Positions 1 to 58,996 of a DNA stretch of 58,996 bases are shown piece by piece. The notes beneath the pieces are model-generated. The model was not told the origin of the DNA and did not search any database. It saw nothing but the letters and a program-made list of their open reading frames with translations. Source of the stretch: Candidatus Gastranaerophilales bacterium (lineage in GTDB: Bacteria > Cyanobacteriota > Vampirovibrionia > Gastranaerophilales > Gastranaerophilaceae). Location: the NCBI GenBank assembly GCA_944324255.1, contig CALUVM010000011.1, positions 1-58,996 on the forward strand, in the 5' to 3' direction. Both the position numbers and the translations under genes were made by a program. The stretch's first letter is position 1. Each line of letters begins with the position of its first letter.

Positions 1-157
1 AATTTATCATTGATAATCTTCCTCCCTTGTGAGGGAGGATTGAGGTGGGTGCTGATTATATAGTGAATAGGGAATAATCCAAGACAGGGTTGGGGTGGGG
101 GGGGGCAACTGAGGTAGTGACTGAGTTAATAAGTGAATAAGATGGTATTCCCTATAG
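1..157. other. Non-coding left end with G-rich repeat-like DNA
   Basis: I see no credible gene before the first phage gene. The stretch holds a short hairpin (CCTCCC-ttgtga-GGGAGG, about 21-38) and a run of G-tracts at 87-105 ending in nine consecutive G, conspicuous in AT-rich DNA. An open frame on the minus strand here has no ribosome binding site and low-complexity proline-rich content, so I treat it as spurious. The sequence looks like an interspersed intergenic repeat, which would also explain why an assembly ends here. That is inference, because no second copy lies in the window. Confidence 0.4.
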
Positions 158-817
158 CTACTGAACAATTCTCTTATCAACATCAATAACCTTTGCATAT
201 TTAATAAGCAATCTGTAGGCTTTATCAGCCTGTTTTTTATATGCAGAATAGTTTTCGTCGCTTTCGGATGCGATAGAATTTATCATTGCCTTTGTAATAA
301 TGGCATCTTTCATTAAAACCTCAAGATGAGGCGGAACAGAGAGAACATCATCCTGATTTTTCAGGGTATAAATTTCTTCACCCGCTGCATTTTCACCTAT
401 TGTAAGAGTTGAATAATCAATTGTCACAATAGATTTCTCTATAGGGGACGGATAAAGAACTATTTTATCCCCTTTGATATAAAACCCCTCCGGCATTCCG
501 CATTTGTGCTTTAAGCTTTCCGGGGTCTCAATTAAATCCAGAAATTTTGAATTGAGTTTAACCAAATATCTTCCCCTTGAATCTTTTTTAATAAGTCCTC
601 TTGGCAGCTCGTAAGCTTCCACACCGGTCAGGGTAAGTATAACGTGAGTTCTTTCCCTGAACGGAAAATCGTAAGAAGAGTAAATATCCACAATAGCTTT
701 ATTCAAAGCCAAAACAAGTGAATCTTCAAATTCAGATTCAGAAGCAGCATCGTTATCATACATTGACCACTCTTGCGATGCCGCTGTGTTGTACAAATCA
801 AGTAATGTTAACGTCAT
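158..817 (-). CDS. Phage tail adaptor / head-tail connector protein
   Basis: A protein of about 219 residues resembling the adaptor (gp4/gp6/gp11-like) proteins that join portal to tail in short-tailed phages. An N-terminal region rich in acidic residues is followed by the motif GFYIKGDKIVLYPSP, then a helical C-terminus containing VPPHLEVLMKDAIITKAM, both typical of this group. I chose the ATG at 817 because AAAGGAGGT lies just upstream (821-829); a longer frame to 847 would put that site inside the gene. It is the most distal head/tail gene in the window and reads in the same direction as portal and capsid. Further tail genes would be expected beyond the left edge. Family assignment is from motif appearance only. 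Confidence 0.6.
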   Translation of the reverse strand: MTLTLLDLYNTAASQEWSMYDNDAASESEFEDSLVLALNKAIVDIYSSYDFPFRERTHVILTLTGVEAYELPRGLIKKDSRGRYLVKLNSKFLDLIETPESLKHKCGMPEGFYIKGDKIVLYPSPIEKSIVTIDYSTLTIGENAAGEEIYTLKNQDDVLSVPPHLEVLMKDAIITKAMINSIASESDENYSAYKKQADKAYRLLIKYAKVIDVDKRIVQ

Positions 818-859
818 AAAACCTCCTTTAAATTTTTTATCTAGCATAATTTTTTATTT

Positions 860-937
860 TTACTGGTACTGTTTTTGCATTTCTTCAGAAGAACAGTATT
901 GAAGCCTACTATAGCGCCCCCAAAAAATTACTAACAT
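860..937 (-). CDS. Possible 25-aa phage peptide
   Basis: A 25-codon frame starting at ATG 937 and ending TAA at 860, five bases after the stop of the 11-codon frame upstream. The peptide begins MLVIFWGRY. It has only a weak purine-rich stretch before the start (GAAGAA). Small genes between phage morphogenesis genes are common, but nothing else supports it, so it may be fortuitous. Confidence 0.2.
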   Translation of the reverse strand: MLVIFWGRYSRLQYCSSEEMQKQYQ

Positions 938-941
938 TATT

Positions 942-977
942 TTATTCTTCTTGGGTAATAAACTTATCGTTTAACAT
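942..977 (-). CDS. Possible 11-aa leader peptide with strong ribosome binding site
   Basis: ATG at 977 is preceded by TAGGAGGTCAATAAT, a near-perfect ribosome binding site, yet the frame encodes only MLNDKFITQEE before a stop. Either it is a leader peptide or the remains of a longer phage gene whose body was lost. The good initiation site is what is visible; function is unknown. Confidence 0.25.
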   Translation of the reverse strand: MLNDKFITQEE

Positions 978-1024
978 TATTATTGACCTCCTATAAAATC
1001 TTGATTAATATATAAATTATGTAG

Positions 1025-1408
1025 CTACCTAAAACCAGTAAATATAAGACAATAAATTTCTTTAACTATCTCTTTTATACGAGTATTCTTGTATATGTCC
1101 CTTTTATCATTTACAGACTCAACCACTATAGTGAAAAAGAGCATGTCGTACTTGTAATTGACTGGATTTTAAATACTTTAATTTTCTTTTTCCCAGTTTT
1201 TGCAGTACTTATTCAAACATTAATTTTTTCCAAATCCGAATATGTAATTTCAAACCGTGACAAAAAGTTCTTTGATAATCCTACTAATAGAAAGATAAAA
1301 TTTCAGAAGATAATTACAAATACGGCTTTAACACTATTTTGTATCTTTCTTATTATTTACTTATTACTTGCTGCATACCTTATTTACCTGAGTTACGGGA
1401 TTGACTGA
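1025..1408 (+). pseudogene. Truncated membrane-protein fragment
   Basis: An open frame of about 118 codons on the plus strand, against the direction of the phage genes, with no ATG and no usable start; it is closed upstream by TAG at 1022. It encodes at least two clear hydrophobic segments (around 1085-1110 with YTSILVYVPFII, and 1340-1400 with LFCIFLIIYLLLAAYLIYL) and a third between them (LNTLIFFFPVFAVLI). The intact C-terminal half without a start suggests a gene that lost its 5' end, perhaps during prophage decay. I do not recognise the family. It fills the otherwise gene-poor stretch 978-1412. Confidence 0.35.
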
Positions 1409-1412
1409 TAAT

Positions 1413-1913
1413 TTAGCCCGTAACTTCTGAAACATCGTAATCCGCAAACTGCTTCATATAGTTTTCGACGCTTGTTCCGAAAGCATCTTTGCTGATACTT
1501 TTACCCCCGCTTTTTAAATATGTTATTACAGACCCCGCACCCTTTAAATGAGCACCCGCAAGTAATCCGGATGGAGTAATTTTATATCCGTTAATAATCA
1601 AACCTGTATATTTATCAGCACCCACGGCTTTAAGATATCCCCACTGTTTTTTCTTAAAAACTATCTGAGCATTTTCCTGTGCTTTAGGATTATTCAAAAA
1701 ATCCTGAATAGACCAAACTCCGTCTTTTCCCGTAAACTCCCCCCGCCAGTCATTATTATAAATTCCGGAGTATTTCCTGTAATATCCCGCATCAACAAGA
1801 GCAGCTTCTCCCATTTGATACTTACCCGCATAACCGTATTTATTAAAAGCTTTATAATTTCCGGCAGATTCTCTTGCTCCAAGGTCGTTTAAAAATTGCT
1901 GAAATGTTTTCAT
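1413..1913 (-). CDS. Phage lysozyme-like peptidoglycan hydrolase
   Basis: A 166-residue protein with the lysozyme/lytic-transglycosylase signature ESAGNYKAFNKYGYAGKYQMG (Glu15 the likely catalytic acid), followed by a C-terminal segment SGLLAGAHLKGAGSVITYL that usually completes this fold. It would cut peptidoglycan, either for host lysis or as a virion-associated enzyme for DNA entry. There is no signal peptide or membrane anchor. The ribosome binding site GAGGAGG lies inside the last codons of the upstream gene, three bases from its stop, so the two are probably translationally coupled. Placement among head genes fits a virion enzyme as well as an endolysin; I cannot choose between them. 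Confidence 0.6.
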   Translation of the reverse strand: MKTFQQFLNDLGARESAGNYKAFNKYGYAGKYQMGEAALVDAGYYRKYSGIYNNDWRGEFTGKDGVWSIQDFLNNPKAQENAQIVFKKKQWGYLKAVGADKYTGLIINGYKITPSGLLAGAHLKGAGSVITYLKSGGKSISKDAFGTSVENYMKQFADYDVSEVTG

Positions 1914-1915
1914 TT

Positions 1916-2116
1916 TTAATCCTCCTCATCCAAAACCTTGGATAATATAGATTTATCCTCCGGAACTTTTTCTGATTTTTTCACCCTGTCACGGAACTTT
2001 TTTCCGTTCTTTTCAAGGATTTTATATTCCGACGGAAATTTCTCCTTTAATTCTTTTGCAGCATCCTCCGGCAGGGAAAAAATATGTCCCGTTGAAATAA
2101 ACTCAATCTTATACAT
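1916..2116 (-). CDS. Small phage protein, unknown function
   Basis: A 66-residue charged protein (MYKIEFISTGHIFSLPEDAA...), preceded by AAGGAGAAAAAG. Its last codons (GAT GAG GAG GAT TAA) carry the ribosome binding site of the downstream lysozyme-like gene. The N-terminus reads like two short beta strands around a 'GxxxxLPxxxAxxL' pattern, seen in small head-completion or decoration-linked phage proteins, but this is only a resemblance. Same strand and spacing as its neighbours, so part of the late operon. Confidence 0.5.
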   Translation of the reverse strand: MYKIEFISTGHIFSLPEDAAKELKEKFPSEYKILEKNGKKFRDRVKKSEKVPEDKSILSKVLDEED

Positions 2117-2156
2117 TCTTTTTCTCCTTAAAATTTAAAACCACTTTGTCCCCCGT

Positions 2157-2183
2157 GCTTGGCGGAGCTAAGCTCCGCCAAGC
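2157..2183. other. Long GC-rich hairpin between phage genes
   Basis: A perfect inverted repeat with 13-bp arms (GCTTGGCGGAGCT / AGCTCCGCCAAGC) around a single A. Neither side is followed by a T-run, so it is not a classical intrinsic terminator. It lies between the decoration-like gene and the next small gene. Confidence 0.75.
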
Positions 2184-2197
2184 AGGAAGATAACAAA

Positions 2198-2584
2198 CTA
2201 TTCAACAGGTCTTACACCAGCCCATTTAGCAACCGCAAAAATATTTCCCGTAAAACCTTCCGCAAAGTCTAAATCAATAGACCCGTCAGCTTTTTCAAAA
2301 CGGGATAAATCCTGAAGCTGAATAGCAGAAGTTCCTTTGGTTAATTCTATTACAATATCGCCTAACATTGAGTTAGGGTAAGCATCACCGGCTTTTACGG
2401 TTAACAAAGAGTCTGATGAAGTTGTTTCTATAATTATGAATAATGAATTATTCTTGTTAGAAAACGCTTCTTTTATTGTGATTCCGTTAGCTTGAGTTAC
2501 AGCTTTTTTCTCAATAACAATATTAGCAACCGATTCTGTATGGTCAAGACTCGGATACTGAACTTCAATAATATCTCTTGTCAT
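2198..2584 (-). CDS. Putative capsid decoration protein
   Basis: A 128-residue protein immediately downstream of the major capsid gene, which is where head-decoration proteins sit in many podovirus and siphovirus genomes. The sequence alternates short beta-strand-like segments (NNSLFIIIETT, LLTVKAGDAYP, IVIELTKGTSAIQL) and ends FAVAKWAGVRPVE, consistent with a beta-rich decoration fold. No enzymatic motif, signal peptide or membrane segment is visible. The start is supported by AGAAAGGAA upstream, the same type of ribosome binding site used by the capsid, scaffold and portal genes. The role is inferred mainly from position. Confidence 0.45.
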   Translation of the reverse strand: MTRDIIEVQYPSLDHTESVANIVIEKKAVTQANGITIKEAFSNKNNSLFIIIETTSSDSLLTVKAGDAYPNSMLGDIVIELTKGTSAIQLQDLSRFEKADGSIDLDFAEGFTGNIFAVAKWAGVRPVE

Positions 2585-2611
2585 AAACTATTCCTTTCTA
2601 TAATTAACTAT

Positions 2612-3502
2612 TTATACAGACAACTTGGCAGAAACCTTAACAGTACCTAACATATCGGCTCTTGGAGCGCCTACACCGTAGAGTCCGTAACCTTTGTAAC
2701 AGGTGTTAAAATTCTTTTCCGGAGTGTAGAATGTTGTGTTCAAGTCAGATGAAATTCCGCCTGCCAGAGTTTTGCCTTTAACCCCGAAAAGCGGATAGAA
2801 TACACCTGTTTCCGGCTGTGCAATGTTATTTGAAACAAGAATTTCCCAGCCGCAAAGAGTTCCGATATAACCTTTTGCAATCTCAGCTTTACCTGATTCC
2901 GTGTATTTAAGCTCATCCAGCTTGCCTAAATAAAACTGATATTCAGGAGGAATGACACAGAGCATTGAACCGTCTGTCCAGTTTGTATGTCCTTTTCCAT
3001 CCCCTCTCTGGAATTTTGCCTGCATATATGCAAAAATATCTTTTGCAGTATCTGCAGTAAGAACAATAGCTTCACCTTCGTCATCAAGATAATGACCTGC
3101 TCTTGTGTAAAGATTAGCATAAGCGCTGTCTACGGCTGCAGCAAACTGTTTAATTGCATCGTTGGTATAGTCTTTTGCTAAATCAACCATTCTGCCGGGA
3201 TTGTCCTGAGAGTTTTGAAGCATTTTTTCTTCCATTTCGGAAAGTTCAAAATGGAAAGCCTTTCCTCTGTCAATCTTAACTTTGCAGGTAGAAAGGGTTG
3301 CTTCTTCTGCATCAGGCAGGTCTCCGCCGTCATAGTCAAATAATTGAACCATTCCCGGCATTGTTACATCAACTTCATCTCCTTTGTTAATTGAATTTTT
3401 CATTTCTGAATGAGCAAGTTTTCCTATTACAAGCTCATTGTAAAAATACTTGTTAAATGCTTTCGAAAAAGCATCTGCAATCATTTGTTTTGTTGTTGTC
3501 AT
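2612..3502 (-). CDS. Phage major capsid protein
   Basis: A 296-residue protein that would form the icosahedral shell. The N-terminus contains KGDEVDVTMPGMVQLFDYDGGDLPDAEE-type sequence followed by the aspartate-rich 'VDSAYANLYTRAG' helix and a C-terminal 'GYGLYGVGAPRADMLGTV' segment. This is the arrangement of P22-coat-like HK97-fold proteins of short-tailed phages. Its gene follows the scaffold gene by 18 bases, the standard scaffold-capsid order. The ribosome binding site is GGAAAGGAAAA. It appears intact with no frameshift, although the surrounding prophage is degraded. The exact capsid subfamily cannot be fixed by eye. Confidence 0.75.
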   Translation of the reverse strand: MTTTKQMIADAFSKAFNKYFYNELVIGKLAHSEMKNSINKGDEVDVTMPGMVQLFDYDGGDLPDAEEATLSTCKVKIDRGKAFHFELSEMEEKMLQNSQDNPGRMVDLAKDYTNDAIKQFAAAVDSAYANLYTRAGHYLDDEGEAIVLTADTAKDIFAYMQAKFQRGDGKGHTNWTDGSMLCVIPPEYQFYLGKLDELKYTESGKAEIAKGYIGTLCGWEILVSNNIAQPETGVFYPLFGVKGKTLAGGISSDLNTTFYTPEKNFNTCYKGYGLYGVGAPRADMLGTVKVSAKLSV

Positions 3503-3520
3503 AATTTTTCCTTTCCGTTG

Positions 3521-4165
3521 TTAAATAAGTCTATCTAAAAGTTCATCAACCTCTTTCGGGGTCATTTCATCAAATCTCTTTTGAGGAGGTGTAAACGAGG
3601 TTTTTGAATTCTTATCATAAGTCATTGAATCAAGAACCTTTTCTGTTTCATCTTTGGCAGCATTGGCTCTGTCGTGTGCAAAAATCCTTGCAGAAACATA
3701 CTCATCAAGCAGGTTAACCATCTTATCCATATCAAGGTCACTGCCCAGGACAGTATAAGCTTCTCTGAAAATCTGCTTGAAAGTCGGGTCTTGAAAATAT
3801 TCCGGAGTGTTGTATTTTCCCATATACCGGTTCAAATACTCTCCCATTTCTCTGGTTGCTCTGGTAAATAATTGAAAATTTTTATTTACCTCATTAAGCT
3901 CGGAAACACTCCTTCTTAATGCGCCAAGTTCATCAGAGCTAACACCCTGACGTCTTTCCAACTCTTGATAAGCCTTCGACAAATCATCTACGGATTTGAA
4001 TTTACCTAAAATCAACTCCTCCTGCGGAGATTGGGTTAATGATTCTCCCTCATATTCAGATTGAATCTCTGTTGTTTCAGCAGTAACATCAGAAGAGTTA
4101 TCGTCATTAGCCGGCTCTTCAATCTGTTCTTCTGAAATCTGTGTTTCGTTTTGAATTTCTTCCAT
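3521..4165 (-). CDS. Phage scaffolding protein
   Basis: A 214-residue acidic, largely helical protein. It carries the hallmark LGKFKSVDDLSKAYQELERR segment (about residues 52-72), which is very common in scaffolding proteins of podoviruses and related phages, where it guides capsid assembly and then leaves the head. The N-terminal 45 residues are a low-complexity Glu/Thr/Gln tail; the C-terminus ends in a charged helix (MTPKEVDELLDRLI), the part that normally touches coat protein. The gene lies directly upstream of the capsid gene on the same strand, and is preceded by GGAAAGGAA. No protease domain is visible, so it is not a protease-scaffold fusion. Confidence 0.75.
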   Translation of the reverse strand: MEEIQNETQISEEQIEEPANDDNSSDVTAETTEIQSEYEGESLTQSPQEELILGKFKSVDDLSKAYQELERRQGVSSDELGALRRSVSELNEVNKNFQLFTRATREMGEYLNRYMGKYNTPEYFQDPTFKQIFREAYTVLGSDLDMDKMVNLLDEYVSARIFAHDRANAAKDETEKVLDSMTYDKNSKTSFTPPQKRFDEMTPKEVDELLDRLI

Positions 4166-4220
4166 AAAAATTTCCTTTCCGGGTTTTCCCCATTAAATCT
4201 TTTAGTTTTCTTGCATGAAA

Positions 4221-4249
4221 ATTGGGGCGCTCATTCTGAGCGCCCCAAT
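4221..4249. other. Long GC-rich hairpin upstream of the scaffold gene
   Basis: Perfect 13-bp arms (ATTGGGGCGCTCA / TGAGCGCCCCAAT) around the loop TTC. On the minus strand it is followed by TTTTC only, so termination would be weak. It separates the inserted membrane-protein segment from scaffold and capsid. Its sequence is unrelated to the other two long hairpins of the prophage. Confidence 0.75.
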
Positions 4250-4304
4250 AATTGGCTTAATTTATTCATTATCTAAATTTTTCTTCTCAAATTCACTGAT
4301 GTAT

Positions 4305-4409
4305 TATTATTGCTCGCCACAAATCCTTAAATAAAATTCGTCCCTGTTTTCGGGAACAATGTTTGATAATGATGCAGAAGGCAGCAAACGCTTACGTGCG
4401 GGCTTTATT
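4305..4409 (-). pseudogene. Orphan C-terminal fragment of a nuclease-toxin-like gene (copy A)
   Basis: This stretch is a direct repeat of about 105 bp matching 5400-5503, at roughly 80% identity by eye. Read on the minus strand it encodes ARKRLLPSASLSNIVPEN, closely matching ARKRLMPSSPLSNITPEN of copy B, and then shifts frame by one base to end EFYLRICGEQ-stop. It has no start codon and begins only some 30 bases after the stop of the membrane-protein gene. I interpret it as a displaced, frameshifted toxin C-terminus. Confidence 0.5.
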
Positions 4410-4422
4410 ATTTTATAACCCT

Positions 4423-5214
4423 CTAATCAGGATTTTCATAGTAATACAGAATCTGGCTAGTATTGTAATTTACTCCTATACCATAATGATATGGGAAACT
4501 ATGCTCTGGCAGATTTTCGTGTTCTTTGTCATTAATTACATAAAAAGTAAAGTCTTTAATATCTATATCCCCGCTATAATATCTATAATTATTATCACTA
4601 CCATCACTGCATTTGTCATGATTACATATTTTTATAAAATTATATTTCTTTAATTCCTTATCAATATATTCTTTGTTTGTGTCAAATTTTAAATATAAAT
4701 CCTCACTTCCGAAAAAAGAATAGGTACTGGCTTTTAGCTCTGCATTTTTTGCTTCGTTAGGAATCTTATGCGGGAAATGAGATGTATTAGATAAATCTAC
4801 ATTACTTAGTGCAAGTTTATAATGTTTTATTTGATTACACTTTGCATCCAAATCAGCAAACATAAACATATAAAAAAATAAAAGACCAATACATATCTGT
4901 ATGAACAAAATAACAAATGTATTTAAAATAAAAGACAAAATCCTGCTCAAATTAGGAACATATTCAAAAAGTCTAACTGCAGCACCGGTTATTAAAAATG
5001 TTATTATTAACGGAATTAGAAAAATTAAGCCTAATAATTTAAATTTCCATTCAAAACCGATTAAACAATAAGCAAAAGGCAATACTCCAAAAATTAGAGA
5101 TATCAAACACGTCCAAAATAAACACGGATGATTTTTCTTTAGTTCTCTGATAATATTTAATAGTTCAAAAGGAATCTCAAATATATATTTTTTATTAATA
5201 TATTTTCTATTCAT
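4423..5214 (-). CDS. Membrane protein inserted in the prophage (possible moron or immunity gene)
   Basis: A 263-residue protein with about three membrane segments in its first half (around residues 33-52, 58-77 and 92-118) and a soluble, lysine/tyrosine-rich C-terminal domain with two cysteines (CNHDKC). It matches no phage structural family I know. It sits between portal and scaffold but has its own promoter (TTGACA at 5244-5249, 17-bp spacer, TAAATT) ending only nine bases before the start codon, so the mRNA may be leaderless. The gene is flanked by two broken copies of a toxin C-terminus. An immunity or other 'moron' role is therefore possible, but this is speculation from context. Confidence 0.55.
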   Translation of the reverse strand: MNRKYINKKYIFEIPFELLNIIRELKKNHPCLFWTCLISLIFGVLPFAYCLIGFEWKFKLLGLIFLIPLIITFLITGAAVRLFEYVPNLSRILSFILNTFVILFIQICIGLLFFYMFMFADLDAKCNQIKHYKLALSNVDLSNTSHFPHKIPNEAKNAELKASTYSFFGSEDLYLKFDTNKEYIDKELKKYNFIKICNHDKCSDGSDNNYRYYSGDIDIKDFTFYVINDKEHENLPEHSFPYHYGIGVNYNTSQILYYYENPD

Positions 5215-5220
5215 GCTGTT

Positions 5221-5249
5221 AATTTATCAGTTATATTCATATATGTCAA
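5221..5249 (-). promoter_or_regulatory. Sigma-70-type promoter of the inserted membrane-protein gene
   Basis: On the minus strand TTGACA (5249-5244), a 17-bp spacer and TAAATT (5226-5221). The start codon is at 5214, so a start site 6-8 bases past the -10 box falls almost on the ATG. It is an independent promoter inside a phage late operon, typical of lysogenic-conversion genes. Confidence 0.5.
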
Positions 5250-5325
5250 GCGCATACTTATATTATCTTTGATATACTTAGCTCTATAAATTTTTCATGT
5301 ATTTTGGAATTAATTAGATAGAATA

Positions 5326-5598
5326 TTATTTACCGATCGCGAATCTTTTTAATATATTTTCAATTACAGAATTGACTTTTTTGGGCTTTCCAGCTATAAT
5401 ATTATTGTTCGCCGTAAGTCCTGAAATAGAATTCGTTCCGTTTTCGGGGGTAATGTTTGATAAGGGTGAAGAAGGCATCAAACGCTTACGCGCGGACTTA
5501 TTTTGTTTGTATGCCGATATCACCCAGTTTCTCGGTTTTTTCTTCCAATCTGTTGATACAATTATCGCATTATTAACATCTTCAACTATTTTTCCTAT
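5326..5598 (-). pseudogene. Truncated barnase/colicin E5-type phage nuclease domain (copy B)
   Basis: The open segment encodes GKIVEDVNNAIIVSTDW, then KKKPRNWVISAYKQN, then ARKRLMPSSPLSNITPEN. The pattern 'KIV...IIVS.DWK.K..NWVISAYE/K' is typical of the C-terminal half of phage Barnase-EndoU-ColicinE5/RelE-like nuclease (PBECR / DUF3519-like) domains, which are often fused to minor head proteins encoded just after the portal gene. Exactly that position is occupied here. The frame is closed upstream by a stop at 5599-5601, so the N-terminal part is missing; only a GTG at 5523 could start a 65-residue remnant. Family assignment is by motif recall. Confidence 0.5.
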
Positions 5599-5626
5599 TT
5601 AAATCTGAATGTTTTTTATTAAGGAG

Positions 5627-5656
5627 GCAGTGGGGCAGCCGAAGGCTGCCCCCACT
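5627..5656. other. Long GC-rich hairpin downstream of the portal gene
   Basis: The arms GCAGTGGGGCAGCC and GGCTGCCCCCACTGC surround GAA, with one bulged C. It lies just after the portal stop on the minus strand. No clear T-run follows in that direction, so it may protect or process mRNA rather than terminate it. Confidence 0.7.
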
Positions 5657-5676
5657 GCAAAATGAAGAATGACTAA

Positions 5677-7632
5677 CTATTTCTTATTTCGTTTTTTTAT
5701 TTCTTTAATAATTTCTTCAAGAGCTTCTTCCTTCTCTTCTTCCGGAATCTCATTCATCAAATCCTGAGAAGGATTTTGCTGCAGAGCATTCGGAGTTTGA
5801 GACCGTGCAATCATAGCCGCAAGAATATCAGGGCTTATTGAAGGAGGCATTTGAGGGTTAACCAAATTATTTACCCCCATATTTACCCCATTTACCGCAT
5901 TTACCCCTGAGGCAAGGAATCGTTCAGGGTTGTCTACGCCTTTTTGTTCAAAATACCAGATAAATATTTCTTCAAGATTCAACGGAATTTGTTGAGCAAA
6001 TCTTTCAACAGCCTGTATAAGCATATCGGCGTGTTCTGATTTAAGTGTTGCCATAGAAGAATCAGCGTAAGTATATTTATAATCCGCCTGTCTTACGGTG
6101 TCATCTATTTCAATCATTTCTTGCTGGTTTTCTTTATTCACAAAAACTCTTTCTATACCGGATTTAAAATCAGCACAGAGTTTTGCAACTTTTTCCACAA
6201 CAGAAATTATATAATCCTGATTAATTGTATCTACAAGCATAGAAAGCCTGGTCATCTGCCCCTGGGTTTTTGTATTAATTTCTGTAGCAGTTTTGGTTGA
6301 AGAAGGTTCAACCGCTCCGACCATATTCGGGAATATCCCGGATACTTCCGCCATCAAATCGTTAAGGAAAGATATATCCTGCAAATAGACATTCGGATTA
6401 AATGTAAGCTGCTGAAAAGCGGCATTTGGAGATATATTATCCCCGTATTCTATAATTTTACCCGGATAGAGCTTAATTTCATCCTCATCAAAAAATCCTT
6501 CAGGGGCAAGAAGAGGAGGATTTTCGTTAAGTGCCTGCAAATTACAGGTTCTGTTAAGCAAATCTTCCTGAAAATGTGCCAATGAAAGCACTGAATACAA
6601 AGGACTTATACCACGTTTAGTTTCCGGATCGAGGACAAAAGCCCCGTAAGAAAACGGATTAATAATTCTTTCATTTTTGCCGAAAGAAACAAGATATTTT
6701 CTTCCGACCACGACTGCATGCCAGTTTTTAAGCAGGGTACCGTCAGAGAGTTTTAAATCTCCCCAGTGTTCAAGGACTTCTAAAGTTGTTCCGTTAACGA
6801 CATCTTCCGAGCTATTATTTGAAAATACGGATTTGTAATTCGGATGAGAGGCTGAACTTACCATATTATTTATTTCAAGCGCTTCTTCTTCCGATATTGT
6901 ATAATACTTGTTATTTATAATATCCGCAGGGGTTTTATAGGAGCGGTAAATTTTTGGACAAGAATCCCAATTATCCGCTTGAGAAGGGTCAAAAACAATA
7001 TCTGCCGGATTAACAGAATAAACATAAGGGTTATCATATTTCTTTTTCCAGTCGACCCAGTAATTTTTTCCTTTTTTTATTGCATCAATAATCTGCGGGA
7101 GTTTTACAACATCCTGTGAAAACAGGGTTTTAAAAAAATCTATCGGGCGTCGGTATTCTTCATAATTCTTTTTCCAGGCAGTAAAAGAAATTAATTCACC
7201 GTAAAGTAAAGCGTAATCAATAACCTTGTCGCAGGTTTTCTGGAAACCCATTTTCTCAAAAATGTCAACAAGCATCGCTTTTTGTTTATTTGAGGCGTTG
7301 TTTGAATCGTGATTTTCACCCGAGACATCGAACATAGAATTAACATTTGCATAAGTATTTCTCCAGATATATGACTTTAGGGTCTGGTAAAACATAAATG
7401 TTTTACACATTTTTACTTTTGATTTCCATTTTTCGTTTTTGTCGGAAATTGATTTAAAATCATTTTTAAAAAAGATTTCATTGGCAAGATTAGATGCCAT
7501 TTCAAGATTGGAAGCTCTTTTGGAGTTGAAATTCACAAAGCCGGTTGAAATTCTTTTTACAAGATTTTCTTCTTCAGCTTTTGATAACTGTTTTGTAGAA
7601 TTGTCTTTTTCAATAATGTACTCAAATGACAT
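5677..7632 (-). CDS. Phage portal protein
   Basis: A 651-residue portal (head-to-tail connector) protein, the dodecameric ring through which DNA is packaged. Visible hallmarks: an N-terminal helical region, the central 'NPFSYGAFVLDPETKRGISPLYSVLSLAHFQEDLLNR' neighbourhood, then 'GIFPNMVGAVEPSSTKTATEINTKTQ', the tail-proximal helix region typical of P22/T7-type portals, and an acidic-basic C-terminal tail. The length suits the family. The ribosome binding site is GGAAAGGAAAA, as for scaffold and capsid. The gene looks intact, but the terminase large subunit that normally precedes a portal gene is absent: a host-like gene starts 107 bases away on the other strand. Confidence 0.75.
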   Translation of the reverse strand: MSFEYIIEKDNSTKQLSKAEEENLVKRISTGFVNFNSKRASNLEMASNLANEIFFKNDFKSISDKNEKWKSKVKMCKTFMFYQTLKSYIWRNTYANVNSMFDVSGENHDSNNASNKQKAMLVDIFEKMGFQKTCDKVIDYALLYGELISFTAWKKNYEEYRRPIDFFKTLFSQDVVKLPQIIDAIKKGKNYWVDWKKKYDNPYVYSVNPADIVFDPSQADNWDSCPKIYRSYKTPADIINNKYYTISEEEALEINNMVSSASHPNYKSVFSNNSSEDVVNGTTLEVLEHWGDLKLSDGTLLKNWHAVVVGRKYLVSFGKNERIINPFSYGAFVLDPETKRGISPLYSVLSLAHFQEDLLNRTCNLQALNENPPLLAPEGFFDEDEIKLYPGKIIEYGDNISPNAAFQQLTFNPNVYLQDISFLNDLMAEVSGIFPNMVGAVEPSSTKTATEINTKTQGQMTRLSMLVDTINQDYIISVVEKVAKLCADFKSGIERVFVNKENQQEMIEIDDTVRQADYKYTYADSSMATLKSEHADMLIQAVERFAQQIPLNLEEIFIWYFEQKGVDNPERFLASGVNAVNGVNMGVNNLVNPQMPPSISPDILAAMIARSQTPNALQQNPSQDLMNEIPEEEKEEALEEIIKEIKKRNKK

Positions 7633-7647
7633 AGAATTTTCCTTTCC

Positions 7648-7661
7648 GGAGTTTAAACTCC
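7648..7661. other. Palindrome at the portal 5' end
   Basis: A perfect 14-bp palindrome, GGAGTTTAAACTCC, lies 16 bases upstream of the portal start, close to its ribosome binding site. It marks the approximate boundary between phage genes and the oppositely oriented 969-aa gene. It could be an operator or just a small hairpin in the leader. Confidence 0.4.
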
Positions 7662-7739
7662 ATTTTGTGTAGCAAAAATAATTTTTAGAAGGTTTAAAAA
7701 AAAAGTTAGAGCAGAAAATATAAAAGATTAGGATAAAAA

Positions 7740-10649
7740 ATGAAAGTTCAAAGTATAAACAGCACCCGATTTTATTACAGCAATTTAATAATCAATAATG
7801 AGAACAAGAAAAGAGAAAATAATAATATAACTAACCCGATTCCTTCAATAAGTTTTGAAGCCAGAGTTGATAAGGGTTTAGAAAGATTTTATGAAGTAAA
7901 CGCCGCAAGAATGCCGCAAACCGTAAAAACCTATATTGAATCCTTAAAAGACAAGAGCGGTTTATCTCCTCTTATGGCGCAAAAATTGGCATTTGCAAAA
8001 CTCGCCGGCGCAAGTTGTGTTGAAGAGATAAAAAATCTTTTTCCGGATGAAAAATTGTTTAAAAACCTGATTAATCCGGAACAAAGCAAGGCAACAAGAG
8101 GAATACTGGGAGTATTCAGAGAAAACAAAGAACTTCTTAATCTCTGCAATCAGGGGATATTGGCTAATAATGAGAACCTGACGGTTTACCTTGTTAAAAA
8201 GATTTTCCTTGAAGGGAAAACTCTTGATGAAATGAATGAAGACTTAAAAAAAGAAGGAAACCCTGAATTTCTTGAGTTATATAACCAGAAAGAAAACGGA
8301 GTTATGCTCAGAAGCTCAACCCTGAAAGCCCTTGGCATTGAGCAGCCAGAATTTGAATATCTGCAATCATTAAGATACACCCGTGACGGCTATTCCGATT
8401 TGGTCGGAGAAAAGATTTCTCAAGCGCAAAGAGATTTTTGGGAATCAATGCCTATTGAAGAACGTACGGCAAGAGCCAGAAAAAGTGTACAAAAATTTGA
8501 AAGCTGGTGGAATTCTATGACAAGGGACCAGCAGCTTGAAAAAATTGCAGCTCAAGCAGATGAATTGGAGCTTCTCGCAGAATTTAATAAATCAAATTTC
8601 GGTAAAATTAAAAAAGTTTCAGCTAATCAAAGCAAAATAAAAGAAACAAGTTCCAGCCGTCAAAAAACAGGAGTAACTTCAACTTTAAGCAGGGATGATT
8701 TATTTAAAATATGGGCATCTAACAACTTAAAACTGTTTATGTCTAACTTAAGCGAACTTGATAAAAAAATTATCCAGACCAAACGTGCTCAAAATGCCGC
8801 TCAAAAATGGGAGTCAATGACACCGGCAGAAAAAACAGAGTATATTTCAAGAATTAAATCCGGAACCGAACCTTTGAGGTTTGCAATGATTGATGCATGG
8901 AATAATAATCCGGATATTATTATTGAAATGTCCGTTTTCCTAAAAAAACAGAGAATCAATAAACCTGTAGATGAACTATATTCCGGAATGGAATTTAGTA
9001 AATTTATGTCAGATGCAATGATAAAATTCTGGGAAGAACATCCTGATTATGCGGTAAAACTGGGAAATTCCATAAAAGAATCTCACCAGAAAGTAAAAGC
9101 TTCCGTACTTGGCGGACATTTTGAAGTTATGAAAAATGATATTATGCAAGCCAAGAAAAAACGTATAAAAGATATCTTAGAAGGGATTGCATCATATAAA
9201 GAAATTAATATTAACACTCAAGAAATGCGCCCTCTAATGAAAGAATTTGCTGCGGCATATTTATATAATATCAAAGATCTGGCGGAATACCTTCCGGATG
9301 AATATCTACAAGAGTATTTTACCGTCGCAGATAGAACATTGACGGATGAGCAGATTATAAGCTGGCTTAAATTTCTAAGAGATGAAAAAATAACTCTTGA
9401 AGATATTGATAATGTTAATGCAATAAAATCTGTTGAACCTATGCAGGCAAAAGTTATGAACAGAGCACTGGAAGCAACTCTTGCAGATACTTTATACCTT
9501 TGCACCGGTGACCCTGATGTATTTTTAATGTCACAAGCCGATGCTAAATATGCACTATTACAAGTTATCAACAAGCAAAGTAAAATCGCATTATTTTCCG
9601 AAAAAACTAATCGCAAATTTGAAATTCCTATCAGGAATTATTCTATTGATAAGAATATAATAAAACAGCTTTATCATTTGTATAAACAACCTATCGACAG
9701 TTATGAAATTAATTCAATTGTTGATCAATTTATAAGAGTACACTTCCCTAAATCAGAAAACCCTGAAGAGCAAAAAGTTCTTGATGCAAAAAGGCTGCAG
9801 CTTCTTACAAATTTCTGCGAATATATTCTGAGTTACGGACATTCAATTGTTATTCCGTTCTCGCACAATAATTATCCGCCGGAAGTTAAAGCTGCTTTTA
9901 TAAAGAAATTTATGGCAAACAAACCAAAAAATATTCCGGATGAAATTATACATTTTAGTCTTTCAAGTGTTCAGGATTTTGAAAAAGAAGAAATTGTAAA
10001 AGATATAAACAGAATTATCCGTAAACATAATACTTATATACCTGCTGAAATTATGGATTTATTCTGCTATGAATTTGATAAAACAATACGTTTCCTTGAT
10101 GAAGGAACACTGAACACTCTTAAAAATACAATGACAGATTATTATAAAATCCTTCCGGAAGTTAAAACCACCCGCAGCCTTCCGCTGGAAAGATCTTATT
10201 TTAATAACATTAATAATCTCTATTATCTGTGTGCGGAACAAACTCTTGCAGATGTTATATATAACGCAACCGGAGAGCCTAAAGTCTATGCACTTACTCT
10301 AAATGAACTTCTTGCCGCTGCAGAAGCTCTTAATTATACTAAACAAACATTAGTATACACAGAAAGAGGAAGTAAAAAGGTTATGCCGGAAAAAGAACTG
10401 GAATCCTCCGTCCTTGGTGAAACTATCACATTAAAGCTCAAAAATAAGATGAACTTCTATAAAAAAGAAGCTTTATATGAAGAATATAAAAACGAACTGG
10501 TAACCTATATGCATGAGATGAAGGATTATCAAAAAGAAATTGACGGAGAAAATCTTCTCTATATCCTTAACCCTGATGAAAACAATAAAGAAGTTGATGA
10601 ATATACTAAAAAGAGAATTGACTACACTCTTAAATTTGTTAAGAATTAA
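7740..10649 (+). CDS. Large helical protein with internal duplication, unknown function
   Basis: I do not recognise this 969-residue protein. It has no signal peptide or membrane segment. It starts MKVQSINS and reaches an 'SISFEA' motif near residue 37, similar to short N-terminal motifs in two other proteins of this window. The body is helical. Two W-rich helical units (FWESMPIEERTARARKS near residue 233, KWESMTPAEKTEYISRI near 356) resemble small NUMOD-like helix modules. A second duplication pairs TLADTLYLCTGDPDVF (near 578) with TLADVIYNATGEPKVY (near 836). It ends overlapping the convergent acetyltransferase-like gene by four bases. It separates the portal gene from other phage-like genes, so it may be a later insertion or a phage cargo gene. 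Confidence 0.6.
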   Translation: MKVQSINSTRFYYSNLIINNENKKRENNNITNPIPSISFEARVDKGLERFYEVNAARMPQTVKTYIESLKDKSGLSPLMAQKLAFAKLAGASCVEEIKNLFPDEKLFKNLINPEQSKATRGILGVFRENKELLNLCNQGILANNENLTVYLVKKIFLEGKTLDEMNEDLKKEGNPEFLELYNQKENGVMLRSSTLKALGIEQPEFEYLQSLRYTRDGYSDLVGEKISQAQRDFWESMPIEERTARARKSVQKFESWWNSMTRDQQLEKIAAQADELELLAEFNKSNFGKIKKVSANQSKIKETSSSRQKTGVTSTLSRDDLFKIWASNNLKLFMSNLSELDKKIIQTKRAQNAAQKWESMTPAEKTEYISRIKSGTEPLRFAMIDAWNNNPDIIIEMSVFLKKQRINKPVDELYSGMEFSKFMSDAMIKFWEEHPDYAVKLGNSIKESHQKVKASVLGGHFEVMKNDIMQAKKKRIKDILEGIASYKEININTQEMRPLMKEFAAAYLYNIKDLAEYLPDEYLQEYFTVADRTLTDEQIISWLKFLRDEKITLEDIDNVNAIKSVEPMQAKVMNRALEATLADTLYLCTGDPDVFLMSQADAKYALLQVINKQSKIALFSEKTNRKFEIPIRNYSIDKNIIKQLYHLYKQPIDSYEINSIVDQFIRVHFPKSENPEEQKVLDAKRLQLLTNFCEYILSYGHSIVIPFSHNNYPPEVKAAFIKKFMANKPKNIPDEIIHFSLSSVQDFEKEEIVKDINRIIRKHNTYIPAEIMDLFCYEFDKTIRFLDEGTLNTLKNTMTDYYKILPEVKTTRSLPLERSYFNNINNLYYLCAEQTLADVIYNATGEPKVYALTLNELLAAAEALNYTKQTLVYTERGSKKVMPEKELESSVLGETITLKLKNKMNFYKKEALYEEYKNELVTYMHEMKDYQKEIDGENLLYILNPDENNKEVDEYTKKRIDYTLKFVKN

Positions 10650-11032
10650 ACTTTTTTCTTAAGGACAAAAAGATTTCTATCTAATCTTTGAAATCCTGAT
10701 TTCAAAAGACACAGTGCAGAAGCTCTATTTTGAGCTTCTGCATATATATCAGAATTAAACCATGTCGTCGAAAATTTCAAACACTCAACATTAACTTCAA
10801 ACATTTTTCTGTTTGCAAACCCGTTCAGGAATAATTTATTTTCTTTAATAAAGTAATATATTCCTCCCACAAGGGTTTTATTATATATAAACATATAAAA
10901 AAATGTATTATTCCGGATAAACTCAAAGGTATTATCATCTCCGATTTTATCCTGAACTTTTTCGTATAATAATCTGAGCGGAGTTTCATAAAAACGAAAC
11001 CCCGCATCAGAAGGTATAAAAACTTCTAACAT
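10646..11032 (-). CDS. Phage-type GNAT acetyltransferase-like protein
   Basis: A 128-residue protein whose second half follows the GNAT pattern: a beta strand after 'LVGGIYYFI', then 'LFLNGFANRKMFEV', and a C-terminal 'AQNRASALCLLKSGFQRLDRNLFVLKK'. The last segment matches the N-x-x-A-x-x-L-x-x-x-G-F signature of N-acetyltransferases. Similar small acetyltransferase-like proteins occur in podovirus genomes near the terminase/portal genes. It reads in the direction of the prophage genes and has AGAGGT before the start. The catalytic base cannot be assigned and acetyl-CoA loop conservation is weak, so enzymatic activity is uncertain. Confidence 0.5.
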   Translation of the reverse strand: MLEVFIPSDAGFRFYETPLRLLYEKVQDKIGDDNTFEFIRNNTFFYMFIYNKTLVGGIYYFIKENKLFLNGFANRKMFEVNVECLKFSTTWFNSDIYAEAQNRASALCLLKSGFQRLDRNLFVLKKKV

Positions 11033-11044
11033 TATTACCTCTTT

Positions 11045-12319
11045 TTATAATGCTTCAACCTGTTCTTTTAAATATTTATCATCAGGTTTTAGCAAAAGAC
11101 CTTTTTCTGCCGTCTTTTTTGCTTTTTCTAAATATTTATCTTTACCTGTTTGCTTATATAAATATTCATATGTGTAAGAAAGATACAAATACGCAGCAGG
11201 ATTACTTTCATTTTTAGAAATTAATTTATTAAAGTATTTTTCGGCTCTTTTAAAATCACAATTTTTATATGATTTATATGCATATCTCAGAAGCATTTCC
11301 GAAACTGATTCCGGTCTGTAGTATGAGTCTTTGTCTTTTTCAGGTCCGCGCGAAATTATAATAGAAGTTCTGTCTGAAGATTTTGTACAAGGCAAAACGT
11401 TGGAATTATAAATATTATACCTGCCTTCAGCTTTCCATTGTTCTTCAGGGAAAAATCTTCTGCTCATATTAAAATTTCTCAATCTTTTTTCCGGATTCGG
11501 GTGAGAAAGATAAAGGTTTCCTACATAAGGGAGTGCGTTTATGAAAGCAAGAGTTTCTCTGGCATTATTAAGGTCATATCCTGCTTTAAGAGCAAGTATA
11601 GCACCGGTTGTATCGGCAGAATATTCCATTTTTTGCAAATTACTGTTTGCGGAATATTGATTTATAAGAGCGCCAAGCTTCATTGCACTGCTATCTCCTG
11701 CCGCACTATATGCCCTTTCTAAATTTCTGGAAATTATTGCAGTTCTCTGTCCGTGTCCCAGAAGCTGATGTGCCATTTCATGACCTATAACAAAAGCAAG
11801 GGCATCTTCATTATCGGAAAGAGTATCATACAAACCGGTATAAATAACAATATAGTTCATTGATGACGATGCTGCATTAAATTCTCCATCCTGAGTTTTC
11901 TTAACAGCTATTCTCCAATTTATATAATCTAGGTTATTTGCCCTGATTATTCTTTCCGCAACACGGTAAACTTTATAAAAATCTTTTGGATAAGCCTGTG
12001 TATTATAATCATCAACCTTTGTTTTTCTTAAATTTAGTTTTATTTTTGCATATTCAGCCTCATCTTTTTTTACTTTGGCTTTAAATTTATTATCATCTAT
12101 AACAGTATAGTCCCCAAATTTTATAAGATTAGGATCTTTAACAACCATTTGAGAATTACTGACAGGAACTACACCTTCTGCAAAATAACGATTCGTTGTT
12201 CCATATTTTTCTGCAGCTTCCGCTTCTTTAAGATTTAGCGAGTCAAAATTATCAAACCACGCATTTGCAGTTAATTGAGATAAAAATGCGACCAAAACAA
12301 ACAATAAAATCTTTTTCAT
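11045..12319 (-). CDS. Secreted M48-family metalloprotease with TPR domain (BepA-like)
   Basis: A zinc metalloprotease with the HEXXH motif in VIGHEMAHQLLGHG and a downstream 'YSADTTGAILALKAGYD', which supplies the third zinc ligand and the usual M48 alanine/aspartate context. After the protease domain come 'LYLSHPNPEKRLRN' and a C-terminal pair of TPR-like helices ('NPAAYLYLSYTYEYLYKQTGKDKYLEKAKK'), as in the periplasmic protease-chaperone BepA (YfgC). I place the start at the second Met (12319, MKKILLFVLVAFLSQLTANA), which gives a clear signal peptide and has CGGAG upstream. The upstream in-frame Met would add 16 residues before the signal sequence. It probably degrades misassembled envelope proteins. 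It is a host gene lying between phage-like genes. Confidence 0.8.
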   Translation of the reverse strand: MKKILLFVLVAFLSQLTANAWFDNFDSLNLKEAEAAEKYGTTNRYFAEGVVPVSNSQMVVKDPNLIKFGDYTVIDDNKFKAKVKKDEAEYAKIKLNLRKTKVDDYNTQAYPKDFYKVYRVAERIIRANNLDYINWRIAVKKTQDGEFNAASSSMNYIVIYTGLYDTLSDNEDALAFVIGHEMAHQLLGHGQRTAIISRNLERAYSAAGDSSAMKLGALINQYSANSNLQKMEYSADTTGAILALKAGYDLNNARETLAFINALPYVGNLYLSHPNPEKRLRNFNMSRRFFPEEQWKAEGRYNIYNSNVLPCTKSSDRTSIIISRGPEKDKDSYYRPESVSEMLLRYAYKSYKNCDFKRAEKYFNKLISKNESNPAAYLYLSYTYEYLYKQTGKDKYLEKAKKTAEKGLLLKPDDKYLKEQVEAL

Positions 12320-12367
12320 ATATTCTCCGTTTTTTCTTAGGGTATCATTTTTAAAAGGAATTTTCAA

Positions 12368-12682
12368 CTAAATTTTCTTTGCATCAACACCTTCAATTAT
12401 ATTAATTTGCGGTTCGGAATCTTCAAAATCAACTTCATCCATACCAAGCGCAAGCCGCTGCCCTTTTTGAATTTTCCCGATTGAAGAAATTAAAAAATCC
12501 AGAACATTGGTACTGTTTTTCGGCATATCCAGAAATTCAATATCTGCTCTTGTAAGCTCACGTGAATACTCATCCAGTATAAAATTTAATATGGATAAAG
12601 TTTTGTCATAAAAATCTATATGTCTTTGATTAACGTCCTGTTTTAATTGTTTTATATCTTTTTCATGTTTATTTTTAGCCAT
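12368..12682 (-). CDS. Possible phage terminase small subunit
   Basis: A 104-residue protein with a lysine-rich N-terminal helix, a central helical segment, then GKIQKGQRLALGMDEVDFED and a beta-like tail INIIEGVD. The 'IQKGQRLALGMD' segment and the short acidic end resemble terminase small subunits of tailed phages, which recognise phage DNA for packaging. The assignment is tentative: the length fits but the DNA-binding helix-turn-helix is not obvious. It reads with the prophage genes, about 4.7 kb upstream of the portal. No large-terminase gene lies between, which would mean the packaging module is broken. Confidence 0.35.
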   Translation of the reverse strand: MAKNKHEKDIKQLKQDVNQRHIDFYDKTLSILNFILDEYSRELTRADIEFLDMPKNSTNVLDFLISSIGKIQKGQRLALGMDEVDFEDSEPQINIIEGVDAKKI

Positions 12683-12692
12683 TACAAAATCC

Positions 12693-12758
12693 TTAAAAAA
12701 AACAGGGGCAGAGATAGAGTATATTGAGAGAAAGGTGAAACAATAAATATAGCCCCTG
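12693..12758 (-). terminator. Possible terminator between two phage-like genes
   Basis: On the minus strand CAGGGGC and GCCCCTG pair across about 42 bases and are followed by eight T. The large loop makes it weaker than a standard intrinsic terminator. It lies 11 bases downstream of the zinc-ribbon gene. Confidence 0.35.
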
Positions 12759-12769
12759 TAAGAAAATAA

Positions 12770-13141
12770 TTACATAGATTTAATTAATTCTTTATTTCCG
12801 TAAAAATCACAGGCATACTGCTTAATTTTCACTTTATCGTTAATCTTTACGGTCTTATTAACCCCGTATTTCCAACCGTACGGTTTGGATTTAAAACGCA
12901 GATAATTAAATTCTTTCATTGAATAAACTATTTCATCCGAATACTTAATCATTAAATCATTTGCCTTAATTCCGGAAACAGAAATCCTGTTTACTATCCC
13001 GTCAAAACGGTATTCAATTAATTCGCAAACCGGCTTGCCGCAAATCGGGCAAAAACCTATAGACATTTTTCTTGAAGTGTATAATTCGTTTTCTGATAAA
13101 TAATAAATATCATCCGCTTTAAATTTACAGCAATGACGCAC
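12770..13141 (-). CDS. Small zinc-ribbon-like protein, probably phage-derived
   Basis: About 123 residues with a likely metal site: HCC near the N-terminus and CPICGKPVC shortly after, followed by beta-rich sequence and a basic tail. I place the start at GTG 13141 because GGGAGG lies six bases upstream. Longer starts at 13192 or 13177 lack a ribosome binding site. I do not recognise the family. Orientation and the adjacent terminase-like gene suggest it belongs to the degraded prophage. Confidence 0.4.
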   Translation of the reverse strand: MRHCCKFKADDIYYLSENELYTSRKMSIGFCPICGKPVCELIEYRFDGIVNRISVSGIKANDLMIKYSDEIVYSMKEFNYLRFKSKPYGWKYGVNKTVKINDKVKIKQYACDFYGNKELIKSM

Positions 13142-13421
13142 AACAATCCTCCCGCCGGAAATAAAAATACCGGACATATTAGCAATCCGCATAACAAACT
13201 AAGCCCAAAAGGCTTAATTTATACAGGTAAAGTACACCCTGTACCCTCGAATAATTTATCCTACGCAGCTTTTGCTTTGTTTCAAAATCAGGTACGGATA
13301 TATAATACAACATTTTCAAAACCCGGCTAAGAATTGTAACAACTTTTTTACATCTAAACCCAAGATTTAATATTCATAATATTTTTGAGGTAAAATTGAA
13401 GCTGAAAGAGAGGTAGGAAGA

Positions 13422-14387
13422 ATGAAAGCTATTGTTTTTGATAACGGATTAAAACTTGATACAAATTACCCGAAACCGGTTCCTCAGAAGGGAGAAGCTC
13501 TTATAAGAGTAACCCTTGCCGGTATTTGCAATACAGATTACGAAATAACCAAAGGTTATATGGGATATAAAGGAATTTTAGGGCATGAATTTGTCGGAAT
13601 TGTTGAAGAAGTTAACTCGGAAGACAAATCCCTTGTCGGGAAAAGAGTAGTAGCCGAAATCAGCTACGGTTGTAACGACCCGAACTGTGAATGGTGCGCT
13701 GTTAAAAATTATCGTCATTGTCCAAACAGACACACCCTCGGTATCTGGAGGAAAGACGGCTGTTTTGCGGAATATATGAGCATGCCGGTTAATGTTCTAT
13801 TTGAAGTACCGGATAACGTAACCGATGAACAAGCAGTATTTGTTGAACCTCTTGCTGCTGCATGCGAGATTTCAGAACAGCTTCACATTGAACCGATGAA
13901 AAAAGTTCTGGTACTTGGAGATGGCAAACTGGGGCTTACTACAGCCTTAACCCTTAATGCTCTTAATCTTGATGTACTCTTAGTCGGAAAACATCAAAAT
14001 AAACTTGATATAGCTAAAGCTCAAGGGGTAAAAACTTGTTTACTCAGCGAATTCAAACCAGAAAAAATATATGATGTAGTCGTAGAAGCTACAGGTACTG
14101 CTTCAGGTTTTGAAACTTCAATGGCTCTAACTAAACCGAGAGGTGTTCTTGTTCTGAAAAGCACTGTTGCAACAGGAAAGGAATTAAATCTTGCACCTAT
14201 AGTTATTGATGAAATAACTGTTCTCGGCTCCCGCTGCGGGCAGTTTCCGCCAGCGCTCAGACTTCTTAAAAATCATAGAATAGATTTCACACCATTCATT
14301 ACAAAAATCTATTCTATTGATGAAGCTATTGAAGCCTTTGAAGCTAACAAGTCTAAAGAAAGTTTAAAGATTCTGATAAAAATATAA
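13422..14387 (+). CDS. Zinc-dependent medium-chain dehydrogenase
   Basis: A 321-residue member of the zinc alcohol/sorbitol/threonine dehydrogenase superfamily, oxidising an alcohol group with NAD(P). Catalytic zinc ligands are visible as C36 in GICNTDYE and GHE at 54-56; the structural zinc cysteines are at about 84, 89, 92 and 100 (CNDPNCEWCAVKNYRHC). The Rossmann motif is VLVLGDGKLGL near residue 168. It is slightly short for the family (usually 340-360), but all motifs are in place. It has AGAGGTAGGAAG upstream and a strong bidirectional terminator after it, so it is a single-gene unit. The substrate cannot be told from sequence. Confidence 0.85.
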   Translation: MKAIVFDNGLKLDTNYPKPVPQKGEALIRVTLAGICNTDYEITKGYMGYKGILGHEFVGIVEEVNSEDKSLVGKRVVAEISYGCNDPNCEWCAVKNYRHCPNRHTLGIWRKDGCFAEYMSMPVNVLFEVPDNVTDEQAVFVEPLAAACEISEQLHIEPMKKVLVLGDGKLGLTTALTLNALNLDVLLVGKHQNKLDIAKAQGVKTCLLSEFKPEKIYDVVVEATGTASGFETSMALTKPRGVLVLKSTVATGKELNLAPIVIDEITVLGSRCGQFPPALRLLKNHRIDFTPFITKIYSIDEAIEAFEANKSKESLKILIKI

Positions 14388-14403
14388 ATACAAAGAATAA
14401 AAA

Positions 14404-14436
14404 GAGCGGAATTTCTTTCAGAAATTCCGCCCTTTT
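14404..14436. terminator. Bidirectional terminator
   Basis: An 11-bp stem GCGGAATTTCT / AGAAATTCCGC around TTC, with T-runs on both sides, between the convergent dehydrogenase and the 137-aa gene. It serves both strands. Confidence 0.85.
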
Positions 14437-14450
14437 TATTCTACAACAAC

Positions 14451-14864
14451 CTAACCTTTTAAAGACTCTGACAAACCTCTTATTGTATCTATAACTTCAT
14501 TTTTAAAATCATTTCTGTTCATATACTTTAAAAGAGCATCTCTGTTACCTGATGTAAGCATAACAGAAGCATCTACATTCATATGCGGATGAAGAACCGA
14601 CAACAATAAAAGCGCATTCCCTTCAATATTTTCATCACGCTCTACGCAAAGAGAAGCTGCTCTTCCATAAAAATCATTTTTATCTAATCCTATATCTTCC
14701 GCGAAACTTCTGAAAAATCCTTTATCAGGAATCTCCCGTTCAATACGGGATTTTACATTTGATATCATTTTATCAACTCGACTGGAAAGCGGTAAGCCAC
14801 CCGGCTCTTTTGGTGCCATAAAAATGTTCCTATTCTTAATTTTTGCTAATTCATATTTTACCAT
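14451..14864 (-). CDS. Unknown protein in operon with the RelA/SpoT-like gene
   Basis: A 137-residue soluble helical protein of no recognised family. It has no signal peptide or membrane segment. Notable segments are GGLPLSSRVDKMISNVKSRIE and a helical middle NALLLLSVLHPHMNVDASVML. It is preceded by AAGGAAT and starts 12 bases after the RelA/SpoT-like gene stops, so the two are almost certainly co-transcribed. A partner or regulator role for the alarmone-synthetase-like protein is conceivable but has no direct support. Confidence 0.5.
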   Translation of the reverse strand: MVKYELAKIKNRNIFMAPKEPGGLPLSSRVDKMISNVKSRIEREIPDKGFFRSFAEDIGLDKNDFYGRAASLCVERDENIEGNALLLLSVLHPHMNVDASVMLTSGNRDALLKYMNRNDFKNEVIDTIRGLSESLKG

Positions 14865-14876
14865 AGCTATTCCTTT

Positions 14877-16187
14877 TTAAACAACCGCTTTAAAATACGG
14901 TATAAAATCTTTTTCAAGTTCTTTTTGCATTTTTTCACCCGTATCATGCAAGGTTCTTAAACTATCATCAGAAAGTATTTTATCAAATTTTTTCGGAAGT
15001 TTAGGCTTAACTGCCGGTAAGCCTAATTCTAACCGGTTATAATAATTATAACACTTTTCAAGATATAAATTATATTCACCGTATTCTTCCGGACTTAATT
15101 TGGATATTGCCTCTTTAAAATTATCAAAAAGAGGTCCAAGAGTATTTTTTTCTTGCCTTAAATCATACGCAAGATGCTCATACTCTGCAAATCGATTTGT
15201 TAAAGGTCCTCGAAATTGAATTTCACCAAGAACCCCGTTTGAATGAATAACATTAGCCTGTGCAGTCCTATATCCTGACGCTTTTAACGCAAAGTCTTTT
15301 ATTTCATCTTTAGTATATCCTTCATTAGGGAATCTGTTATAATCCGCCAGATCAGGTCTGGAACGAACTATAACTTTATTATCAGTCACCTTTCTTATTG
15401 CCTGAATCTGTCTGCTGCTAAATTCCGGAAGACCGTTAAAACCTCTGTAATTATTAACCAGAGTTATTTCTAAAGGTTCTATTTTTTCTGTTGTAAGTCT
15501 TTGAATTAATTCGTCCGACAATAGCCCCTTTGATTTAATTTCCTCAATTGTTAAGCCTTCTTTCAACATACGATTTTTAGTGATTGAAAGCAGCAAGTTA
15601 TCTACAACAGGCTGCGAACGCTTTTCAATAAGCGGCTGAGCAAATTTCTCAAACAGCGGAAAAGCTTCAATTTCCTGTTCCGGAGTTAATTTTTGCCCGT
15701 ATATATATTTTCTTAATAAAACTTTTTGTTCGGGAGATAAGTTCTTATTATTAATTTTTAATTCATTTATCATTTGAGTAATTTTCTTACCATCCGCCGG
15801 TTTAAGCGATTTGGAAATAATTCTTGACCCAACACCGTCAAGAACAAAATTTTGCGCCGTTTCAAATGAAGTTACTTCGCCTTCTTTAAATCCTCTCAAA
15901 ATCTTTGAATGTATAGATTGAGCACTTTTCGCCCTGTTTTGAATACCCTCAACAGTAGAAAGATTTTTAAATGCATTTGAAATCTGTGTTTTTGCACCTG
16001 CAAATCTTTGTGATATATATGCGGATATCTGTATTGCTGCCGTTCCTAATTCTGCAGCTGCAGCTTTTTCTGATTTGTCAGCAAGTACAAAAAATGTTTC
16101 TTTAGCCTGTAATCTTGGATAATTTACAAGCATTTTAATACCCGGTTTAGGTACAAATATTTTGAGTATAGTTCCTGAAATTTTCAA
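14877..16187 (-). CDS. Divergent RelA/SpoT-synthetase-like protein with a large insertion
   Basis: A 436-residue protein with the pieces of a (p)ppGpp-synthetase (RelA/SpoT SYNTH) domain in order: NRAKSAQSIHSKILRGF (R85, K87, S91, K95), then DGVGSRII (D117 as Mg ligand, R122), then after a long gap SGYRTAQANVI (Y306) and GEIQFRG (E322), followed by 'NRFAEYEHLAYDL', like the AExxHxxA helix. The canonical domain has about 50 residues between the aspartate and the GYxS motif; here there are about 185, mostly a helical insertion. The start is TTG with AAAAGGGG upstream. No HD hydrolase, TGS or ACT domain is present, so it is like a small alarmone synthetase. The promoter is of the GGCAA type shared with other unknown genes. 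Activity is untested inference. Confidence 0.55.
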   Translation of the reverse strand: MKISGTILKIFVPKPGIKMLVNYPRLQAKETFFVLADKSEKAAAAELGTAAIQISAYISQRFAGAKTQISNAFKNLSTVEGIQNRAKSAQSIHSKILRGFKEGEVTSFETAQNFVLDGVGSRIISKSLKPADGKKITQMINELKINNKNLSPEQKVLLRKYIYGQKLTPEQEIEAFPLFEKFAQPLIEKRSQPVVDNLLLSITKNRMLKEGLTIEEIKSKGLLSDELIQRLTTEKIEPLEITLVNNYRGFNGLPEFSSRQIQAIRKVTDNKVIVRSRPDLADYNRFPNEGYTKDEIKDFALKASGYRTAQANVIHSNGVLGEIQFRGPLTNRFAEYEHLAYDLRQEKNTLGPLFDNFKEAISKLSPEEYGEYNLYLEKCYNYYNRLELGLPAVKPKLPKKFDKILSDDSLRTLHDTGEKMQKELEKDFIPYFKAVV

Positions 16188-16210
16188 AGAAACCCCTTTT
16201 GATTATTCCC

Positions 16211-16249
16211 CTATATATTAATAAAGTATTTTTAGCTTTAACAATTGCC
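16211..16249 (-). promoter_or_regulatory. GGCAA-type promoter motif before the RelA/SpoT-like gene
   Basis: On the minus strand GGCAA (16249-16245), 19 bases, then TTTATTAATATATAG (16225-16211). It is one of nine similarly spaced sites in the window and lies 24 bases upstream of the start codon. Confidence 0.55.
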
Positions 16250-16280
16250 TGAGTTATTAATTTTTATAAAGATAAAAAAA

Positions 16281-16311
16281 GGGCGGAGGTTTAAAAACTT
16301 CCGCCCTTTTT
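16281..16311. terminator. Terminator downstream of the HEAT-repeat gene
   Basis: The stem GGGCGGAGGTTT / AAACTTCCGCCC (one G-T pair) has A/T-runs on both sides. On the minus strand it follows the HEAT-repeat gene; the flanking runs make it potentially bidirectional. Confidence 0.8.
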
Positions 16312-16326
16312 AATTTCCTTTTATGC

Positions 16327-17181
16327 TTATACGGTAGCAGGTTTTTTCTGTTGATTTGCCCCCGGAATAGCATGCCAGTTGGCGGCCATAATTTTCTTAA
16401 ACGATTTAAGAGCAGTATCTTCGAGTTCACCGAGTTCTTCTGCTTCCATAATAAGTTCTCTTAACGGAAGCAGGGCTCTTTGATCTCTAAGCACCCCTAA
16501 AGCAGCTGCCGCACCGGCTCTTACAAGATCATTTTCCGAACGGTTCTTCATAACATCAATTAATGCTGGAACTGCTTTTGTATCATTTAATTTTCCTAAA
16601 GAAGTTACCGCATAAATTCTAACGTTAACCCATTCGTCATATAACATATTAATAATCTTATCAACGCATTTTTTGTTGCCGATTTCACCCAGTGCACGGG
16701 TTGCATCACAACGTACATTAACCTTTTCATGGTCTAATGATTTCATTAAAGCATCTGTTGCAACATCTCCGATTTCAATCAGCGCATCAGTAGCTGTAAT
16801 ACAAACTTGTGAATTTTCATCATTCAATGCTTCTACAAGCGGCTCAACAACAATCTTACCGCCTAAACGACCTAATGCACGAGCTGCACGAACTCTTACA
16901 TCAACATTTCTGTCTTCTCTTAATGACTGAATCAAATGTTCAGTAGCTTTTGAGTCGCCTAATTCACCCAGTGCACGAGCTGCGTATAAACGAACAGAAC
17001 CGTTTTTATCATTCTTTAACACATCAATTAACGGTTCAACGGCTTTTGAATCACCCATTTCGCCTAAAACGCGAGCAGCATTATATCTTACCTTTTCAGA
17101 ACTTGATGTCATTAAATCATTAATTAATTCTGAAAATGTTTTCTTTACTTGTTTCTTTTTGCTGTTCACAGTAATTGCCAT
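16327..17181 (-). CDS. HEAT-repeat protein (PBS-lyase-like repeats)
   Basis: A 284-residue protein made almost entirely of about seven HEAT repeats of roughly 31 residues, each of the form 'VRxxAARALGELGDxKAVEPLIxxL'. They start near residue 30 and run to about 260. These are the short PBS-lyase HEAT-like repeats abundant in cyanobacteria, where some act in phycobilin attachment and many simply bind proteins. No enzymatic residue is visible, so a scaffold role is likeliest. The start has GGAGGTAAAGTGT upstream. It has its own GGCAA-type promoter and its own terminator. Confidence 0.85.
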   Translation of the reverse strand: MAITVNSKKKQVKKTFSELINDLMTSSSEKVRYNAARVLGEMGDSKAVEPLIDVLKNDKNGSVRLYAARALGELGDSKATEHLIQSLREDRNVDVRVRAARALGRLGGKIVVEPLVEALNDENSQVCITATDALIEIGDVATDALMKSLDHEKVNVRCDATRALGEIGNKKCVDKIINMLYDEWVNVRIYAVTSLGKLNDTKAVPALIDVMKNRSENDLVRAGAAAALGVLRDQRALLPLRELIMEAEELGELEDTALKSFKKIMAANWHAIPGANQQKKPATV

Positions 17182-17223
17182 ACACTTTACCTCCGATATG
17201 CAAATAAATTTATCTAACTTCTA

Positions 17224-17261
17224 CACAGATATATAAAGTTGTGGGTTTATAAAAAATTGCC
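17224..17261 (-). promoter_or_regulatory. GGCAA-type promoter motif before the HEAT-repeat gene
   Basis: On the minus strand GGCAA (17261-17257), 19 bases ending in AC, then TTTATATATCTGTG (17237-17224). It is among the best matches to the shared motif. The gap 17182-17475 otherwise holds only AT-rich leader sequence and a small TACCC/GGGTA hairpin near 17298-17314. Confidence 0.6.
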
Positions 17262-17475
17262 TTTATCCATTCGGTTTGTTAAGTTTTTGTTACATACCCT
17301 TTATTAGGGTAAAATTTACACTTATTATTCTTGCATTTGATAGTATACCATATTTTTACATATTATTAACTACTCCACCAGATATTTTTACAAAAATTAA
17401 TTATTATTTGTATTACAATCTGCCTATAATACTGTAATAGTCGGGAATTTTTCGATTAACAAAATTTAACATTTC

Positions 17476-19113
17476 CTACTTACTCGGGATAGTAATAACA
17501 AATTCACTTCCCTCGCCGACTTTGGAATTAACTTCAATCCTGCCGTTATGTTTTTCTATAATCTTTTGAGAAATTGCAAGCCCTAAGCCGGTTCCCACAC
17601 CGACACCTTTTGTTGTATAACCTGCAAAAAATATTTTATCAGGTTCTTTAATTCCACAGCCATCGTCCTTAATTTTTACGACGAGATTATCTTTTTTATA
17701 ATCGGTGTCAATAGTTATCGTTCCGTCCGAAATTATTGCCTGTGTCGCATTTACCAGTATATTCATAAATACCTGATTCAGCATATTCGGATAACACTTA
17801 ACCGGAGGAATGTTACCGTAATGCTTTACAATATTAATACGATTTTTTGTTTCATGCCTGATTAAATCCAGAGTCAGATCAATCTCTTTATTAATATCAG
17901 CTTCCTGAAGCTCTGCCTCATCCAGACGAACAAACTTTCTCAGAGAAACGACCAGCCTGTTTATCCTCTCAATTGCTTCTTTATCTATTTCATTAATTTC
18001 TTTTAAAAGAGAATTCATTTCTTTGTCTTTTATTCTGGAAATAAGTTTTGAAAATATTTCATTATTAGATTTAATTGATGCAACTGGAGTATTGATTTCA
18101 TGAGCGACACCAGCCACAAGCTGACCCAAAGACGCCATTTTTTCGGAATTTATGAGTTTTAATTGGGTATCTTGAAGCTCTTCAAGAGTTCTGGTAAGCT
18201 CTTTAACCATTCTTGCATCTTTTTCATAAAGTTCGGCTTGAATGATTGCATTCCCGAGCTGAAAAGAAACACCATCCATAACTTCCAATATATCATCGAG
18301 TTTTGTTTTTTGTCTTGTTAAAAGGACAATTACGCCTAATTTTGTATCCATATTTGTTATAGGAATTATTATTCGCTGAACCAGTTCATTAAAAGGTTTT
18401 GCGTCTTTATATTCTTTCATGCAAAAAGTACAGGAAATTTTATCATCTGCTCCTCTATCAAATGTTATATATTTCCCCCTCTCTTTTTTATCCAGAGATT
18501 CTTTTATAATATATGAAGCCGTTTCCGGAACGTATACCGCATAATATGACTTGAAAGCCGCAAATAACTGGGAAAGCTCGGATAGCGCAGACGAAAGAAT
18601 AACGGATGTATCAATAGAACTTCTTATAATATTAGATATATTATTAAGCAATAACAGCTTCATTGCCTGAGATTGGGCTTGTTGTTTAATTTTAGAAAGG
18701 TTCTTATTATCCGCTTCCAGCAATGATATTTTTTTCTGATACGATTGATTTCTGGTAAGCATATTTTCCAGTCCGATTTTTGCCGTCACATCAGTAAAGA
18801 AAATAATTGTATAATTGCTTTTCTTTGTCGCAGACATATCGTAATAGAAATAATCATTATTAGAGGTTTGATAAGTTACATGCGCACAGAAATCTTGAGG
18901 CGATGCCATAGCCTGCAATATAGGGGAGTGCACAGCTACATCATTACTCACAAGAGCACAGACATTATAGTTTAGTTTATGTGAAAATTTTTTCAGATTC
19001 TCAAAATCCGGAAATATCCGCTTAAACAGATTGTTCCTGAAAACAACCTCGCTTTTATCATTAACAACAATTACAGCACTGTTAAATTTGTTAAATAAAT
19101 CAAACTTCCCCAT
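17476..19113 (-). CDS. Cytoplasmic sensor histidine kinase (PAS-GAF-HisKA-HATPase)
   Basis: A 545-residue kinase. A PAS-like domain occupies about residues 8-115 (SAVIVVNDKSEVVFRN...YTIIFFTDVT), followed by a coiled linker and a GAF-like domain (about 165-300) with a cysteine pair FC at 240-241. The phospho-acceptor H338 is in GVAHEINTP. The ATPase domain has the N-box FMNILVNATQAI, the G1 box DDGCGI and the G2 box GTGLGLAI. There is no membrane segment, so the signal is sensed in the cytoplasm. No response regulator gene is adjacent, making it an orphan kinase. It is divergent from the OmpA-like/fliLMN operon, which starts 92 bases away, so a link to motility is possible. Confidence 0.85.
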   Translation of the reverse strand: MGKFDLFNKFNSAVIVVNDKSEVVFRNNLFKRIFPDFENLKKFSHKLNYNVCALVSNDVAVHSPILQAMASPQDFCAHVTYQTSNNDYFYYDMSATKKSNYTIIFFTDVTAKIGLENMLTRNQSYQKKISLLEADNKNLSKIKQQAQSQAMKLLLLNNISNIIRSSIDTSVILSSALSELSQLFAAFKSYYAVYVPETASYIIKESLDKKERGKYITFDRGADDKISCTFCMKEYKDAKPFNELVQRIIIPITNMDTKLGVIVLLTRQKTKLDDILEVMDGVSFQLGNAIIQAELYEKDARMVKELTRTLEELQDTQLKLINSEKMASLGQLVAGVAHEINTPVASIKSNNEIFSKLISRIKDKEMNSLLKEINEIDKEAIERINRLVVSLRKFVRLDEAELQEADINKEIDLTLDLIRHETKNRINIVKHYGNIPPVKCYPNMLNQVFMNILVNATQAIISDGTITIDTDYKKDNLVVKIKDDGCGIKEPDKIFFAGYTTKGVGVGTGLGLAISQKIIEKHNGRIEVNSKVGEGSEFVITIPSK

Positions 19114-19205
19114 ATAGATATTATATCCTGCAACAAAGAATGAATCAATAAACCTAGCCTGAAATCTAATTTAATTCTTTCAAAGAATAACAGAAAATAT
19201 AAATT

Positions 19206-19745
19206 ATGAAAATTATAAAAATTATAATTATACTAATACTAATTCTTTATTCAAAGGATTGTTATGCACAAGAATTTCTTTATATCTTAAACGACGATTG
19301 TATTGATGTCCTTTATAGCGATGCTGTTAAATATTTTAAAAAATTCCCGAATTTTGAAGTACTCAAAGACCCCAGAGGAATTCTTTTAAGATTTCGCATT
19401 GAAAATCCATGCACAGAATTTAACCGGATAAGCACCACCACCTATAAGAACATATTAGCTGCCGAATATTTTTTGGCAAAAATAAAAAATCCTGCTATAA
19501 TAGAAGTGCATACGGGAAAAGCTTCCTGCAGAGAGCAAACAAATCTTAAGAATTGGGAATTATCTACTGTTATTGCTAATAATATAGAGTCAATTGTTCT
19601 CACACCGGCAGGGATGCTTTCAAGGAAAAGAATAAGTTCAGTCGGATACGGGGAATTTTTACCGCCGAAGAATACACCAAATAATGGTAGTAAATACTTA
19701 AATCGTGTTGATATAATAATACTATGTAATGTAAGTGGAGAATAG
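19206..19745 (+). CDS. Secreted OmpA-like domain protein upstream of fliL
   Basis: A 179-residue protein with an N-terminal signal peptide (MKIIKIIIILILILYSKDCYAQ). Its C-terminal region resembles the OmpA/MotB peptidoglycan-binding fold: NWELSTVIANNIESIVL, ISSVGYGEFLPP, and a final RVDIIILC, equivalent to the usual 'RRVEIxI'. It lacks the charged membrane helix of MotB, so it cannot be a stator; it could anchor a periplasmic flagellar element to the wall. It overlaps the upstream alternative start of fliL and is two bases from the likely one, so it is the first gene of the fliL-fliM-fliN operon. The role is inferred from domain and operon. Confidence 0.6.
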   Translation: MKIIKIIIILILILYSKDCYAQEFLYILNDDCIDVLYSDAVKYFKKFPNFEVLKDPRGILLRFRIENPCTEFNRISTTTYKNILAAEYFLAKIKNPAIIEVHTGKASCREQTNLKNWELSTVIANNIESIVLTPAGMLSRKRISSVGYGEFLPPKNTPNNGSKYLNRVDIIILCNVSGE

Positions 19746-19746
19746 T

Positions 19747-20349
19747 ATGGCAGATAACGAAAATAATTCAGAAAAGGGTAAAGATTTAAATAAATTTCTA
19801 ATAATGAGTTTGCTCTCTACAGTTATGCTCTGTATAGTATTTGCGGGAGTGAACTATCTTGTAATGGAAAACCTCCTTACTCAAAAGATAGGAAACCTTA
19901 ATCTTAATCAGGAAGAACTTGCAGACGATGAAGGTTCCGAGGACGAAATTCAAAGAGGAATAATCGTAGATTTGGGAGATTTTATCCTTAATCTTTGCGA
20001 TGAAACACAGAAAAAATACTTAAAAGTTAATGTGGCAATAGAAGTTTCACAAAAAGATACCGATTTTCCAAAGGAAGAAGAACCGGCTAAGAGCGGCGGA
20101 CACGGCGGACACGGCGCAGCCCCTGCCGCAGTTGACCCGATGGAAGCTATCCAAAAAGAGATGGCTCAATTTAAACCGGCAATCAGAGATGCTGTCATAA
20201 CAAATCTCTCAAGTAAAACTTCTGCCGAGCTGTCTTCCGCAGCAGGAAAAGAACTCGCTAAAGAACAAATAGCCAATGACATTAACTCAATCCTGGGCGG
20301 CGAAAGAGAAGTTTTAAGAATAAGCTTCGGACAATTTATTATTCAATAA
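19747..20349 (+). CDS. fliL: Flagellar basal-body protein FliL
   Basis: About 200 residues: a short cytoplasmic N-terminus, one membrane helix (FLIMSLLSTVMLCIVFAGVNYL) and a periplasmic domain starting 'GIIVDLGDFILNL...YLKVNVAIEVS', typical of FliL, which surrounds the stator units and affects torque. A His/Gly-rich linker (GGHGGHGAAP) interrupts the periplasmic domain, which resumes with a conserved helix and ends LRISFGQFIIQ. I chose ATG 19747, which has AAGTGGAG upstream, over an in-frame GTG at 19735. fliM starts nine bases after it. Confidence 0.85.
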   Translation: MADNENNSEKGKDLNKFLIMSLLSTVMLCIVFAGVNYLVMENLLTQKIGNLNLNQEELADDEGSEDEIQRGIIVDLGDFILNLCDETQKKYLKVNVAIEVSQKDTDFPKEEEPAKSGGHGGHGAAPAAVDPMEAIQKEMAQFKPAIRDAVITNLSSKTSAELSSAAGKELAKEQIANDINSILGGEREVLRISFGQFIIQ

Positions 20350-20358
20350 GGTTTTGAA

Positions 20359-21342
20359 ATGGCGGAACTAAAAAAAGAATTAAAAGATACAGAACCGGAT
20401 GTTTTTGAAGAAGAGCTGGAAGAATCAGAACATAAGAGTTATAAGCTCTACAACTTCAGACGTCCTGATAAATTCTCCAAAGACAACCTCAGAGCACTGA
20501 GGGATATTCACCGTGAATTTTCAAAAGCTATTTCACTAATCCTGAGCGGCTATCTCCGCATGAGAGTCGAAATAGAAATTGTATCCGTTGACCAGCTTAC
20601 ATATGAAGAATTCATTCGTTCAATGCCATCTCCTATTAATGTCGGCGTATTTGAGTTTGAACCTTTATCAGGTCAAATTCTTTTAGGCATTAGCTTTGAA
20701 GTCTTATCCTGCATAGTGAATCGTATGCTGGGCGGGGTTGGAAATATTGATACTCAGACAAGAGAGCTTACGGATATCGAAAAAGCTCTGGCAAAAAAGG
20801 TAATTAATATTATAATCCAATCTCTGGAAGATTCCTGGAATGCAATTATACCTGTCACGGGTAAATTTATAAGCCTTGATGACAACTACCAGTCAATTCA
20901 GGTTGCAACAGCAGGTGAAATTGTAGCCCTGTTAACATTTGAAGTTCAGATTTCAGGCAAACATTTTGGTTTGTTCAGCATCTGCTTCCCGTATCCTGTT
21001 TTGGAAACAGTTCTCGGTCACTTAAGCACACAGCATATTTTCCAGACTAAAGGGCTTGTTGCATCAAACGAAGAAAGAATGAAAATGATAAGCAAATTAA
21101 ACTCTTCTAATGTTGATTTAAGAGTTCAGTTTGGTTCATGCAGTATTACACTTGATGATTTTCTCCAGCTTACGGAAGGAGATATTATTAAGCTTGATAA
21201 CAGGGTTCAGGATGATTTAATTGTTAAAGTTAACGGAGAAAAGAAATTCTTTGCCCGTCCCGGAACTATAAAAGACAAGATTTGTGTTAAAATAACTGAT
21301 GTGTATGACGAAATGCACGAATTATTAAGAAATTATTTTTAG
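20359..21342 (+). CDS. fliM: Flagellar motor switch protein FliM
   Basis: A 327-residue switch protein that binds CheY-P and sets rotor direction. It has the middle-domain signatures LRALRDIHREFSKAISLILSGYLRMRVEIE, 'SMPSPINVGVFEFEPLSGQILLGI' and 'NRMLGG', and a C-terminal SpoA domain (SITLDDFLQLTEGDIIKLDNRV). The acidic N-terminal tail lacks an obvious CheY-binding 'LSQxEIDxLL' motif. That is unusual and might mean switching is controlled differently, for instance through FliN/FliY. It is sandwiched between fliL and fliN with short gaps. Confidence 0.9.
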   Translation: MAELKKELKDTEPDVFEEELEESEHKSYKLYNFRRPDKFSKDNLRALRDIHREFSKAISLILSGYLRMRVEIEIVSVDQLTYEEFIRSMPSPINVGVFEFEPLSGQILLGISFEVLSCIVNRMLGGVGNIDTQTRELTDIEKALAKKVINIIIQSLEDSWNAIIPVTGKFISLDDNYQSIQVATAGEIVALLTFEVQISGKHFGLFSICFPYPVLETVLGHLSTQHIFQTKGLVASNEERMKMISKLNSSNVDLRVQFGSCSITLDDFLQLTEGDIIKLDNRVQDDLIVKVNGEKKFFARPGTIKDKICVKITDVYDEMHELLRNYF

Positions 21343-21354
21343 AGAGGACTCAAA

Positions 21355-21876
21355 ATGTTTGAAGAAGATGACGATATCAATGAAACAGATAGCTTAAATG
21401 AGGAGCCGTCTCCTGACGAACAAGAAGAAACTGTTCCGCAAGCGGAAGAAAGCTTTGAAGAACCGGCAGAAGAACAGGTTGATGAACATGTACATGCAGA
21501 AGGTCACCATGGTGATTCCACAGTTACTGTTCAGCCTGTACAGTTTGCATCCTTTGAAGATTTGGATCAGGTTCAGGGACCTCAAAATCAAAACCTTAAT
21601 ATATTATTAGATGTTAAACTACAATTAACAGTAGAACTCGGACGTACGGAGCTTCCTATCAAGAAAGTCCTTGAACTTACCAAGGGTTCAATTGTTACCT
21701 TGAACAAAGCTGCAGGGGAACCGGTTGAGCTATATGCTAACGGCAAACTCATTGCTTATGGTGAAGTTGTAGTAATTGAAGATAACTTCGGTTTGAGAAT
21801 TACTCATATTACCGATCCTGCCAAGAGATTACATTCTTTAGGTTCCAACAGTGCAAATAAAGAAGAACAATCTTGA
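21355..21876 (+). CDS. fliN: Flagellar motor switch protein FliN
   Basis: A 173-residue protein: an acidic, Glu-rich N-terminal extension of about 75 residues with a HAEGHHGD patch, then a SpoA domain (NILLDVKLQLTVELGRTELPIKKVLELTKGSIVTLNKAAGEPVELYANGKLIAYGEVVVI) diagnostic of FliN. It forms the C-ring with FliM and also docks export cargo. The extension is longer than in enteric FliN (137 aa) and may carry a CheY- or FliM-contacting role as in FliY, but no CheC phosphatase domain is present. It is the last gene of the operon, followed by a hairpin. Confidence 0.88.
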   Translation: MFEEDDDINETDSLNEEPSPDEQEETVPQAEESFEEPAEEQVDEHVHAEGHHGDSTVTVQPVQFASFEDLDQVQGPQNQNLNILLDVKLQLTVELGRTELPIKKVLELTKGSIVTLNKAAGEPVELYANGKLIAYGEVVVIEDNFGLRITHITDPAKRLHSLGSNSANKEEQS

Positions 21877-21904
21877 CTTTGAGGTATATTTAAAGTATTT
21901 TTAG

Positions 21905-21930
21905 AAGGTGCGAATATTCGCACCTTTATT
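21905..21930 (+). terminator. Terminator after fliN
   Basis: The perfect palindrome AAGGTGCGAAT / ATTCGCACCTT is followed by TATTAG. The T-run is short but the stem is strong. It separates the flagellar genes from yidC. Confidence 0.65.
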
Positions 21931-21961
21931 AGTATCACAAAATATTTAGGGAAGAGAACAA

Positions 21962-23047
21962 ATGGATTTTACTACACTAACCATCGACGTTTTAAAGGTA
22001 CTTTCTGTTGCAGGAAGTTACGGAATAGGTATAATTTTACTTACAATTATTGTTAGACTCGCAATGTGGCCTTTAGGTCTTTCACAACAGCGTTCCATGA
22101 GGCAGATGCAATTACTCCAGCCAAAGATGAAAGCTATTCAGGAACGTTATAAAAGTGACCCTCAAAAAATGCAGCAGAAAATGATGGAGTTCTATAAAGA
22201 GCACAAGTTTAATCCTATGGCAGGCTGCTTCCCGTTACTAATCCAGATGCCTATATTTATTCTTTTGTATTCAACCCTGATGAGTCCTCAATTTATCCAA
22301 ATGGCAGGGGATTCTCAATTCTTATTTATAAACAGACTTGATGCTACAATGAAAACTTCTGCCGGAGTTTCAAACGACGGAGTTTTCGGGGTTTCTAAAT
22401 ATGACGCATTTATGACAGGTAAAACTGCTAAAGTTTATTTTAAAGATTCGGAAGAACCTGAAACAGTTAAAATAACCAAGCCGAACAGAGCAGTAGAAGT
22501 TCAAGGAGAGCTTAATCCGGGCAAAGCTCCTGCTGATTTCAAAATCAGCCTTGATAATTTGAACCTCCCGTTCAGCAAGCTTGACAAAATTGAAAAAGCT
22601 GAGGTTCAAATAACAGATATTCAGACAAAAGAATCAGAGATGATGACCTTCGACAGAAAAGAAGGGTTATTAATAAGCTCAATTCCTACTAAAGAGGTTA
22701 AAGCTGCCTTCCACTGGGATGTATTGGCTCTTGTAATTCTCTTTATGATAACAATGGTGCTTTCTCAAAAAGCAATGTTATCTATGAACAAAAATATGCA
22801 GCAGGATCCGGCTCAAGCAGCTATGCAGAAATCAATGAACACCTTTATGCCGCTTATGTTAGGGTTTACATTTGTAATAATTCCGATTCCGGCAGGTGTT
22901 CTATTATACTTGATTTCAAGCAACATTTTCCAGGTTATACAAACTGTTATAATCAACAAACAGCTTGAAGCGGAAGATAAGCACAAAGAAGCTAAAATTG
23001 ACGATGATGATGTTAATAATGCTAAAAAAATAAATCTAAAAGAGTAA
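21962..23047 (+). CDS. yidC: Membrane protein insertase YidC/Oxa1
   Basis: A 361-residue insertase that places proteins in the inner membrane with or without SecYEG. The family core is clear: a first helix with the conserved Arg (TIIVRLAMWPLGLSQQRSMRQMQLLQPKM), the cytoplasmic hairpin 'YKSDPQKMQQKMMEFYKEHKFNPMAGCFPLLIQMPIFI', and C-terminal helices ending 'GVLLYLISSNIFQVIQTVIINKQ'. Between the second and third core helices lies an insertion of about 115 residues (roughly 118-235) that would be extracytoplasmic. There is no large N-terminal P1 domain as in enterics. It overlaps neither neighbour; queA starts three bases after it. Confidence 0.9.
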   Translation: MDFTTLTIDVLKVLSVAGSYGIGIILLTIIVRLAMWPLGLSQQRSMRQMQLLQPKMKAIQERYKSDPQKMQQKMMEFYKEHKFNPMAGCFPLLIQMPIFILLYSTLMSPQFIQMAGDSQFLFINRLDATMKTSAGVSNDGVFGVSKYDAFMTGKTAKVYFKDSEEPETVKITKPNRAVEVQGELNPGKAPADFKISLDNLNLPFSKLDKIEKAEVQITDIQTKESEMMTFDRKEGLLISSIPTKEVKAAFHWDVLALVILFMITMVLSQKAMLSMNKNMQQDPAQAAMQKSMNTFMPLMLGFTFVIIPIPAGVLLYLISSNIFQVIQTVIINKQLEAEDKHKEAKIDDDDVNNAKKINLKE

Positions 23048-23050
23048 AGT

Positions 23051-24097
23051 ATGCTATTATCAGAATTTGATTACAAATTACCGGAAGAGTTAATTGCGCA
23101 AAAGCCAAGCGATAAGCGTGAAAATTCAAAAATGATGGTTCTGAAAAGAACCTCCGGAGAAATTTTACACGAACATTTCTACAATATTGTTGATCTTCTG
23201 GACAATAATTGCGTTCTGATTTTGAATGATACAAAAGTTATGCCGGCAAGATTATACGGTTACAAGGATACCGGAGCAAAGATTGAGGTTTTCCTACTTA
23301 AAGAAAAAGAAGACCACAGATGGGAAGTCCTTATTCGACCTTCTAAAAGAGTTCGTCCGGGAACAAGAATAAAAATCAGCGAAGAGCTTACGGCAGAAGT
23401 ATTGATGCCGCTGCCTGAAGACGGGAAATGGATTGTTAAAATGATTTATGAAGGAGATATTTTTAAAATCCTTCACAAAGTCGGAAATATCCCGCTTCCT
23501 CCATATATTGAAAGAAAGATGGCAGATGAGGACTTAAAAAAACTGGATTTTGAAAGATACCAAACTGTTTATGCAAAAGATGAAGGCTCTGTTGCCGCTC
23601 CAACTGCAGGTTTGCATTTTACAAAAGAAATCTTAAAAAAGCTTGAGGAAAAGGGCGTTAAGATTGGATATGTAACATTGAATGTAGGAATGGGAACTTT
23701 CAGACCCGTAAAATGTGACAATATCTTAGACCATCATATGGATTCGGAAGTTTTTGAGATTCCGGAAGAAACAGCAAGAATGATTAATCTTGCAAAAGCG
23801 GAAGGAAAAAAAGTAGTCGCTGTCGGAACAACAACAGTAAGAACCTTAGAAACCGCTGCAATTTTGTACGGTAAAGAATTAAAAGCCTGCAAAGCCGCAT
23901 CTGAATTATTTATTTATCCTCCTTACGAGTTCAAAATAGTAGACAGTTTGATAACTAATTTCCACCTGCCGAAGTCAACTCTCTTAATGCTTGTAAGCGC
24001 ACTTGCAGGAAAAGATTTTATATTTAAAGCATACGAGGAAGCTATAAATAATAAATACAGATTTTACAGCTACGGCGACTGTATGTTTATTGACTAA
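23051..24097 (+). CDS. queA: S-adenosylmethionine:tRNA ribosyltransferase-isomerase QueA
   Basis: A 348-residue enzyme that transfers the ribosyl group of AdoMet to 7-aminomethyl-7-deazaguanine in tRNA, forming epoxyqueuosine. Conserved family blocks: N-terminal LSEFDYKLPEELIAQKP, 'LILNDTKVMPARLYG', 'YQTVYAKDEGSVAAPTAGLHFT', 'TLNVGMGTFRPV', 'VVAVGTTTVRTLE' and 'LITNFHLPKSTLLMLVSA'. The length is standard. It is co-transcribed with yidC. queD lies 1.7 kb away in a separate minus-strand operon, so the queuosine pathway is at least partly encoded here. I see no preQ1 riboswitch in front of it. Confidence 0.95.
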   Translation: MLLSEFDYKLPEELIAQKPSDKRENSKMMVLKRTSGEILHEHFYNIVDLLDNNCVLILNDTKVMPARLYGYKDTGAKIEVFLLKEKEDHRWEVLIRPSKRVRPGTRIKISEELTAEVLMPLPEDGKWIVKMIYEGDIFKILHKVGNIPLPPYIERKMADEDLKKLDFERYQTVYAKDEGSVAAPTAGLHFTKEILKKLEEKGVKIGYVTLNVGMGTFRPVKCDNILDHHMDSEVFEIPEETARMINLAKAEGKKVVAVGTTTVRTLETAAILYGKELKACKAASELFIYPPYEFKIVDSLITNFHLPKSTLLMLVSALAGKDFIFKAYEEAINNKYRFYSYGDCMFID

Positions 24098-24111
24098 TCT
24101 AAGTCTTAAAT

Positions 24112-24139
24112 AAAAAAACCTCTCTTATAAAAAGAGAGG
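24112..24139 (-). terminator. Terminator of the deoC operon
   Basis: On the minus strand CCTCTC, a nine-base loop and GAGAGG are followed by seven T. It ends the uridine-kinase-like/queD/uppP/deoC transcripts; on the plus strand only a weak T-run is present. Confidence 0.75.
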
Positions 24140-24245
24140 AAAATTTGAGCGATGAGGATTCTATATAATATTAACCCTTAACCCTCATCAAAACATTAAA
24201 CTAATTACTTATAAAAGGTGTAGCCATAAAGTCTTAGCTTGATAA

Positions 24246-24899
24246 CTACTCTCCGGTACAGATTTTTACACCTGAACTTGTACCCAGACGTACAGCACCG
24301 GCATCTATCATCTTCAAAGCAGTTTCCCTATCCCTTATTCCGCCGGATGCTTTTACACCTAATCCGGAATTTTTAACCGTTTCAAACATTAGTCTGACAT
24401 CTTCTTCTTTTGCCCCGACTCCGTTTTTAACAAAACCCGTAGAAGTCTTAACAAAATCAGCTCCTGCTTCAATACAGATTTCACAAGCTTTTATAATTTC
24501 AGTTTTGTTTAATAAATCAGTTTCCAGAATAACTTTTAATGTTTTTCCCTGACAAGCAAGCTTAACAGCAGAAATTTCATCTTTTAAATAAACAAAGTCA
24601 CCATCTTTAAGCTTGCCGTCATTTATTACCATATCAATCTCATCAGCACCGTTTTTAACCGCATCAATTGTTTCAAGGACTTTTACCTCTCTTGTTGATT
24701 GTCCGAGAGGGAAACCGATAACAGTAACCACTTTTATGCCGGTATCTTTTAGATACTCTTTTGCGAGGCTTACATTAACCGGATTTACGCACACTCCGAG
24801 GAAATTGTATTTTTTTGCTTCATCAAGGAGTTTTATCACTTCTTCTCCGGTCGCATCCTGTTTTAGTAGTGTGTGTTCAATATATTTATTTAATTCCAT
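24246..24899 (-). CDS. deoC: Deoxyribose-phosphate aldolase
   Basis: A 217-residue class I aldolase that splits 2-deoxyribose 5-phosphate into glyceraldehyde 3-phosphate and acetaldehyde. Visible hallmarks: the N-terminal YIEHTLLKQDAT, 'VCVNPVNVSLAKEYL', 'VVTVIGFPLGQST', 'DEIDMVIN' (catalytic Asp region), 'GADFVKTSTGF' (Schiff-base Lys) and 'GVKASGGIRD' (second Lys). The length matches the family. GGAGGGTATAGAAT precedes the ATG. It starts four bases after uppP ends, so it is the last gene of that operon. It allows growth on or salvage of deoxynucleosides. Confidence 0.95.
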   Translation of the reverse strand: MELNKYIEHTLLKQDATGEEVIKLLDEAKKYNFLGVCVNPVNVSLAKEYLKDTGIKVVTVIGFPLGQSTREVKVLETIDAVKNGADEIDMVINDGKLKDGDFVYLKDEISAVKLACQGKTLKVILETDLLNKTEIIKACEICIEAGADFVKTSTGFVKNGVGAKEEDVRLMFETVKNSGLGVKASGGIRDRETALKMIDAGAVRLGTSSGVKICTGE

Positions 24900-24902
24900 A
24901 TT

Positions 24903-25745
24903 CTATACCCTCCACATAAAAAATAGAAACGTAAAAATTCCCGCCGCAAGGCAATAATAACCGAAAACTGCAAGAGAAAATTTTGAAACAAATTTAATAA
25001 AATATTTTATACATAAATATCCTACGACAGCCGAAACAAGAGTTCCTGAAATAATAGCCGCCCAATTGTAAGTAACAACCTCATGTAAATCAAGTTTTAC
25101 AAACGGATAAACCATAGAAGCACCGAGAATTATAGGAATAGATAATAAAAATGAATACCTTGCCGCTGTTGTTCTGTCATTGCCTGCAAATAATCCGGTT
25201 GCAATAGTTAATCCCGAACGTGAAAACCCCGGAAGTGCAGCCAAACCTTGTGCTATTGCAATAAAAATTGAACTTTTTAAAGATACCGGCTTTTTTTGGG
25301 AATGTTTTTTGGAATAATATTCACTTGATAAAAGTAAAATTCCTGTACCTATTAGCAATAAACCTACTATTGCCGGCTTAAAAACCAGATCTCCGGCAAT
25401 TTCATGAAGCGGATACGCAATAAGCACAGTAATTACAGTACCTAAAATTATATACATCCCGAGTTTAAATTCAGAATTCTTAAAATCTTTATACTTAAAT
25501 CCGTAATAAATTGCCTGTAAAATTCGTTGGATATCCTTTCTAAAAAAAATCAAAACCGCAATCAGAGTTCCAAGATGCAGCATAATGTCAAGAAAAACTT
25601 CCTGATTGGATTCCTGTGCTATTTCTATTCCCTTAAAAACTTTATAAAAATTTGAGGTAAAGACAAGATGCGCCGAACTTGAAATAGGTAAGAACTCGCT
25701 TAACCCCTGCATAAAACCCATTAATATTGACTGTAATAAATCCAA
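24903..25745 (-). CDS. uppP: Undecaprenyl-diphosphatase UppP (BacA)
   Basis: A 280-residue integral membrane enzyme that dephosphorylates undecaprenyl diphosphate, recycling the lipid carrier for peptidoglycan and giving bacitracin tolerance. Signatures: GFMQGLSEFLPISSSAHL near the start (catalytic Glu region) and 'QGLAALPGFSRSGLTIATGLFAG' (the PGxSRSG motif with its catalytic Ser/Arg). About eight hydrophobic helices are present. Translation probably starts at TTG, with GGGGGAGAG just upstream. It follows queD by about 50 bases on the same strand. Confidence 0.93.
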   Translation of the reverse strand: MDLLQSILMGFMQGLSEFLPISSSAHLVFTSNFYKVFKGIEIAQESNQEVFLDIMLHLGTLIAVLIFFRKDIQRILQAIYYGFKYKDFKNSEFKLGMYIILGTVITVLIAYPLHEIAGDLVFKPAIVGLLLIGTGILLLSSEYYSKKHSQKKPVSLKSSIFIAIAQGLAALPGFSRSGLTIATGLFAGNDRTTAARYSFLLSIPIILGASMVYPFVKLDLHEVVTYNWAAIISGTLVSAVVGYLCIKYFIKFVSKFSLAVFGYYCLAAGIFTFLFFMWRV

Positions 25746-25795
25746 CTCTCCCCCTTTATTATCTTTCTCCCCGAAAAGGTATTAATCTGTTAATT

Positions 25796-26155
25796 TTATT
25801 CCTCAAAGTAGCTGGCACAAGATGTAGGCGTTTCCCATACTGAAACTTTGCTGACAAGATTAATTCTTTCCTTAAGTTTATTATAAATAAACATAGAAAT
25901 CATCTCACTTGAAGGACTTTCACCTTTAAAATACGGCAGCTCATTCAAATCCTTATGATCTAACAAATCCAACACCGATTTCAACTCTCGTTTGAGAACT
26001 TTATAATCTATAAGAATATTACTTTTATCCAGAGAATTTCCGGTTACATATGCTTCTACAAGCCAGTTATGTCCATGCTGATTTTCGCATTCCCCATCAT
26101 AATTCAGCAAATGATGTGCGGCTGCAAAATACATCTGAGCCTTTAATTCAAACAT
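25796..26155 (-). CDS. queD: 6-carboxy-5,6,7,8-tetrahydropterin synthase QueD
   Basis: A 119-residue PTPS-family enzyme making the pterin precursor of queuosine and 7-deazaguanines. Zinc ligands appear as the first His pair in YFAAAHHLLNYDGECENQHGHNW (HH, then HGH). The catalytic Cys is at C-E-N-Q-H, and 'LLDHKDLNELPYF' is the conserved DH.xLN segment. The C-terminal 'VSVWETPTSCASY' matches the WET motif. The length is typical. AGGAGGAGAATAG precedes the ATG, overlapping the 18-base gap from the upstream kinase-like gene, so the two are co-transcribed. Confidence 0.92.
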   Translation of the reverse strand: MFELKAQMYFAAAHHLLNYDGECENQHGHNWLVEAYVTGNSLDKSNILIDYKVLKRELKSVLDLLDHKDLNELPYFKGESPSSEMISMFIYNKLKERINLVSKVSVWETPTSCASYFEE

Positions 26156-26173
26156 CTATTCTCCTCCTTGCAA

Positions 26174-27007
26174 TTAAGCACAAATTTCAATTAGCTTATT
26201 TAAAATCTTATCAGTAATAACTTTAATATAGTCTTTATCAACCATACCGTTGATTATACAATCTGAAATCTGGTAGGTTGGTCTTATGTATTGCTGAGCA
26301 GTTTCATTCACATTCTTAAACTGCAAGTCAGCCGCTTCTCCGGTTTTGCCTCTTAAAACTGCCCGTTTGTACCAGCGGTCTTTTATAACTTCAATCGGAG
26401 TAAATACATAGACTTTAACATCCATAATATCTCTGATGCCTTCATTGAGAACATATAGACCTTCAGTTAAAATAACTTTTGCAGGTTTTTTAACATCACC
26501 GTTCGGATCCGATACACAGGTTACAAAATCGTATTTAGGAGAAACAACTGTTTCTGAATTTTTCAGCGCAATCAAATGCCTTTTCATCAACTCTAAATCT
26601 ATAGCATCCGGCGTATCAAAACTGAATCCTGTTTTAAATAAAGCATCATAACTTCCTGCTTCCTGTAATTCTTTTGAAGTATCTTTATAATAATCATCAC
26701 AACGAATTACAGTGTAAATCCCCTCTTTTTTTTCTCTCATAACAGCTTCTATTGTATTATCGACAAAAACCGTCTTTCCGGATGCACTTTCGCCTGTTAT
26801 CCCGATAAGAAAAGTTCTCTTTTTTTCCTGAACAACTTTTCTTGCAATATCCATAATAAAATTATCAGCAACTTTTAAAAACAAAGGCTGCTCTTGCTTT
26901 TTATCTTCTTCAAGAATTTCCTTGAGCGCATCCACAATAGTTGTGATCAATTCCATATCAAGGCGGCTTGAATAAAAATTATAATTGGTTAATTCAAAGG
27001 TTTCCAT
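26174..27007 (-). CDS. Uridine kinase / phosphoribulokinase-family P-loop kinase
   Basis: A 277-residue kinase with a Walker A motif GITGESASGKT near residue 88, 'VIRCDDYYKDT' (substrate-binding DDYY), 'SPKYDFVTCV' and 'KVILTEGLYVLNEGIRDIMDVKVYVF', all characteristic of the uridine kinase/PRK family. The N-terminal 60 residues are an extra helical region absent from Udk. The substrate could be uridine/cytidine or another nucleoside or sugar phosphate. With deoC downstream a nucleoside-salvage role is plausible, but queD and uppP in the same operon argue for a mixed housekeeping unit. Confidence 0.8.
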   Translation of the reverse strand: METFELTNYNFYSSRLDMELITTIVDALKEILEEDKKQEQPLFLKVADNFIMDIARKVVQEKKRTFLIGITGESASGKTVFVDNTIEAVMREKKEGIYTVIRCDDYYKDTSKELQEAGSYDALFKTGFSFDTPDAIDLELMKRHLIALKNSETVVSPKYDFVTCVSDPNGDVKKPAKVILTEGLYVLNEGIRDIMDVKVYVFTPIEVIKDRWYKRAVLRGKTGEAADLQFKNVNETAQQYIRPTYQISDCIINGMVDKDYIKVITDKILNKLIEICA

Positions 27008-27098
27008 TATCTTTCTTAATCCTTAATGTGACATGAACATTGTATAGTAAACGATAAAAAATTGCTCGTTTTTTCAGATATTTTGTAAAAAAAGTTTA

Positions 27099-28589
27099 CT
27101 ATTTATACCCGATAGGTTTTCTGGTCTTTTTCTTTGCTTCAAAAGATTCAATTGCTTTAGTCAGATCTTTATTATTTATTTCAAAATACGCCATCATAGA
27201 AGGAGTAAACCTTCTTTCGTCCATTTCTTTATAGAACCCGAGCCTGTCAAAAGCATTAGAATACGCACTGTCAACAACAGATGCAATATCAGCCCCGGTC
27301 ATTCTTTTTGAATACATCATCTCTGATATCTTATCAATATCAAAGTCTTTCGCCATCTGTTTCTTTTTAGTATGAATTTTTAGAATCTCTTTTGTCCCTT
27401 CAAGGTTCGGTGCCTTAACTTCCAGATGCAATCCGAATCTGCCTGATCTTAAAATTGCCGGATCAATCGATTCATAGTTGTTTGTTGCAGCTATTAAATA
27501 TACATTTGCCTTATTTTTCTCAAGATTACTCATTAACGATAACAATTGATTCATAAGCTTATCGCCATAAACATCAATACTGCCTCTTTGTCTTGCAACA
27601 GCATCAAATTCGTCAATATAAATAATACTCGGCTCCGCAGTTTGCGCATCTGCAAATAATTCTCTCCAGTTCTTTTCAGACTCACCAACAAACTTTGAAT
27701 TTAAATCAGTTGCGCAGATTTTAAATACCGTAGCACCGGATTCGTTGGCAAGAGCCTCTGCAAGAAGGCTTTTCCCTGTCCCCGGAGGTCCAAATAATAT
27801 TACCCCGTGATTCATATTGTTATTTTTAAAAATATCGGGATATAACATAGGGAAAAGAATTCTTTTCTTTAATATATCAATAACCTCTTTTTGCCCGCCG
27901 ACATCAGCAAAAGTAACTCCTTGAGCTTTTTTTTGATTTTTAGGATTAACAACCTCCATCAATTTTTGAACATTATATTTGACTGCTGTATCACGTGCAT
28001 CCTGTTTAAAATCATATTCTTTAAGAAAATATTTAGCGTATCTTTCTGTATCAAAAGCCGAATCCGGTTCCTCTTTAACCGAAAGAATCTGGTTAGAAAG
28101 GACTATCTTATCACTTTCATCAACCATAGTAGCGCCATTGGGCTTAAGAAGCTGATACCAGCTTATATTAATCGGTTCAGTATTAGGATTAAATAAAATA
28201 GACTGCCCTTCTCCAAATTTTGTAAATATCAAAGATTGTTCAAGAGTTTTATCTTGGAGCAATGTAATTTTGTTTATTAAGAATGGTGAAGCTTGTATAC
28301 AGGGTTTTAGCTTGCTTACCTGAGATGCTAAGTCTTTTGTTAAAATAATATACTCACCGGTTCTCAATTTTTTTAGAGCATGTGCAAGCTTATCTTCAAG
28401 AGGAATTTTCTCTACAGCACTTTGTATAGCAGAAAAATTAGCTTTAAAATTTACTTGAGATTTCCCGTATGTACCGGAAGCAAAAGCCAAGGACTCTCCG
28501 TTTATCTTATCCGCACTATAATCATTAACCGATGGATAAGAAACAAATTGACGAGGTTGAATATTTTGTTGTACCGGAAAAATCTTCAA
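27099..28589 (-). CDS. AAA+ ATPase with lineage-specific N-terminal region
   Basis: A 496-residue single AAA+ module: Walker A GPPGTGKS, Walker B IIYIDEFDA, sensor 1 'VYLIAATNNYESIDPAI', arginine finger 'RSGRFG', and the second-region helices 'RMTGADIASVVDSAYSNAF'. This is closest to the classic FtsH/Cdc48/proteasomal group, but it has no membrane helix and no protease zinc motif, so it is an unfoldase or remodeller rather than FtsH. The first 220 residues are unrecognised and include SQVNFKANFSA near residue 45, reminiscent of the 'FEA/FKS' motif in two other proteins here. The start is TTG with AGGAG eight bases upstream. The gene is divergent from the 727-aa membrane protein. Confidence 0.8.
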   Translation of the reverse strand: MKIFPVQQNIQPRQFVSYPSVNDYSADKINGESLAFASGTYGKSQVNFKANFSAIQSAVEKIPLEDKLAHALKKLRTGEYIILTKDLASQVSKLKPCIQASPFLINKITLLQDKTLEQSLIFTKFGEGQSILFNPNTEPINISWYQLLKPNGATMVDESDKIVLSNQILSVKEEPDSAFDTERYAKYFLKEYDFKQDARDTAVKYNVQKLMEVVNPKNQKKAQGVTFADVGGQKEVIDILKKRILFPMLYPDIFKNNNMNHGVILFGPPGTGKSLLAEALANESGATVFKICATDLNSKFVGESEKNWRELFADAQTAEPSIIYIDEFDAVARQRGSIDVYGDKLMNQLLSLMSNLEKNKANVYLIAATNNYESIDPAILRSGRFGLHLEVKAPNLEGTKEILKIHTKKKQMAKDFDIDKISEMMYSKRMTGADIASVVDSAYSNAFDRLGFYKEMDERRFTPSMMAYFEINNKDLTKAIESFEAKKKTRKPIGYK

Positions 28590-28737
28590 ACAACAGACTC
28601 CTGGCTAATACACATAAGTATATGATACTTATTTGAGCTGAAAAACACAATAGAATTTAAACACCTGATTTACATTTCTTAATAATCATGGCATTTTTAG
28701 GATATATTACAAATTGTAAAATTTACTATACGCTGTA

Positions 28738-28775
28738 CGCAATATTTTTTTATTCCCATACTTTAAGCTTATAGG
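28738..28775 (+). promoter_or_regulatory. GGCAA-type promoter motif (variant) before the 727-aa protein
   Basis: CGCAA (28738-28742), 19 bases ending in AC, then TTTAAGCTTATAGG. The first element differs by one base and the second is weaker than in the best sites. It ends just before the ribosome binding site, so the leader would be short. Confidence 0.4.
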
Positions 28776-28786
28776 AGAAAGGTTCA

Positions 28787-30970
28787 GTGGGACAATTTCT
28801 AGATTCAGTAAATGATGTAAGAAAAAATTATTCAAAATACGATATTTGGGAACAAGAGCAGGCAGATGAAAGAGCCCGTAAAGAATATCTGGCTGCAAAG
28901 CTTGAAATTCCTCAAGACAAGCTAGAATTAGCCCGAAAGAAAGCCGAAACGGTTGTAAGAGCAACCGAAGTTATGGATGCCCGCTCTGAAGATAATTGTC
29001 AGGATATGGAGCAATTTACAGAGCTGGTTGCGATAGCCCCTATATTAGCAATATCTATAGCAGATACACCAATGGTTATCTGGGCGGAAAAAACTCTAAA
29101 AACTAATACAAAAAAGAAGATTGATAAACTTCAAACCGAGATAAAAAGCTTAGCTCCTGATACAACTAAATATAGAGCCAAAACAGAAGAAATTGCAAAA
29201 TTACAAAAAAAACTAGCAAAACTGCCTCAAAAAATCCAGATTTACAACCAGTTTGCATTGTTAGGATTATCTTTTGCTGCCGCTATCGGTGTGATTCTCT
29301 GGGGCAATTCCAAACAAAAAGAAGCTTCAAGAATCGGAAGATTTCAGGCAAAACAAAATGAACTCAAAGGCTTAGAAAACTTTGTAATTTATACTCCGGA
29401 ACAACTTTATGAAGCCAAAAAGATTGCTTTTGATATTCCGGATGAAAAAGAACGTAATAGTATATTCAAGATGATTAGCGAGCTAAGAGGTATTGCCAGA
29501 GATAAGAAAGCTTATGAAAGATGGCTAGCGGAAAAAGACCCGAATGAAATTGAAAAATTAAAATCAGTAAACCTTTCTCCGAAACAGTTAGAAAAAGCAA
29601 GAGAAAATCAAGAACTTATTGTTGACACAGTAAAAGAAATAAACATTAAAGCCGAAGAATATTCCGAAAACGTAGAGAATGCTTTTGATACTCTGGGGAC
29701 TCTCTCATGGCTCATTGCAATACCTTTTGGTATGGGAATTAATCAAATCCTTAAGCTAGCTAAAACAAGCCCTAAAGTCAGAGCTCTTGTATCAACACTT
29801 GTTCCGACATTTACAGCTCTTTGGATACAAACCCGTGGAACAATTGAAGAAAAAGAAGCTTCAAGAATCGGAAGATACAAAGCACGTCAGGATATACTTA
29901 AAAATCCGGCGAGATTGCTGGCTTTTTCTGATGAAGAAATGAAAAGTGCCGCACATATTAAAGCTGAACCGCAAAAACAAAGTTTCTTTGAAAAACTGGG
30001 CGGAAGTTTCGCTTTCCTTAAATCTTATTTTAAAGACAAAGCCGAATATACAGAATACAAAAAAACGACAAGAAAAAAAAATGAAAAGCTCCAGAAAGCT
30101 TTCAAACAAATAGAAATCACCGATGAACAAAAAGCCGAAGCCGGACAATTACAAAAGAACGTATTCAGGGCTTTTGATGAGATTGACGAAATGTCGCAAA
30201 GATACTCGGAAGATATTGAAGCCGGCTCCGAAATCTTTAAAGAAACAATCGGAACTCTATGGAGTTGTGCAGTCGCCATAGGAACCGCATTACTAACAAT
30301 TTTTACGCTAAAAGGGAAATTCCCGATTGTAAAATTGGGGAATTGGCTTACTAATTTGACATTTGATTCAAAATCCTCAATAAGAAAAGCTATAAATAAT
30401 ATTAATAACATTGCAAAAAAATCAGATAAAACAACCGTGCAGGAATTCCAAAAATCCATTATCAAGGGGCGTCTGGATGATTTTGTAAAGAATCCGCAAA
30501 ATGCCGAATTTAAAATTGCAATTGATAACCTGCTGTTAGAAATAGGACAAATCGGGAATCAGGGATTAAGTAAAATTACGTCAGGTAATAGCGAAAAAGA
30601 CAGTACAAAAATATTTTCAGAACTTTTCAATAAACACTTAAAACAAACTCCGATTGCAAAATGGATGCGAAACCTCCTTGCACAGAGCGGAAAATTATGG
30701 GTTAAATCAAAGATAAATAAAACTGATATTAAAATTCCAAAAGAAACTCAAGAAAAACTCGGACTAAACTTTACATACAAAAATTACAGCACGCTTATTA
30801 ATACCGGAATTCTTGCAAGTGTGCCGATTCTGGGAATTATGTATTCAGTGCCTTATGCAGTTAATGCATGGCTCACCAACATCCAGAAAAAAGCCGGCAA
30901 AATCGGTATTATGAAAGCTATGGAAAAAATCGACGACCCTCGTGTTTTTGCTCCGCAAGAAAACAACTGA
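28787..30970 (+). CDS. Large membrane protein with three similar repeats, unknown function
   Basis: A 727-residue protein starting at GTG, with ATAGGAGAAAGG upstream. It contains three related units: a helix of the type YSENVENAF / YSEDIEAGS, a membrane hairpin, then a charged segment EASRIGRFQAKQNELKG (near residue 177), repeated as EASRIGRYKARQDIL (near 353) and more distantly as KAGKIGIMKAMEKI (near 700). Each unit has one or two hydrophobic helices (LFAAAIGVIL-like, SWLIAIPFGMGI, LWSCAVAIGTALLTIF). No enzymatic motif is visible. It resembles nothing I can name; its neighbour at 31.2 kb and the 438-aa protein at 55-57 kb have a similar composition, so they may form one envelope-protein group. 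Confidence 0.6.
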   Translation: MGQFLDSVNDVRKNYSKYDIWEQEQADERARKEYLAAKLEIPQDKLELARKKAETVVRATEVMDARSEDNCQDMEQFTELVAIAPILAISIADTPMVIWAEKTLKTNTKKKIDKLQTEIKSLAPDTTKYRAKTEEIAKLQKKLAKLPQKIQIYNQFALLGLSFAAAIGVILWGNSKQKEASRIGRFQAKQNELKGLENFVIYTPEQLYEAKKIAFDIPDEKERNSIFKMISELRGIARDKKAYERWLAEKDPNEIEKLKSVNLSPKQLEKARENQELIVDTVKEINIKAEEYSENVENAFDTLGTLSWLIAIPFGMGINQILKLAKTSPKVRALVSTLVPTFTALWIQTRGTIEEKEASRIGRYKARQDILKNPARLLAFSDEEMKSAAHIKAEPQKQSFFEKLGGSFAFLKSYFKDKAEYTEYKKTTRKKNEKLQKAFKQIEITDEQKAEAGQLQKNVFRAFDEIDEMSQRYSEDIEAGSEIFKETIGTLWSCAVAIGTALLTIFTLKGKFPIVKLGNWLTNLTFDSKSSIRKAINNINNIAKKSDKTTVQEFQKSIIKGRLDDFVKNPQNAEFKIAIDNLLLEIGQIGNQGLSKITSGNSEKDSTKIFSELFNKHLKQTPIAKWMRNLLAQSGKLWVKSKINKTDIKIPKETQEKLGLNFTYKNYSTLINTGILASVPILGIMYSVPYAVNAWLTNIQKKAGKIGIMKAMEKIDDPRVFAPQENN

Positions 30971-31014
30971 GAAATTATAAAAAGAGATTGTATTTAAAAA
31001 ATGTGAGGAAACGG

Positions 31015-31040
31015 AAAAATGAAAAAATTTTCATTTTTCG
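31015..31040 (+). other. AT-rich perfect palindrome
   Basis: GAAAAATGAAAA-AA-TTTTCATTTTTC forms a perfect hairpin 45 bases after the 727-aa gene. It could end that transcript weakly. A second small hairpin (TGTAAA-gaaaa-TTTACA) follows near 31062. Confidence 0.4.
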
Positions 31041-31104
31041 ACTTTTCCCGTATCTTCATGATGTAAAGAAAATTTACAAAACCTTCAAAAACACATGAAA
31101 ACAT

Positions 31105-31143
31105 GGCAATTTTCAGGTGATAAAATACTTTATATAAATATAG
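31105..31143 (+). promoter_or_regulatory. GGCAA-type promoter motif before the YIPSQ-repeat protein
   Basis: GGCAA (31105-31109), 19 bases ending AC, then TTTATATAAATATAG (31129-31143). I use this site as the reference for the shared motif. Confidence 0.6.
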
Positions 31144-31164
31144 TTAGTGTTTGGCAGGTTAATT

Positions 31165-33429
31165 GTGACTACAATCGATCAAAACAATTTTAATAATTAT
31201 TATCAATATTCGCAGTATCATCAAGGATATGAAGCTCCTGCTATGCAGATATCAAATCCTCAAGCTCTTTCGGGAAATATACCTGCACAGCCTCAGTATG
31301 TCCAGCTTCCGGACTTGTATTATATGCCAAATGATAATCATGCTCCGAAAAATTTTAAAGAAGCCGTAAAACAAGCTGATCCAATGGGCTTGGTTTCTCC
31401 TATGGTAGAACATCCTATCCTTGCTCTTCTTTTAACCGGCGGTATTTTCAAAGGATTTGATGTTTTAGGCGAGCATTTTGGCGGTGAATACGATAAGAGT
31501 CTTGTCGGCAGAGCCGCAAACTGGGGTGATAAAATGCAAGGAAAATTATCCCCGAAATTTCTGGATAAAGCAAGAAATGCCCGCAATAAAGCAAACAAAT
31601 TTCTGCATAAAAACAGTATAACTTCGGCAATTCTTGATACACCGGCAAGACCTGATTGGGAAATGCCAAAATCAGAACTTCATTCGCAGCAGGTTAGAAC
31701 GCTGCAAGATTTTAAAGATTTTGCACGTAATATCGGTCTTGAAACCGAAGGTAAAATGAAACGCAAGAATATAAGACCGGATAAGTTAGAAAAAGAAGCT
31801 GCTAAGAAATTTTTCAACGTCAATAGTATATCAAAAATTGCAGATGATGATATTGTTAATTTTATAAGATTAAAACGCCTTAAACTTGATGAAACTCAAA
31901 TTAGAAATATCGTATCAAGCACCAATGCAAACAAACAGGTAGAAGAACAAATTCTGAAAGCTATGGGGCTTGATAGAGCAGCTTTTGAAAAAATCATGAA
32001 AGATACAACAGGAGAAACTATTCCTACACTGGAAAAAGCTCTTGCAAAAGCTCACGGCAAATTAAAAATTTCAAGCGGTAATATCGGATGGCTAGGAAAT
32101 TTCCAACCGTTCAGCCGTTATATTACAGCCGAACAGTTCTACAACAAGTTCCACAGCATATCATCAGCTAAAACCACAACCGGAAGAGTCTGCGCTAAAG
32201 CAATGCAAATCTTCCACAGAATGGCAACATTCGGCGGCGGCAAGGTGGGCTTGTTATTATTCATGATTCCGCATTTAATTAATACTGTTTCTAATGTACA
32301 AAAAGCCGATAAAGATTCCAAAGTCGGTACACTTATGAACGGTCTTTTAATGGCAGGCGCCTGGGTTGTCACAATTCCTCTTGCAGTAAAAATCGTCTTT
32401 GGATTAGGCGGTTTGCAAAATATTGGCGTCAGCAAAGAAAATGTTGCTAAAATCAGAGAACTCACAGATAATTTCAATGCCGATGTCACAAATAAAGTAT
32501 TCAAAGATAATAAATCATATAGAACAGCCCGTGATGCCGTAAAAAATCAAATAAAAGAACTGAGAAAAACAAAACCTCAAAACTTACTTGTTAAAATGCT
32601 TAAAAAGGTCGGTTCTTTTATTGATATCGGTAACTGCAATCTTAAAGGCAGAAATATTCTTCAAAAATTGCCAAACTTTGGGAAAAACACAATTGGGGTT
32701 CCTTTAAGATTCATAGGAGCAATGATGTTGTCAAGTTCAGTTCTGGACGGAACTCTAGTCAAGTGCTGCAAAGCTATTTTCGGTAACTATTATGATGAAA
32801 TAAAAGAAGAAGAACATGAAACAAATAAAAAGAATCAGGAAGCCTTCTTGAAAAAAGATTTACAGGAACGCCTGCAGCAAGCTCAGATAGCTAAACTGGA
32901 AGCTCAAAAGAATCCTGTTCAGCCGGAAACTCCTGTTATTAACCAGACAGAACAACCTGCGGTTCCTCAACAGCCGGCAATAAACAAACCAATGGAGCCA
33001 AAAGCCAGCCCTCAACAAGAAACGCCAAAAGAAGAAATAACCGCAGCTACTGCTGCAGGAATTACGGCTGCTGCAACTTCTGAAAATCAAAACAAACCTG
33101 AAGAAATTGATAATTATAACTACATTCCTTCACAAAACTCAGCCGTTTTGAAAACAAAGCCTGAATATGACAATTATACCTATATTCCATCTCAAGATTC
33201 AACATTGACTAAAACAAAGTCCGAATATGATACATATACTTATATTCCTTCTCAGGATTCTGTTTTAAACACGCAAAATCAAAATCTGAGAAAATATATT
33301 CCGGCTCAGACTCCGGCAATGATAAAAAAAACTTTTGATAACTCAGGACTTACCTCAGCCCTGAAACGAGCTGACCGTGCAGAAAACAACGCAATTAAGA
33401 TTCTATCCGGAAAATTTCCGGCATCATAA
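31165..33429 (+). CDS. Large proline-rich membrane protein with YIPSQ repeats
   Basis: About 754 residues. I place the start at GTG 31165 (MTTIDQNNF), with CAGG upstream, rather than at GTG 31147. The N-terminus is Gln/Tyr-rich (NYYQYSQYHQGYE); hydrophobic segments follow (HPILALLLTGGIFKGF, VGLLLFMIPHLINTV, AGAWVVTIPLAVKIVFGLGG). The C-terminal third is Gln/Pro-rich and ends in three tandem units of about 23 residues, each centred on YxYIPSQxS. No enzyme motif is seen. The layout suggests an envelope protein with a disordered, repeat-bearing tail, perhaps for interaction. It is co-oriented with motA downstream but separated by its own spacer. Confidence 0.55.
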   Translation: MTTIDQNNFNNYYQYSQYHQGYEAPAMQISNPQALSGNIPAQPQYVQLPDLYYMPNDNHAPKNFKEAVKQADPMGLVSPMVEHPILALLLTGGIFKGFDVLGEHFGGEYDKSLVGRAANWGDKMQGKLSPKFLDKARNARNKANKFLHKNSITSAILDTPARPDWEMPKSELHSQQVRTLQDFKDFARNIGLETEGKMKRKNIRPDKLEKEAAKKFFNVNSISKIADDDIVNFIRLKRLKLDETQIRNIVSSTNANKQVEEQILKAMGLDRAAFEKIMKDTTGETIPTLEKALAKAHGKLKISSGNIGWLGNFQPFSRYITAEQFYNKFHSISSAKTTTGRVCAKAMQIFHRMATFGGGKVGLLLFMIPHLINTVSNVQKADKDSKVGTLMNGLLMAGAWVVTIPLAVKIVFGLGGLQNIGVSKENVAKIRELTDNFNADVTNKVFKDNKSYRTARDAVKNQIKELRKTKPQNLLVKMLKKVGSFIDIGNCNLKGRNILQKLPNFGKNTIGVPLRFIGAMMLSSSVLDGTLVKCCKAIFGNYYDEIKEEEHETNKKNQEAFLKKDLQERLQQAQIAKLEAQKNPVQPETPVINQTEQPAVPQQPAINKPMEPKASPQQETPKEEITAATAAGITAAATSENQNKPEEIDNYNYIPSQNSAVLKTKPEYDNYTYIPSQDSTLTKTKSEYDTYTYIPSQDSVLNTQNQNLRKYIPAQTPAMIKKTFDNSGLTSALKRADRAENNAIKILSGKFPAS
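33104..33300 (+). repeat. In-frame tandem repeat encoding YIPSQ units
   Basis: Three in-frame units of about 69 bases encode NYNYIPSQNSAVLKTKPEYD, then NYTYIPSQDSTLTKTKSEYD, then TYTYIPSQDSVLNTQ; a fourth, degenerate KYIPAQTPA follows. Spacing is regular. Copy number may vary between strains. Confidence 0.7.
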
Positions 33430-33525
33430 CCTCTTTTTATCTCCAAACATACTATATTTAAAGGATTTCAAAGAGATTAAATTATAGTTTAATATAATCA
33501 GAATAGTATATAATCGGAGATAATT

Positions 33526-34293
33526 ATGGATATATTTGCAGTCATTGGTTTATTCCTCGGGATTGGCTTTATTTTGACTGGTCAAGCTCTTGAAGGCGGT
33601 AACATAGGACAGCTGCTTCAAATTACTGCAGCATTTATCGTACTCGGCGGTACAACAGGTGCTATTGTTTTAAGCTTCCCGCCGGCGCAGTTAAAATCTG
33701 CGATATTAATGCTTAAAAATGTCTTTATGCCGCCTAAATGCGACTTTGAAGCTCTGATTACAGAAATCGGCGGTTTCGCAACCAAAGCAAGAAAAGAAGG
33801 TATTATTGCTCTTGAAAAAGAAGCCTATAACGCATCCGACCCGCTTCTGACCTTGGGACTCGGAGCTGTTGCCGACGGTACTGACCCGACTCTTGTCAGA
33901 GAGATGATGGAAAACCAGATAGAACAATTCGAAAACCATGTTAACGGATGCGCAAAAGTTTTTGAATCTTTCGGAGGTTATTCCCCGACTCTCGGTATTA
34001 TCGGTGCTGTTATGGGACTTATTCAGGTTATGCAGAACCTTTCCGACCCGTCTAAACTCGGTGCAGGTATTGCAGTAGCATTCGTTGCAACCATTTACGG
34101 TTTGTTTGCCGCTAACCTTGTTATGATTCCGATTAGTACAAGAATTAAGTTTATTTATCAGAGTGTCTTTTTATACAAAAATATGATACTTGAGGGAGTT
34201 CTGTCAATTCAGGCAGGAGAAAGCCCTGTTTTAATCGAACGTAAATTACATTCATTTATCCTTGAAAAAGATAACAAGGAGCAAAATGGCTAG
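33526..34293 (+). CDS. motA: Flagellar stator protein MotA
   Basis: A 255-residue proton-channel subunit with four membrane helices: DIFAVIGLFLGIGFILTGQAL, 'LLQITAAFIVLGGTTGAIVLSFP', and the C-terminal pair 'SPTLGIIGAVMGLIQVM' and 'AVAFVATIYGLFAANLVMIPIS'. A cytoplasmic loop carries the charged residues that push on FliG ('FATKARKEGIIALEKEA'). The GIIGAVMGL and TIYGLFAANL signatures are diagnostic of MotA. Its stop overlaps the start of motB by eight bases, so the two stator subunits are translationally coupled. Confidence 0.92.
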   Translation: MDIFAVIGLFLGIGFILTGQALEGGNIGQLLQITAAFIVLGGTTGAIVLSFPPAQLKSAILMLKNVFMPPKCDFEALITEIGGFATKARKEGIIALEKEAYNASDPLLTLGLGAVADGTDPTLVREMMENQIEQFENHVNGCAKVFESFGGYSPTLGIIGAVMGLIQVMQNLSDPSKLGAGIAVAFVATIYGLFAANLVMIPISTRIKFIYQSVFLYKNMILEGVLSIQAGESPVLIERKLHSFILEKDNKEQNG

Positions 34294-35353
34294 AAAAAAG
34301 AAACATGAAGAACATGAAAACTTAGAAAGGTGGCTGGTCTCATATGCAGACTTTATTACTTTGCTTTTTGCTACCTTCGTAGTTCTTTATGCACTTGCAC
34401 AGGTTGATGCAACAGATTTTGCCAAACTTGAAGAATCCCTAAAGAATGCTTTCAGCCAGAATACTCTTCTGGAAGGGAAAGAAGCAATTCTTGAAGGAAG
34501 TGATTCCCTTTTTGACCAACAGCAGGCAAACTCTTTCATTCCATCTCTAATGCTTGAATATATAAGCCCTAAATATGAAGCAGAATCATTCAGCGAAATA
34601 GAACAGCAGGTAAAAGATTTGACAGAAGCAGGAGAACTGGACGGAATTTCCGCAGAAATCACGGAAAAAGGTTTATTATTAACCTTTGATGACAAATACC
34701 TCTTCGCAAACGGTTCCGCCTATCTTGATAATAATGCCAGAAAGCTGCTTGATAAAGTCGGAGTTTTAATCTGTAAAAAATTCGTACTCCATGCAATGGT
34801 GGTAGAAGGTCATACAGACAGTCTTGCAATCAGAAGCAACCTATTCCCTTCTAACTGGGAGCTGTCAAGCGCAAGAGCATGCGCAGTTGTAAGATATTTA
34901 ATAAGCCGGTTTAAATTTTCTCCGTCACTATTCTCTGCAACCGGATACGCAGATACAAGACCGCTTCCGACGGCTATATCTCCTAAAGATCCTATTAACA
35001 GAAGGGTTGAAATACTTGTACTCAAAAACAAATATAAAAACCAGTTTGGTACAAGAAACGATACAACTTTACAGTTGACTAAGGCTGAACAGGATAAAAT
35101 CCAGCAGCAAAGACGTGAAATTATTAAAACGGTAGAAGGAGATTCCATCTCTCTTGCCGCACAAAAACTTCTTGAAGAAAACAAGGCAAGAATTGCTAAA
35201 CAAAAGAGAGAAAAACTTTCTGACAGGAAAATGGAACTCTATATAAACCTTGATAATGAAACATCATCAGAAGAATCATCCCTTCCGCCGATAGAAAAAA
35301 GAGTTATTAAACTTAATACCGCAATACCTGAAGATGAGGATTTTGGTTTATGA
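34286..35353 (+). CDS. motB: Flagellar stator protein MotB
   Basis: About 355 residues starting at ATG 34286 (AAGGAGCAAA upstream). The single membrane helix is 'WLVSYADFITLLFATFVVLYALAQVD', whose Asp is the proton-binding residue of the stator. After a plug/linker region comes the OmpA-like peptidoglycan-binding domain: 'VVEGHTDSLAIRSNLFPSNWELSSARACAVVRYLI', 'FSATGYADTRPL', 'NRRVEILVLK'. The C-terminus has about 80 extra charged residues beyond the usual end. The neighbouring motA overlaps it; together with fliL/M/N at 20-22 kb this supports a working flagellar motor. Confidence 0.92.
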   Translation: MARKKKHEEHENLERWLVSYADFITLLFATFVVLYALAQVDATDFAKLEESLKNAFSQNTLLEGKEAILEGSDSLFDQQQANSFIPSLMLEYISPKYEAESFSEIEQQVKDLTEAGELDGISAEITEKGLLLTFDDKYLFANGSAYLDNNARKLLDKVGVLICKKFVLHAMVVEGHTDSLAIRSNLFPSNWELSSARACAVVRYLISRFKFSPSLFSATGYADTRPLPTAISPKDPINRRVEILVLKNKYKNQFGTRNDTTLQLTKAEQDKIQQQRREIIKTVEGDSISLAAQKLLEENKARIAKQKREKLSDRKMELYINLDNETSSEESSLPPIEKRVIKLNTAIPEDEDFGL

Positions 35354-35958
35354 TAACACACTCGGTAGGGCTTTCATTAGGTGCAGCTTCTTCTATTGAA
35401 AGCGGTATTGCGGTAAGAGAAATCTCTACAGGTAAACTTATTTATGTAGACAAACTTTTCTCAATGAATGATATTTCATTATTTTTCGAAAATTATCCTT
35501 CAATCAATAATTCCGTAATCTGTGTATCAATTCCCTGGGATAATGCAATGCTTGAAGGGAAATGGAGAGTTTTATCAAAGCCTTACCAGATGATAAATTC
35601 AACCGAAAAAACTCATTTTCTTAATACTGATAATTGGACACAAAGATTTTCCCCCCGGGGCTCTGAACTCTTATTACAGTTAAAGGAAAAGGGGGCTGAT
35701 ATTTCAAGGTTTGAAGTTTACCTTACAAGACAAAAACTAAACCTTTACTCAAACTATAAAGAACGCTCTTCCGCCGATTGTAAGTTCTTACAAAATGCAC
35801 TTAAAACCGAATACGGATTTGAAGAAATTCCAGCAAATATGATGCCGGTTGCTCAACTTGAAGCAATAGTCGGAACACTTCTGGCAGAAGAAAAACTTAA
35901 AAATAATACTAAAACAATTTTTGAATTCAAAAATCTTAATGTCATTAATGTTATATAA
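35350..35958 (+). CDS. RNase H-like fold protein (DUF429-like), coupled to motB
   Basis: A 202-residue protein overlapping the motB stop by four bases (ATGA), so probably translated with it. The start VGLSLGAASSIESGIAVREI and the later 'NNSVICVSIPWDNAML' follow the beta-strand and strand-end acidic pattern of RNase H/RuvC-like folds, and the 'RFSPRGSELLLQLKE' and 'LQNALKTEYGFEEIPANMMPVAQLEAIVGTLLAEE' segments recall DUF429-type predicted nucleases. The catalytic acidic residues are not clearly conserved, so it may have lost activity. I cannot assign a function; the motility link is only positional. Confidence 0.4.
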   Translation: MITHSVGLSLGAASSIESGIAVREISTGKLIYVDKLFSMNDISLFFENYPSINNSVICVSIPWDNAMLEGKWRVLSKPYQMINSTEKTHFLNTDNWTQRFSPRGSELLLQLKEKGADISRFEVYLTRQKLNLYSNYKERSSADCKFLQNALKTEYGFEEIPANMMPVAQLEAIVGTLLAEEKLKNNTKTIFEFKNLNVINVI

Positions 35959-36000
35959 TTTATTTTTATGTTAATATTTGTAAAATAAATTTCATAAAAG

Positions 36001-36038
36001 GGCAAATTTCAAATTTTATGGATTTTAAATAAGTACAG
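36001..36038 (+). promoter_or_regulatory. GGCAA-type promoter motif before the HEAT-like protein
   Basis: GGCAA (36001-36005), 18 bases, then TTTAAATAAGTACAG. The spacer is one base shorter than in the other sites. Confidence 0.5.
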
Positions 36039-36065
36039 AAGTGTAGACGTCGAAAGGAAGTAAAA

Positions 36066-37268
36066 ATGATATATCCGGCTCCGGCAATCAATAACAAGCC
36101 AAATTATAATGCAGTAAGAATTCAGATAAATGACCCAAAAACGAGGATATCCCCTGACAACAAACCAAATGCGAATGATAACGGAATCTATAACGGAGTT
36201 GATATTCAAGTAAACAGACCGTCTGTAGAACCATATAAGCCTTTCTACGAATACCCTCAGCATGCCGGTATTGTTCCTTTTCCGATGGCAGTTCCGGGAG
36301 CAAAACTTCCTCTGGCTTACCAGACAAACTTAATTACAAACAGAACTTATATTCACAACAATAATGATTATGAAATAGAATTTGAACTGGAAGAACCTGA
36401 AAAACCGGAAGAAGCTGAAGAAGCCCGAATAATTACCGAACCGGAAGAAGAAGCTGTAGAGCCGGAAGTTTCCGCAGCACCTCAAGTTCCTGAAGCAAAC
36501 TATACAACTCTTGAAGCAGAAAAAGAAAAGCTTGATTTAAATGCAGGAAAACTCAGTTTTCATGCCCAAAGACCTGAAATAATTCCGGGAGAAGAAATTC
36601 TGCCTGATGTCGATATTCATAAGGTTGTTGGGAACTTGAATAATCCTAATTTTGACATACAGGCAAGCCAGATGGAAGAAATTGTACGTTCAAGCATGAC
36701 AAATCCTAAAGATGCACTTCCTTATGTCGTAAAAGATGTTTTTTCAAGCCTTATTAATATAGTACAGAAAGATACTTCGGATTTGGCTGCACCTTCACAA
36801 CAACAAATAGAAATAAGACGTCAAATTATTGTTAATGAAGTTGTAAAAGAATATGCAAAAAATTCTAATCAAGATCCGCAGAAAGTAGAATTACCATACA
36901 AAATTTCTGCTGAAGATGCAAAAACTGCCGCTGAATTAACCCCAAAAGAACTAGCTGAACGCAACAAAGAGTATGCATTATATGCTATGGCAGTTCTGGC
37001 AAAAATATATACTGATAATATTGAAAAAGAAACAGGAACAGTTGTTCCGCTTACAGATTTGCCGGGAGTTTCAACAGTTGTAGATACTTTGAGATACAAT
37101 GAAAACCCTGAAATCAAAACTGCCGCAATAGATGCACTCCTATTTATTCAAAGACCGGAATATAAAGAAGAATTAAACTCTCTGTTAACTCTGGTCGGAA
37201 AAGATGACAATCCTGGGGTCGCAGCTGCTGCGCAAGAAGCGTTAATTATTTTAAACAGAACAAAATAA
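36066..37268 (+). CDS. Proline/glutamate-rich protein with C-terminal HEAT-like helices
   Basis: A 400-residue soluble protein. The first 110 residues are Pro/Asn-rich and probably disordered, followed by an acidic stretch (LEEPEKPEEAEEAR) and a helical C-terminal half. The last section contains HEAT-like pairs, e.g. VVDTLRYNENPEIKTAAIDALLFIQ and VGKDDNPGVAAAAQEALIIL. It probably serves as a protein-interaction scaffold. GAAAGGAAGT precedes the ATG. It ends at a bidirectional terminator. No family name can be given beyond the HEAT-like end. Confidence 0.6.
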   Translation: MIYPAPAINNKPNYNAVRIQINDPKTRISPDNKPNANDNGIYNGVDIQVNRPSVEPYKPFYEYPQHAGIVPFPMAVPGAKLPLAYQTNLITNRTYIHNNNDYEIEFELEEPEKPEEAEEARIITEPEEEAVEPEVSAAPQVPEANYTTLEAEKEKLDLNAGKLSFHAQRPEIIPGEEILPDVDIHKVVGNLNNPNFDIQASQMEEIVRSSMTNPKDALPYVVKDVFSSLINIVQKDTSDLAAPSQQQIEIRRQIIVNEVVKEYAKNSNQDPQKVELPYKISAEDAKTAAELTPKELAERNKEYALYAMAVLAKIYTDNIEKETGTVVPLTDLPGVSTVVDTLRYNENPEIKTAAIDALLFIQRPEYKEELNSLLTLVGKDDNPGVAAAAQEALIILNRTK

Positions 37269-37281
37269 ATAAAATAAAATA

Positions 37282-37308
37282 AAAAAGGAGGTCTAAAACC
37301 TCCTTTTT
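37282..37308. terminator. Bidirectional terminator
   Basis: AAAAAGGAGG-tctaaaa-CCTCCTTTTT, with A/T-runs on both sides, between convergent genes. Confidence 0.85.
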
Positions 37309-37309
37309 A

Positions 37310-37825
37310 TTATTTCTTAAGTTGTTTAGAGTTTAAACTTTGAAGTTCCGCTTTTCTTTTTTCATATCTCTGACGGCCTTCTTTTTTCATCTGCTTCAAA
37401 ATTTTCTTCTGGTCACGGGTCAGAATAGATTCAAATTCTTTCATATTAGCTTTTCTGATTTGATTGGCTTTCTTTTCAAGCTTAGAAATTTCTTTATCAA
37501 GAGCAGCTAACTTTTCTTCTTGAGCCCAAACTGCTATACGTGATAATTTCACCATTTTAGCTTCCTGCTTCTTATTATTTAACTCTTCCAAAACAGGTTT
37601 TAATTTTTCATGCCCTCTTAATCTGATTTCACGAGCTTGAGCTTTTTGAGCCTCGGTTAAACCTAATCTTTTTTCAAAAGCCGCATTACGGCGTTTCAGC
37701 TCAGGGTTTATTTTTTGAACACTCTGGGCTGGAGCCGGTGTTATACCGGCAGCCGGAGTTTCTGCAGCATAAGCACAAGCAGAAACCATACCAAGCACAA
37801 ACATTAGAACAACAACTTTTTTCAT
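37310..37825 (-). CDS. Spy/CpxP-like periplasmic LTxxQ protein
   Basis: A 171-residue protein with a signal peptide (MKKVVVLMFVLGMVSACAYA) and an all-helical, lysine-rich mature part carrying two LTxxQ motifs (LTEAQ near 56, LTRDQ near 138), the hallmark of Spy/CpxP envelope chaperones and related metal-stress proteins. It probably binds unfolded periplasmic proteins. It is the last gene of the anti-sigma/sigma operon, 18 bases after the sigma gene, which strongly suggests it is a direct target of that sigma factor. It is much more basic than Spy. Confidence 0.75.
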   Translation of the reverse strand: MKKVVVLMFVLGMVSACAYAAETPAAGITPAPAQSVQKINPELKRRNAAFEKRLGLTEAQKAQAREIRLRGHEKLKPVLEELNNKKQEAKMVKLSRIAVWAQEEKLAALDKEISKLEKKANQIRKANMKEFESILTRDQKKILKQMKKEGRQRYEKRKAELQSLNSKQLKK

Positions 37826-37843
37826 AAAATACCTCTTATTCTT

Positions 37844-38341
37844 TTATAACAAATCTTCAAGAATTTCTGCTAATTCTTTCTTTGCATTATATATTCTGGA
37901 TTTTACGGTGCCAATAGGACAGCCGAGTTTTTTTGCAGCATCTTCGTATGTGTAGCCGTAAATCTCGCATAACATAATTGTTTCTCTTAACTTAGGCTTT
38001 AGAGAATCTATAGCAGAAATTATTCTTTCTTGTCTTTCTGAAACCAGAATAGAATTTTCCGGTGTAGATTTTTTATCTTTTATGTTATTCAAAACCAGAT
38101 CATCAGAAACAGCATCGTTTGTATATCTGTAATGAGCAGATTTCAAATAATCTCTGGACACGTTCTTTGCGACCGTATTAATCCAGCTCTTCATAGTACC
38201 TCGTTCCTGATACTTATCAGAATTTTTCCAGATTTTTAAGTAAACCTCTTGTTCAAGGTCCTCGTTATCTTGTTTGGTAATTAAGCGAATAATGTTTTTC
38301 ACATTTTGCTTATTTGCCTTAATAATTTCATTAAAATTCAT
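37844..38341 (-). CDS. ECF-type RNA polymerase sigma factor
   Basis: A 165-residue group 4 sigma factor. Region 2 is visible as 'DLEQEVYLKIWKNSDKYQERGTMKSWINTVAKNVSRDYLK' (promoter melting) and region 4 as 'LCEIYGYTYEDAAKKLGCPIGTVKSRIYNAKKELAEIL' (the -35-binding helix-turn-helix), joined by a short linker. The gene starts one base inside the stop of the anti-sigma gene (TAATG overlap). The order is anti-sigma first, sigma second. An ECF-type promoter with GAAC-N16-CGTT precedes the operon, so autoregulation is likely. Confidence 0.9.
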   Translation of the reverse strand: MNFNEIIKANKQNVKNIIRLITKQDNEDLEQEVYLKIWKNSDKYQERGTMKSWINTVAKNVSRDYLKSAHYRYTNDAVSDDLVLNNIKDKKSTPENSILVSERQERIISAIDSLKPKLRETIMLCEIYGYTYEDAAKKLGCPIGTVKSRIYNAKKELAEILEDLL

Positions 38342-38685
38342 TAATCCACCATTAACAGTCCGTAAGAATCGACAGGAAAGCCTAAATCTTCTGCAGAAAG
38401 AGTATCACCATACATCAGAGCATCCGTCAGGTCACCGTCAGTTGAAAGTACACCGAATGTAGCACTGAAAAACAAAAGGAAAAGTACAGCACAAGCTGCT
38501 TTCAACTTTTTTAGTTTCTTATTTTTAGCTCTGTAATAAAATTTTACTTCACTGATTAAATCAGAAACCTTGTCGAGAGTTTCCTGTTCTTTTTTGCAAT
38601 CCTCACATTCATCAATATGTTTGTTCAATGTTTCCTCATCAGAGAAAACGAATAAGCCTTCATACTTTGAACATTTATTTTCCAT
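38341..38685 (-). CDS. Membrane-anchored anti-sigma factor with zinc motif
   Basis: A 114-residue protein with the zinc anti-sigma signature HIDECEDCKKEQ (H-x3-C-x2-C) in its cytoplasmic N-terminal part, one membrane helix (AACAVLFLLFFSATFGVLS) near residues 64-82 and a short outer tail. It would hold the ECF sigma factor at the membrane until an envelope or redox signal releases it. The zinc cysteines make thiol oxidation a possible trigger, as in other ZAS proteins. Overlap with the sigma gene supports a fixed ratio. AGAGGTACA precedes the ATG. Confidence 0.85.
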   Translation of the reverse strand: MENKCSKYEGLFVFSDEETLNKHIDECEDCKKEQETLDKVSDLISEVKFYYRAKNKKLKKLKAACAVLFLLFFSATFGVLSTDGDLTDALMYGDTLSAEDLGFPVDSYGLLMVD

Positions 38686-38705
38686 ACATTGTACCTCTTA
38701 TATTA

Positions 38706-38733
38706 GTATAACGAAAAATAGAAAAAATTGTTC
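38706..38733 (-). promoter_or_regulatory. ECF promoter of the anti-sigma/sigma/Spy operon
   Basis: On the minus strand GAAC (38733-38730), 16 bases, CGTTATAC (38713-38706). Both elements match the general ECF form (GAAC / CGT). Its exact repeat in front of the 52.5-kb basic protein supports it. The -10 ends about 20 bases before the ATG. Confidence 0.7.
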
Positions 38734-38762
38734 ATTAATAGAAATAGTATTGCGGCTGATAA

Positions 38763-38790
38763 TAAAAAAAAGACCTTGTAACCAAGGCCT
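38763..38790 (-). terminator. Terminator downstream of the SDR gene
   Basis: On the minus strand GGCCTTG-gtta-CAAGGTC is followed by eight T. It lies about 190 bases past the SDR stop and before the anti-sigma promoter. The rest of the gap (38791-38976) holds AT-rich sequence with no gene. Confidence 0.7.
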
Positions 38791-38976
38791 GTCCGTTTAA
38801 ATAAGAAGAGAGAGCTTTATATCTATATAAAAAACTTGAGAAAATATTTTTTGCTATTTGGGGAAGTGAAAGTTAACATTTCTTTACATTGTAAAGCGGG
38901 GCGAATAAATAAAATTATGCACAAGGGACAATTTCTTATTCACTATTCACTACTAACTACTAACCACACAACTTAA

Positions 38977-39807
38977 CTACTTATAGTAACGTTTCATGCG
39001 AGCAGCCAAACCCAGACTGATAAGTTTATTCACAACACATTGAGGTAATTTTGACGCAAGACTTGCAGCAAAAGCATCACTTCCAACAGTATAAGATAGT
39101 TTTGGATTCTTTGCCCTATCAGCTTTTAGAATCGTATCCACAACCTTTGATACACTTGCCCCCTTTATCTCATTTCTGCGAGCACCTGCAACAATCAATT
39201 CAAGCTCTTTTTGATACTCTTCACAGCCGGTAAGATTTTTGGTATTCTCTTCAATTGATTTGCTCCAGAGAGGAGTTGCTATTACACCGGGTTTTATTGA
39301 TATAACCTTGATATTATGTTTATTTTCTATTAAAAATGAATTAAAAAACATATCCAAACAACGCTTGGAAGCACAATAAGGAGATATAAACGGGAATATC
39401 CCAAAACTCGCCATTGAACTTAAGTTTATAATCCGTCCGCCGGAAAGCACTTCTGCAAGATTTTGAGCCAATTCCAGATGTCCGAATACATTAACATTAA
39501 ACTGACGTCTGATTTCGTCCATATTAATCTTCTCAATCGGACCTGCAACAACACACCCTGCAATATTTATCAAAGTATCAATTTTCGTACACTTTGAAAG
39601 AATTTCTTCCGCTGCAGATTTTATCGTTGAAGGTTTTGCATAATCTACATAAAACGGATAAACATTTCCTGAAATTTTCTTTAAATCCTCAGCTTTATCT
39701 TCGGAGCGGTATGCCGCAAAAACGATATTATCAAGTGCCAGCTTCTCTGTTAGAGCTTTTCCTATGCCGGAAGTCGCTCCGGTTATAACATAGGTTTTAG
39801 TCTTCAT
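38977..39807 (-). CDS. Short-chain dehydrogenase/reductase
   Basis: A 276-residue NAD(P)-dependent classical SDR: TGATSGIGKAL cofactor motif near residue 8, 'LINIAGCVV' (NAG variant), catalytic Ser in 'INLSSMASFG' and 'YCASK' as the YxxxK catalytic pair. An arginine after the first beta strand (YRSEDKA) suggests NADP preference. The C-terminal 60 residues resemble those of SDRs acting on lipids or steroids, but the substrate is unknown. It overlaps the small upstream gene by 11 bases. Confidence 0.85.
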   Translation of the reverse strand: MKTKTYVITGATSGIGKALTEKLALDNIVFAAYRSEDKAEDLKKISGNVYPFYVDYAKPSTIKSAAEEILSKCTKIDTLINIAGCVVAGPIEKINMDEIRRQFNVNVFGHLELAQNLAEVLSGGRIINLSSMASFGIFPFISPYCASKRCLDMFFNSFLIENKHNIKVISIKPGVIATPLWSKSIEENTKNLTGCEEYQKELELIVAGARRNEIKGASVSKVVDTILKADRAKNPKLSYTVGSDAFAASLASKLPQCVVNKLISLGLAARMKRYYK

Positions 39808-40078
39808 ACAACGGCCTCATAATAAGGATTGAAGAAATATTAACCTGCATAAAATCATGCTCTTCTACATCTTTATTTGGATTGAGTTTATATTCCAGAG
39901 TACAATTCTTTACTGCAAGAAAACTTTTATTTGTATTTAAAATATCCGAAAGCAATCTGCTCTTCTTACCTATTTTAGGCATAAATACATAGCCGCAGAT
40001 TATATGTTCAGGTGTTTCTATATAAACTTTCTCCCGCCATGCCGAAGTTGTAAGCTCTAAAATTTCTTTATTTTCCAT
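39797..40078 (-). CDS. Small conserved protein (DUF6812-like), between GspF and SDR genes
   Basis: A 93-residue beta-rich protein: 'REKVYIETPEHIICGYVFMPKIGKKSRLLSDILNTNKSFLAVKNC' and 'DFMQVNISSILIMRPL'. The layout resembles small SH3-barrel-like proteins (DUF6812 type) found near cyanobacterial and pilus genes. The resemblance is from recall, so confidence is moderate. It lies 37 bases after the pilus platform gene and overlaps the SDR start, so it is in the same transcript as the pilus operon. Confidence 0.5.
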   Translation of the reverse strand: MENKEILELTTSAWREKVYIETPEHIICGYVFMPKIGKKSRLLSDILNTNKSFLAVKNCTLEYKLNPNKDVEEHDFMQVNISSILIMRPLYED

Positions 40079-40115
40079 TAATATTTATCCTTCAATTTCA
40101 CCTTTTTATACACCC

Positions 40116-41315
40116 TTAACTCATGTATGACTGGAACAACGGCAGGTAGAGAGCTAATGCCATTACAAGTACAATACTACCGATTACAAGAAGCATAATA
40201 GGCTCAATCATCTTAGTCATTGTATCTATAATACCGTCAAGAGTTCTGTCAAGGAAGTTTACACCTTTTTCAAGCATATCTCCCAAACGACCGGATTGTT
40301 CACCTGTTGCTATCATAAACAGCAGCATTCTCGGTACAATTTTCGTGGACTTTAATGCCTGAGATACTTGCAAACCTTGTTGAACTTTAACAATTGCACC
40401 ACTCATCTTATTTCTTAAAACAGAGTTGGTCAGCGTAATAACTGCCAGATGCAAACAGTCTACAATCGGAATACCTGCATCATACGAAACACTTAATACT
40501 GATAAAAAGTTTGAGTAGTTTGAATACAGAATTAAGTTATTTAAAAGAGGTATTTTTAAAACAATTTTATCTAAAATATTACGGGCAGGCTGCCATTTTA
40601 CAAGAACTATACAGAAAACTATAAAAGCAACTATAAATATTGGAATTGTGTACCAGTATGTTTTCAAATAGTCACCTGCATTAATCATCATTGTTGTAAT
40701 AAACGGCAAAGCTTTATCCTGCTGTTCAAACATCTCCTTAAATGCCGGAAATACAAATACAAGCATGACAATTGTAATAATAAATGCAAGAACAATTACA
40801 AACATCGGGTACATTAATGTACCTATAACCTTGCCTTTAATTGCAGCCTGTTTTGATAACAAATCACGTATACGTCCCAGAGTTTTTTCAAGTTCACCGG
40901 ACTCTTCACCGGCTTTAATCAAACCGATAAAAATATAACCAAATACCTGCGGATATCTAGCCAGAGTATCAGCAAAAGTAGAACCTGCCATAATCTGAGT
41001 TTTTAATATTTTAGAAACTCTTCTGATTTTCGCTTTTGCTGCCTCCTGCTCCATAAACATAAGAGATTCTACAGCCGGAATACCGGATTGTAACAAGATT
41101 TGCAATGTCGATATAAAATCAATCTTTTCCGTTAATGATAAATCCGAAATAGCAGCAGCTTTTTTCTGTTTAACATCACTAAATTCGTTAATTTTGGTAG
41201 GTACCAGACCCATTTTTCTTATTACATCTCTGGCATCTTTAAGATTGGAAGCTGTAACTTCCCCTTTTACGACTTCCTTTCCTGCTTTTAATGCTATATA
41301 ACTGTATATTGGCAT
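40116..41315 (-). CDS. Type IV pilus / type II secretion inner-membrane platform protein (PilC/GspF)
   Basis: A 399-residue polytopic protein with the duplicated GspF domain: cytoplasmic parts 'FISTLQILLQSGIPAVESLMFM' and 'SVSYDAGIPIVDCLHLAV' (the two LxxGxP repeats) and three membrane segments (VIVLAFIITIVMLVFVFP, YWYTIPIFIVAFIVFCIVLV, IEPIMLLVIGSIVLVMALALYLPLF). It couples the hexameric ATPase to pilin polymerisation. It is encoded after the ATPase and secretin in the same operon. Confidence 0.93.
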   Translation of the reverse strand: MPIYSYIALKAGKEVVKGEVTASNLKDARDVIRKMGLVPTKINEFSDVKQKKAAAISDLSLTEKIDFISTLQILLQSGIPAVESLMFMEQEAAKAKIRRVSKILKTQIMAGSTFADTLARYPQVFGYIFIGLIKAGEESGELEKTLGRIRDLLSKQAAIKGKVIGTLMYPMFVIVLAFIITIVMLVFVFPAFKEMFEQQDKALPFITTMMINAGDYLKTYWYTIPIFIVAFIVFCIVLVKWQPARNILDKIVLKIPLLNNLILYSNYSNFLSVLSVSYDAGIPIVDCLHLAVITLTNSVLRNKMSGAIVKVQQGLQVSQALKSTKIVPRMLLFMIATGEQSGRLGDMLEKGVNFLDRTLDGIIDTMTKMIEPIMLLVIGSIVLVMALALYLPLFQSYMS

Positions 41316-41340
41316 TTATTAACCCTCATATTTTAAAATC

Positions 41341-43395
41341 TTAATCACTTGCATAACCGAGAACTCTTATAAATTCACTGGTTGTTGTAATCCCATCAAT
41401 AATATGGTTCAAACAAGATGTTTTCAATGTAACCATACCAGCTCCTACGGCCGCTTCTTCAATTTCGATGTCATGCGCACCTTGGGCAATGAGTTTTTTA
41501 ATTTCTCTTGAAATCGGCATTACTTCATATATACCTAAACGTCCCGTATACCCGAGATAACCGCAGTCCTTACAGCCCTTTTTCTTGTATATTTTAGTTT
41601 TCATAAGCTGCTGCTGGATTTCCGGACTTGTAGAAATGTGTTTAGCCTCTTCTTCGGTTGGGAAATAAGCTTCTTTACATTTATCACACAATCGTCTTAC
41701 AAGACGCTGTGCAATAACACCTGTTAATGTTGAAGATACCAGATAATCTTTTGCACCCATTTCAATTAAACGTGTAACTGTTGCAGCTGCAGAGTTTGTG
41801 TGAACTGTGCTTAAAACGAGGTGACCTGTTAAAGCTGCTGATATAGCAACTTCTAAGGTTTCAAAGTCACGAATTTCACCGATAAGTATAATATCAGGGT
41901 CTTGTCTTAAGATTGCTCTCATACAGGATGCAAATGTAATATCGGCTTTCGGGTTAACCTGCGATTGGTTAATCCCTTCCAGCTTAATTTCTATCGGGTC
42001 TTCAATTGTCGTAATATTAACATCTTCTTTATTTAAAGCTTTTAAGATTGTATAAAGTGTAGTCGTTTTACCTGAACCTGTAGGACCGGATGTAAGAATA
42101 ATCCCGTTCGGGGACTGCACCATGTCATGAATCTTTCTCAAATCCTCATCAGAAGCTCCCGCAATAACCATCTTATCACCTGAAGCCTTCAAACTGACGG
42201 CAGGTGCAAGAATACGAATTACAACTTTCTCTTTTCCTGAAACAGGGAGAGTATTTATACGGAAATCGTACATTCTGTCATTATATTTAATAGAAAAGGT
42301 TCCGTCCTGCGGACGTCTGTGCTCAGCAATATTCATTCTTGCAAGAACTTTGAAACGGGTAATAACCGCCTGTTCTATACTTCCCGGAATCTCAAGAACT
42401 TTTTTCAAAATACCGTCCGAACGCAAACGAACAACATAATAACCAAGCCTTGGCTCAATATGAATATCTGATGCCTTTGCATCAATAGCATCTGTAATAA
42501 TCTTATATACGAACTTTGCGACGTTACCGCTTGCATCCTGAAGTTCTTTTTCAACTTGAGCCCAGAGAGTTTCCTCATTATTAAATTGTGCAGATTCTTC
42601 TTCAATACTCTGAATGATTCTCTCTGTTTCTTTTGCGGTCTGCTCACTTTTCTTTTGAATAAAGTATTCTTTCAAATACATATCATATTCAAAATAAGGA
42701 ATACAGTAGACATTTAAAGGACGACCCGTAGAAAGAGAAACCTCTCGAATGGTGTACTTGTCAGTTGGATTTACCATGGCAACGGCAAGTTTATTTCCTT
42801 CCATTGACATAATGATAGTATGTTTCTTTTCAATAAAGTCATCCGGAAGCATTTTTAATATTGTATTATCAACTACAATATTGGATTTTGAAACAACTTC
42901 TACACCATACTTTTTTTTCAAATATGATACAATTTGTTCGTAAGTGAGGTAGTTCTTTTCTTTAAAAATTGCATCCAGAGGCAAGTTCTGTTCATGAGCC
43001 AGAGTCTGGCATTCAACCAGTTGTTCTTTAGTTATCCAACCTATACTGACAAGCATTTCTTCCGCTGTCGGTTCCTTATTCTCTTCCTGCCCGGAATTTT
43101 CCGTTGCAGCCGGCTGTTCGGGAACGGCTACAGTTCCGACTACGGAATTAAATATATCGTCAAAATCTCTGGAATCAACAGGAATAAACCTTGGAGTAAA
43201 ACCGGCAAATTTTTCCTTTACTATTTGCTCAATTTTCTGTTTATTAGCAGCACTTCCCTTATTTAAAATTACGAAAAAATCTGTTTGCCTCTTATCAACT
43301 GGAATAAAACCTGATGATTTCATCAGGTTTAATTCAAAAGATTTAGTATATTCTTTTCTTATACTGTTTTTTAGTTTTTCCAGTTGATTAGACAT
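41341..43395 (-). CDS. Type IV pilus / type II secretion assembly ATPase (PilB/GspE)
   Basis: A 684-residue hexameric ATPase. An MshEN-like N-terminal part ('SIGWITKEQLVECQTLAHEQNLPLDAIF') is followed by 'ASDIHIEPR', Walker A GPTGSGKT near residue 436, the aspartate box and the Walker B-like 'QDPDIILIGEIRDFETLEVAISAALTGHLVLSTVHTN'. A four-cysteine zinc site ('CDKCKEAYFP...CKDCGY') typical of GspE/PilB lies near residues 565-605. The first 90 residues are an unrecognised extra domain. It probably extends pili or drives secretion; no PilT-type retraction ATPase is in the window. Confidence 0.93.
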   Translation of the reverse strand: MSNQLEKLKNSIRKEYTKSFELNLMKSSGFIPVDKRQTDFFVILNKGSAANKQKIEQIVKEKFAGFTPRFIPVDSRDFDDIFNSVVGTVAVPEQPAATENSGQEENKEPTAEEMLVSIGWITKEQLVECQTLAHEQNLPLDAIFKEKNYLTYEQIVSYLKKKYGVEVVSKSNIVVDNTILKMLPDDFIEKKHTIIMSMEGNKLAVAMVNPTDKYTIREVSLSTGRPLNVYCIPYFEYDMYLKEYFIQKKSEQTAKETERIIQSIEEESAQFNNEETLWAQVEKELQDASGNVAKFVYKIITDAIDAKASDIHIEPRLGYYVVRLRSDGILKKVLEIPGSIEQAVITRFKVLARMNIAEHRRPQDGTFSIKYNDRMYDFRINTLPVSGKEKVVIRILAPAVSLKASGDKMVIAGASDEDLRKIHDMVQSPNGIILTSGPTGSGKTTTLYTILKALNKEDVNITTIEDPIEIKLEGINQSQVNPKADITFASCMRAILRQDPDIILIGEIRDFETLEVAISAALTGHLVLSTVHTNSAAATVTRLIEMGAKDYLVSSTLTGVIAQRLVRRLCDKCKEAYFPTEEEAKHISTSPEIQQQLMKTKIYKKKGCKDCGYLGYTGRLGIYEVMPISREIKKLIAQGAHDIEIEEAAVGAGMVTLKTSCLNHIIDGITTTSEFIRVLGYASD

Positions 43396-43400
43396 AGTTA

Positions 43401-45311
43401 TTATAATGTATCCGCAACAGTACCTTCGTCATCATTGATTATTTTTGGAGTAAGCATTACAACGAGTTCTGACTTAGCTTTTGATGTAACTGTTGAACGG
43501 AATGCTGAACCAATTACCGGCAAATCTCCTAACAGCGGGATTTTATGAACTGTTTTCTGTTCTGATTCTTGAATCAAACCACCTATAACAAGGGTTTCAC
43601 CATCTTTAATTCTAACATTTTTCAAATCAAGATTTCTTCTGCTCAGTAATGTAGCTTCAAGGTCAGTTTGTCCGGCAACTTCACTTTGAGTTCTGACTTC
43701 ACCTGCCTGAGTTGAATATTCAGGTTTAACATTAACTGTTACATAACCTTCAGGAGAGATAAACGGTGTCAAAGTAACTTTAATACCCAAATCCTTACCA
43801 ATTGTATAGTTTCTCTGGGCTGTACCTGTTGTACCTGTACCTGTTACAGATGATGTCAGGTATTCAGATGTGACTTTTTCTACATAGTCTTGAGTTAAGT
43901 CGATAACAGACTGCTGACCGTTAGTAATCAAGATTTTCGGATTAGCTAAAACACGTGCCTTACGGTTTTCTATTAAATAATTCATCTGCCATGTTATATA
44001 TGTTGTAGCAGGCATAAGTTCATAGAATGTACGGGCAATCTGTTGAGGAACAATAACATTGCCTTCTTCATCCTGATATGGATCTTTTGAACCGCCAGGT
44101 CCGCTCCAGGTGTAATCAACAGATTCTACATAATAACCGCTTCTGCCGCCAGGTCTGCCGCCGGAAGTTGACTCACCGTTAAAATTAAAGCCCCAGGCTT
44201 TACTTGCTACCTGCCAGTTATTTGTAAACTCTTTGCTGCCCTGTTCGTTTAATTCAACAATAGAAACTTCCAACAATGCCTGCGGTTGTTTTATATCATT
44301 TGCTTTAATAAAGTTTTCAATCATATCTGCTTGAGCTTGTGAACCGCCCATCAATGTAATAGTTCCTCTCTGCGGATAGTATGAAATTGATAGGTTTTGA
44401 AGTTCAAACGGTGATACGGTATTACTTGATGAAGCAGGGGCAACAGAGCAAGCAACCACACCCTCTCCAAGTACAATACCATTAAGTGTATCTGTAGCAG
44501 CACCTGTCATTATACCTGCAGCACCGCCTGTTGATGTTCCTGCACTTGTAGCTGGAGGTGTGCTGGACCCAGACGAAGATGAAGATTTTTTATCGTTAGC
44601 TCCTCTGGAAGGAAGAAGCATATTACAAATCATATTTGCCATTTCTGCCGGTGTTGTATGATTTACTGCAAATGTTCTTGTCAGAGGTTCTCTGTCAAAC
44701 TGTGATATAACTTTTTCTACAATAGGAACATCACTCGGCATACCAAAAACTATCAACTCATTTGTTGCAGCATTAACCGTTGCAGCATCTACACTTGAGA
44801 TACCGGCTCTTCTCATTCCAAACACATTTTTGTTAAGAAAATCCGCAATCTTAGTTGCACTTACATATTTTACAGGGAATACCATCATTTCTTGCTTGGA
44901 GTATACAGCATTGTCCGCATCATCCTTTGCTATAACAATAAGAGTATTACCTTCTTTATAATAATTTAAACCTGCAACCTGTAATACCAGATTAAAAGCA
45001 TCATTTATAGGAGTCTTAACCAAATCAAGGGTAACAGACCCTTCAACTGATTTATGGAATACGATATTTAATCCGGCTTTATCAGCAAACATTCTCAGTA
45101 CCTGTTGTACATCAGAATCACGAAGGCTGAGAGTAATTATATCATTATTCTCAGTCAGCTTAACATCACCGGATAAAACCATTGAACCAACATACGGAGA
45201 TTCATATGATACCGCTTCCGAATCATATGGCGACAAAGCTAGCGTTGAAGGCGCCGTAAAAGCTATTAATAGCGCAACCGACAAAGCTCTTTTTATATTG
45301 CTGTAACTCAT
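43401..45311 (-). CDS. Secretin (GspD/PilQ family)
   Basis: A 636-residue outer-membrane channel subunit. It has a signal peptide (residues 1-25), an N0/STN-like domain 'LSLRDSDVQQVLRMFADKAGLNIVFHKSVEGSVTLDL', N1-type repeats, a Ser/Gly/Thr-rich linker near 250-270 (KSSSSSGSSTPP), then the secretin core 'VLANPKILITNGQQSVIDL', 'GIKVTLTPFISPEGYVTVNVKPEYS' and 'VRIKDGETLVIGGLIQESEQKTVHKIPLLGDLPVIGSAFRS'. The presence of a secretin shows the cell has an outer membrane. The start overlaps the GspC-like stop by one base. Confidence 0.93.
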   Translation of the reverse strand: MSYSNIKRALSVALLIAFTAPSTLALSPYDSEAVSYESPYVGSMVLSGDVKLTENNDIITLSLRDSDVQQVLRMFADKAGLNIVFHKSVEGSVTLDLVKTPINDAFNLVLQVAGLNYYKEGNTLIVIAKDDADNAVYSKQEMMVFPVKYVSATKIADFLNKNVFGMRRAGISSVDAATVNAATNELIVFGMPSDVPIVEKVISQFDREPLTRTFAVNHTTPAEMANMICNMLLPSRGANDKKSSSSSGSSTPPATSAGTSTGGAAGIMTGAATDTLNGIVLGEGVVACSVAPASSSNTVSPFELQNLSISYYPQRGTITLMGGSQAQADMIENFIKANDIKQPQALLEVSIVELNEQGSKEFTNNWQVASKAWGFNFNGESTSGGRPGGRSGYYVESVDYTWSGPGGSKDPYQDEEGNVIVPQQIARTFYELMPATTYITWQMNYLIENRKARVLANPKILITNGQQSVIDLTQDYVEKVTSEYLTSSVTGTGTTGTAQRNYTIGKDLGIKVTLTPFISPEGYVTVNVKPEYSTQAGEVRTQSEVAGQTDLEATLLSRRNLDLKNVRIKDGETLVIGGLIQESEQKTVHKIPLLGDLPVIGSAFRSTVTSKAKSELVVMLTPKIINDDEGTVADTL

Positions 45312-45976
45312 TATCTCTTACCTCCGAATTTGTTATTTAAATTTGAAACATCACTTTGATTTAATGATCCTTCTGTTAATAATTCACCTATACCTGCTTT
45401 ATAAGTATTAGCACCCAGTTTAACAGTTACACTGTCCTGCATAATATTTATAACTTTATAATTATTTACTGTATCACCTTTCTTAACAAGGTAATCATTG
45501 CCTTCAATATTAAGAATAGCAGACGGGCTGTATTTATCATACAGAATACCTGATACCGTTGTATCCATAACTCTTGCAGCTTCCGAATCCTCAACAATTG
45601 TTTCCGGCGGTTCTACCAGAGCATATTTAGGAACATCCAGAGATGATGTTCCGCTGATGTTGCGGTATGGTAAAAACGGGTCCGCTTTAACTATTCCCGA
45701 AGGTATTGCTATCAAATCTTTTTTAGCTGATGTTGCAGCGACAGGAAGTGAAACTAACTGTACATTATCCGTATCTTCCGGCATCTGGATTCCCATTCCG
45801 GAAAATAAGGCATGTGCACACACAGCAGATATAACAAGTACCAGAGAGCAGGCTGTCAGAATAAACTTACCCCGTGCAGCTCTTTTTGGTTTAAACCTGC
45901 TTAGAATTTCCTCAGTCGCAAGATCTGAAATAGCAGAACTTTTAAGATTTTTCTTCATGTAATTGCGCATTTTCAT
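45311..45976 (-). CDS. GspC/PilP-like inner-membrane pilus protein
   Basis: A 221-residue protein with one membrane helix near residues 40-60 (ILTACSLVLVISAVCAHALFS) and a periplasmic part ending in the HR-type fold: 'SGILYDKYSPSAILNIEGNDYLVKKGDTVNNYKVINIMQDSVTVKLGANTYKAGIGELL'. This fold in PilP/GspC contacts the N0 domain of the secretin, the gene encoded directly after. GGAGGT near its end serves as ribosome binding site for the secretin gene. No PilM/N/O homologues are adjacent. Confidence 0.7.
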   Translation of the reverse strand: MKMRNYMKKNLKSSAISDLATEEILSRFKPKRAARGKFILTACSLVLVISAVCAHALFSGMGIQMPEDTDNVQLVSLPVAATSAKKDLIAIPSGIVKADPFLPYRNISGTSSLDVPKYALVEPPETIVEDSEAARVMDTTVSGILYDKYSPSAILNIEGNDYLVKKGDTVNNYKVINIMQDSVTVKLGANTYKAGIGELLTEGSLNQSDVSNLNNKFGGKR

Positions 45977-46170
45977 CTTATACTTCTAACTACTTTAAAT
46001 TAACCTCTATCTTACTTAAACCTTACAATATTGAGAGAAGAATTAAATCCTATGTTTAAACTATTTCATTACAGTTATTCTTCAAAAAATAATACTCTTC
46101 CAATATTATAAAACCTATAATAATCATACCATATTTTAATAATATGGCAACTACAAATATTATTTTAATT

Positions 46171-46767
46171 TTATTTTATATGCGGCTCCGGTAAAACAGG
46201 CAGATATACATAGGCATTAAAGCCCAATGATCCGAATATAATCTTTATTTTTGAACCGTCAACCGGAAGCATTTTTACAAAATCCAACTCATTTTCTCCA
46301 AAATCGTCTTTTGTTTCTACCGCTTTAACTTTTCCTTTAAGAAACTCTGATTGATAAAATAGGAGATATACCTCCGAGTTTTTATTTTTTTCACCTATAA
46401 TCTTATAAAACCCTTTGTCCAGAACATTTTCTTCTATGACCACATTAACCGGAAGGTTCAAAAGCTGTCCTTCAGTATCAGACTTCAGTGCAGGAATTTC
46501 TTGTATTTTACTGTCCGGCTCAAGCCCGTTATGCAAACTTGTTCCGCCTCCGCTTATTTTCTTTATTAATTTCTTCCTCTGTTTCTCATCCTTCTTTTTC
46601 TGATTTGATTGCAGAGCATCCATAACCTCCTCAAATTCTTTATTAGTTACAGATTCTTGCCCGTCCCACATTCTGTCAATATTACCAAAATCATCCCAAT
46701 CCGCAGCCAGTACGGCTGACGAAACAAACATCGCTATAATTAAAACAAGCAGTATATTCTTTTTCAT
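46171..46767 (-). CDS. Secreted protein upstream of the pilus operon, unknown function
   Basis: A 198-residue protein with a signal peptide (MKKNILLVLIIAMFVSSAVLA), a charged coiled-coil-like stretch with 'NQKKKDEKQRKKLIKKISGG', then a beta-rich C-terminal domain ('VNVVIEENVLDKGFYKIIG', 'VYLLFYQSEFLKGKVKAVE', 'KIIFGSLGFNAYVYLPVLPEP'). It lies upstream of the GspC-like gene on the same strand, separated by 194 bases with a small hairpin (46129-46147), so it may have its own promoter. A pilus-accessory role is possible from position only. Confidence 0.5.
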   Translation of the reverse strand: MKKNILLVLIIAMFVSSAVLAADWDDFGNIDRMWDGQESVTNKEFEEVMDALQSNQKKKDEKQRKKLIKKISGGGTSLHNGLEPDSKIQEIPALKSDTEGQLLNLPVNVVIEENVLDKGFYKIIGEKNKNSEVYLLFYQSEFLKGKVKAVETKDDFGENELDFVKMLPVDGSKIKIIFGSLGFNAYVYLPVLPEPHIK

Positions 46768-46880
46768 ATTATTAAATATATAACTGTTTTCATAAAAAAG
46801 TAAATACTATTTATATGAAATTATTTTACTTTTTTATCAAATAATGTATAATATTGTTATAGCAAGAAGAGAGGTCATGG

Positions 46881-48539
46881 ATGACAAACATTAATGTTGT
46901 AATAATAGTAGCTGCAAGCGCAATAGCTATTATTGTTGTGTTTGTATTATATGCCATTGTCATCTTTCAAGGCTCAAGAAATTCAAAAGGCGGGGAGCTT
47001 CAACTCTCAACAAAGAATATTCTTGATCAGGTAGAAGTGCTGTATGATAAGGGTGAATATGCACTCGTCCAGCTGCTTGCTACAAAATATCTGGACAGAG
47101 TCCCGGGACATCGGGATGTTCGCCAATACCTCGCACAAGCTTATTACAAAGATAAAAAATATAATAATGCTATTAAACAATGTCTGATTATATTAAAAAA
47201 AGACCCCGGAAATATTGATACAAAAAAACTTCTCGGAGATTGTTTTATTAAAAAACAGGCTTATATGAAAGCCATTAAAGAATATGAAGAAATCTTTGAC
47301 TACAAAAGCAATGATAAAGAAGTTGTAAGAACCCTTGCAGAACTATACAGGGATACTGATCAGCTCTACTCAGCTATCTCGGTTTACAATATTCTTTCAG
47401 ACTTAATGGAACAAAATGAAGATATTGCAGAGGTGCAGCTTATTCTTGCTAACTTAAACGAAGAAGTTCATGATTATCCGGCAGCATTTGAGGCATATAA
47501 AAACCGTCTTAATATTTATCCTACGGATACTTCAACAAACAGAAAGCTTATTGAACTATACATAAAAATTAAAAATTATCCAAAAGCTATTGAAACGCTT
47601 CTATTTATGCTCTCTTTTGCAACAGAGCCGAAAGTTCTTTTATGGGTTTATGAAACTCTTGTAAGTCTTTACGTTGAAACCGAAGAATATGAAAAAGCCA
47701 TTGAATATTCTAATAAACTGCTGGATGTTCAAGGTTCTGATAAGTTTAAAGTCAGAAATGATATTGCAACTTTCAATATCAAACTGAATAATTTCCAGGA
47801 AGGTATAACTATTCTGGAAGACCTTGTTATGATGTCCCAAAACGGATATGAAGTAACGGTTGAACTTGCGGACGCTTATATCAAATGTAAAGAATACCAG
47901 AAGGCTCTGGATAAATACCTTGCTCTTTTAGATAAATCCACCCAGAAGGAAGCTAAAAACGTAAGGCTGCTAATCTGCGAATTGTATATATTCTGGGCTG
48001 TTGATAAAGCCGAGAAAAAAGATTATGACGCATCTTTTGAATATTTAAATACAGCAACCCAATATAATGCACTTAATCCTGAGATATATTATAATTATGC
48101 ATTAAATCAAATAGCACTTAAAAATTACGCAAGTGCGGTTGAATATCTTCACAAGTCTCTTGATTATGATAAAAACAAAACTAATTATACCAAATACCTT
48201 CTAAAACTTTCCGAAGCTCACAATTATCTCGGAAACTTCTTTGAAGAGAAAAAAGCTCTCTCTGACCTGCTCAAAATTGATGATAAAAACCCGATGGGAC
48301 TTTATAGGTCAGGACTACTTTGTGTTTCACAGCACGATACAAAAGAAGCCGAAGAATGCTTTAAAAAAGCACTTCAATATGATCCGGATTTATTAAAAGC
48401 AAAATACAATCTTGCCCTTTTATATGAAAGCAATAACCGGGACAAGGCCAAAGAACTTTATATAGAAGTTCTTGAGCAAGATCCGAGTTTTGAAGAAGCA
48501 AAGAATGCTCTTGCAGATTTAACATCCTCTGATTATTAA
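46881..48539 (+). CDS. Membrane-anchored TPR protein
   Basis: A 552-residue protein with one N-terminal membrane helix (VVIIVAASAIAIIVVFVLYAIVI) and about 12-14 tetratricopeptide repeats over the rest, e.g. 'RQYLAQAYYKDKKYNNAIKQCLIILKKDPGN' and 'AEECFKKALQYDPDLLKAKYNLALLYESNN'. TPRs form a protein-binding superhelix; here it faces the cytoplasm or periplasm from one anchor. It is divergent from the secreted 198-aa gene with a TATAAT-containing promoter region (46847-46852) between them. Its last four bases overlap the small minus-strand gene that follows. Confidence 0.85.
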   Translation: MTNINVVIIVAASAIAIIVVFVLYAIVIFQGSRNSKGGELQLSTKNILDQVEVLYDKGEYALVQLLATKYLDRVPGHRDVRQYLAQAYYKDKKYNNAIKQCLIILKKDPGNIDTKKLLGDCFIKKQAYMKAIKEYEEIFDYKSNDKEVVRTLAELYRDTDQLYSAISVYNILSDLMEQNEDIAEVQLILANLNEEVHDYPAAFEAYKNRLNIYPTDTSTNRKLIELYIKIKNYPKAIETLLFMLSFATEPKVLLWVYETLVSLYVETEEYEKAIEYSNKLLDVQGSDKFKVRNDIATFNIKLNNFQEGITILEDLVMMSQNGYEVTVELADAYIKCKEYQKALDKYLALLDKSTQKEAKNVRLLICELYIFWAVDKAEKKDYDASFEYLNTATQYNALNPEIYYNYALNQIALKNYASAVEYLHKSLDYDKNKTNYTKYLLKLSEAHNYLGNFFEEKKALSDLLKIDDKNPMGLYRSGLLCVSQHDTKEAEECFKKALQYDPDLLKAKYNLALLYESNNRDKAKELYIEVLEQDPSFEEAKNALADLTSSDY

Positions 48540-48709
48540 ATATCTTCCGGAATAAATATAACTGTATCCGATAAGTAATTTCGAGCCTCGTTTAAATCAG
48601 AAAAACGGGGAACAATTCTTTGATAGTCTTGCACGACACTTATTATATCGTCTACAGACATCTTAATCATTCTTCTGGAGCCGGTTTGTGATTCTATAAT
48701 TCTTGCCAT
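48536..48709 (-). CDS. Small 57-aa conserved-looking protein
   Basis: A 57-residue protein beginning MARIIESQTGSRRMIKMSVDDI and ending YLSDTVIFIPEDI. AGAGGTGAATT precedes the ATG and codon use matches its neighbours, so I consider it real although short. It is convergent with the TPR gene (four-base overlap) and lies downstream of thrB on the opposite strand. It has no membrane segment. The composition (helix, then DTVIFIPEDI strand) suggests a small regulator or binding protein; I do not know the family. Confidence 0.65.
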   Translation of the reverse strand: MARIIESQTGSRRMIKMSVDDIISVVQDYQRIVPRFSDLNEARNYLSDTVIFIPEDI

Positions 48710-48801
48710 AATTCACCTCTGTAAAATAATTAACGGCAAAAAAACTTTAAACTTTAGTAAAATACAACCGCAAAATTAGAAAAATATTTTCAAATCGGAA
48801 G

Positions 48802-49743
48802 CTATTCCAGAATCTGTGCTCCCTGTTGCTCCACTTTAAGAGTTTTAAAGTCAGCTTTTATATTCTGCGCACCCCAGATATCTCTTACTGTTGATTTAAT
48901 TTTATCTAAATCATATCTGTAGGATATTACAAGCATTGCAGGCCCTGCGCCGGAAAGCACACATCCGAGGACACCGTCTTCATGTTTAAAAGCCTCGGAT
49001 ATCTCTTTCATACCCGGAATAAGCTTTTCTCTATACGGCTGGTGAATTCTGTCTTTAAGTGCCAGTTTCATTAATTTTTCATCATTTGTACAAACTGCCG
49101 TAATAAGCATTGCCAGATGCTTGGAATTAAAAATCGCATCTTCAAGCGGAACTTCTTTCGGAAGAACCGAACGTGCAATACTTGTAGACAGTTCAAAATC
49201 AGGAATACAAACAGTTATATCCCAATCTTCAGGCCAATCAAGCTTGCGCCATGTTACAGTCCCGTCATCTTCCTGCGAAGACAAAACGAATCCCCCCAAT
49301 ATTGCAGGTGCAACGTTATCAGGATGACCTTCTACTTCTGTTGCAATAGACAAAAGGGCTGTTTCATCAGCCGGAGAGCCCAAAAGTTTATTTGCGGCAA
49401 TCAAGCCTCCGACAACAACTGCCGCTGAACTTCCCAGACCTCTTGTTATAGGAATTTGGGATTGTATATTAATCTTTAACTCGGAAGGTTCCTGCCCGAT
49501 TGAATTATAAAGCATTTCCACTGCCTTATACACAATATTATTTGAATCGGTAGGAATGTTATCAAAAACTCTTTCATCAACAACATCTTCCACTTCCGGT
49601 ATCATATTTATTTCTACACCCGTTCCCGGTAGAACCGTTTCTTCAATTGTTATAGTATTATAAATAGGAAGAGCCAACCCCAGACAATCAAAACCGGGGC
49701 CCAGATTCGCCGTAGTTGCGGGTACTTTTACACTAACTTTCAT
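48802..49743 (-). CDS. thrB: Homoserine kinase
   Basis: A 313-residue GHMP-family kinase that phosphorylates homoserine in threonine biosynthesis. Visible: 'VKVPATTANLGPGFDCLGLAL' at the N-terminus, the ATP-binding 'IPITRGLGSSAAVVVGGLIAAN', 'EGHPDNVAPAILGGF' and the C-terminal 'VLGCVLSGAGPAMLVIS'. The order and length are exactly those of ThrB. A TATAAT-like box lies upstream near 49770. No other threonine gene is adjacent. Confidence 0.95.
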   Translation of the reverse strand: MKVSVKVPATTANLGPGFDCLGLALPIYNTITIEETVLPGTGVEINMIPEVEDVVDERVFDNIPTDSNNIVYKAVEMLYNSIGQEPSELKINIQSQIPITRGLGSSAAVVVGGLIAANKLLGSPADETALLSIATEVEGHPDNVAPAILGGFVLSSQEDDGTVTWRKLDWPEDWDITVCIPDFELSTSIARSVLPKEVPLEDAIFNSKHLAMLITAVCTNDEKLMKLALKDRIHQPYREKLIPGMKEISEAFKHEDGVLGCVLSGAGPAMLVISYRYDLDKIKSTVRDIWGAQNIKADFKTLKVEQQGAQILE

Positions 49744-49877
49744 TTAATTAACTTCTCCTAACAAAAAAGTATAATCGGATTATACAATAAAGACAAATTT
49801 TATGTAAAATTTTTGAAAATCCCCGGGAGGTTTTTATTAAGCTTTGTAAATATTTGCAGGCACATGTCAGATTTTAA

Positions 49878-49916
49878 GGCAATTCCGGATAGGCAAGCAA
49901 CTTAATATAAATAGAT
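49878..49916 (+). promoter_or_regulatory. GGCAA-type promoter motif before the 218-aa protein
   Basis: GGCAA (49878-49882), 19 bases ending AAC, then TTAATATAAATAGAT (49902-49916); 22 bases from the start codon. Confidence 0.55.
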
Positions 49917-49937
49917 GTGTAATAGTGGAGTGTTGTC

Positions 49938-50594
49938 ATGACTTATTCTTATTCTGTAATCAATCCATCCGGATATAAAGATGTAAGCAAGGTTAAAGAA
50001 AAATCCGCTCTTCCGGGTACAATTCTGGGATTAGGAGCCGGTGCTGCCGCCGGCGGCTTTATAGGTTATAAGAAAAATTTTATTAGCGACAAAACAGGAA
50101 TAAAGAATTCTTTTGCTAAAAAAGTGCAAGACAAACTCCTTAATGATGCCGGAGATACTGCAAAAAATATACATAAACAAAGAGAAATAATTATAAAAAA
50201 ATTAGATAAAATTAAAACTCCGGAAGACTTAAAAGAATTATTCAGCAAAAATAAAGATGCCGCACAAGATATGTGCAGTAAATTTAAAAAATCGCTTGAT
50301 GAAATTATGCAAACTATTACTAAAGAAAATCTCAAAGAAAACAAAAAAACTTTTAAAAATTGGTTCATAGCAGAGCGCAATAATGATTTTCAATCAATAA
50401 AGAACATTGTTCAGTACTGCTGGGATAAAGACGGGAAAAATTTTGTAAAACCGTCAACTATTAAAGACAATGTATATAATGCTATCCTTTCAGCCCAAAA
50501 GAAAGTTAAAACTGCAACAATCTTAAAATATGCCGCAATTACAGGTGCAGTCGGCGCCGCTATCGGTTTTATAATAAATAAATTTTTAAATTGA
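49938..50594 (+). CDS. Glycine-zipper membrane protein, unknown function
   Basis: A 218-residue protein with two glycine-rich hydrophobic segments: GTILGLGAGAAAGGFIGY near residue 30 and AAITGAVGAAIGFIINKF at the C-terminus. Between them is a long charged helical region rich in Lys, likely coiled. Glycine zippers suggest helix packing in the membrane or oligomer formation. The N-terminus MTYSYSVINPSGYKDV is polar. It is single-gene and transcribed from a GGCAA-type promoter. I cannot assign a family. Confidence 0.55.
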   Translation: MTYSYSVINPSGYKDVSKVKEKSALPGTILGLGAGAAAGGFIGYKKNFISDKTGIKNSFAKKVQDKLLNDAGDTAKNIHKQREIIIKKLDKIKTPEDLKELFSKNKDAAQDMCSKFKKSLDEIMQTITKENLKENKKTFKNWFIAERNNDFQSIKNIVQYCWDKDGKNFVKPSTIKDNVYNAILSAQKKVKTATILKYAAITGAVGAAIGFIINKFLN

Positions 50595-50621
50595 ACAAAT
50601 ATAAAATATTAGATGTATAAT
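50591..50621 (+). promoter_or_regulatory. Promoter of mazG, possibly leaderless
   Basis: TATAAT (50616-50621) lies six bases before the ATG at 50628, and TTGAAC at 50591-50596 is a spaced -35 candidate with a long 19-base spacer. No ribosome binding site precedes the ATG, so a leaderless mRNA is likely. Confidence 0.4.
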
Positions 50622-50627
50622 TAAACT

Positions 50628-51395
50628 ATGAAATATCCGCAAATGGAAAGACTCATAGGAATAGTTGCAGCTCTCAGAGGGGAAAATGGCTGTAAGTGGG
50701 ATAAAGAACAGACTCACAAGTCTTTACGCCCCAATATGCTTGAAGAAGCTTACGAAGCTGTTGATGCAATTGATGACGGAGATATGGCAAACCTTAGAGA
50801 AGAACTTGGAGATGTTCTTTTGCAGGTTGTACTCCATGCTCAAATTGCAAAAGATGAGGGTGATTTTGATATAGAAGATGTTGCACAAGAACTTGCAGAC
50901 AAGCTTGTCCACAGGCATCCGCATGTTTTTGGAAATACAAAAGTACATTCTACGCAAGAGATTTTAGATAATTGGGATAAGTTAAAGAAGGAAGAAAAAA
51001 CCTACAGAAAATCAATCCTTGACGGGATATCAAAGTCCCAATCAGCCTTGATGTCAGCACAAAAAATCAGCAAAAAAGTTGTAAAAGTTGGTTTTGAATG
51101 GGATTCTGTCGAAAGTCTTAAAGAATGTATAAAATCTGAATATAAAGAATTTGAAGAAGCTGTAAAAACGGGAAACAAAGAGCTTATGGAAGACGAGATG
51201 GGCGACATCTTTTTTGCAACTGTCAATCTTGCCAGATGGTATAAAATTGATGCCGAACAGGCACTTTTAAGAGCAAATAAAAAATTCACAAAACGTTTCC
51301 GCAAAATGGAAGAAATAGCCCGAAAGCCATTAGAAGAATACTCATATGAGGAATTTGATAAGTTATGGAAACAGGCTAAACTGCTTGTAGAATAA
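50628..51395 (+). CDS. mazG: Nucleoside triphosphate pyrophosphohydrolase MazG
   Basis: A 255-residue all-helical house-cleaning enzyme hydrolysing non-canonical NTPs and possibly lowering (p)ppGpp. It has two MazG units: 'LRGENGCKWDKEQTHKSLRPNMLEEAYEAVDAIDDGDMANLREELGDVLLQVVLHAQIA' (metal-binding ExxE12-28ExxD) and a second near 170-215 ('EYKEFEEAVKTGNKELMEDEMGDIFFATVNLARW'). The final section 'ANKKFTKRFRKMEEIA' is characteristic. It is followed 15 bases later by the parvulin gene with its own ribosome binding site. Confidence 0.93.
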   Translation: MKYPQMERLIGIVAALRGENGCKWDKEQTHKSLRPNMLEEAYEAVDAIDDGDMANLREELGDVLLQVVLHAQIAKDEGDFDIEDVAQELADKLVHRHPHVFGNTKVHSTQEILDNWDKLKKEEKTYRKSILDGISKSQSALMSAQKISKKVVKVGFEWDSVESLKECIKSEYKEFEEAVKTGNKELMEDEMGDIFFATVNLARWYKIDAEQALLRANKKFTKRFRKMEEIARKPLEEYSYEEFDKLWKQAKLLVE

Positions 51396-51410
51396 AAAGA
51401 GGAGAATTTT

Positions 51411-51755
51411 ATGAAAAAATTATTAGCAGGATTATTTGTCTTGGCATGTTTTTTGCCTGCTGTTTTTGCAGAAGAGTTTACAGAAGTATGTGCGTCCCAT
51501 ATTCTTGTCCCGACAGAAATGGATGCTATTAAAATTAAAAGTCAGATAAATTCATATGAAGATTTTCAAAAATATGCAAGAGAGTATTCAACTTGCCCTT
51601 CTGGTCGAAATGGCGGCAGTTTAGGGTGTTTCAGGAGAGGACAAATGGTAAAACCCTTTGAAGATGCTGCATTTAACGGCAATATAGGCGAAGTTTCCGA
51701 TCCGGTTGAAACTCAATATGGCTACCATTTGATTTGGATTAGTGAAAAGCACTGA
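51411..51755 (+). CDS. Secreted parvulin-type peptidyl-prolyl isomerase
   Basis: A 114-residue protein: a signal peptide (MKKLLAGLFVLACFLPAVFA) followed by a single PpiC rotamase domain ('CASHILVPTEMDAIKIKSQI', 'FQKYAREYSTCPSGRNGGSLGCFRRGQMVKPFEDAAFNGNIGEVSDPVETQYGYHLIWI'). It helps fold envelope proteins by isomerising prolyl bonds. Unlike SurA or PrsA it has no chaperone domain. GAGGAG precedes the start. It probably shares the mazG transcript. Confidence 0.9.
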   Translation: MKKLLAGLFVLACFLPAVFAEEFTEVCASHILVPTEMDAIKIKSQINSYEDFQKYAREYSTCPSGRNGGSLGCFRRGQMVKPFEDAAFNGNIGEVSDPVETQYGYHLIWISEKH

Positions 51756-51819
51756 GATTTTGATTTTTAGGTATGATTATGGTATTTTGTAAAAGTAAGA
51801 TATAAAAGGGAGATTTAGT

Positions 51820-52107
51820 ATGAAAAAGATTCTATCATCATTATTGGTATTAATGTTCTTATCAGCGGCAGCTCCGGTATTTGCCGGCGGTACACAGGGC
51901 ACTCCGGGAGAAATTTCAGGTAAATCAGTTGGTGCAGCAGCTCTATCTCTTATTATCTGGCCTGGTCTAGGACAATTAATCAATGATAACCCTGTTGATA
52001 AAAACGTTACACACGCAATTTTAGGTTTAACAGGAATTTTCAGAATCTGGTCTTGCTATGATGCTCTGGTTGACAGAACCGGCGGTGTTTGGCATAACAG
52101 AATATAG
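51820..52107 (+). CDS. Small exported hydrophobic protein
   Basis: A 95-residue protein with a signal peptide (MKKILSSLLVLMFLSAAAPVFA), a glycine-rich stretch and a hydrophobic segment 'SVGAAALSLIIWPGLGQLIND'; it ends RTGGVWHNRI. The pattern resembles small TM2/'pro-PGxGQ' proteins, where PGLGQ(L/F) occurs in membrane turns. AAGGGAG precedes the ATG. It ends before a strong bidirectional terminator. The function is unknown. Confidence 0.6.
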   Translation: MKKILSSLLVLMFLSAAAPVFAGGTQGTPGEISGKSVGAAALSLIIWPGLGQLINDNPVDKNVTHAILGLTGIFRIWSCYDALVDRTGGVWHNRI

Positions 52108-52118
52108 TATTGTATTTC

Positions 52119-52156
52119 AAAAAGGGGCTGAGTACAAATGTACTCAGCCCCTTTTA
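52119..52156. terminator. Strong bidirectional terminator
   Basis: A 17-bp perfect stem (AAAAGGGGCTGAGTACA / TGTACTCAGCCCCTTTT) around AA, with T-runs on both sides, between convergent genes. Confidence 0.88.
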
Positions 52157-52171
52157 TTCGTTTAATATCAA

Positions 52172-52540
52172 TTATCTTCTTCCATAACGTCTTGGAGCGA
52201 AATCTTTTCTGTTTCTGTCCGGTGCTTTTCTAAAGTTATCACGATGAGATCTGTGATTATTCTTCATATCCGGTCTGCGGTCATTTTTTGGTCTTTCCCA
52301 ACCCGGTCTTTGATTTTTCTTTGACTGAAATTGTTTTTTGTGATCGTTTTGTTTTTTGACAAATTTTTGGTGCTTCTTTTCCGCTTTCTTTTTAAATTGA
52401 GCATGACGTTTCTGCGGTTTGATTACCTTGTGTTGCGCAGGACGTTGTTTGTGATGCGGAGCAGCAAAACATTCTGCATTAAATCCGATACCAGTTAATA
52501 AAGCACCTGCCACTAAGAGTGATAAAATTTTCTTGTTCAT
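52172..52540 (-). CDS. Secreted, very basic Arg/Lys/His-rich protein
   Basis: A 122-residue protein with a signal peptide (MNKKILSLLVAGALLTGIGFNAECFA) and a mature part dominated by Lys, Arg, His, Gln and Asn, with no hydrophobic core, so probably disordered and of very high pI. Such proteins may bind anionic surface polymers, metals or nucleic acid in the envelope. Its promoter repeats exactly the ECF promoter of the anti-sigma/sigma/Spy operon, which makes it a predicted target of that stress response. Confidence 0.6.
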   Translation of the reverse strand: MNKKILSLLVAGALLTGIGFNAECFAAPHHKQRPAQHKVIKPQKRHAQFKKKAEKKHQKFVKKQNDHKKQFQSKKNQRPGWERPKNDRRPDMKNNHRSHRDNFRKAPDRNRKDFAPRRYGRR

Positions 52541-52585
52541 ACTTAAATCCTCATTCTAATATCTCTACACTTGCGCGCTATATTT

Positions 52586-52613
52586 GTATAACGAAAACAG
52601 AAAACAATTGTTC
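52586..52613 (-). promoter_or_regulatory. ECF promoter of the secreted basic protein gene
   Basis: On the minus strand GAAC (52613-52610), 16 bases, CGTTATAC (52593-52586). It has the same elements and spacing as 38733-38706, and the spacers are also alike (AATT, then T-rich). Confidence 0.7.
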
Positions 52614-52662
52614 ATTTTTATATTAAAATTTTTTTATCAATTTTTGTAAATAGTTTGTAAAC

Positions 52663-53433
52663 TTATATTTTACCTAACGAAAAAATGTTTTTACCAATTT
52701 CTTTGAAGCCATACTTTTTAAGATTTGGAACAAAATCCGACATTCTAAGTCTGTCATAGCCGCCAATTACAAACAAACTATTCGGATTTATGATTTTACT
52801 CAAATCTGAAATGATTTTTTCCGTAGCAGCACTGCCAAAACTTTCAGTTAAACAATTTCTGATTATAAAAACAGAATTGCCGGTATCATTTACTTCTTTC
52901 ATTCGTTTTTGAAAATCCATAACTTCAAAATTGAACAGATTTCTAAATTCCGGCTTTAGTCTGTAAGCGGTTGTATCGACAGAATATGTTATTTCTTGCG
53001 GCAACAGTCCTCTGTTTATTTTTTCAAAGTACTTATTAAAATCCTCTCCAAAAGCTTCTATATCTTCCGGTTTAAATGCCACAATACCTTTCTTCCCGTA
53101 TTTTTCTACTATCATCGGATCAACATCAGTAACAAGAACAGGAAAGATTCTTTTTTTTGCCTCATCTTCACCAAAGGTTTTAAGAACAGAATTAGCAATT
53201 AAATAACTCTCTGTTCCATCCGAGCCGTTCATCGGCATTAGATTTATTCTGTCAAACCCTGAAAATCTATCTTTCATCAAAGCTGCCAGCTCATTATAAT
53301 TCAAATCATCTCTTACTCCTGTAGAATTCTGGGTATATCTGTAATTCCCGTAACAATCAGTATAATATGCCATTCTGAACAATGACTTGAAAGCCGGCTT
53401 ATAACTATATGGTTGAATAGAATTTATCTGCAT
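52663..53433 (-). CDS. Divergent CheR-like SAM-dependent methyltransferase
   Basis: A 256-residue protein that follows the CheR methyltransferase layout. A glycine-containing SAM loop 'INLMPMNGSDGTESYLIA' occupies the position of the CheR 'GCSTGEEPYSIA'; next come 'PVLVTDVDPMIVEKYGKKGIVAF' (TDIDxxxL...G.Y) and 'VFIIRNCLTESFGSAATEKIISDLSKIINPNSLFVIGG', like 'CRNVLIYF...LxPGGLLxIG'. The cysteine and glutamate of the canonical loop are changed, so a new substrate or loss of activity is possible. The N-terminus MQINSIQPYSYKPAFKS carries the short motif seen in two other proteins here. It is divergent from gltX. Confidence 0.5.
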   Translation of the reverse strand: MQINSIQPYSYKPAFKSLFRMAYYTDCYGNYRYTQNSTGVRDDLNYNELAALMKDRFSGFDRINLMPMNGSDGTESYLIANSVLKTFGEDEAKKRIFPVLVTDVDPMIVEKYGKKGIVAFKPEDIEAFGEDFNKYFEKINRGLLPQEITYSVDTTAYRLKPEFRNLFNFEVMDFQKRMKEVNDTGNSVFIIRNCLTESFGSAATEKIISDLSKIINPNSLFVIGGYDRLRMSDFVPNLKKYGFKEIGKNIFSLGKI

Positions 53434-53465
53434 AATGATACAAAACAGCTGAAAATATTTTTTGA

Positions 53466-53499
53466 CATATATAAATACTTAATACAATACTGTGTTGTA
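53466..53499 (-). promoter_or_regulatory. GGCAA-type motif (weak first element) before the CheR-like gene
   Basis: On the minus strand TACAA (53499-53495), 19 bases, TTTATATATG (53475-53466). The second element is a perfect match to the reference but the first is not. It overlaps the gltX promoter region and an inverted repeat AATACAA/TTGTATT. Confidence 0.3.
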
Positions 53500-53564
53500 T
53501 TCCCTGCCTCTTTACTTTTTACCCTCTTTGCAGGATAATTTTTTGTGCAAAGAAAGGAACTATT

Positions 53565-55043
53565 ATGAGTGAAGTTAGAGTTAGAATTGCTCCTTCGCCG
53601 AGCGGAAACCTCCACATCGGAACTGCAAGGACAGCTTTATTTAATTATTTATTCGCAAAAAAAAATAATGGAAAATTTATTCTTAGAATAGAAGATACAG
53701 ATGCAGAAAGAACAAGTCAGGAATATGTTAAAAACATTTTCGATTCCTTAAAAGCACTCGGTCTTAACTGGGATGAAGGGCCAGACGTGGGCGGGCCTTA
53801 CGGGCCGTACACCCAGTCAGAAAGATTCGATATTTATCCAAAATATATTCAGGAACTTCTTGACAAAGGTTTTGCCTACGAATGTTTTTGTACTCCGGAA
53901 GAACTGGAAGCAGAAAAAGAAGAAGCTGCTAAGAATAAAAAAGCTTACGTATATTCTAAAAAATGTGAAAATTTAACAGAAGAAGAAAAAGCTAAATTAA
54001 GAGCAGAAGGCAGAAAACCTGCCATAAGGTTCAATGTTTCAAAAGCTCAGAAAGCTTTCCATGATTCTTCAATTCTTGAGTTTGATGATTTAGTAAAAGG
54101 AAAACTTCATGTTGATACAAACCTCATCGGAGATTTTGTAATTATGAAATCTAACGGCGCACCAACATATAATTACGCTGTTGTAATAGATGATGCTCTT
54201 ATGAAGATTTCTCACGTAATAAGAGGAGAAGACCACATTTCAAATACCTATAAACAAATTCTTATTTTTGAAGCTTTAGGTTTTGAAGTTCCAAGATTCG
54301 GACATCTTGGAATGATTCTTGCTCCTGACAGAAGTAAATTATCAAAACGCCATGGTGCTACTGCTGTTTCAGATTTTGTTGAACAAGGATACCTTACAAG
54401 TGCTCTTGTTAACTTCGTAGCACTTCTGGGCTGGTCACCTTCAGACGGACAAGAAATCAAAACTGTAGATGAAATAGCTCAAGATTTCAGAATTAACGAA
54501 ATATCTTCATCTAATTCAATTTTTGAATACGATAAATTGAAATGGATGAACAGTCATTATATTAAAATGCTGCCAATTGAAGATTTAAAAGAAAGACTCA
54601 AAAAGTATCTTACAAAATATGATTTATCAGAATTAACAGATGCTCAATATACAAGAATGATTGAGATAACTTATGAACCGTTAACCTTATTATCTGATAT
54701 AACAGATGCTGTAGCATACTTCTTTGGCGGTGATAATGTTGAAATAGATGAGAAAGCTGCTGAAAATATTGATACAGATTTATCTCAAGAAGTCTTAAAA
54801 GCTTTTGTTGAGCAAGGCAATACTTGGGAATGGACAGAAGAAAATCTGCATGAAAAACTTGAAAAATTCAGAGCAGACTTTAAAGAAAAAGGCTACAAGC
54901 CTAAATTCACAATGTGGGCAATTAGAGCAGCCGTAACAGGCAGACTCTGCGGTGCAGATATGACTGCAACTTTAGCAATCTTAGGTAAAGAACACTCTCT
55001 CAACAGAGCTAAGAAAGCTATTAAAAACTATGCAGGAGTTTAG
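53565..55043 (+). CDS. gltX: Glutamyl-tRNA synthetase
   Basis: A 492-residue class I synthetase charging tRNA-Glu. HIGH motif in 'IAPSPSGNLHIGTARTALFNYLF', 'ARRxxEDTD'-like 'RIEDTDAERTSQEY', 'VIRGEDHISNT' and the KMSKS equivalent 'KLSKRHGATAV'. The length matches the family. The C-terminal anticodon-binding domain is present. Its substrate tRNA-Glu is encoded 3.6 kb to the right. The promoter region holds TTGACA (53462-53467). A strong terminator follows. Confidence 0.95.
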   Translation: MSEVRVRIAPSPSGNLHIGTARTALFNYLFAKKNNGKFILRIEDTDAERTSQEYVKNIFDSLKALGLNWDEGPDVGGPYGPYTQSERFDIYPKYIQELLDKGFAYECFCTPEELEAEKEEAAKNKKAYVYSKKCENLTEEEKAKLRAEGRKPAIRFNVSKAQKAFHDSSILEFDDLVKGKLHVDTNLIGDFVIMKSNGAPTYNYAVVIDDALMKISHVIRGEDHISNTYKQILIFEALGFEVPRFGHLGMILAPDRSKLSKRHGATAVSDFVEQGYLTSALVNFVALLGWSPSDGQEIKTVDEIAQDFRINEISSSNSIFEYDKLKWMNSHYIKMLPIEDLKERLKKYLTKYDLSELTDAQYTRMIEITYEPLTLLSDITDAVAYFFGGDNVEIDEKAAENIDTDLSQEVLKAFVEQGNTWEWTEENLHEKLEKFRADFKEKGYKPKFTMWAIRAAVTGRLCGADMTATLAILGKEHSLNRAKKAIKNYAGV

Positions 55044-55057
55044 TATTAAATAATAAA

Positions 55058-55096
55058 GAAGGCGGCGGGTCTGAATAGACCCGCCGCCTTCTTTTT
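55058..55096. terminator. Strong terminator after gltX
   Basis: A 15-bp GC-rich stem GAAGGCGGCGGGTCT / AGACCCGCCGCCTTC around GAAT, followed by five T. Its last bases overlap the end of the convergent 83-aa gene. Confidence 0.9.
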
Positions 55097-55346
55097 AAAA
55101 ACCTCTTTCTTTTCTGTGCGCCCAATAAATATCACGCTCTTCTTTTGTATAATAATGCCATTTGCGTGGTCCTTGAGTTTCATATATATGAGCATATTTG
55201 CGGGATTTGTTTTTCTGATAATCCGCAGGGTCTACACGATAATAAATTTTATTACCATCACCGTCATAAGAATAAACAAGCAGAGCCTCTGCCTCCGGCG
55301 CAATAAATAAATATAAAATAAATAACAGTGCGAATTTTAATATCAT
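55095..55346 (-). CDS. Small secreted protein, unknown function
   Basis: An 83-residue protein with a signal peptide (MILKFALLFILYLFIAPEAEA) and a charged mature part rich in Tyr, Lys and Arg ('YSYDGDGNKIYYRVDPADYQKNK', 'KWHYYTKEERDIYWAHRKER'). The DGDGN segment is reminiscent of a calcium-binding loop but is too short to claim. Its start overlaps the stop of the 438-aa gene by four bases, so the two are translationally coupled. Confidence 0.6.
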   Translation of the reverse strand: MILKFALLFILYLFIAPEAEALLVYSYDGDGNKIYYRVDPADYQKNKSRKYAHIYETQGPRKWHYYTKEERDIYWAHRKERGF

Positions 55347-56659
55347 GCAATCACCCCGTCTTTAATCAATTGTTCTCTAATTTGTTTTTTGGTTTCAAAT
55401 TCTTCATCTCCTTTGGAAGTGAATCTCTTTAATAACATAAGCCCCGGAGTTATAATACCCAGAGCAAGAATGCAAGACCCTATATTCATTAAAATTGAAT
55501 CTCTTTTTAATCTTTTAACACCCGCAAAGAATTTTTCCGAAGTTTCTCCTTTTTGCATGGCTTCTTTAAACTGCTTGTACAAGCCGGACATATTTTCATA
55601 AACTCCCTCAAATTCTTTGAGGTCGATAAATTTTCTTGTATCAATTTTATCCGTTTTCTTATACATTTTAATAATATCAGATTTTTTTGCAGCTTTAACT
55701 ACAGAATTTTCGGGATTTTTATGAATAAATTCATACAGCGAAACAGCATCTTTTTTAAGTTTGCCGTTATCTTTTGCAGCCTGTATTTTTTCAAACTCTT
55801 TTAACCCTTTTTCAATAGAACCGTCTTCAAACGCTTTTTTGAAAGCAGGATCTTCCAGCACCCTTGCATCAAGCCCGATTGATTTATTAAACTTGTTTAC
55901 AGCTCTTTTTTCGAGAGCTTCCTGAATCTTTCCGCCGGCATAATACATAAAACAAAGAGTCATAGCTTCTTTAATAAAATACCCGATAAATTCCTGCGGG
56001 GTTCTGGATTCGCCGAGTCTTGTTGCGGTAATAAATCCGTCCAGAACATACATATTTTTAACAGGAGAAAATGCAAGAGATTCTATTAGCGAACCTGCCC
56101 CTTTAAAAGAAGGATTGGTCTGATTTACAGAATTTTCTTGTTTCTTCTTCGCTTCTTCCTGCTTTTTAGCCTCATATTCGGCAATTAAGTTCTCTCTGAT
56201 TTTCTTGGCAGTGTATTTTTGTTTTGCTTTAGTAAGTCCTAAGTATGATGCAACGGTCAAACCTGTTGCAACAAAAAACTTTCCTGTAGTAATATTTTTA
56301 AAAAGTTTGCTCTTACTCCCGATTTTTTCAATCTCTTTTTTAACCTTATCATCCGGAGCATATTCTTTAATTTTTTCAAAAACATCCTTGTTTTTTAAGT
56401 TTCTGGCATCAAAATTTGAATCAAGATTGGCAGCCTTGTATACAGTTTTGTCATAAAGCCATTTAAATGCAGGAATTCCGAAGAGCCAGATAACTTCAGT
56501 TCCCATTTCATCAATAAATCTGTCAGCACCTTCTTCTTTGCCTGTAACAAATGAACCTGCCGTCATGCCTGCTGTTGCTGACAAATCTTTAACTGCCAGC
56601 GGCACGAGAGAATTAGGGTTCCCTAATGTAGAAAATACGTTTGCTGCATTCAATATCAT
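55343..56659 (-). CDS. Membrane protein, unknown function
   Basis: A 438-residue protein with several hydrophobic segments: near residue 50 (WLFGIPAFKWLY), near 125 (FFVATGLTVASYLGL), near 230 (AMTLCFMYYAGG) and near 400 (LMNIGSCILALGIITPGLMLL). Long charged helices lie between. The motif PSFKGAGSLIESLAFSP near residue 183 resembles the 'FKA/FKS' motif in other proteins here, and composition is like the 727-aa and 754-aa proteins at 29-33 kb. A 16-codon frame with a good ribosome binding site lies three bases upstream. It is coupled to the 83-aa gene downstream. Confidence 0.55.
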   Translation of the reverse strand: MILNAANVFSTLGNPNSLVPLAVKDLSATAGMTAGSFVTGKEEGADRFIDEMGTEVIWLFGIPAFKWLYDKTVYKAANLDSNFDARNLKNKDVFEKIKEYAPDDKVKKEIEKIGSKSKLFKNITTGKFFVATGLTVASYLGLTKAKQKYTAKKIRENLIAEYEAKKQEEAKKKQENSVNQTNPSFKGAGSLIESLAFSPVKNMYVLDGFITATRLGESRTPQEFIGYFIKEAMTLCFMYYAGGKIQEALEKRAVNKFNKSIGLDARVLEDPAFKKAFEDGSIEKGLKEFEKIQAAKDNGKLKKDAVSLYEFIHKNPENSVVKAAKKSDIIKMYKKTDKIDTRKFIDLKEFEGVYENMSGLYKQFKEAMQKGETSEKFFAGVKRLKRDSILMNIGSCILALGIITPGLMLLKRFTSKGDEEFETKKQIREQLIKDGVIA

Positions 56660-56662
56660 AGT

Positions 56663-56713
56663 CTACAAACCCCACTTCATATTCATAAGTTTCTTGTAAC
56701 AATTTTTTCTCAT
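56663..56713 (-). CDS. Possible 16-aa leader peptide
   Basis: The frame MRKNCYKKLMNMKWGL ends three bases before the start of the 438-aa gene. AAAGGAAGG lies six bases before its ATG, stronger than the site of the main gene. It may couple translation or act as a regulatory leader. No structure supports attenuation. Confidence 0.3.
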   Translation of the reverse strand: MRKNCYKKLMNMKWGL

Positions 56714-56720
56714 ACACTGC

Positions 56721-56759
56721 CTTCCTTTCTAATTAACTCCCTAAAAGAATTAAATTGCC
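56721..56759 (-). promoter_or_regulatory. GGCAA-type motif (weak second element) before the 438-aa gene
   Basis: On the minus strand GGCAA (56759-56755) then, after 18-19 bases, TTAATTAGAAAGG. The first element is perfect, the second poor. Confidence 0.3.
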
Positions 56760-56787
56760 TGATTGTTAACAAATTTTTACATACTAA

Positions 56788-56816
56788 AAGGAGCCTTCGT
56801 TATTTGAAGGCTCCTT
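56788..56816 (-). terminator. Terminator of the omega-like gene
   Basis: AAGGAGCCTTC / GAAGGCTCCTT around seven bases; on the minus strand TTTTAG follows. It lies 24 bases past the omega-like stop. Confidence 0.7.
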
Positions 56817-56839
56817 AAAGTTTAAAACTAACCGCTTTG

Positions 56840-57082
56840 TTATCCGACAAGTTCCGTATCGTCAGATTCCGAAGCCTTCACCATAATAGCGTGTTCAACA
56901 GGATTTTCTTTTTTATAAGAATTTTCTTGAACAACTTCTTCAAAACCGAATTCGTCTCGGGCTTTTTTCATCTGGGTTTCATCAACCAGTTTTTTAGCAA
57001 GCTCGGCGATTTCGTAAACTAATTTATATCGGTTATCTGTATTTTCGTTAAGTTCCCACGCTATTTTAATAATTTGATCCAT
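56840..57082 (-). CDS. RNA polymerase omega subunit-like protein
   Basis: An 80-residue protein with 'NTDNRYKLVYEIAELAKKLVDE', which matches the conserved N/S-R-Y-x-L-V-x-x-V/I-A-x-R/L-A-x-x-L/I core of the omega subunit (RpoZ), and 'NPVEHAIMVKASE', matching the later KPVxxAIxEx segment. Omega wraps the beta-prime C-terminus and aids assembly and, in some bacteria, ppGpp binding. The size fits. It is a single gene with its own terminator, divergent from the 189-aa gene. Moderate confidence because the sequence is short. Confidence 0.5.
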   Translation of the reverse strand: MDQIIKIAWELNENTDNRYKLVYEIAELAKKLVDETQMKKARDEFGFEEVVQENSYKKENPVEHAIMVKASESDDTELVG

Positions 57083-57178
57083 CTTAGTTTCTTTGCCTCT
57101 TTGATTAAGATATTAACAATTATACATAATTTTATAACACACAAAAATTTTTGTAAAGTTTACAAATATTTACAAAAT

Positions 57179-57217
57179 GGCAATTTTAAAAAGTAGATAA
57201 ACTTTATATACATGTAC
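57179..57217 (+). promoter_or_regulatory. GGCAA-type promoter motif before the 189-aa protein
   Basis: GGCAA (57179-57183), 19 bases ending AC, then TTTATATACATGTAC (57203-57217); 25 bases upstream of the start codon. Together with 31105-31143 it is the closest pair: TGGCAATTTT and ACTTTATATA are identical in both. Confidence 0.6.
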
Positions 57218-57242
57218 ACGAGATTTTAATAGGAGAGTACTT

Positions 57243-57812
57243 ATGCCAAATGTAACATTAACAGTCACAAAAGCCAACGGAACCGAACAGGCATATACAG
57301 TAATGACAGATAATAAAAAATTTATTAACAGCATTATAACTGTCGGTGACGATAACAAAATCACAGAGGCAGATAAAAAGACTCTCATCAATACAATGTC
57401 CATAGGCGGAGATGCCGGAATTCTGGACTATGCGGATTTAAGCCCAGAACAAAAAGCAGACGTAGCTCAAATGACTTCAAAATATGCAGATAACTTTAAT
57501 ATTGAAGTAATTAAAGATGAATCCGGAAAGAAATTTTATCAGTTTACTGTTAAAGAAAATTGGTTAAGACAACAAATTGGTATATTTGCTCCTCGCAAAA
57601 AGATTTCAGCCGCAACCATAAAATCTTTATTGAACCTGAAAGAAGGTCAATATCGTTATTATGATGGAATGGGACATTATTTCGCTTGTTCAGCCCTTAA
57701 ACACTACAATATGGGTGATGGAGTAATGGATGTATACAGCGGCGATGATTTTGAATTCAGAGCCGGAGATACCTTCAAAATACCTGTTGATGATGTAACT
57801 TTTGATTTTTAA
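57243..57812 (+). CDS. Unknown protein with an EF-hand-like segment
   Basis: A 189-residue protein, no signal peptide. Its first half contains TVGDDNKITEADKKTLINTM, which looks like an EF-hand/dockerin-type loop plus helix (D-x-N-x-I-x-x-x-D), followed by 'GGDAGILDYADLSPEQKADV', possibly a second loop. The second half is beta-rich ('GQYRYYDGMGHYFACSAL', 'VYSGDDFEFRAGDTFKIP'). Calcium binding is a guess from the pattern. AGGAGAG precedes the ATG. It is a single gene driven by a GGCAA-type promoter and converges on map. Confidence 0.5.
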   Translation: MPNVTLTVTKANGTEQAYTVMTDNKKFINSIITVGDDNKITEADKKTLINTMSIGGDAGILDYADLSPEQKADVAQMTSKYADNFNIEVIKDESGKKFYQFTVKENWLRQQIGIFAPRKKISAATIKSLLNLKEGQYRYYDGMGHYFACSALKHYNMGDGVMDVYSGDDFEFRAGDTFKIPVDDVTFDF

Positions 57813-58565
57813 TTACTCCATAAGAGTAGTCATCAGGATTGGTTCATCTTCTGTCGCAAGAACAGTATGTTCAAAGTGGGCAGATGGTGAACCGTCTTTT
57901 GTTACAACAGTCCATTCATCGTCAAGGACTTTAACCTCATCTCCGCCCAGATTCAGCATCGGTTCTATTGCTATTACCATGCCTGATTTAATAAGTGTTT
58001 TATCTCCTACTCTATAGTTAAACAGGAACGGGTCTTCATGCATAACATGTCCTACGCCGTGACCGCCGTACTGGCGAACTATACCGAGTTTTTCTCTTTT
58101 TGCAACATCTTCAATCCCGCCTGAAATATCATCAAGGACATTACCGGCTCTCATGAAGGCAATACCTGCATAGAGAGATTCTTCTGTAGCTTTCATAAGG
58201 CGTTCTTTTTCCGGCGAAATTTTTCCGACAGCATAAGACCAGGCGCTGTCACCTACCATACCGCCATAGGTTGCTCCGACATCAATTGCAATTATATCCC
58301 CTTCTTTTAGAATAATGTCGTCGGAAGGGATTCCGTGTACAACCTGTTCATTAATTGAGGTACAAATACAGGCAGGGAAACCGTTATATCCGAGAAAAGT
58401 AGGAATAGCTTTATTAGCTTTAATAACTTTCATTGCTATATTATCCAGTTCTTTTGTAGAGATACCAGGCTCGACTGCTTTTTTCATTTCCTGATGGACA
58501 AGTGCCACAATGTGTCCGGCATGTCGCATTCTTTTAATTTCATCTCTGGATTTACGATTTATCAT
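57813..58565 (-). CDS. map: Methionine aminopeptidase
   Basis: A 250-residue type I MetAP removing the initiator Met. It shows 'PTFLGYNGFPACICTSINEQVVHGIP', the metal ligands in 'IAIDVGATYGGMVGDSAWSYAVG' (two Asp), 'YGGHGVGHVMHEDPFL' (His) and 'GMVIAIEPMLNLGGDEV' and 'WTVVTKDGSPSAHFEHTVL' (two Glu). The length and motif order are standard. No adk/secY neighbour is present, unlike the common ribosomal-operon location. It ends against the convergent 189-aa gene with no gap. Confidence 0.95.
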   Translation of the reverse strand: MINRKSRDEIKRMRHAGHIVALVHQEMKKAVEPGISTKELDNIAMKVIKANKAIPTFLGYNGFPACICTSINEQVVHGIPSDDIILKEGDIIAIDVGATYGGMVGDSAWSYAVGKISPEKERLMKATEESLYAGIAFMRAGNVLDDISGGIEDVAKREKLGIVRQYGGHGVGHVMHEDPFLFNYRVGDKTLIKSGMVIAIEPMLNLGGDEVKVLDDEWTVVTKDGSPSAHFEHTVLATEDEPILMTTLME

Positions 58566-58644
58566 ATCTGCCTCCCGTTCAAGTTATTTTCTGGTTTAAT
58601 TGTACGACTAAAAAGTATTGTATTCAAGTAATAAACTAAATTGC

Positions 58645-58672
58645 TTGACATTAGAAATTGATTTGATAGTAT
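58645..58672 (+). promoter_or_regulatory. Promoter of tRNA-Glu
   Basis: TTGACA (58645-58650), 16-base spacer, TAGTAT (58667-58672), about 15 bases before the mature tRNA end. A perfect -35 box suits a stable-RNA gene. Confidence 0.6.
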
Positions 58673-58687
58673 AGAGATTGTCGATAA

Positions 58688-58763
58688 GCCCCCATCGTCT
58701 AGAGGCCTAGGACAACACCCTTTCACGGTGTAGACAGCGATTCGAATTCGCTTGGGGGTACCA
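58688..58763 (+). tRNA. trnE: tRNA-Glu (anticodon UUC)
   Basis: A 76-nt tRNA including an encoded CCA end (58761-58763). The acceptor stem GCCCCCA/TGGGGGT closes with one G-U pair; the D arm holds CTAGAGGCCTAGGA; the anticodon loop reads CTTTCAC with anticodon TTC; and the T arm is GCGATTCGAATTCGC. The D-arm and anticodon sequences are those of cyanobacterial and plastid tRNA-Glu, which in such organisms also feeds tetrapyrrole synthesis through glutamyl-tRNA. It has its own promoter and a terminator hairpin directly after it. Confidence 0.95.
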
Positions 58764-58772
58764 TATAAAAAG

Positions 58773-58996
58773 AGAACACCTTAATGGTGTTCTCTTTTTA
58801 TATGTAATTAACAACAAGCCTTTCCGCTTGGGGAAGGACTCCACAAAAAGCTGACTAAATGTCAGGTTTTTGTGGAGGAAGTCGAGTCCGATATTATCGG
58901 CGAGACGTATACATGATATAGAACACCTTAATGGTGTTCTCTTTTTATATGTAATTAACAACAAGCCTTTCCGCTTGGGGAAGGACTCCACAAAAA
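58773..58996 (+). repeat. 147-bp tandem repeat with structured hairpins, cut by the window end
   Basis: Bases 58773-58849 recur exactly at 58920-58996 (77 bases, offset 147), and the window stops within the second copy. The unit holds the terminator hairpin, a CCTTTCC-gcttg-GGGAAGG hairpin, a long hairpin with arms CTCCACAAAAA and TTTTTGTGGAG enclosing CTGAC/GTCAG (58840-58876), and CCGAT-att-ATCGG (58889-58901). A minus-strand open frame across it overlaps the tRNA and is spurious. The unit may encode a structured RNA that ends at the terminator. Confidence 0.7.
58774..58798 (+). terminator. Terminator after tRNA-Glu (recurs at 58921)
   Basis: GAACACC-ttaat-GGTGTTC followed by TCTTTTT. The same hairpin reappears at 58921-58945 as part of the 147-bp repeat. 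Confidence 0.8.

Follow-up and report, generated by a model that had tools for sequence, protein, structure and literature searches.

Does an ECF sigma factor control, besides its own operon, other genes of the envelope in gut Melainabacteria, and what does it respond to? The question is raised by a contig (CALUVM010000011.1) of a Candidatus Gastranaerophilales bacterium, of which a stretch of 58,996 nucleotides, here termed the window, was analysed. Two predicted promoters of the form GAAC-N16-CGTTATAC are found in the window, one preceding an operon for an anti-sigma factor, an ECF sigma factor and a Spy-like protein, the other preceding the gene of an exported, very basic protein (Table 1). 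The reading favoured here, to which a probability of roughly 0.88 is assigned, is that a single autoregulated ECF sigma factor would use both sites as its promoters, would be released from its anti-sigma factor by an envelope signal, and would control a small regulon of exported and membrane proteins. The argument starts from what is legible in the DNA, namely the operon, the predicted promoter, the conservation of this promoter and the nature of the predicted targets.

Table 1. Genes and predicted promoters of the putative ECF regulon; positions refer to the window, and entries beginning with G000 to the source genome
Feature	Length	Position	Strand	Remarks
Spy-like periplasmic protein	171 aa	37310..37825	-	LTXXQ family; predicted all-helical
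ECF sigma factor	165 aa	37844..38341	-	Sigma70_r2 + Sigma70_r4_2
Anti-sigma factor	114 aa	38341..38685	-	assigned from motif, gene position and conserved cassette
Predicted ECF promoter 1		38706..38733	-	GAAC-N16-CGTTATAC; anti-sigma start codon 20 nt downstream
Exported, very basic protein	122 aa	52172..52540	-	pI 11.5; predicted lineage-specific regulon member
Predicted ECF promoter 2		52586..52613	-	GAAC-N16-CGTTATAC; basic-protein start codon 45 nt downstream
Exported protein	about 111 aa	G000:C2		predicted regulon unit
Small membrane protein		G000:C39		predicted regulon unit

The operon and its products

All four genes named by a first-pass annotation of this DNA (anti-sigma factor, ECF sigma factor, Spy-like protein and basic protein) were found. 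The start codon of the sigma factor gene overlaps the stop codon of the anti-sigma gene (TAATG), and the order anti-sigma factor, ECF sigma factor, Spy-like protein is kept in relatives (Gastranaerophilales, gut Melainabacteria). The sigma factor consists of regions 2 and 4 only (Sigma70_r2 at residues 7–69, Sigma70_r4_2 at residues 105–157), with no region 3, and scores above the cut-off of TIGR02937 (sigma70-ECF). Its operon is present in 54 of 58 genus genomes, and an overlapping anti-sigma gene, encoding an Hx3Cx2C motif and a membrane segment, lies upstream in all complete orthologous loci.

The product of this upstream gene has no Pfam or NCBIfam match at an E-value of 0.001 and is assigned as anti-sigma-like from its motif, the position of its gene and the conserved cassette. 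A cytoplasmic Hx3Cx2C motif (H23, C27, C30) is followed by one predicted membrane helix and a short periplasmic part, which ends in the conserved tail GFPVDSYGLLMVD. This PxDxYGLL tail is almost invariant and as conserved as the zinc ligands; the structure model of the protein is of low confidence (pTM 0.31). The third gene product matches the LTXXQ family (PF07813, 26.6 bits with a cut-off of 24.3), with L54, Q60 and Q139 invariant among 36 orthologues, and reaches 30.8 bits against a cut-off of 174 with PRK10455, the Spy equivalog; by its sequence it is Spy-like, not Spy itself. The best fold match is ZraP (Z 11.4, rmsd 1.4 over 77 residues, with a high helical background), and Spy and CnrX are also among the fold neighbours, at Foldseek E-values that exceed 0.1 and are statistically weak (best E 0.12).

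Proposed release of the sigma factor and nature of the signal

In the proposed mechanism, the membrane-bound anti-sigma factor would keep hold of the sigma factor while the cell is at rest. An envelope signal would be read via the short periplasmic part with its PxDxYGLL tail, and the sigma factor would be freed, probably through proteolysis or because a bound partner is lost; genes for M50 and trypsin-like proteases, suited to regulated proteolysis, exist, though they are near-universal. The freed sigma factor would then transcribe its own operon and, from TGAAC-N16/17-CGTT promoters, a few genes for exported or membrane proteins. In this scheme we infer the reading of the promoter by the sigma factor, the signal, the mode of release and the protective function.

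As to the sensing step, the Spy-like protein might itself act as the sensor in the manner of CnrX or AabB, by binding the anti-sigma tail in a contact that the signal alters, with any chaperone output being secondary. This idea concerns sensing only and does not conflict with what the favoured explanation says about the promoter. It is tentatively entertained on the grounds that members of the order and Alphaproteobacteria share the three-gene architecture and its gene neighbourhood, that the tail matches the zinc ligands in conservation and outlasts the loss of the zinc domain, and that ZraP, Spy and CnrX are fold neighbours. However, a chaperone gene placed in the operon as a mere target would look identical, and the orthologues have no conserved histidine or cysteine suited to a metal sensor, their near-invariant columns being L, T, Q, P, N, F, E and I; metal sensing of the CnrX type, with its conserved histidine/methionine ligands, was therefore rejected for the Spy-like protein.

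It is improbable that the zinc motif acts as a cytoplasmic sensor of oxidants or metals, which would make this a redox rather than an envelope response. The Hx3Cx2C motif does occur in 42 of 42 genus and 15 of 16 order anti-sigma factors, and some soluble anti-sigma factors use motifs of this kind for redox sensing, although the motif is also argued to be often structural (PMC7406223). Against a redox response stand the membrane-bound nature of the anti-sigma factor with its conserved periplasmic tail, the exported nature of the regulon targets, and the absence of the motif from the Alphaproteobacterial relatives and from two Gastranaerophilales; because of these relatives, redox sensing by the zinc motif is disfavoured as the main input.

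Conservation of the promoter

The two sites read GAACAATTTTTTCTATTTTTCGTTATAC at 38733-38706(-) and GAACAATTGTTTTCTGTTTTCGTTATAC at 52613-52586(-). Their positions and spacing are exactly those given by the first-pass annotation, and they are the sole matches to GAAC-N15-17-CGTTATA in the window, where 0.06 would be expected and two matches occurred in none of 100 shuffles. The likeness of the two spacers, also pointed out before, holds for 11 of 16 positions when judged by eye; it does not extend to relatives, whose spacers vary and retain only their A/T-richness; little weight is therefore given to it.

Upstream of the sigma operon, the exact promoter is found in all 42 distinct genus sequences and in 40/44 sequences from other Gastranaerophilales (family and named-contig sets); among order-level sequences it is exact in 6 of 16 and has one mismatch in 8 more. 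In 2,240 trials with shuffled upstream regions, an exact match never arose and a match with one mismatch arose in 0.3%. A T precedes GAAC in 100% and CGTT in 98% of 49 distinct sigma-operon promoters, collected with a filter that required neither flanking T, and the spacer varies. The promoter is likewise located upstream of 6/6 confident orthologues of the basic protein, those of the source genome and of G004, G025, G010, G003 and G035. This conservation across genus and order, the lack of which would have spoken against the earlier proposal, supports the assignment of both sites, as promoters, to a single ECF regulon that includes the sigma factor's own operon. Judged by sequence, the predicted ECF regulon is real and would be autoregulated, as the conserved GAAC-N16/17-CGTT (AAC-type -35, CGT-type -10) before the operon suggests. 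The promoter is provisionally attributed to this particular sigma factor on the basis of this predicted autoregulation and of the other ECF operon of the source genome, upstream of which the motif was looked for and is absent.

It is very unlikely that sigma-70, rather than an ECF sigma factor, uses the sites as ordinary promoters (TGAACA -18- TATACT/TATACA). While TATAC(T/A) fits a -10 element, which the CGTTATA-C/A end resembles, and TGAACA agrees by eye with a -35 element at four of six positions, a sigma-70 promoter has no use for the invariant GAAC or for the invariant CG of CGTT, and on this ground the reading was rejected. Moreover, in order-level sites and in those of the membrane protein GAAC and CGTT persist as the last three bases drift, each genus genome that could be tested has the motif before an ECF operon, and nearly all targets are exported or membrane proteins.

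The predicted regulon

A search of the whole genome for plain GAAC-N15-17-CGTTATA, as the first-pass annotation had advised, yielded 10 matches (six within genes, four intergenic ahead of a gene start) versus 11 for the reversed control, that is, no excess over background. The coincidence of two sites is therefore weak evidence by itself, and the support comes from conservation. That the window sites resemble each other by chance would agree with these counts but has a negligible probability and is ruled out because each site is conserved ahead of the orthologues of its gene.

A tightened pattern gave 106 matches across 58 genomes versus 21 for the reversed control. All 38 intergenic matches with a nearby start codon, one of them at the sigma operon itself, precede genes for exported or membrane proteins, and a hydrophobic segment is present in 38/38 of these targets compared with 17/54 window genes. 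Such an overwhelmingly exported or membrane-bound target set fits an envelope response. The predicted set in the source genome comprises four units: the operon, the basic-protein gene and the last two entries of Table 1. The small membrane protein constitutes the conserved second member of the regulon, occurring in 49 of 58 genus genomes, with GAAC-N16/17-CGTT upstream of all 24 located orthologues (three read by eye).

The basic protein, with 45% K/R/H after its signal peptide, is found in about 6/58 genus genomes, as opposed to 54/58 for the sigma operon; in G004, whose assembly is fragmented, no sigma factor orthologue was found, though the basic protein and its promoter are present. A match to the Asr acid-shock model NF033636 (23.4 bits, cut-off 50) may reflect basic composition. 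The first-pass annotation had the basic protein work together with the Spy-like chaperone. Since the protein is rare and lineage-specific, a special partnership of this kind is unsupported, and a core role for it alongside Spy was rejected because of its rarity. The partner target that is conserved is the small membrane protein.

Occurrence in Alphaproteobacteria

The same cassette is present in gut Alphaproteobacteria, where the anti-sigma factor is devoid of the zinc domain and has kept the tail. The regulon pattern gave 9 matches versus 12 for the control in five genomes labelled as Alphaproteobacteria (one really Gastranaerophilales), and therefore only autoregulation is supported there. 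As to the direction of transfer, the tree nests Alphaproteobacteria within Gastranaerophilales, but in the AU test a single Gastranaerophilales clade was not rejected (p 0.22); in both, L199 is mislabelled as Alphaproteobacteria. Its presence in these gut bacteria suggests that phyla sharing a habitat have exchanged an envelope-stress module. A bolder proposal, put forward with some doubt, regards the cassette as a compact module for envelope sensing: either the Spy-like protein or a protease that recognises peptides would read the PxDxYGLL peptide, independently of the zinc domain. The whole module, promoter included, would have passed between Melainabacteria and Alphaproteobacteria of the gut.

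Comparison with known systems

Gut Melainabacteria are hard to culture. Within the literature covered, a search combining them with sigma factors found no paper on a transcriptional stress response in this group, and searches for the group with stress terms returned only host-microbiome studies, which are irrelevant here. The present analysis provides a specific and testable predicted regulon with a sharply defined promoter for these bacteria, ties otherwise unannotated exported proteins to it, and, through the conserved anti-sigma tail, points at the sensing step.

An ECF sigma factor with a membrane anti-sigma factor is shared with RpoE/RseA of Escherichia coli, although no RseB is encoded in the operon described here. 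The Cpx/Spy system of the same organism likewise has a periplasmic chaperone of the Spy type among the products of envelope stress; there, spy belongs to the Cpx and Bae responses and not to the rpoE operon. CnrYXH of Cupriavidus metallidurans also combines an ECF sigma factor, a small membrane anti-sigma factor and a periplasmic protein. In contrast to the metal sensor CnrX, the Spy-like protein has no conserved metal ligands, and while CnrY is a two-helix class II anti-sigma factor (PMC7406223), the anti-sigma factor of the present system usually carries Hx3Cx2C. It resembles class I anti-sigma factors with this motif (PMC7406223) in that its cytoplasmic domain with the zinc motif leads into a helix and then a membrane segment, but differs from them in its very short periplasmic part, its almost invariant tail and the lack of the zinc domain in some relatives. 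SigAb-AabA-AabB of Acinetobacter baumannii, which is induced by copper, is likewise an autoregulated three-gene ECF operon with a small direct regulon (PMC12153292). Although its sigma factor gene comes first, unlike in the operon described here, and the likeness considered here is one of architecture, both systems follow a common plan of a sigma factor, a small single-pass anti-sigma factor and a small periplasmic helical protein (PMC12153292).

Promoter and sigma operon

The first-pass annotation had proposed that two GAAC-N16 promoters, one preceding an anti-sigma/ECF sigma/Spy-like operon and the other the gene of a very basic exported protein, belong to one regulon. Both sites lie where claimed and are the sole matches in the window, for which the chance expectation is 0.06. 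A search of the whole genome for GAAC-N14-18-CGTTATA recovered both among 10 matches, 6 within genes and 4 intergenic, shortly upstream of a start codon; the reversed control gave 11. Since the plain pattern is thus no commoner than its control genome-wide, the argument from two sites is suggestive, and insufficient by itself.

Features of the two promoter units in the window and the intergenic pattern matches of the same genome (G000)
Feature	Position	Strand	Remark
Promoter 1	38733-38706	minus	intergenic match
Anti-sigma	38685-38341	minus	Hx3Cx2C motif
ECF sigma	38341-37844	minus	Sigma70_r2 + r4_2
Spy-like protein	37825-37310	minus	scores above LTXXQ cut-off
Promoter 2	52613-52586	minus	intergenic match
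Basic protein	52540-52172	minus	exported, pI 11.5
Match before start codon	G000:C2:105545		exported protein, about 111 aa
Match before start codon	G000:C39:6343		115-aa protein, one membrane segment

A sigma orthologue is present in 54 of the 58 genus genomes, and the exact motif stands 5′ of the anti-sigma start in all 42 distinct genus sequences, so that promoter conservation in relatives was borne out. The same is true of 40/44 other sequences of the Gastranaerophilales (gut Melainabacteria), drawn from the family and from named contigs. In the order's other families, 6/16 sequences have the exact motif and another 8 of these 16 differ from it at one position. Of 2,240 trials with shuffled upstream regions, none produced an exact match and 0.3% produced one with a single mismatch. 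Among 49 distinct sigma-operon promoters, selected by a filter that demanded GAAC and CGTTATA and not the flanking bases, the T of TGAAC is found in 100% and that of TCGTT in 98%, and the spacer is A/T-rich and otherwise unconserved. Because the last three bases of CGTTATA drift in order-level and target sites while GAAC and CGTT are kept, the predicted promoter core is GAAC-N16/17-CGTT. In one relative (G025), a repeated stretch of ~110 nt ('ctacgcacgtaataaactgacggctgagaaagg...') lies directly 5′ of the sigma-operon promoter (L024:870-1060).

The anti-sigma stop overlaps the sigma start (TAATG). The anti-sigma found no match in the database search; Hx3Cx2C is a mark of zinc-type class I anti-sigma domains (PMC7406223). 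In an alignment of 58 different anti-sigma proteins, four residues of the C-terminal, periplasmic tail (PxDxYGLL), namely P104, D106, G109 and L110, are invariant and thus equal the zinc ligands in conservation. The membrane segment and the other periplasmic residues are variable, and the tail is the best candidate for a sensing element. The Spy-like protein is confidently modelled as helical (pLDDT 88), with ZraP as the closest solved structure and Spy and CnrX also listed, all with weak statistics; the orthologue alignment contains no conserved metal ligands. A second ECF sigma factor (G000:C14:47441-47923), with the opposite gene order (sigma, then anti-sigma), is kept in the genus and lacks the GAAC/CGTT motif. 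Between the two promoter units (40116-46767) lies a type II secretion/type IV pilus-like cluster (inner membrane protein, ATPase, secretin), named from translations only.

Regulon members

A tightened pattern gave 106 matches in the 58 genus genomes versus 21 for the reversed control. By coordinates, 51 precede the sigma operon; among the remaining 55, whose sequences were read, 9 fall within long genes, and another 38 are intergenic matches that have a start no more than 130 nt away. The proteins behind these 38, one operon's own anti-sigma included, all carry a strong hydrophobic segment, versus 17/54 window genes. One recurrent target, a membrane protein of small size (SDEN...FRKFLVVALGSFVGVFCALSLFAALHKPP), is encoded in 49/58 genomes and has GAAC-N16/17-CGTT upstream of 24/24 located orthologues. 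Other recurrent targets are a His/Pro-rich exported family, SIMPL (DUF541) proteins and exported proteins with WG repeats and YD-like repeats; most targets have no Pfam family. In G183:C14, three promoter copies ~1.1 kb apart (19392, 20468, 21595) suggest a tandem array of regulon genes. The earlier inference of promoter and regulon holds, the predicted ECF regulon being genuine and well conserved.

Five genomes (G004, G025, G010, G003, G035) encode confident relatives of the basic protein, each with the motif a short distance 5′ of the gene; a weak further match in G045 lacks it. The basic protein is therefore a predicted regulon member wherever present, yet it is present in few genomes, and its proposed partnership with the Spy-like protein found no support. 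Its neighbours (51411-52107) are two small exported proteins whose genes lie on the opposite strand and lack the promoter: a PpiC-type prolyl isomerase and one of 95 aa that has no Pfam family.

The cassette in Alphaproteobacteria

The three-gene cassette recurs, with its gene order unchanged, in ten loci of gut MAGs labelled Alphaproteobacteria or proteobacterium (L198, L200-L207, L225; L205 begins within the cassette), the stretch running from ~400 nt 5′ of sigma through the Spy-like gene. L199, which bears the label 'uncultured bacterium', seems to be G496, from the same family as the window, because it matches identically at the same place; it was counted with the Alphaproteobacteria in the promoter count, sigma tree, AU test and Alphaproteobacterial regulon search. 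GAAC-N17-CGTTATA or a close variant lies upstream in most of the ten loci. Their anti-sigma lacks the Hx3Cx2C domain, as do L159 and L199 of the Gastranaerophilales, and keeps the pre-membrane helix and, in every locus except L207, the tail. In the sigma tree, the Alphaproteobacteria fall inside the Gastranaerophilales beside L159 and L199, and the alternative to this nested placement is not rejected by the AU test (p 0.22). It therefore seems likely that the cassette was transferred between the groups, in either direction; single contigs among these loci might conceivably be misbinned. Pattern searches of the Alphaproteobacterial genomes gave no support for a regulon past the operon itself, and no Spy-like gene adjoins the more distant sigma relatives that the same scan recovered. 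L177, a Gastranaerophilales cassette (sigma identity 66%) on a contig labelled Muribaculaceae, is probably a mislabelled bin.

Proposed mechanism

Operon, promoter, conservation and target class are read from sequence. The sigma factor would read GAAC/CGTT promoters, given the autoregulation and the fact that the other ECF operon lacks the motif. An envelope signal may act via the anti-sigma tail, and sigma would be released through proteolysis or partner loss; candidate proteases (M50 and trypsin-like) are present, but are near-universal. The nearest functional parallel found is the SigAb-AabA-AabB system of Acinetobacter.
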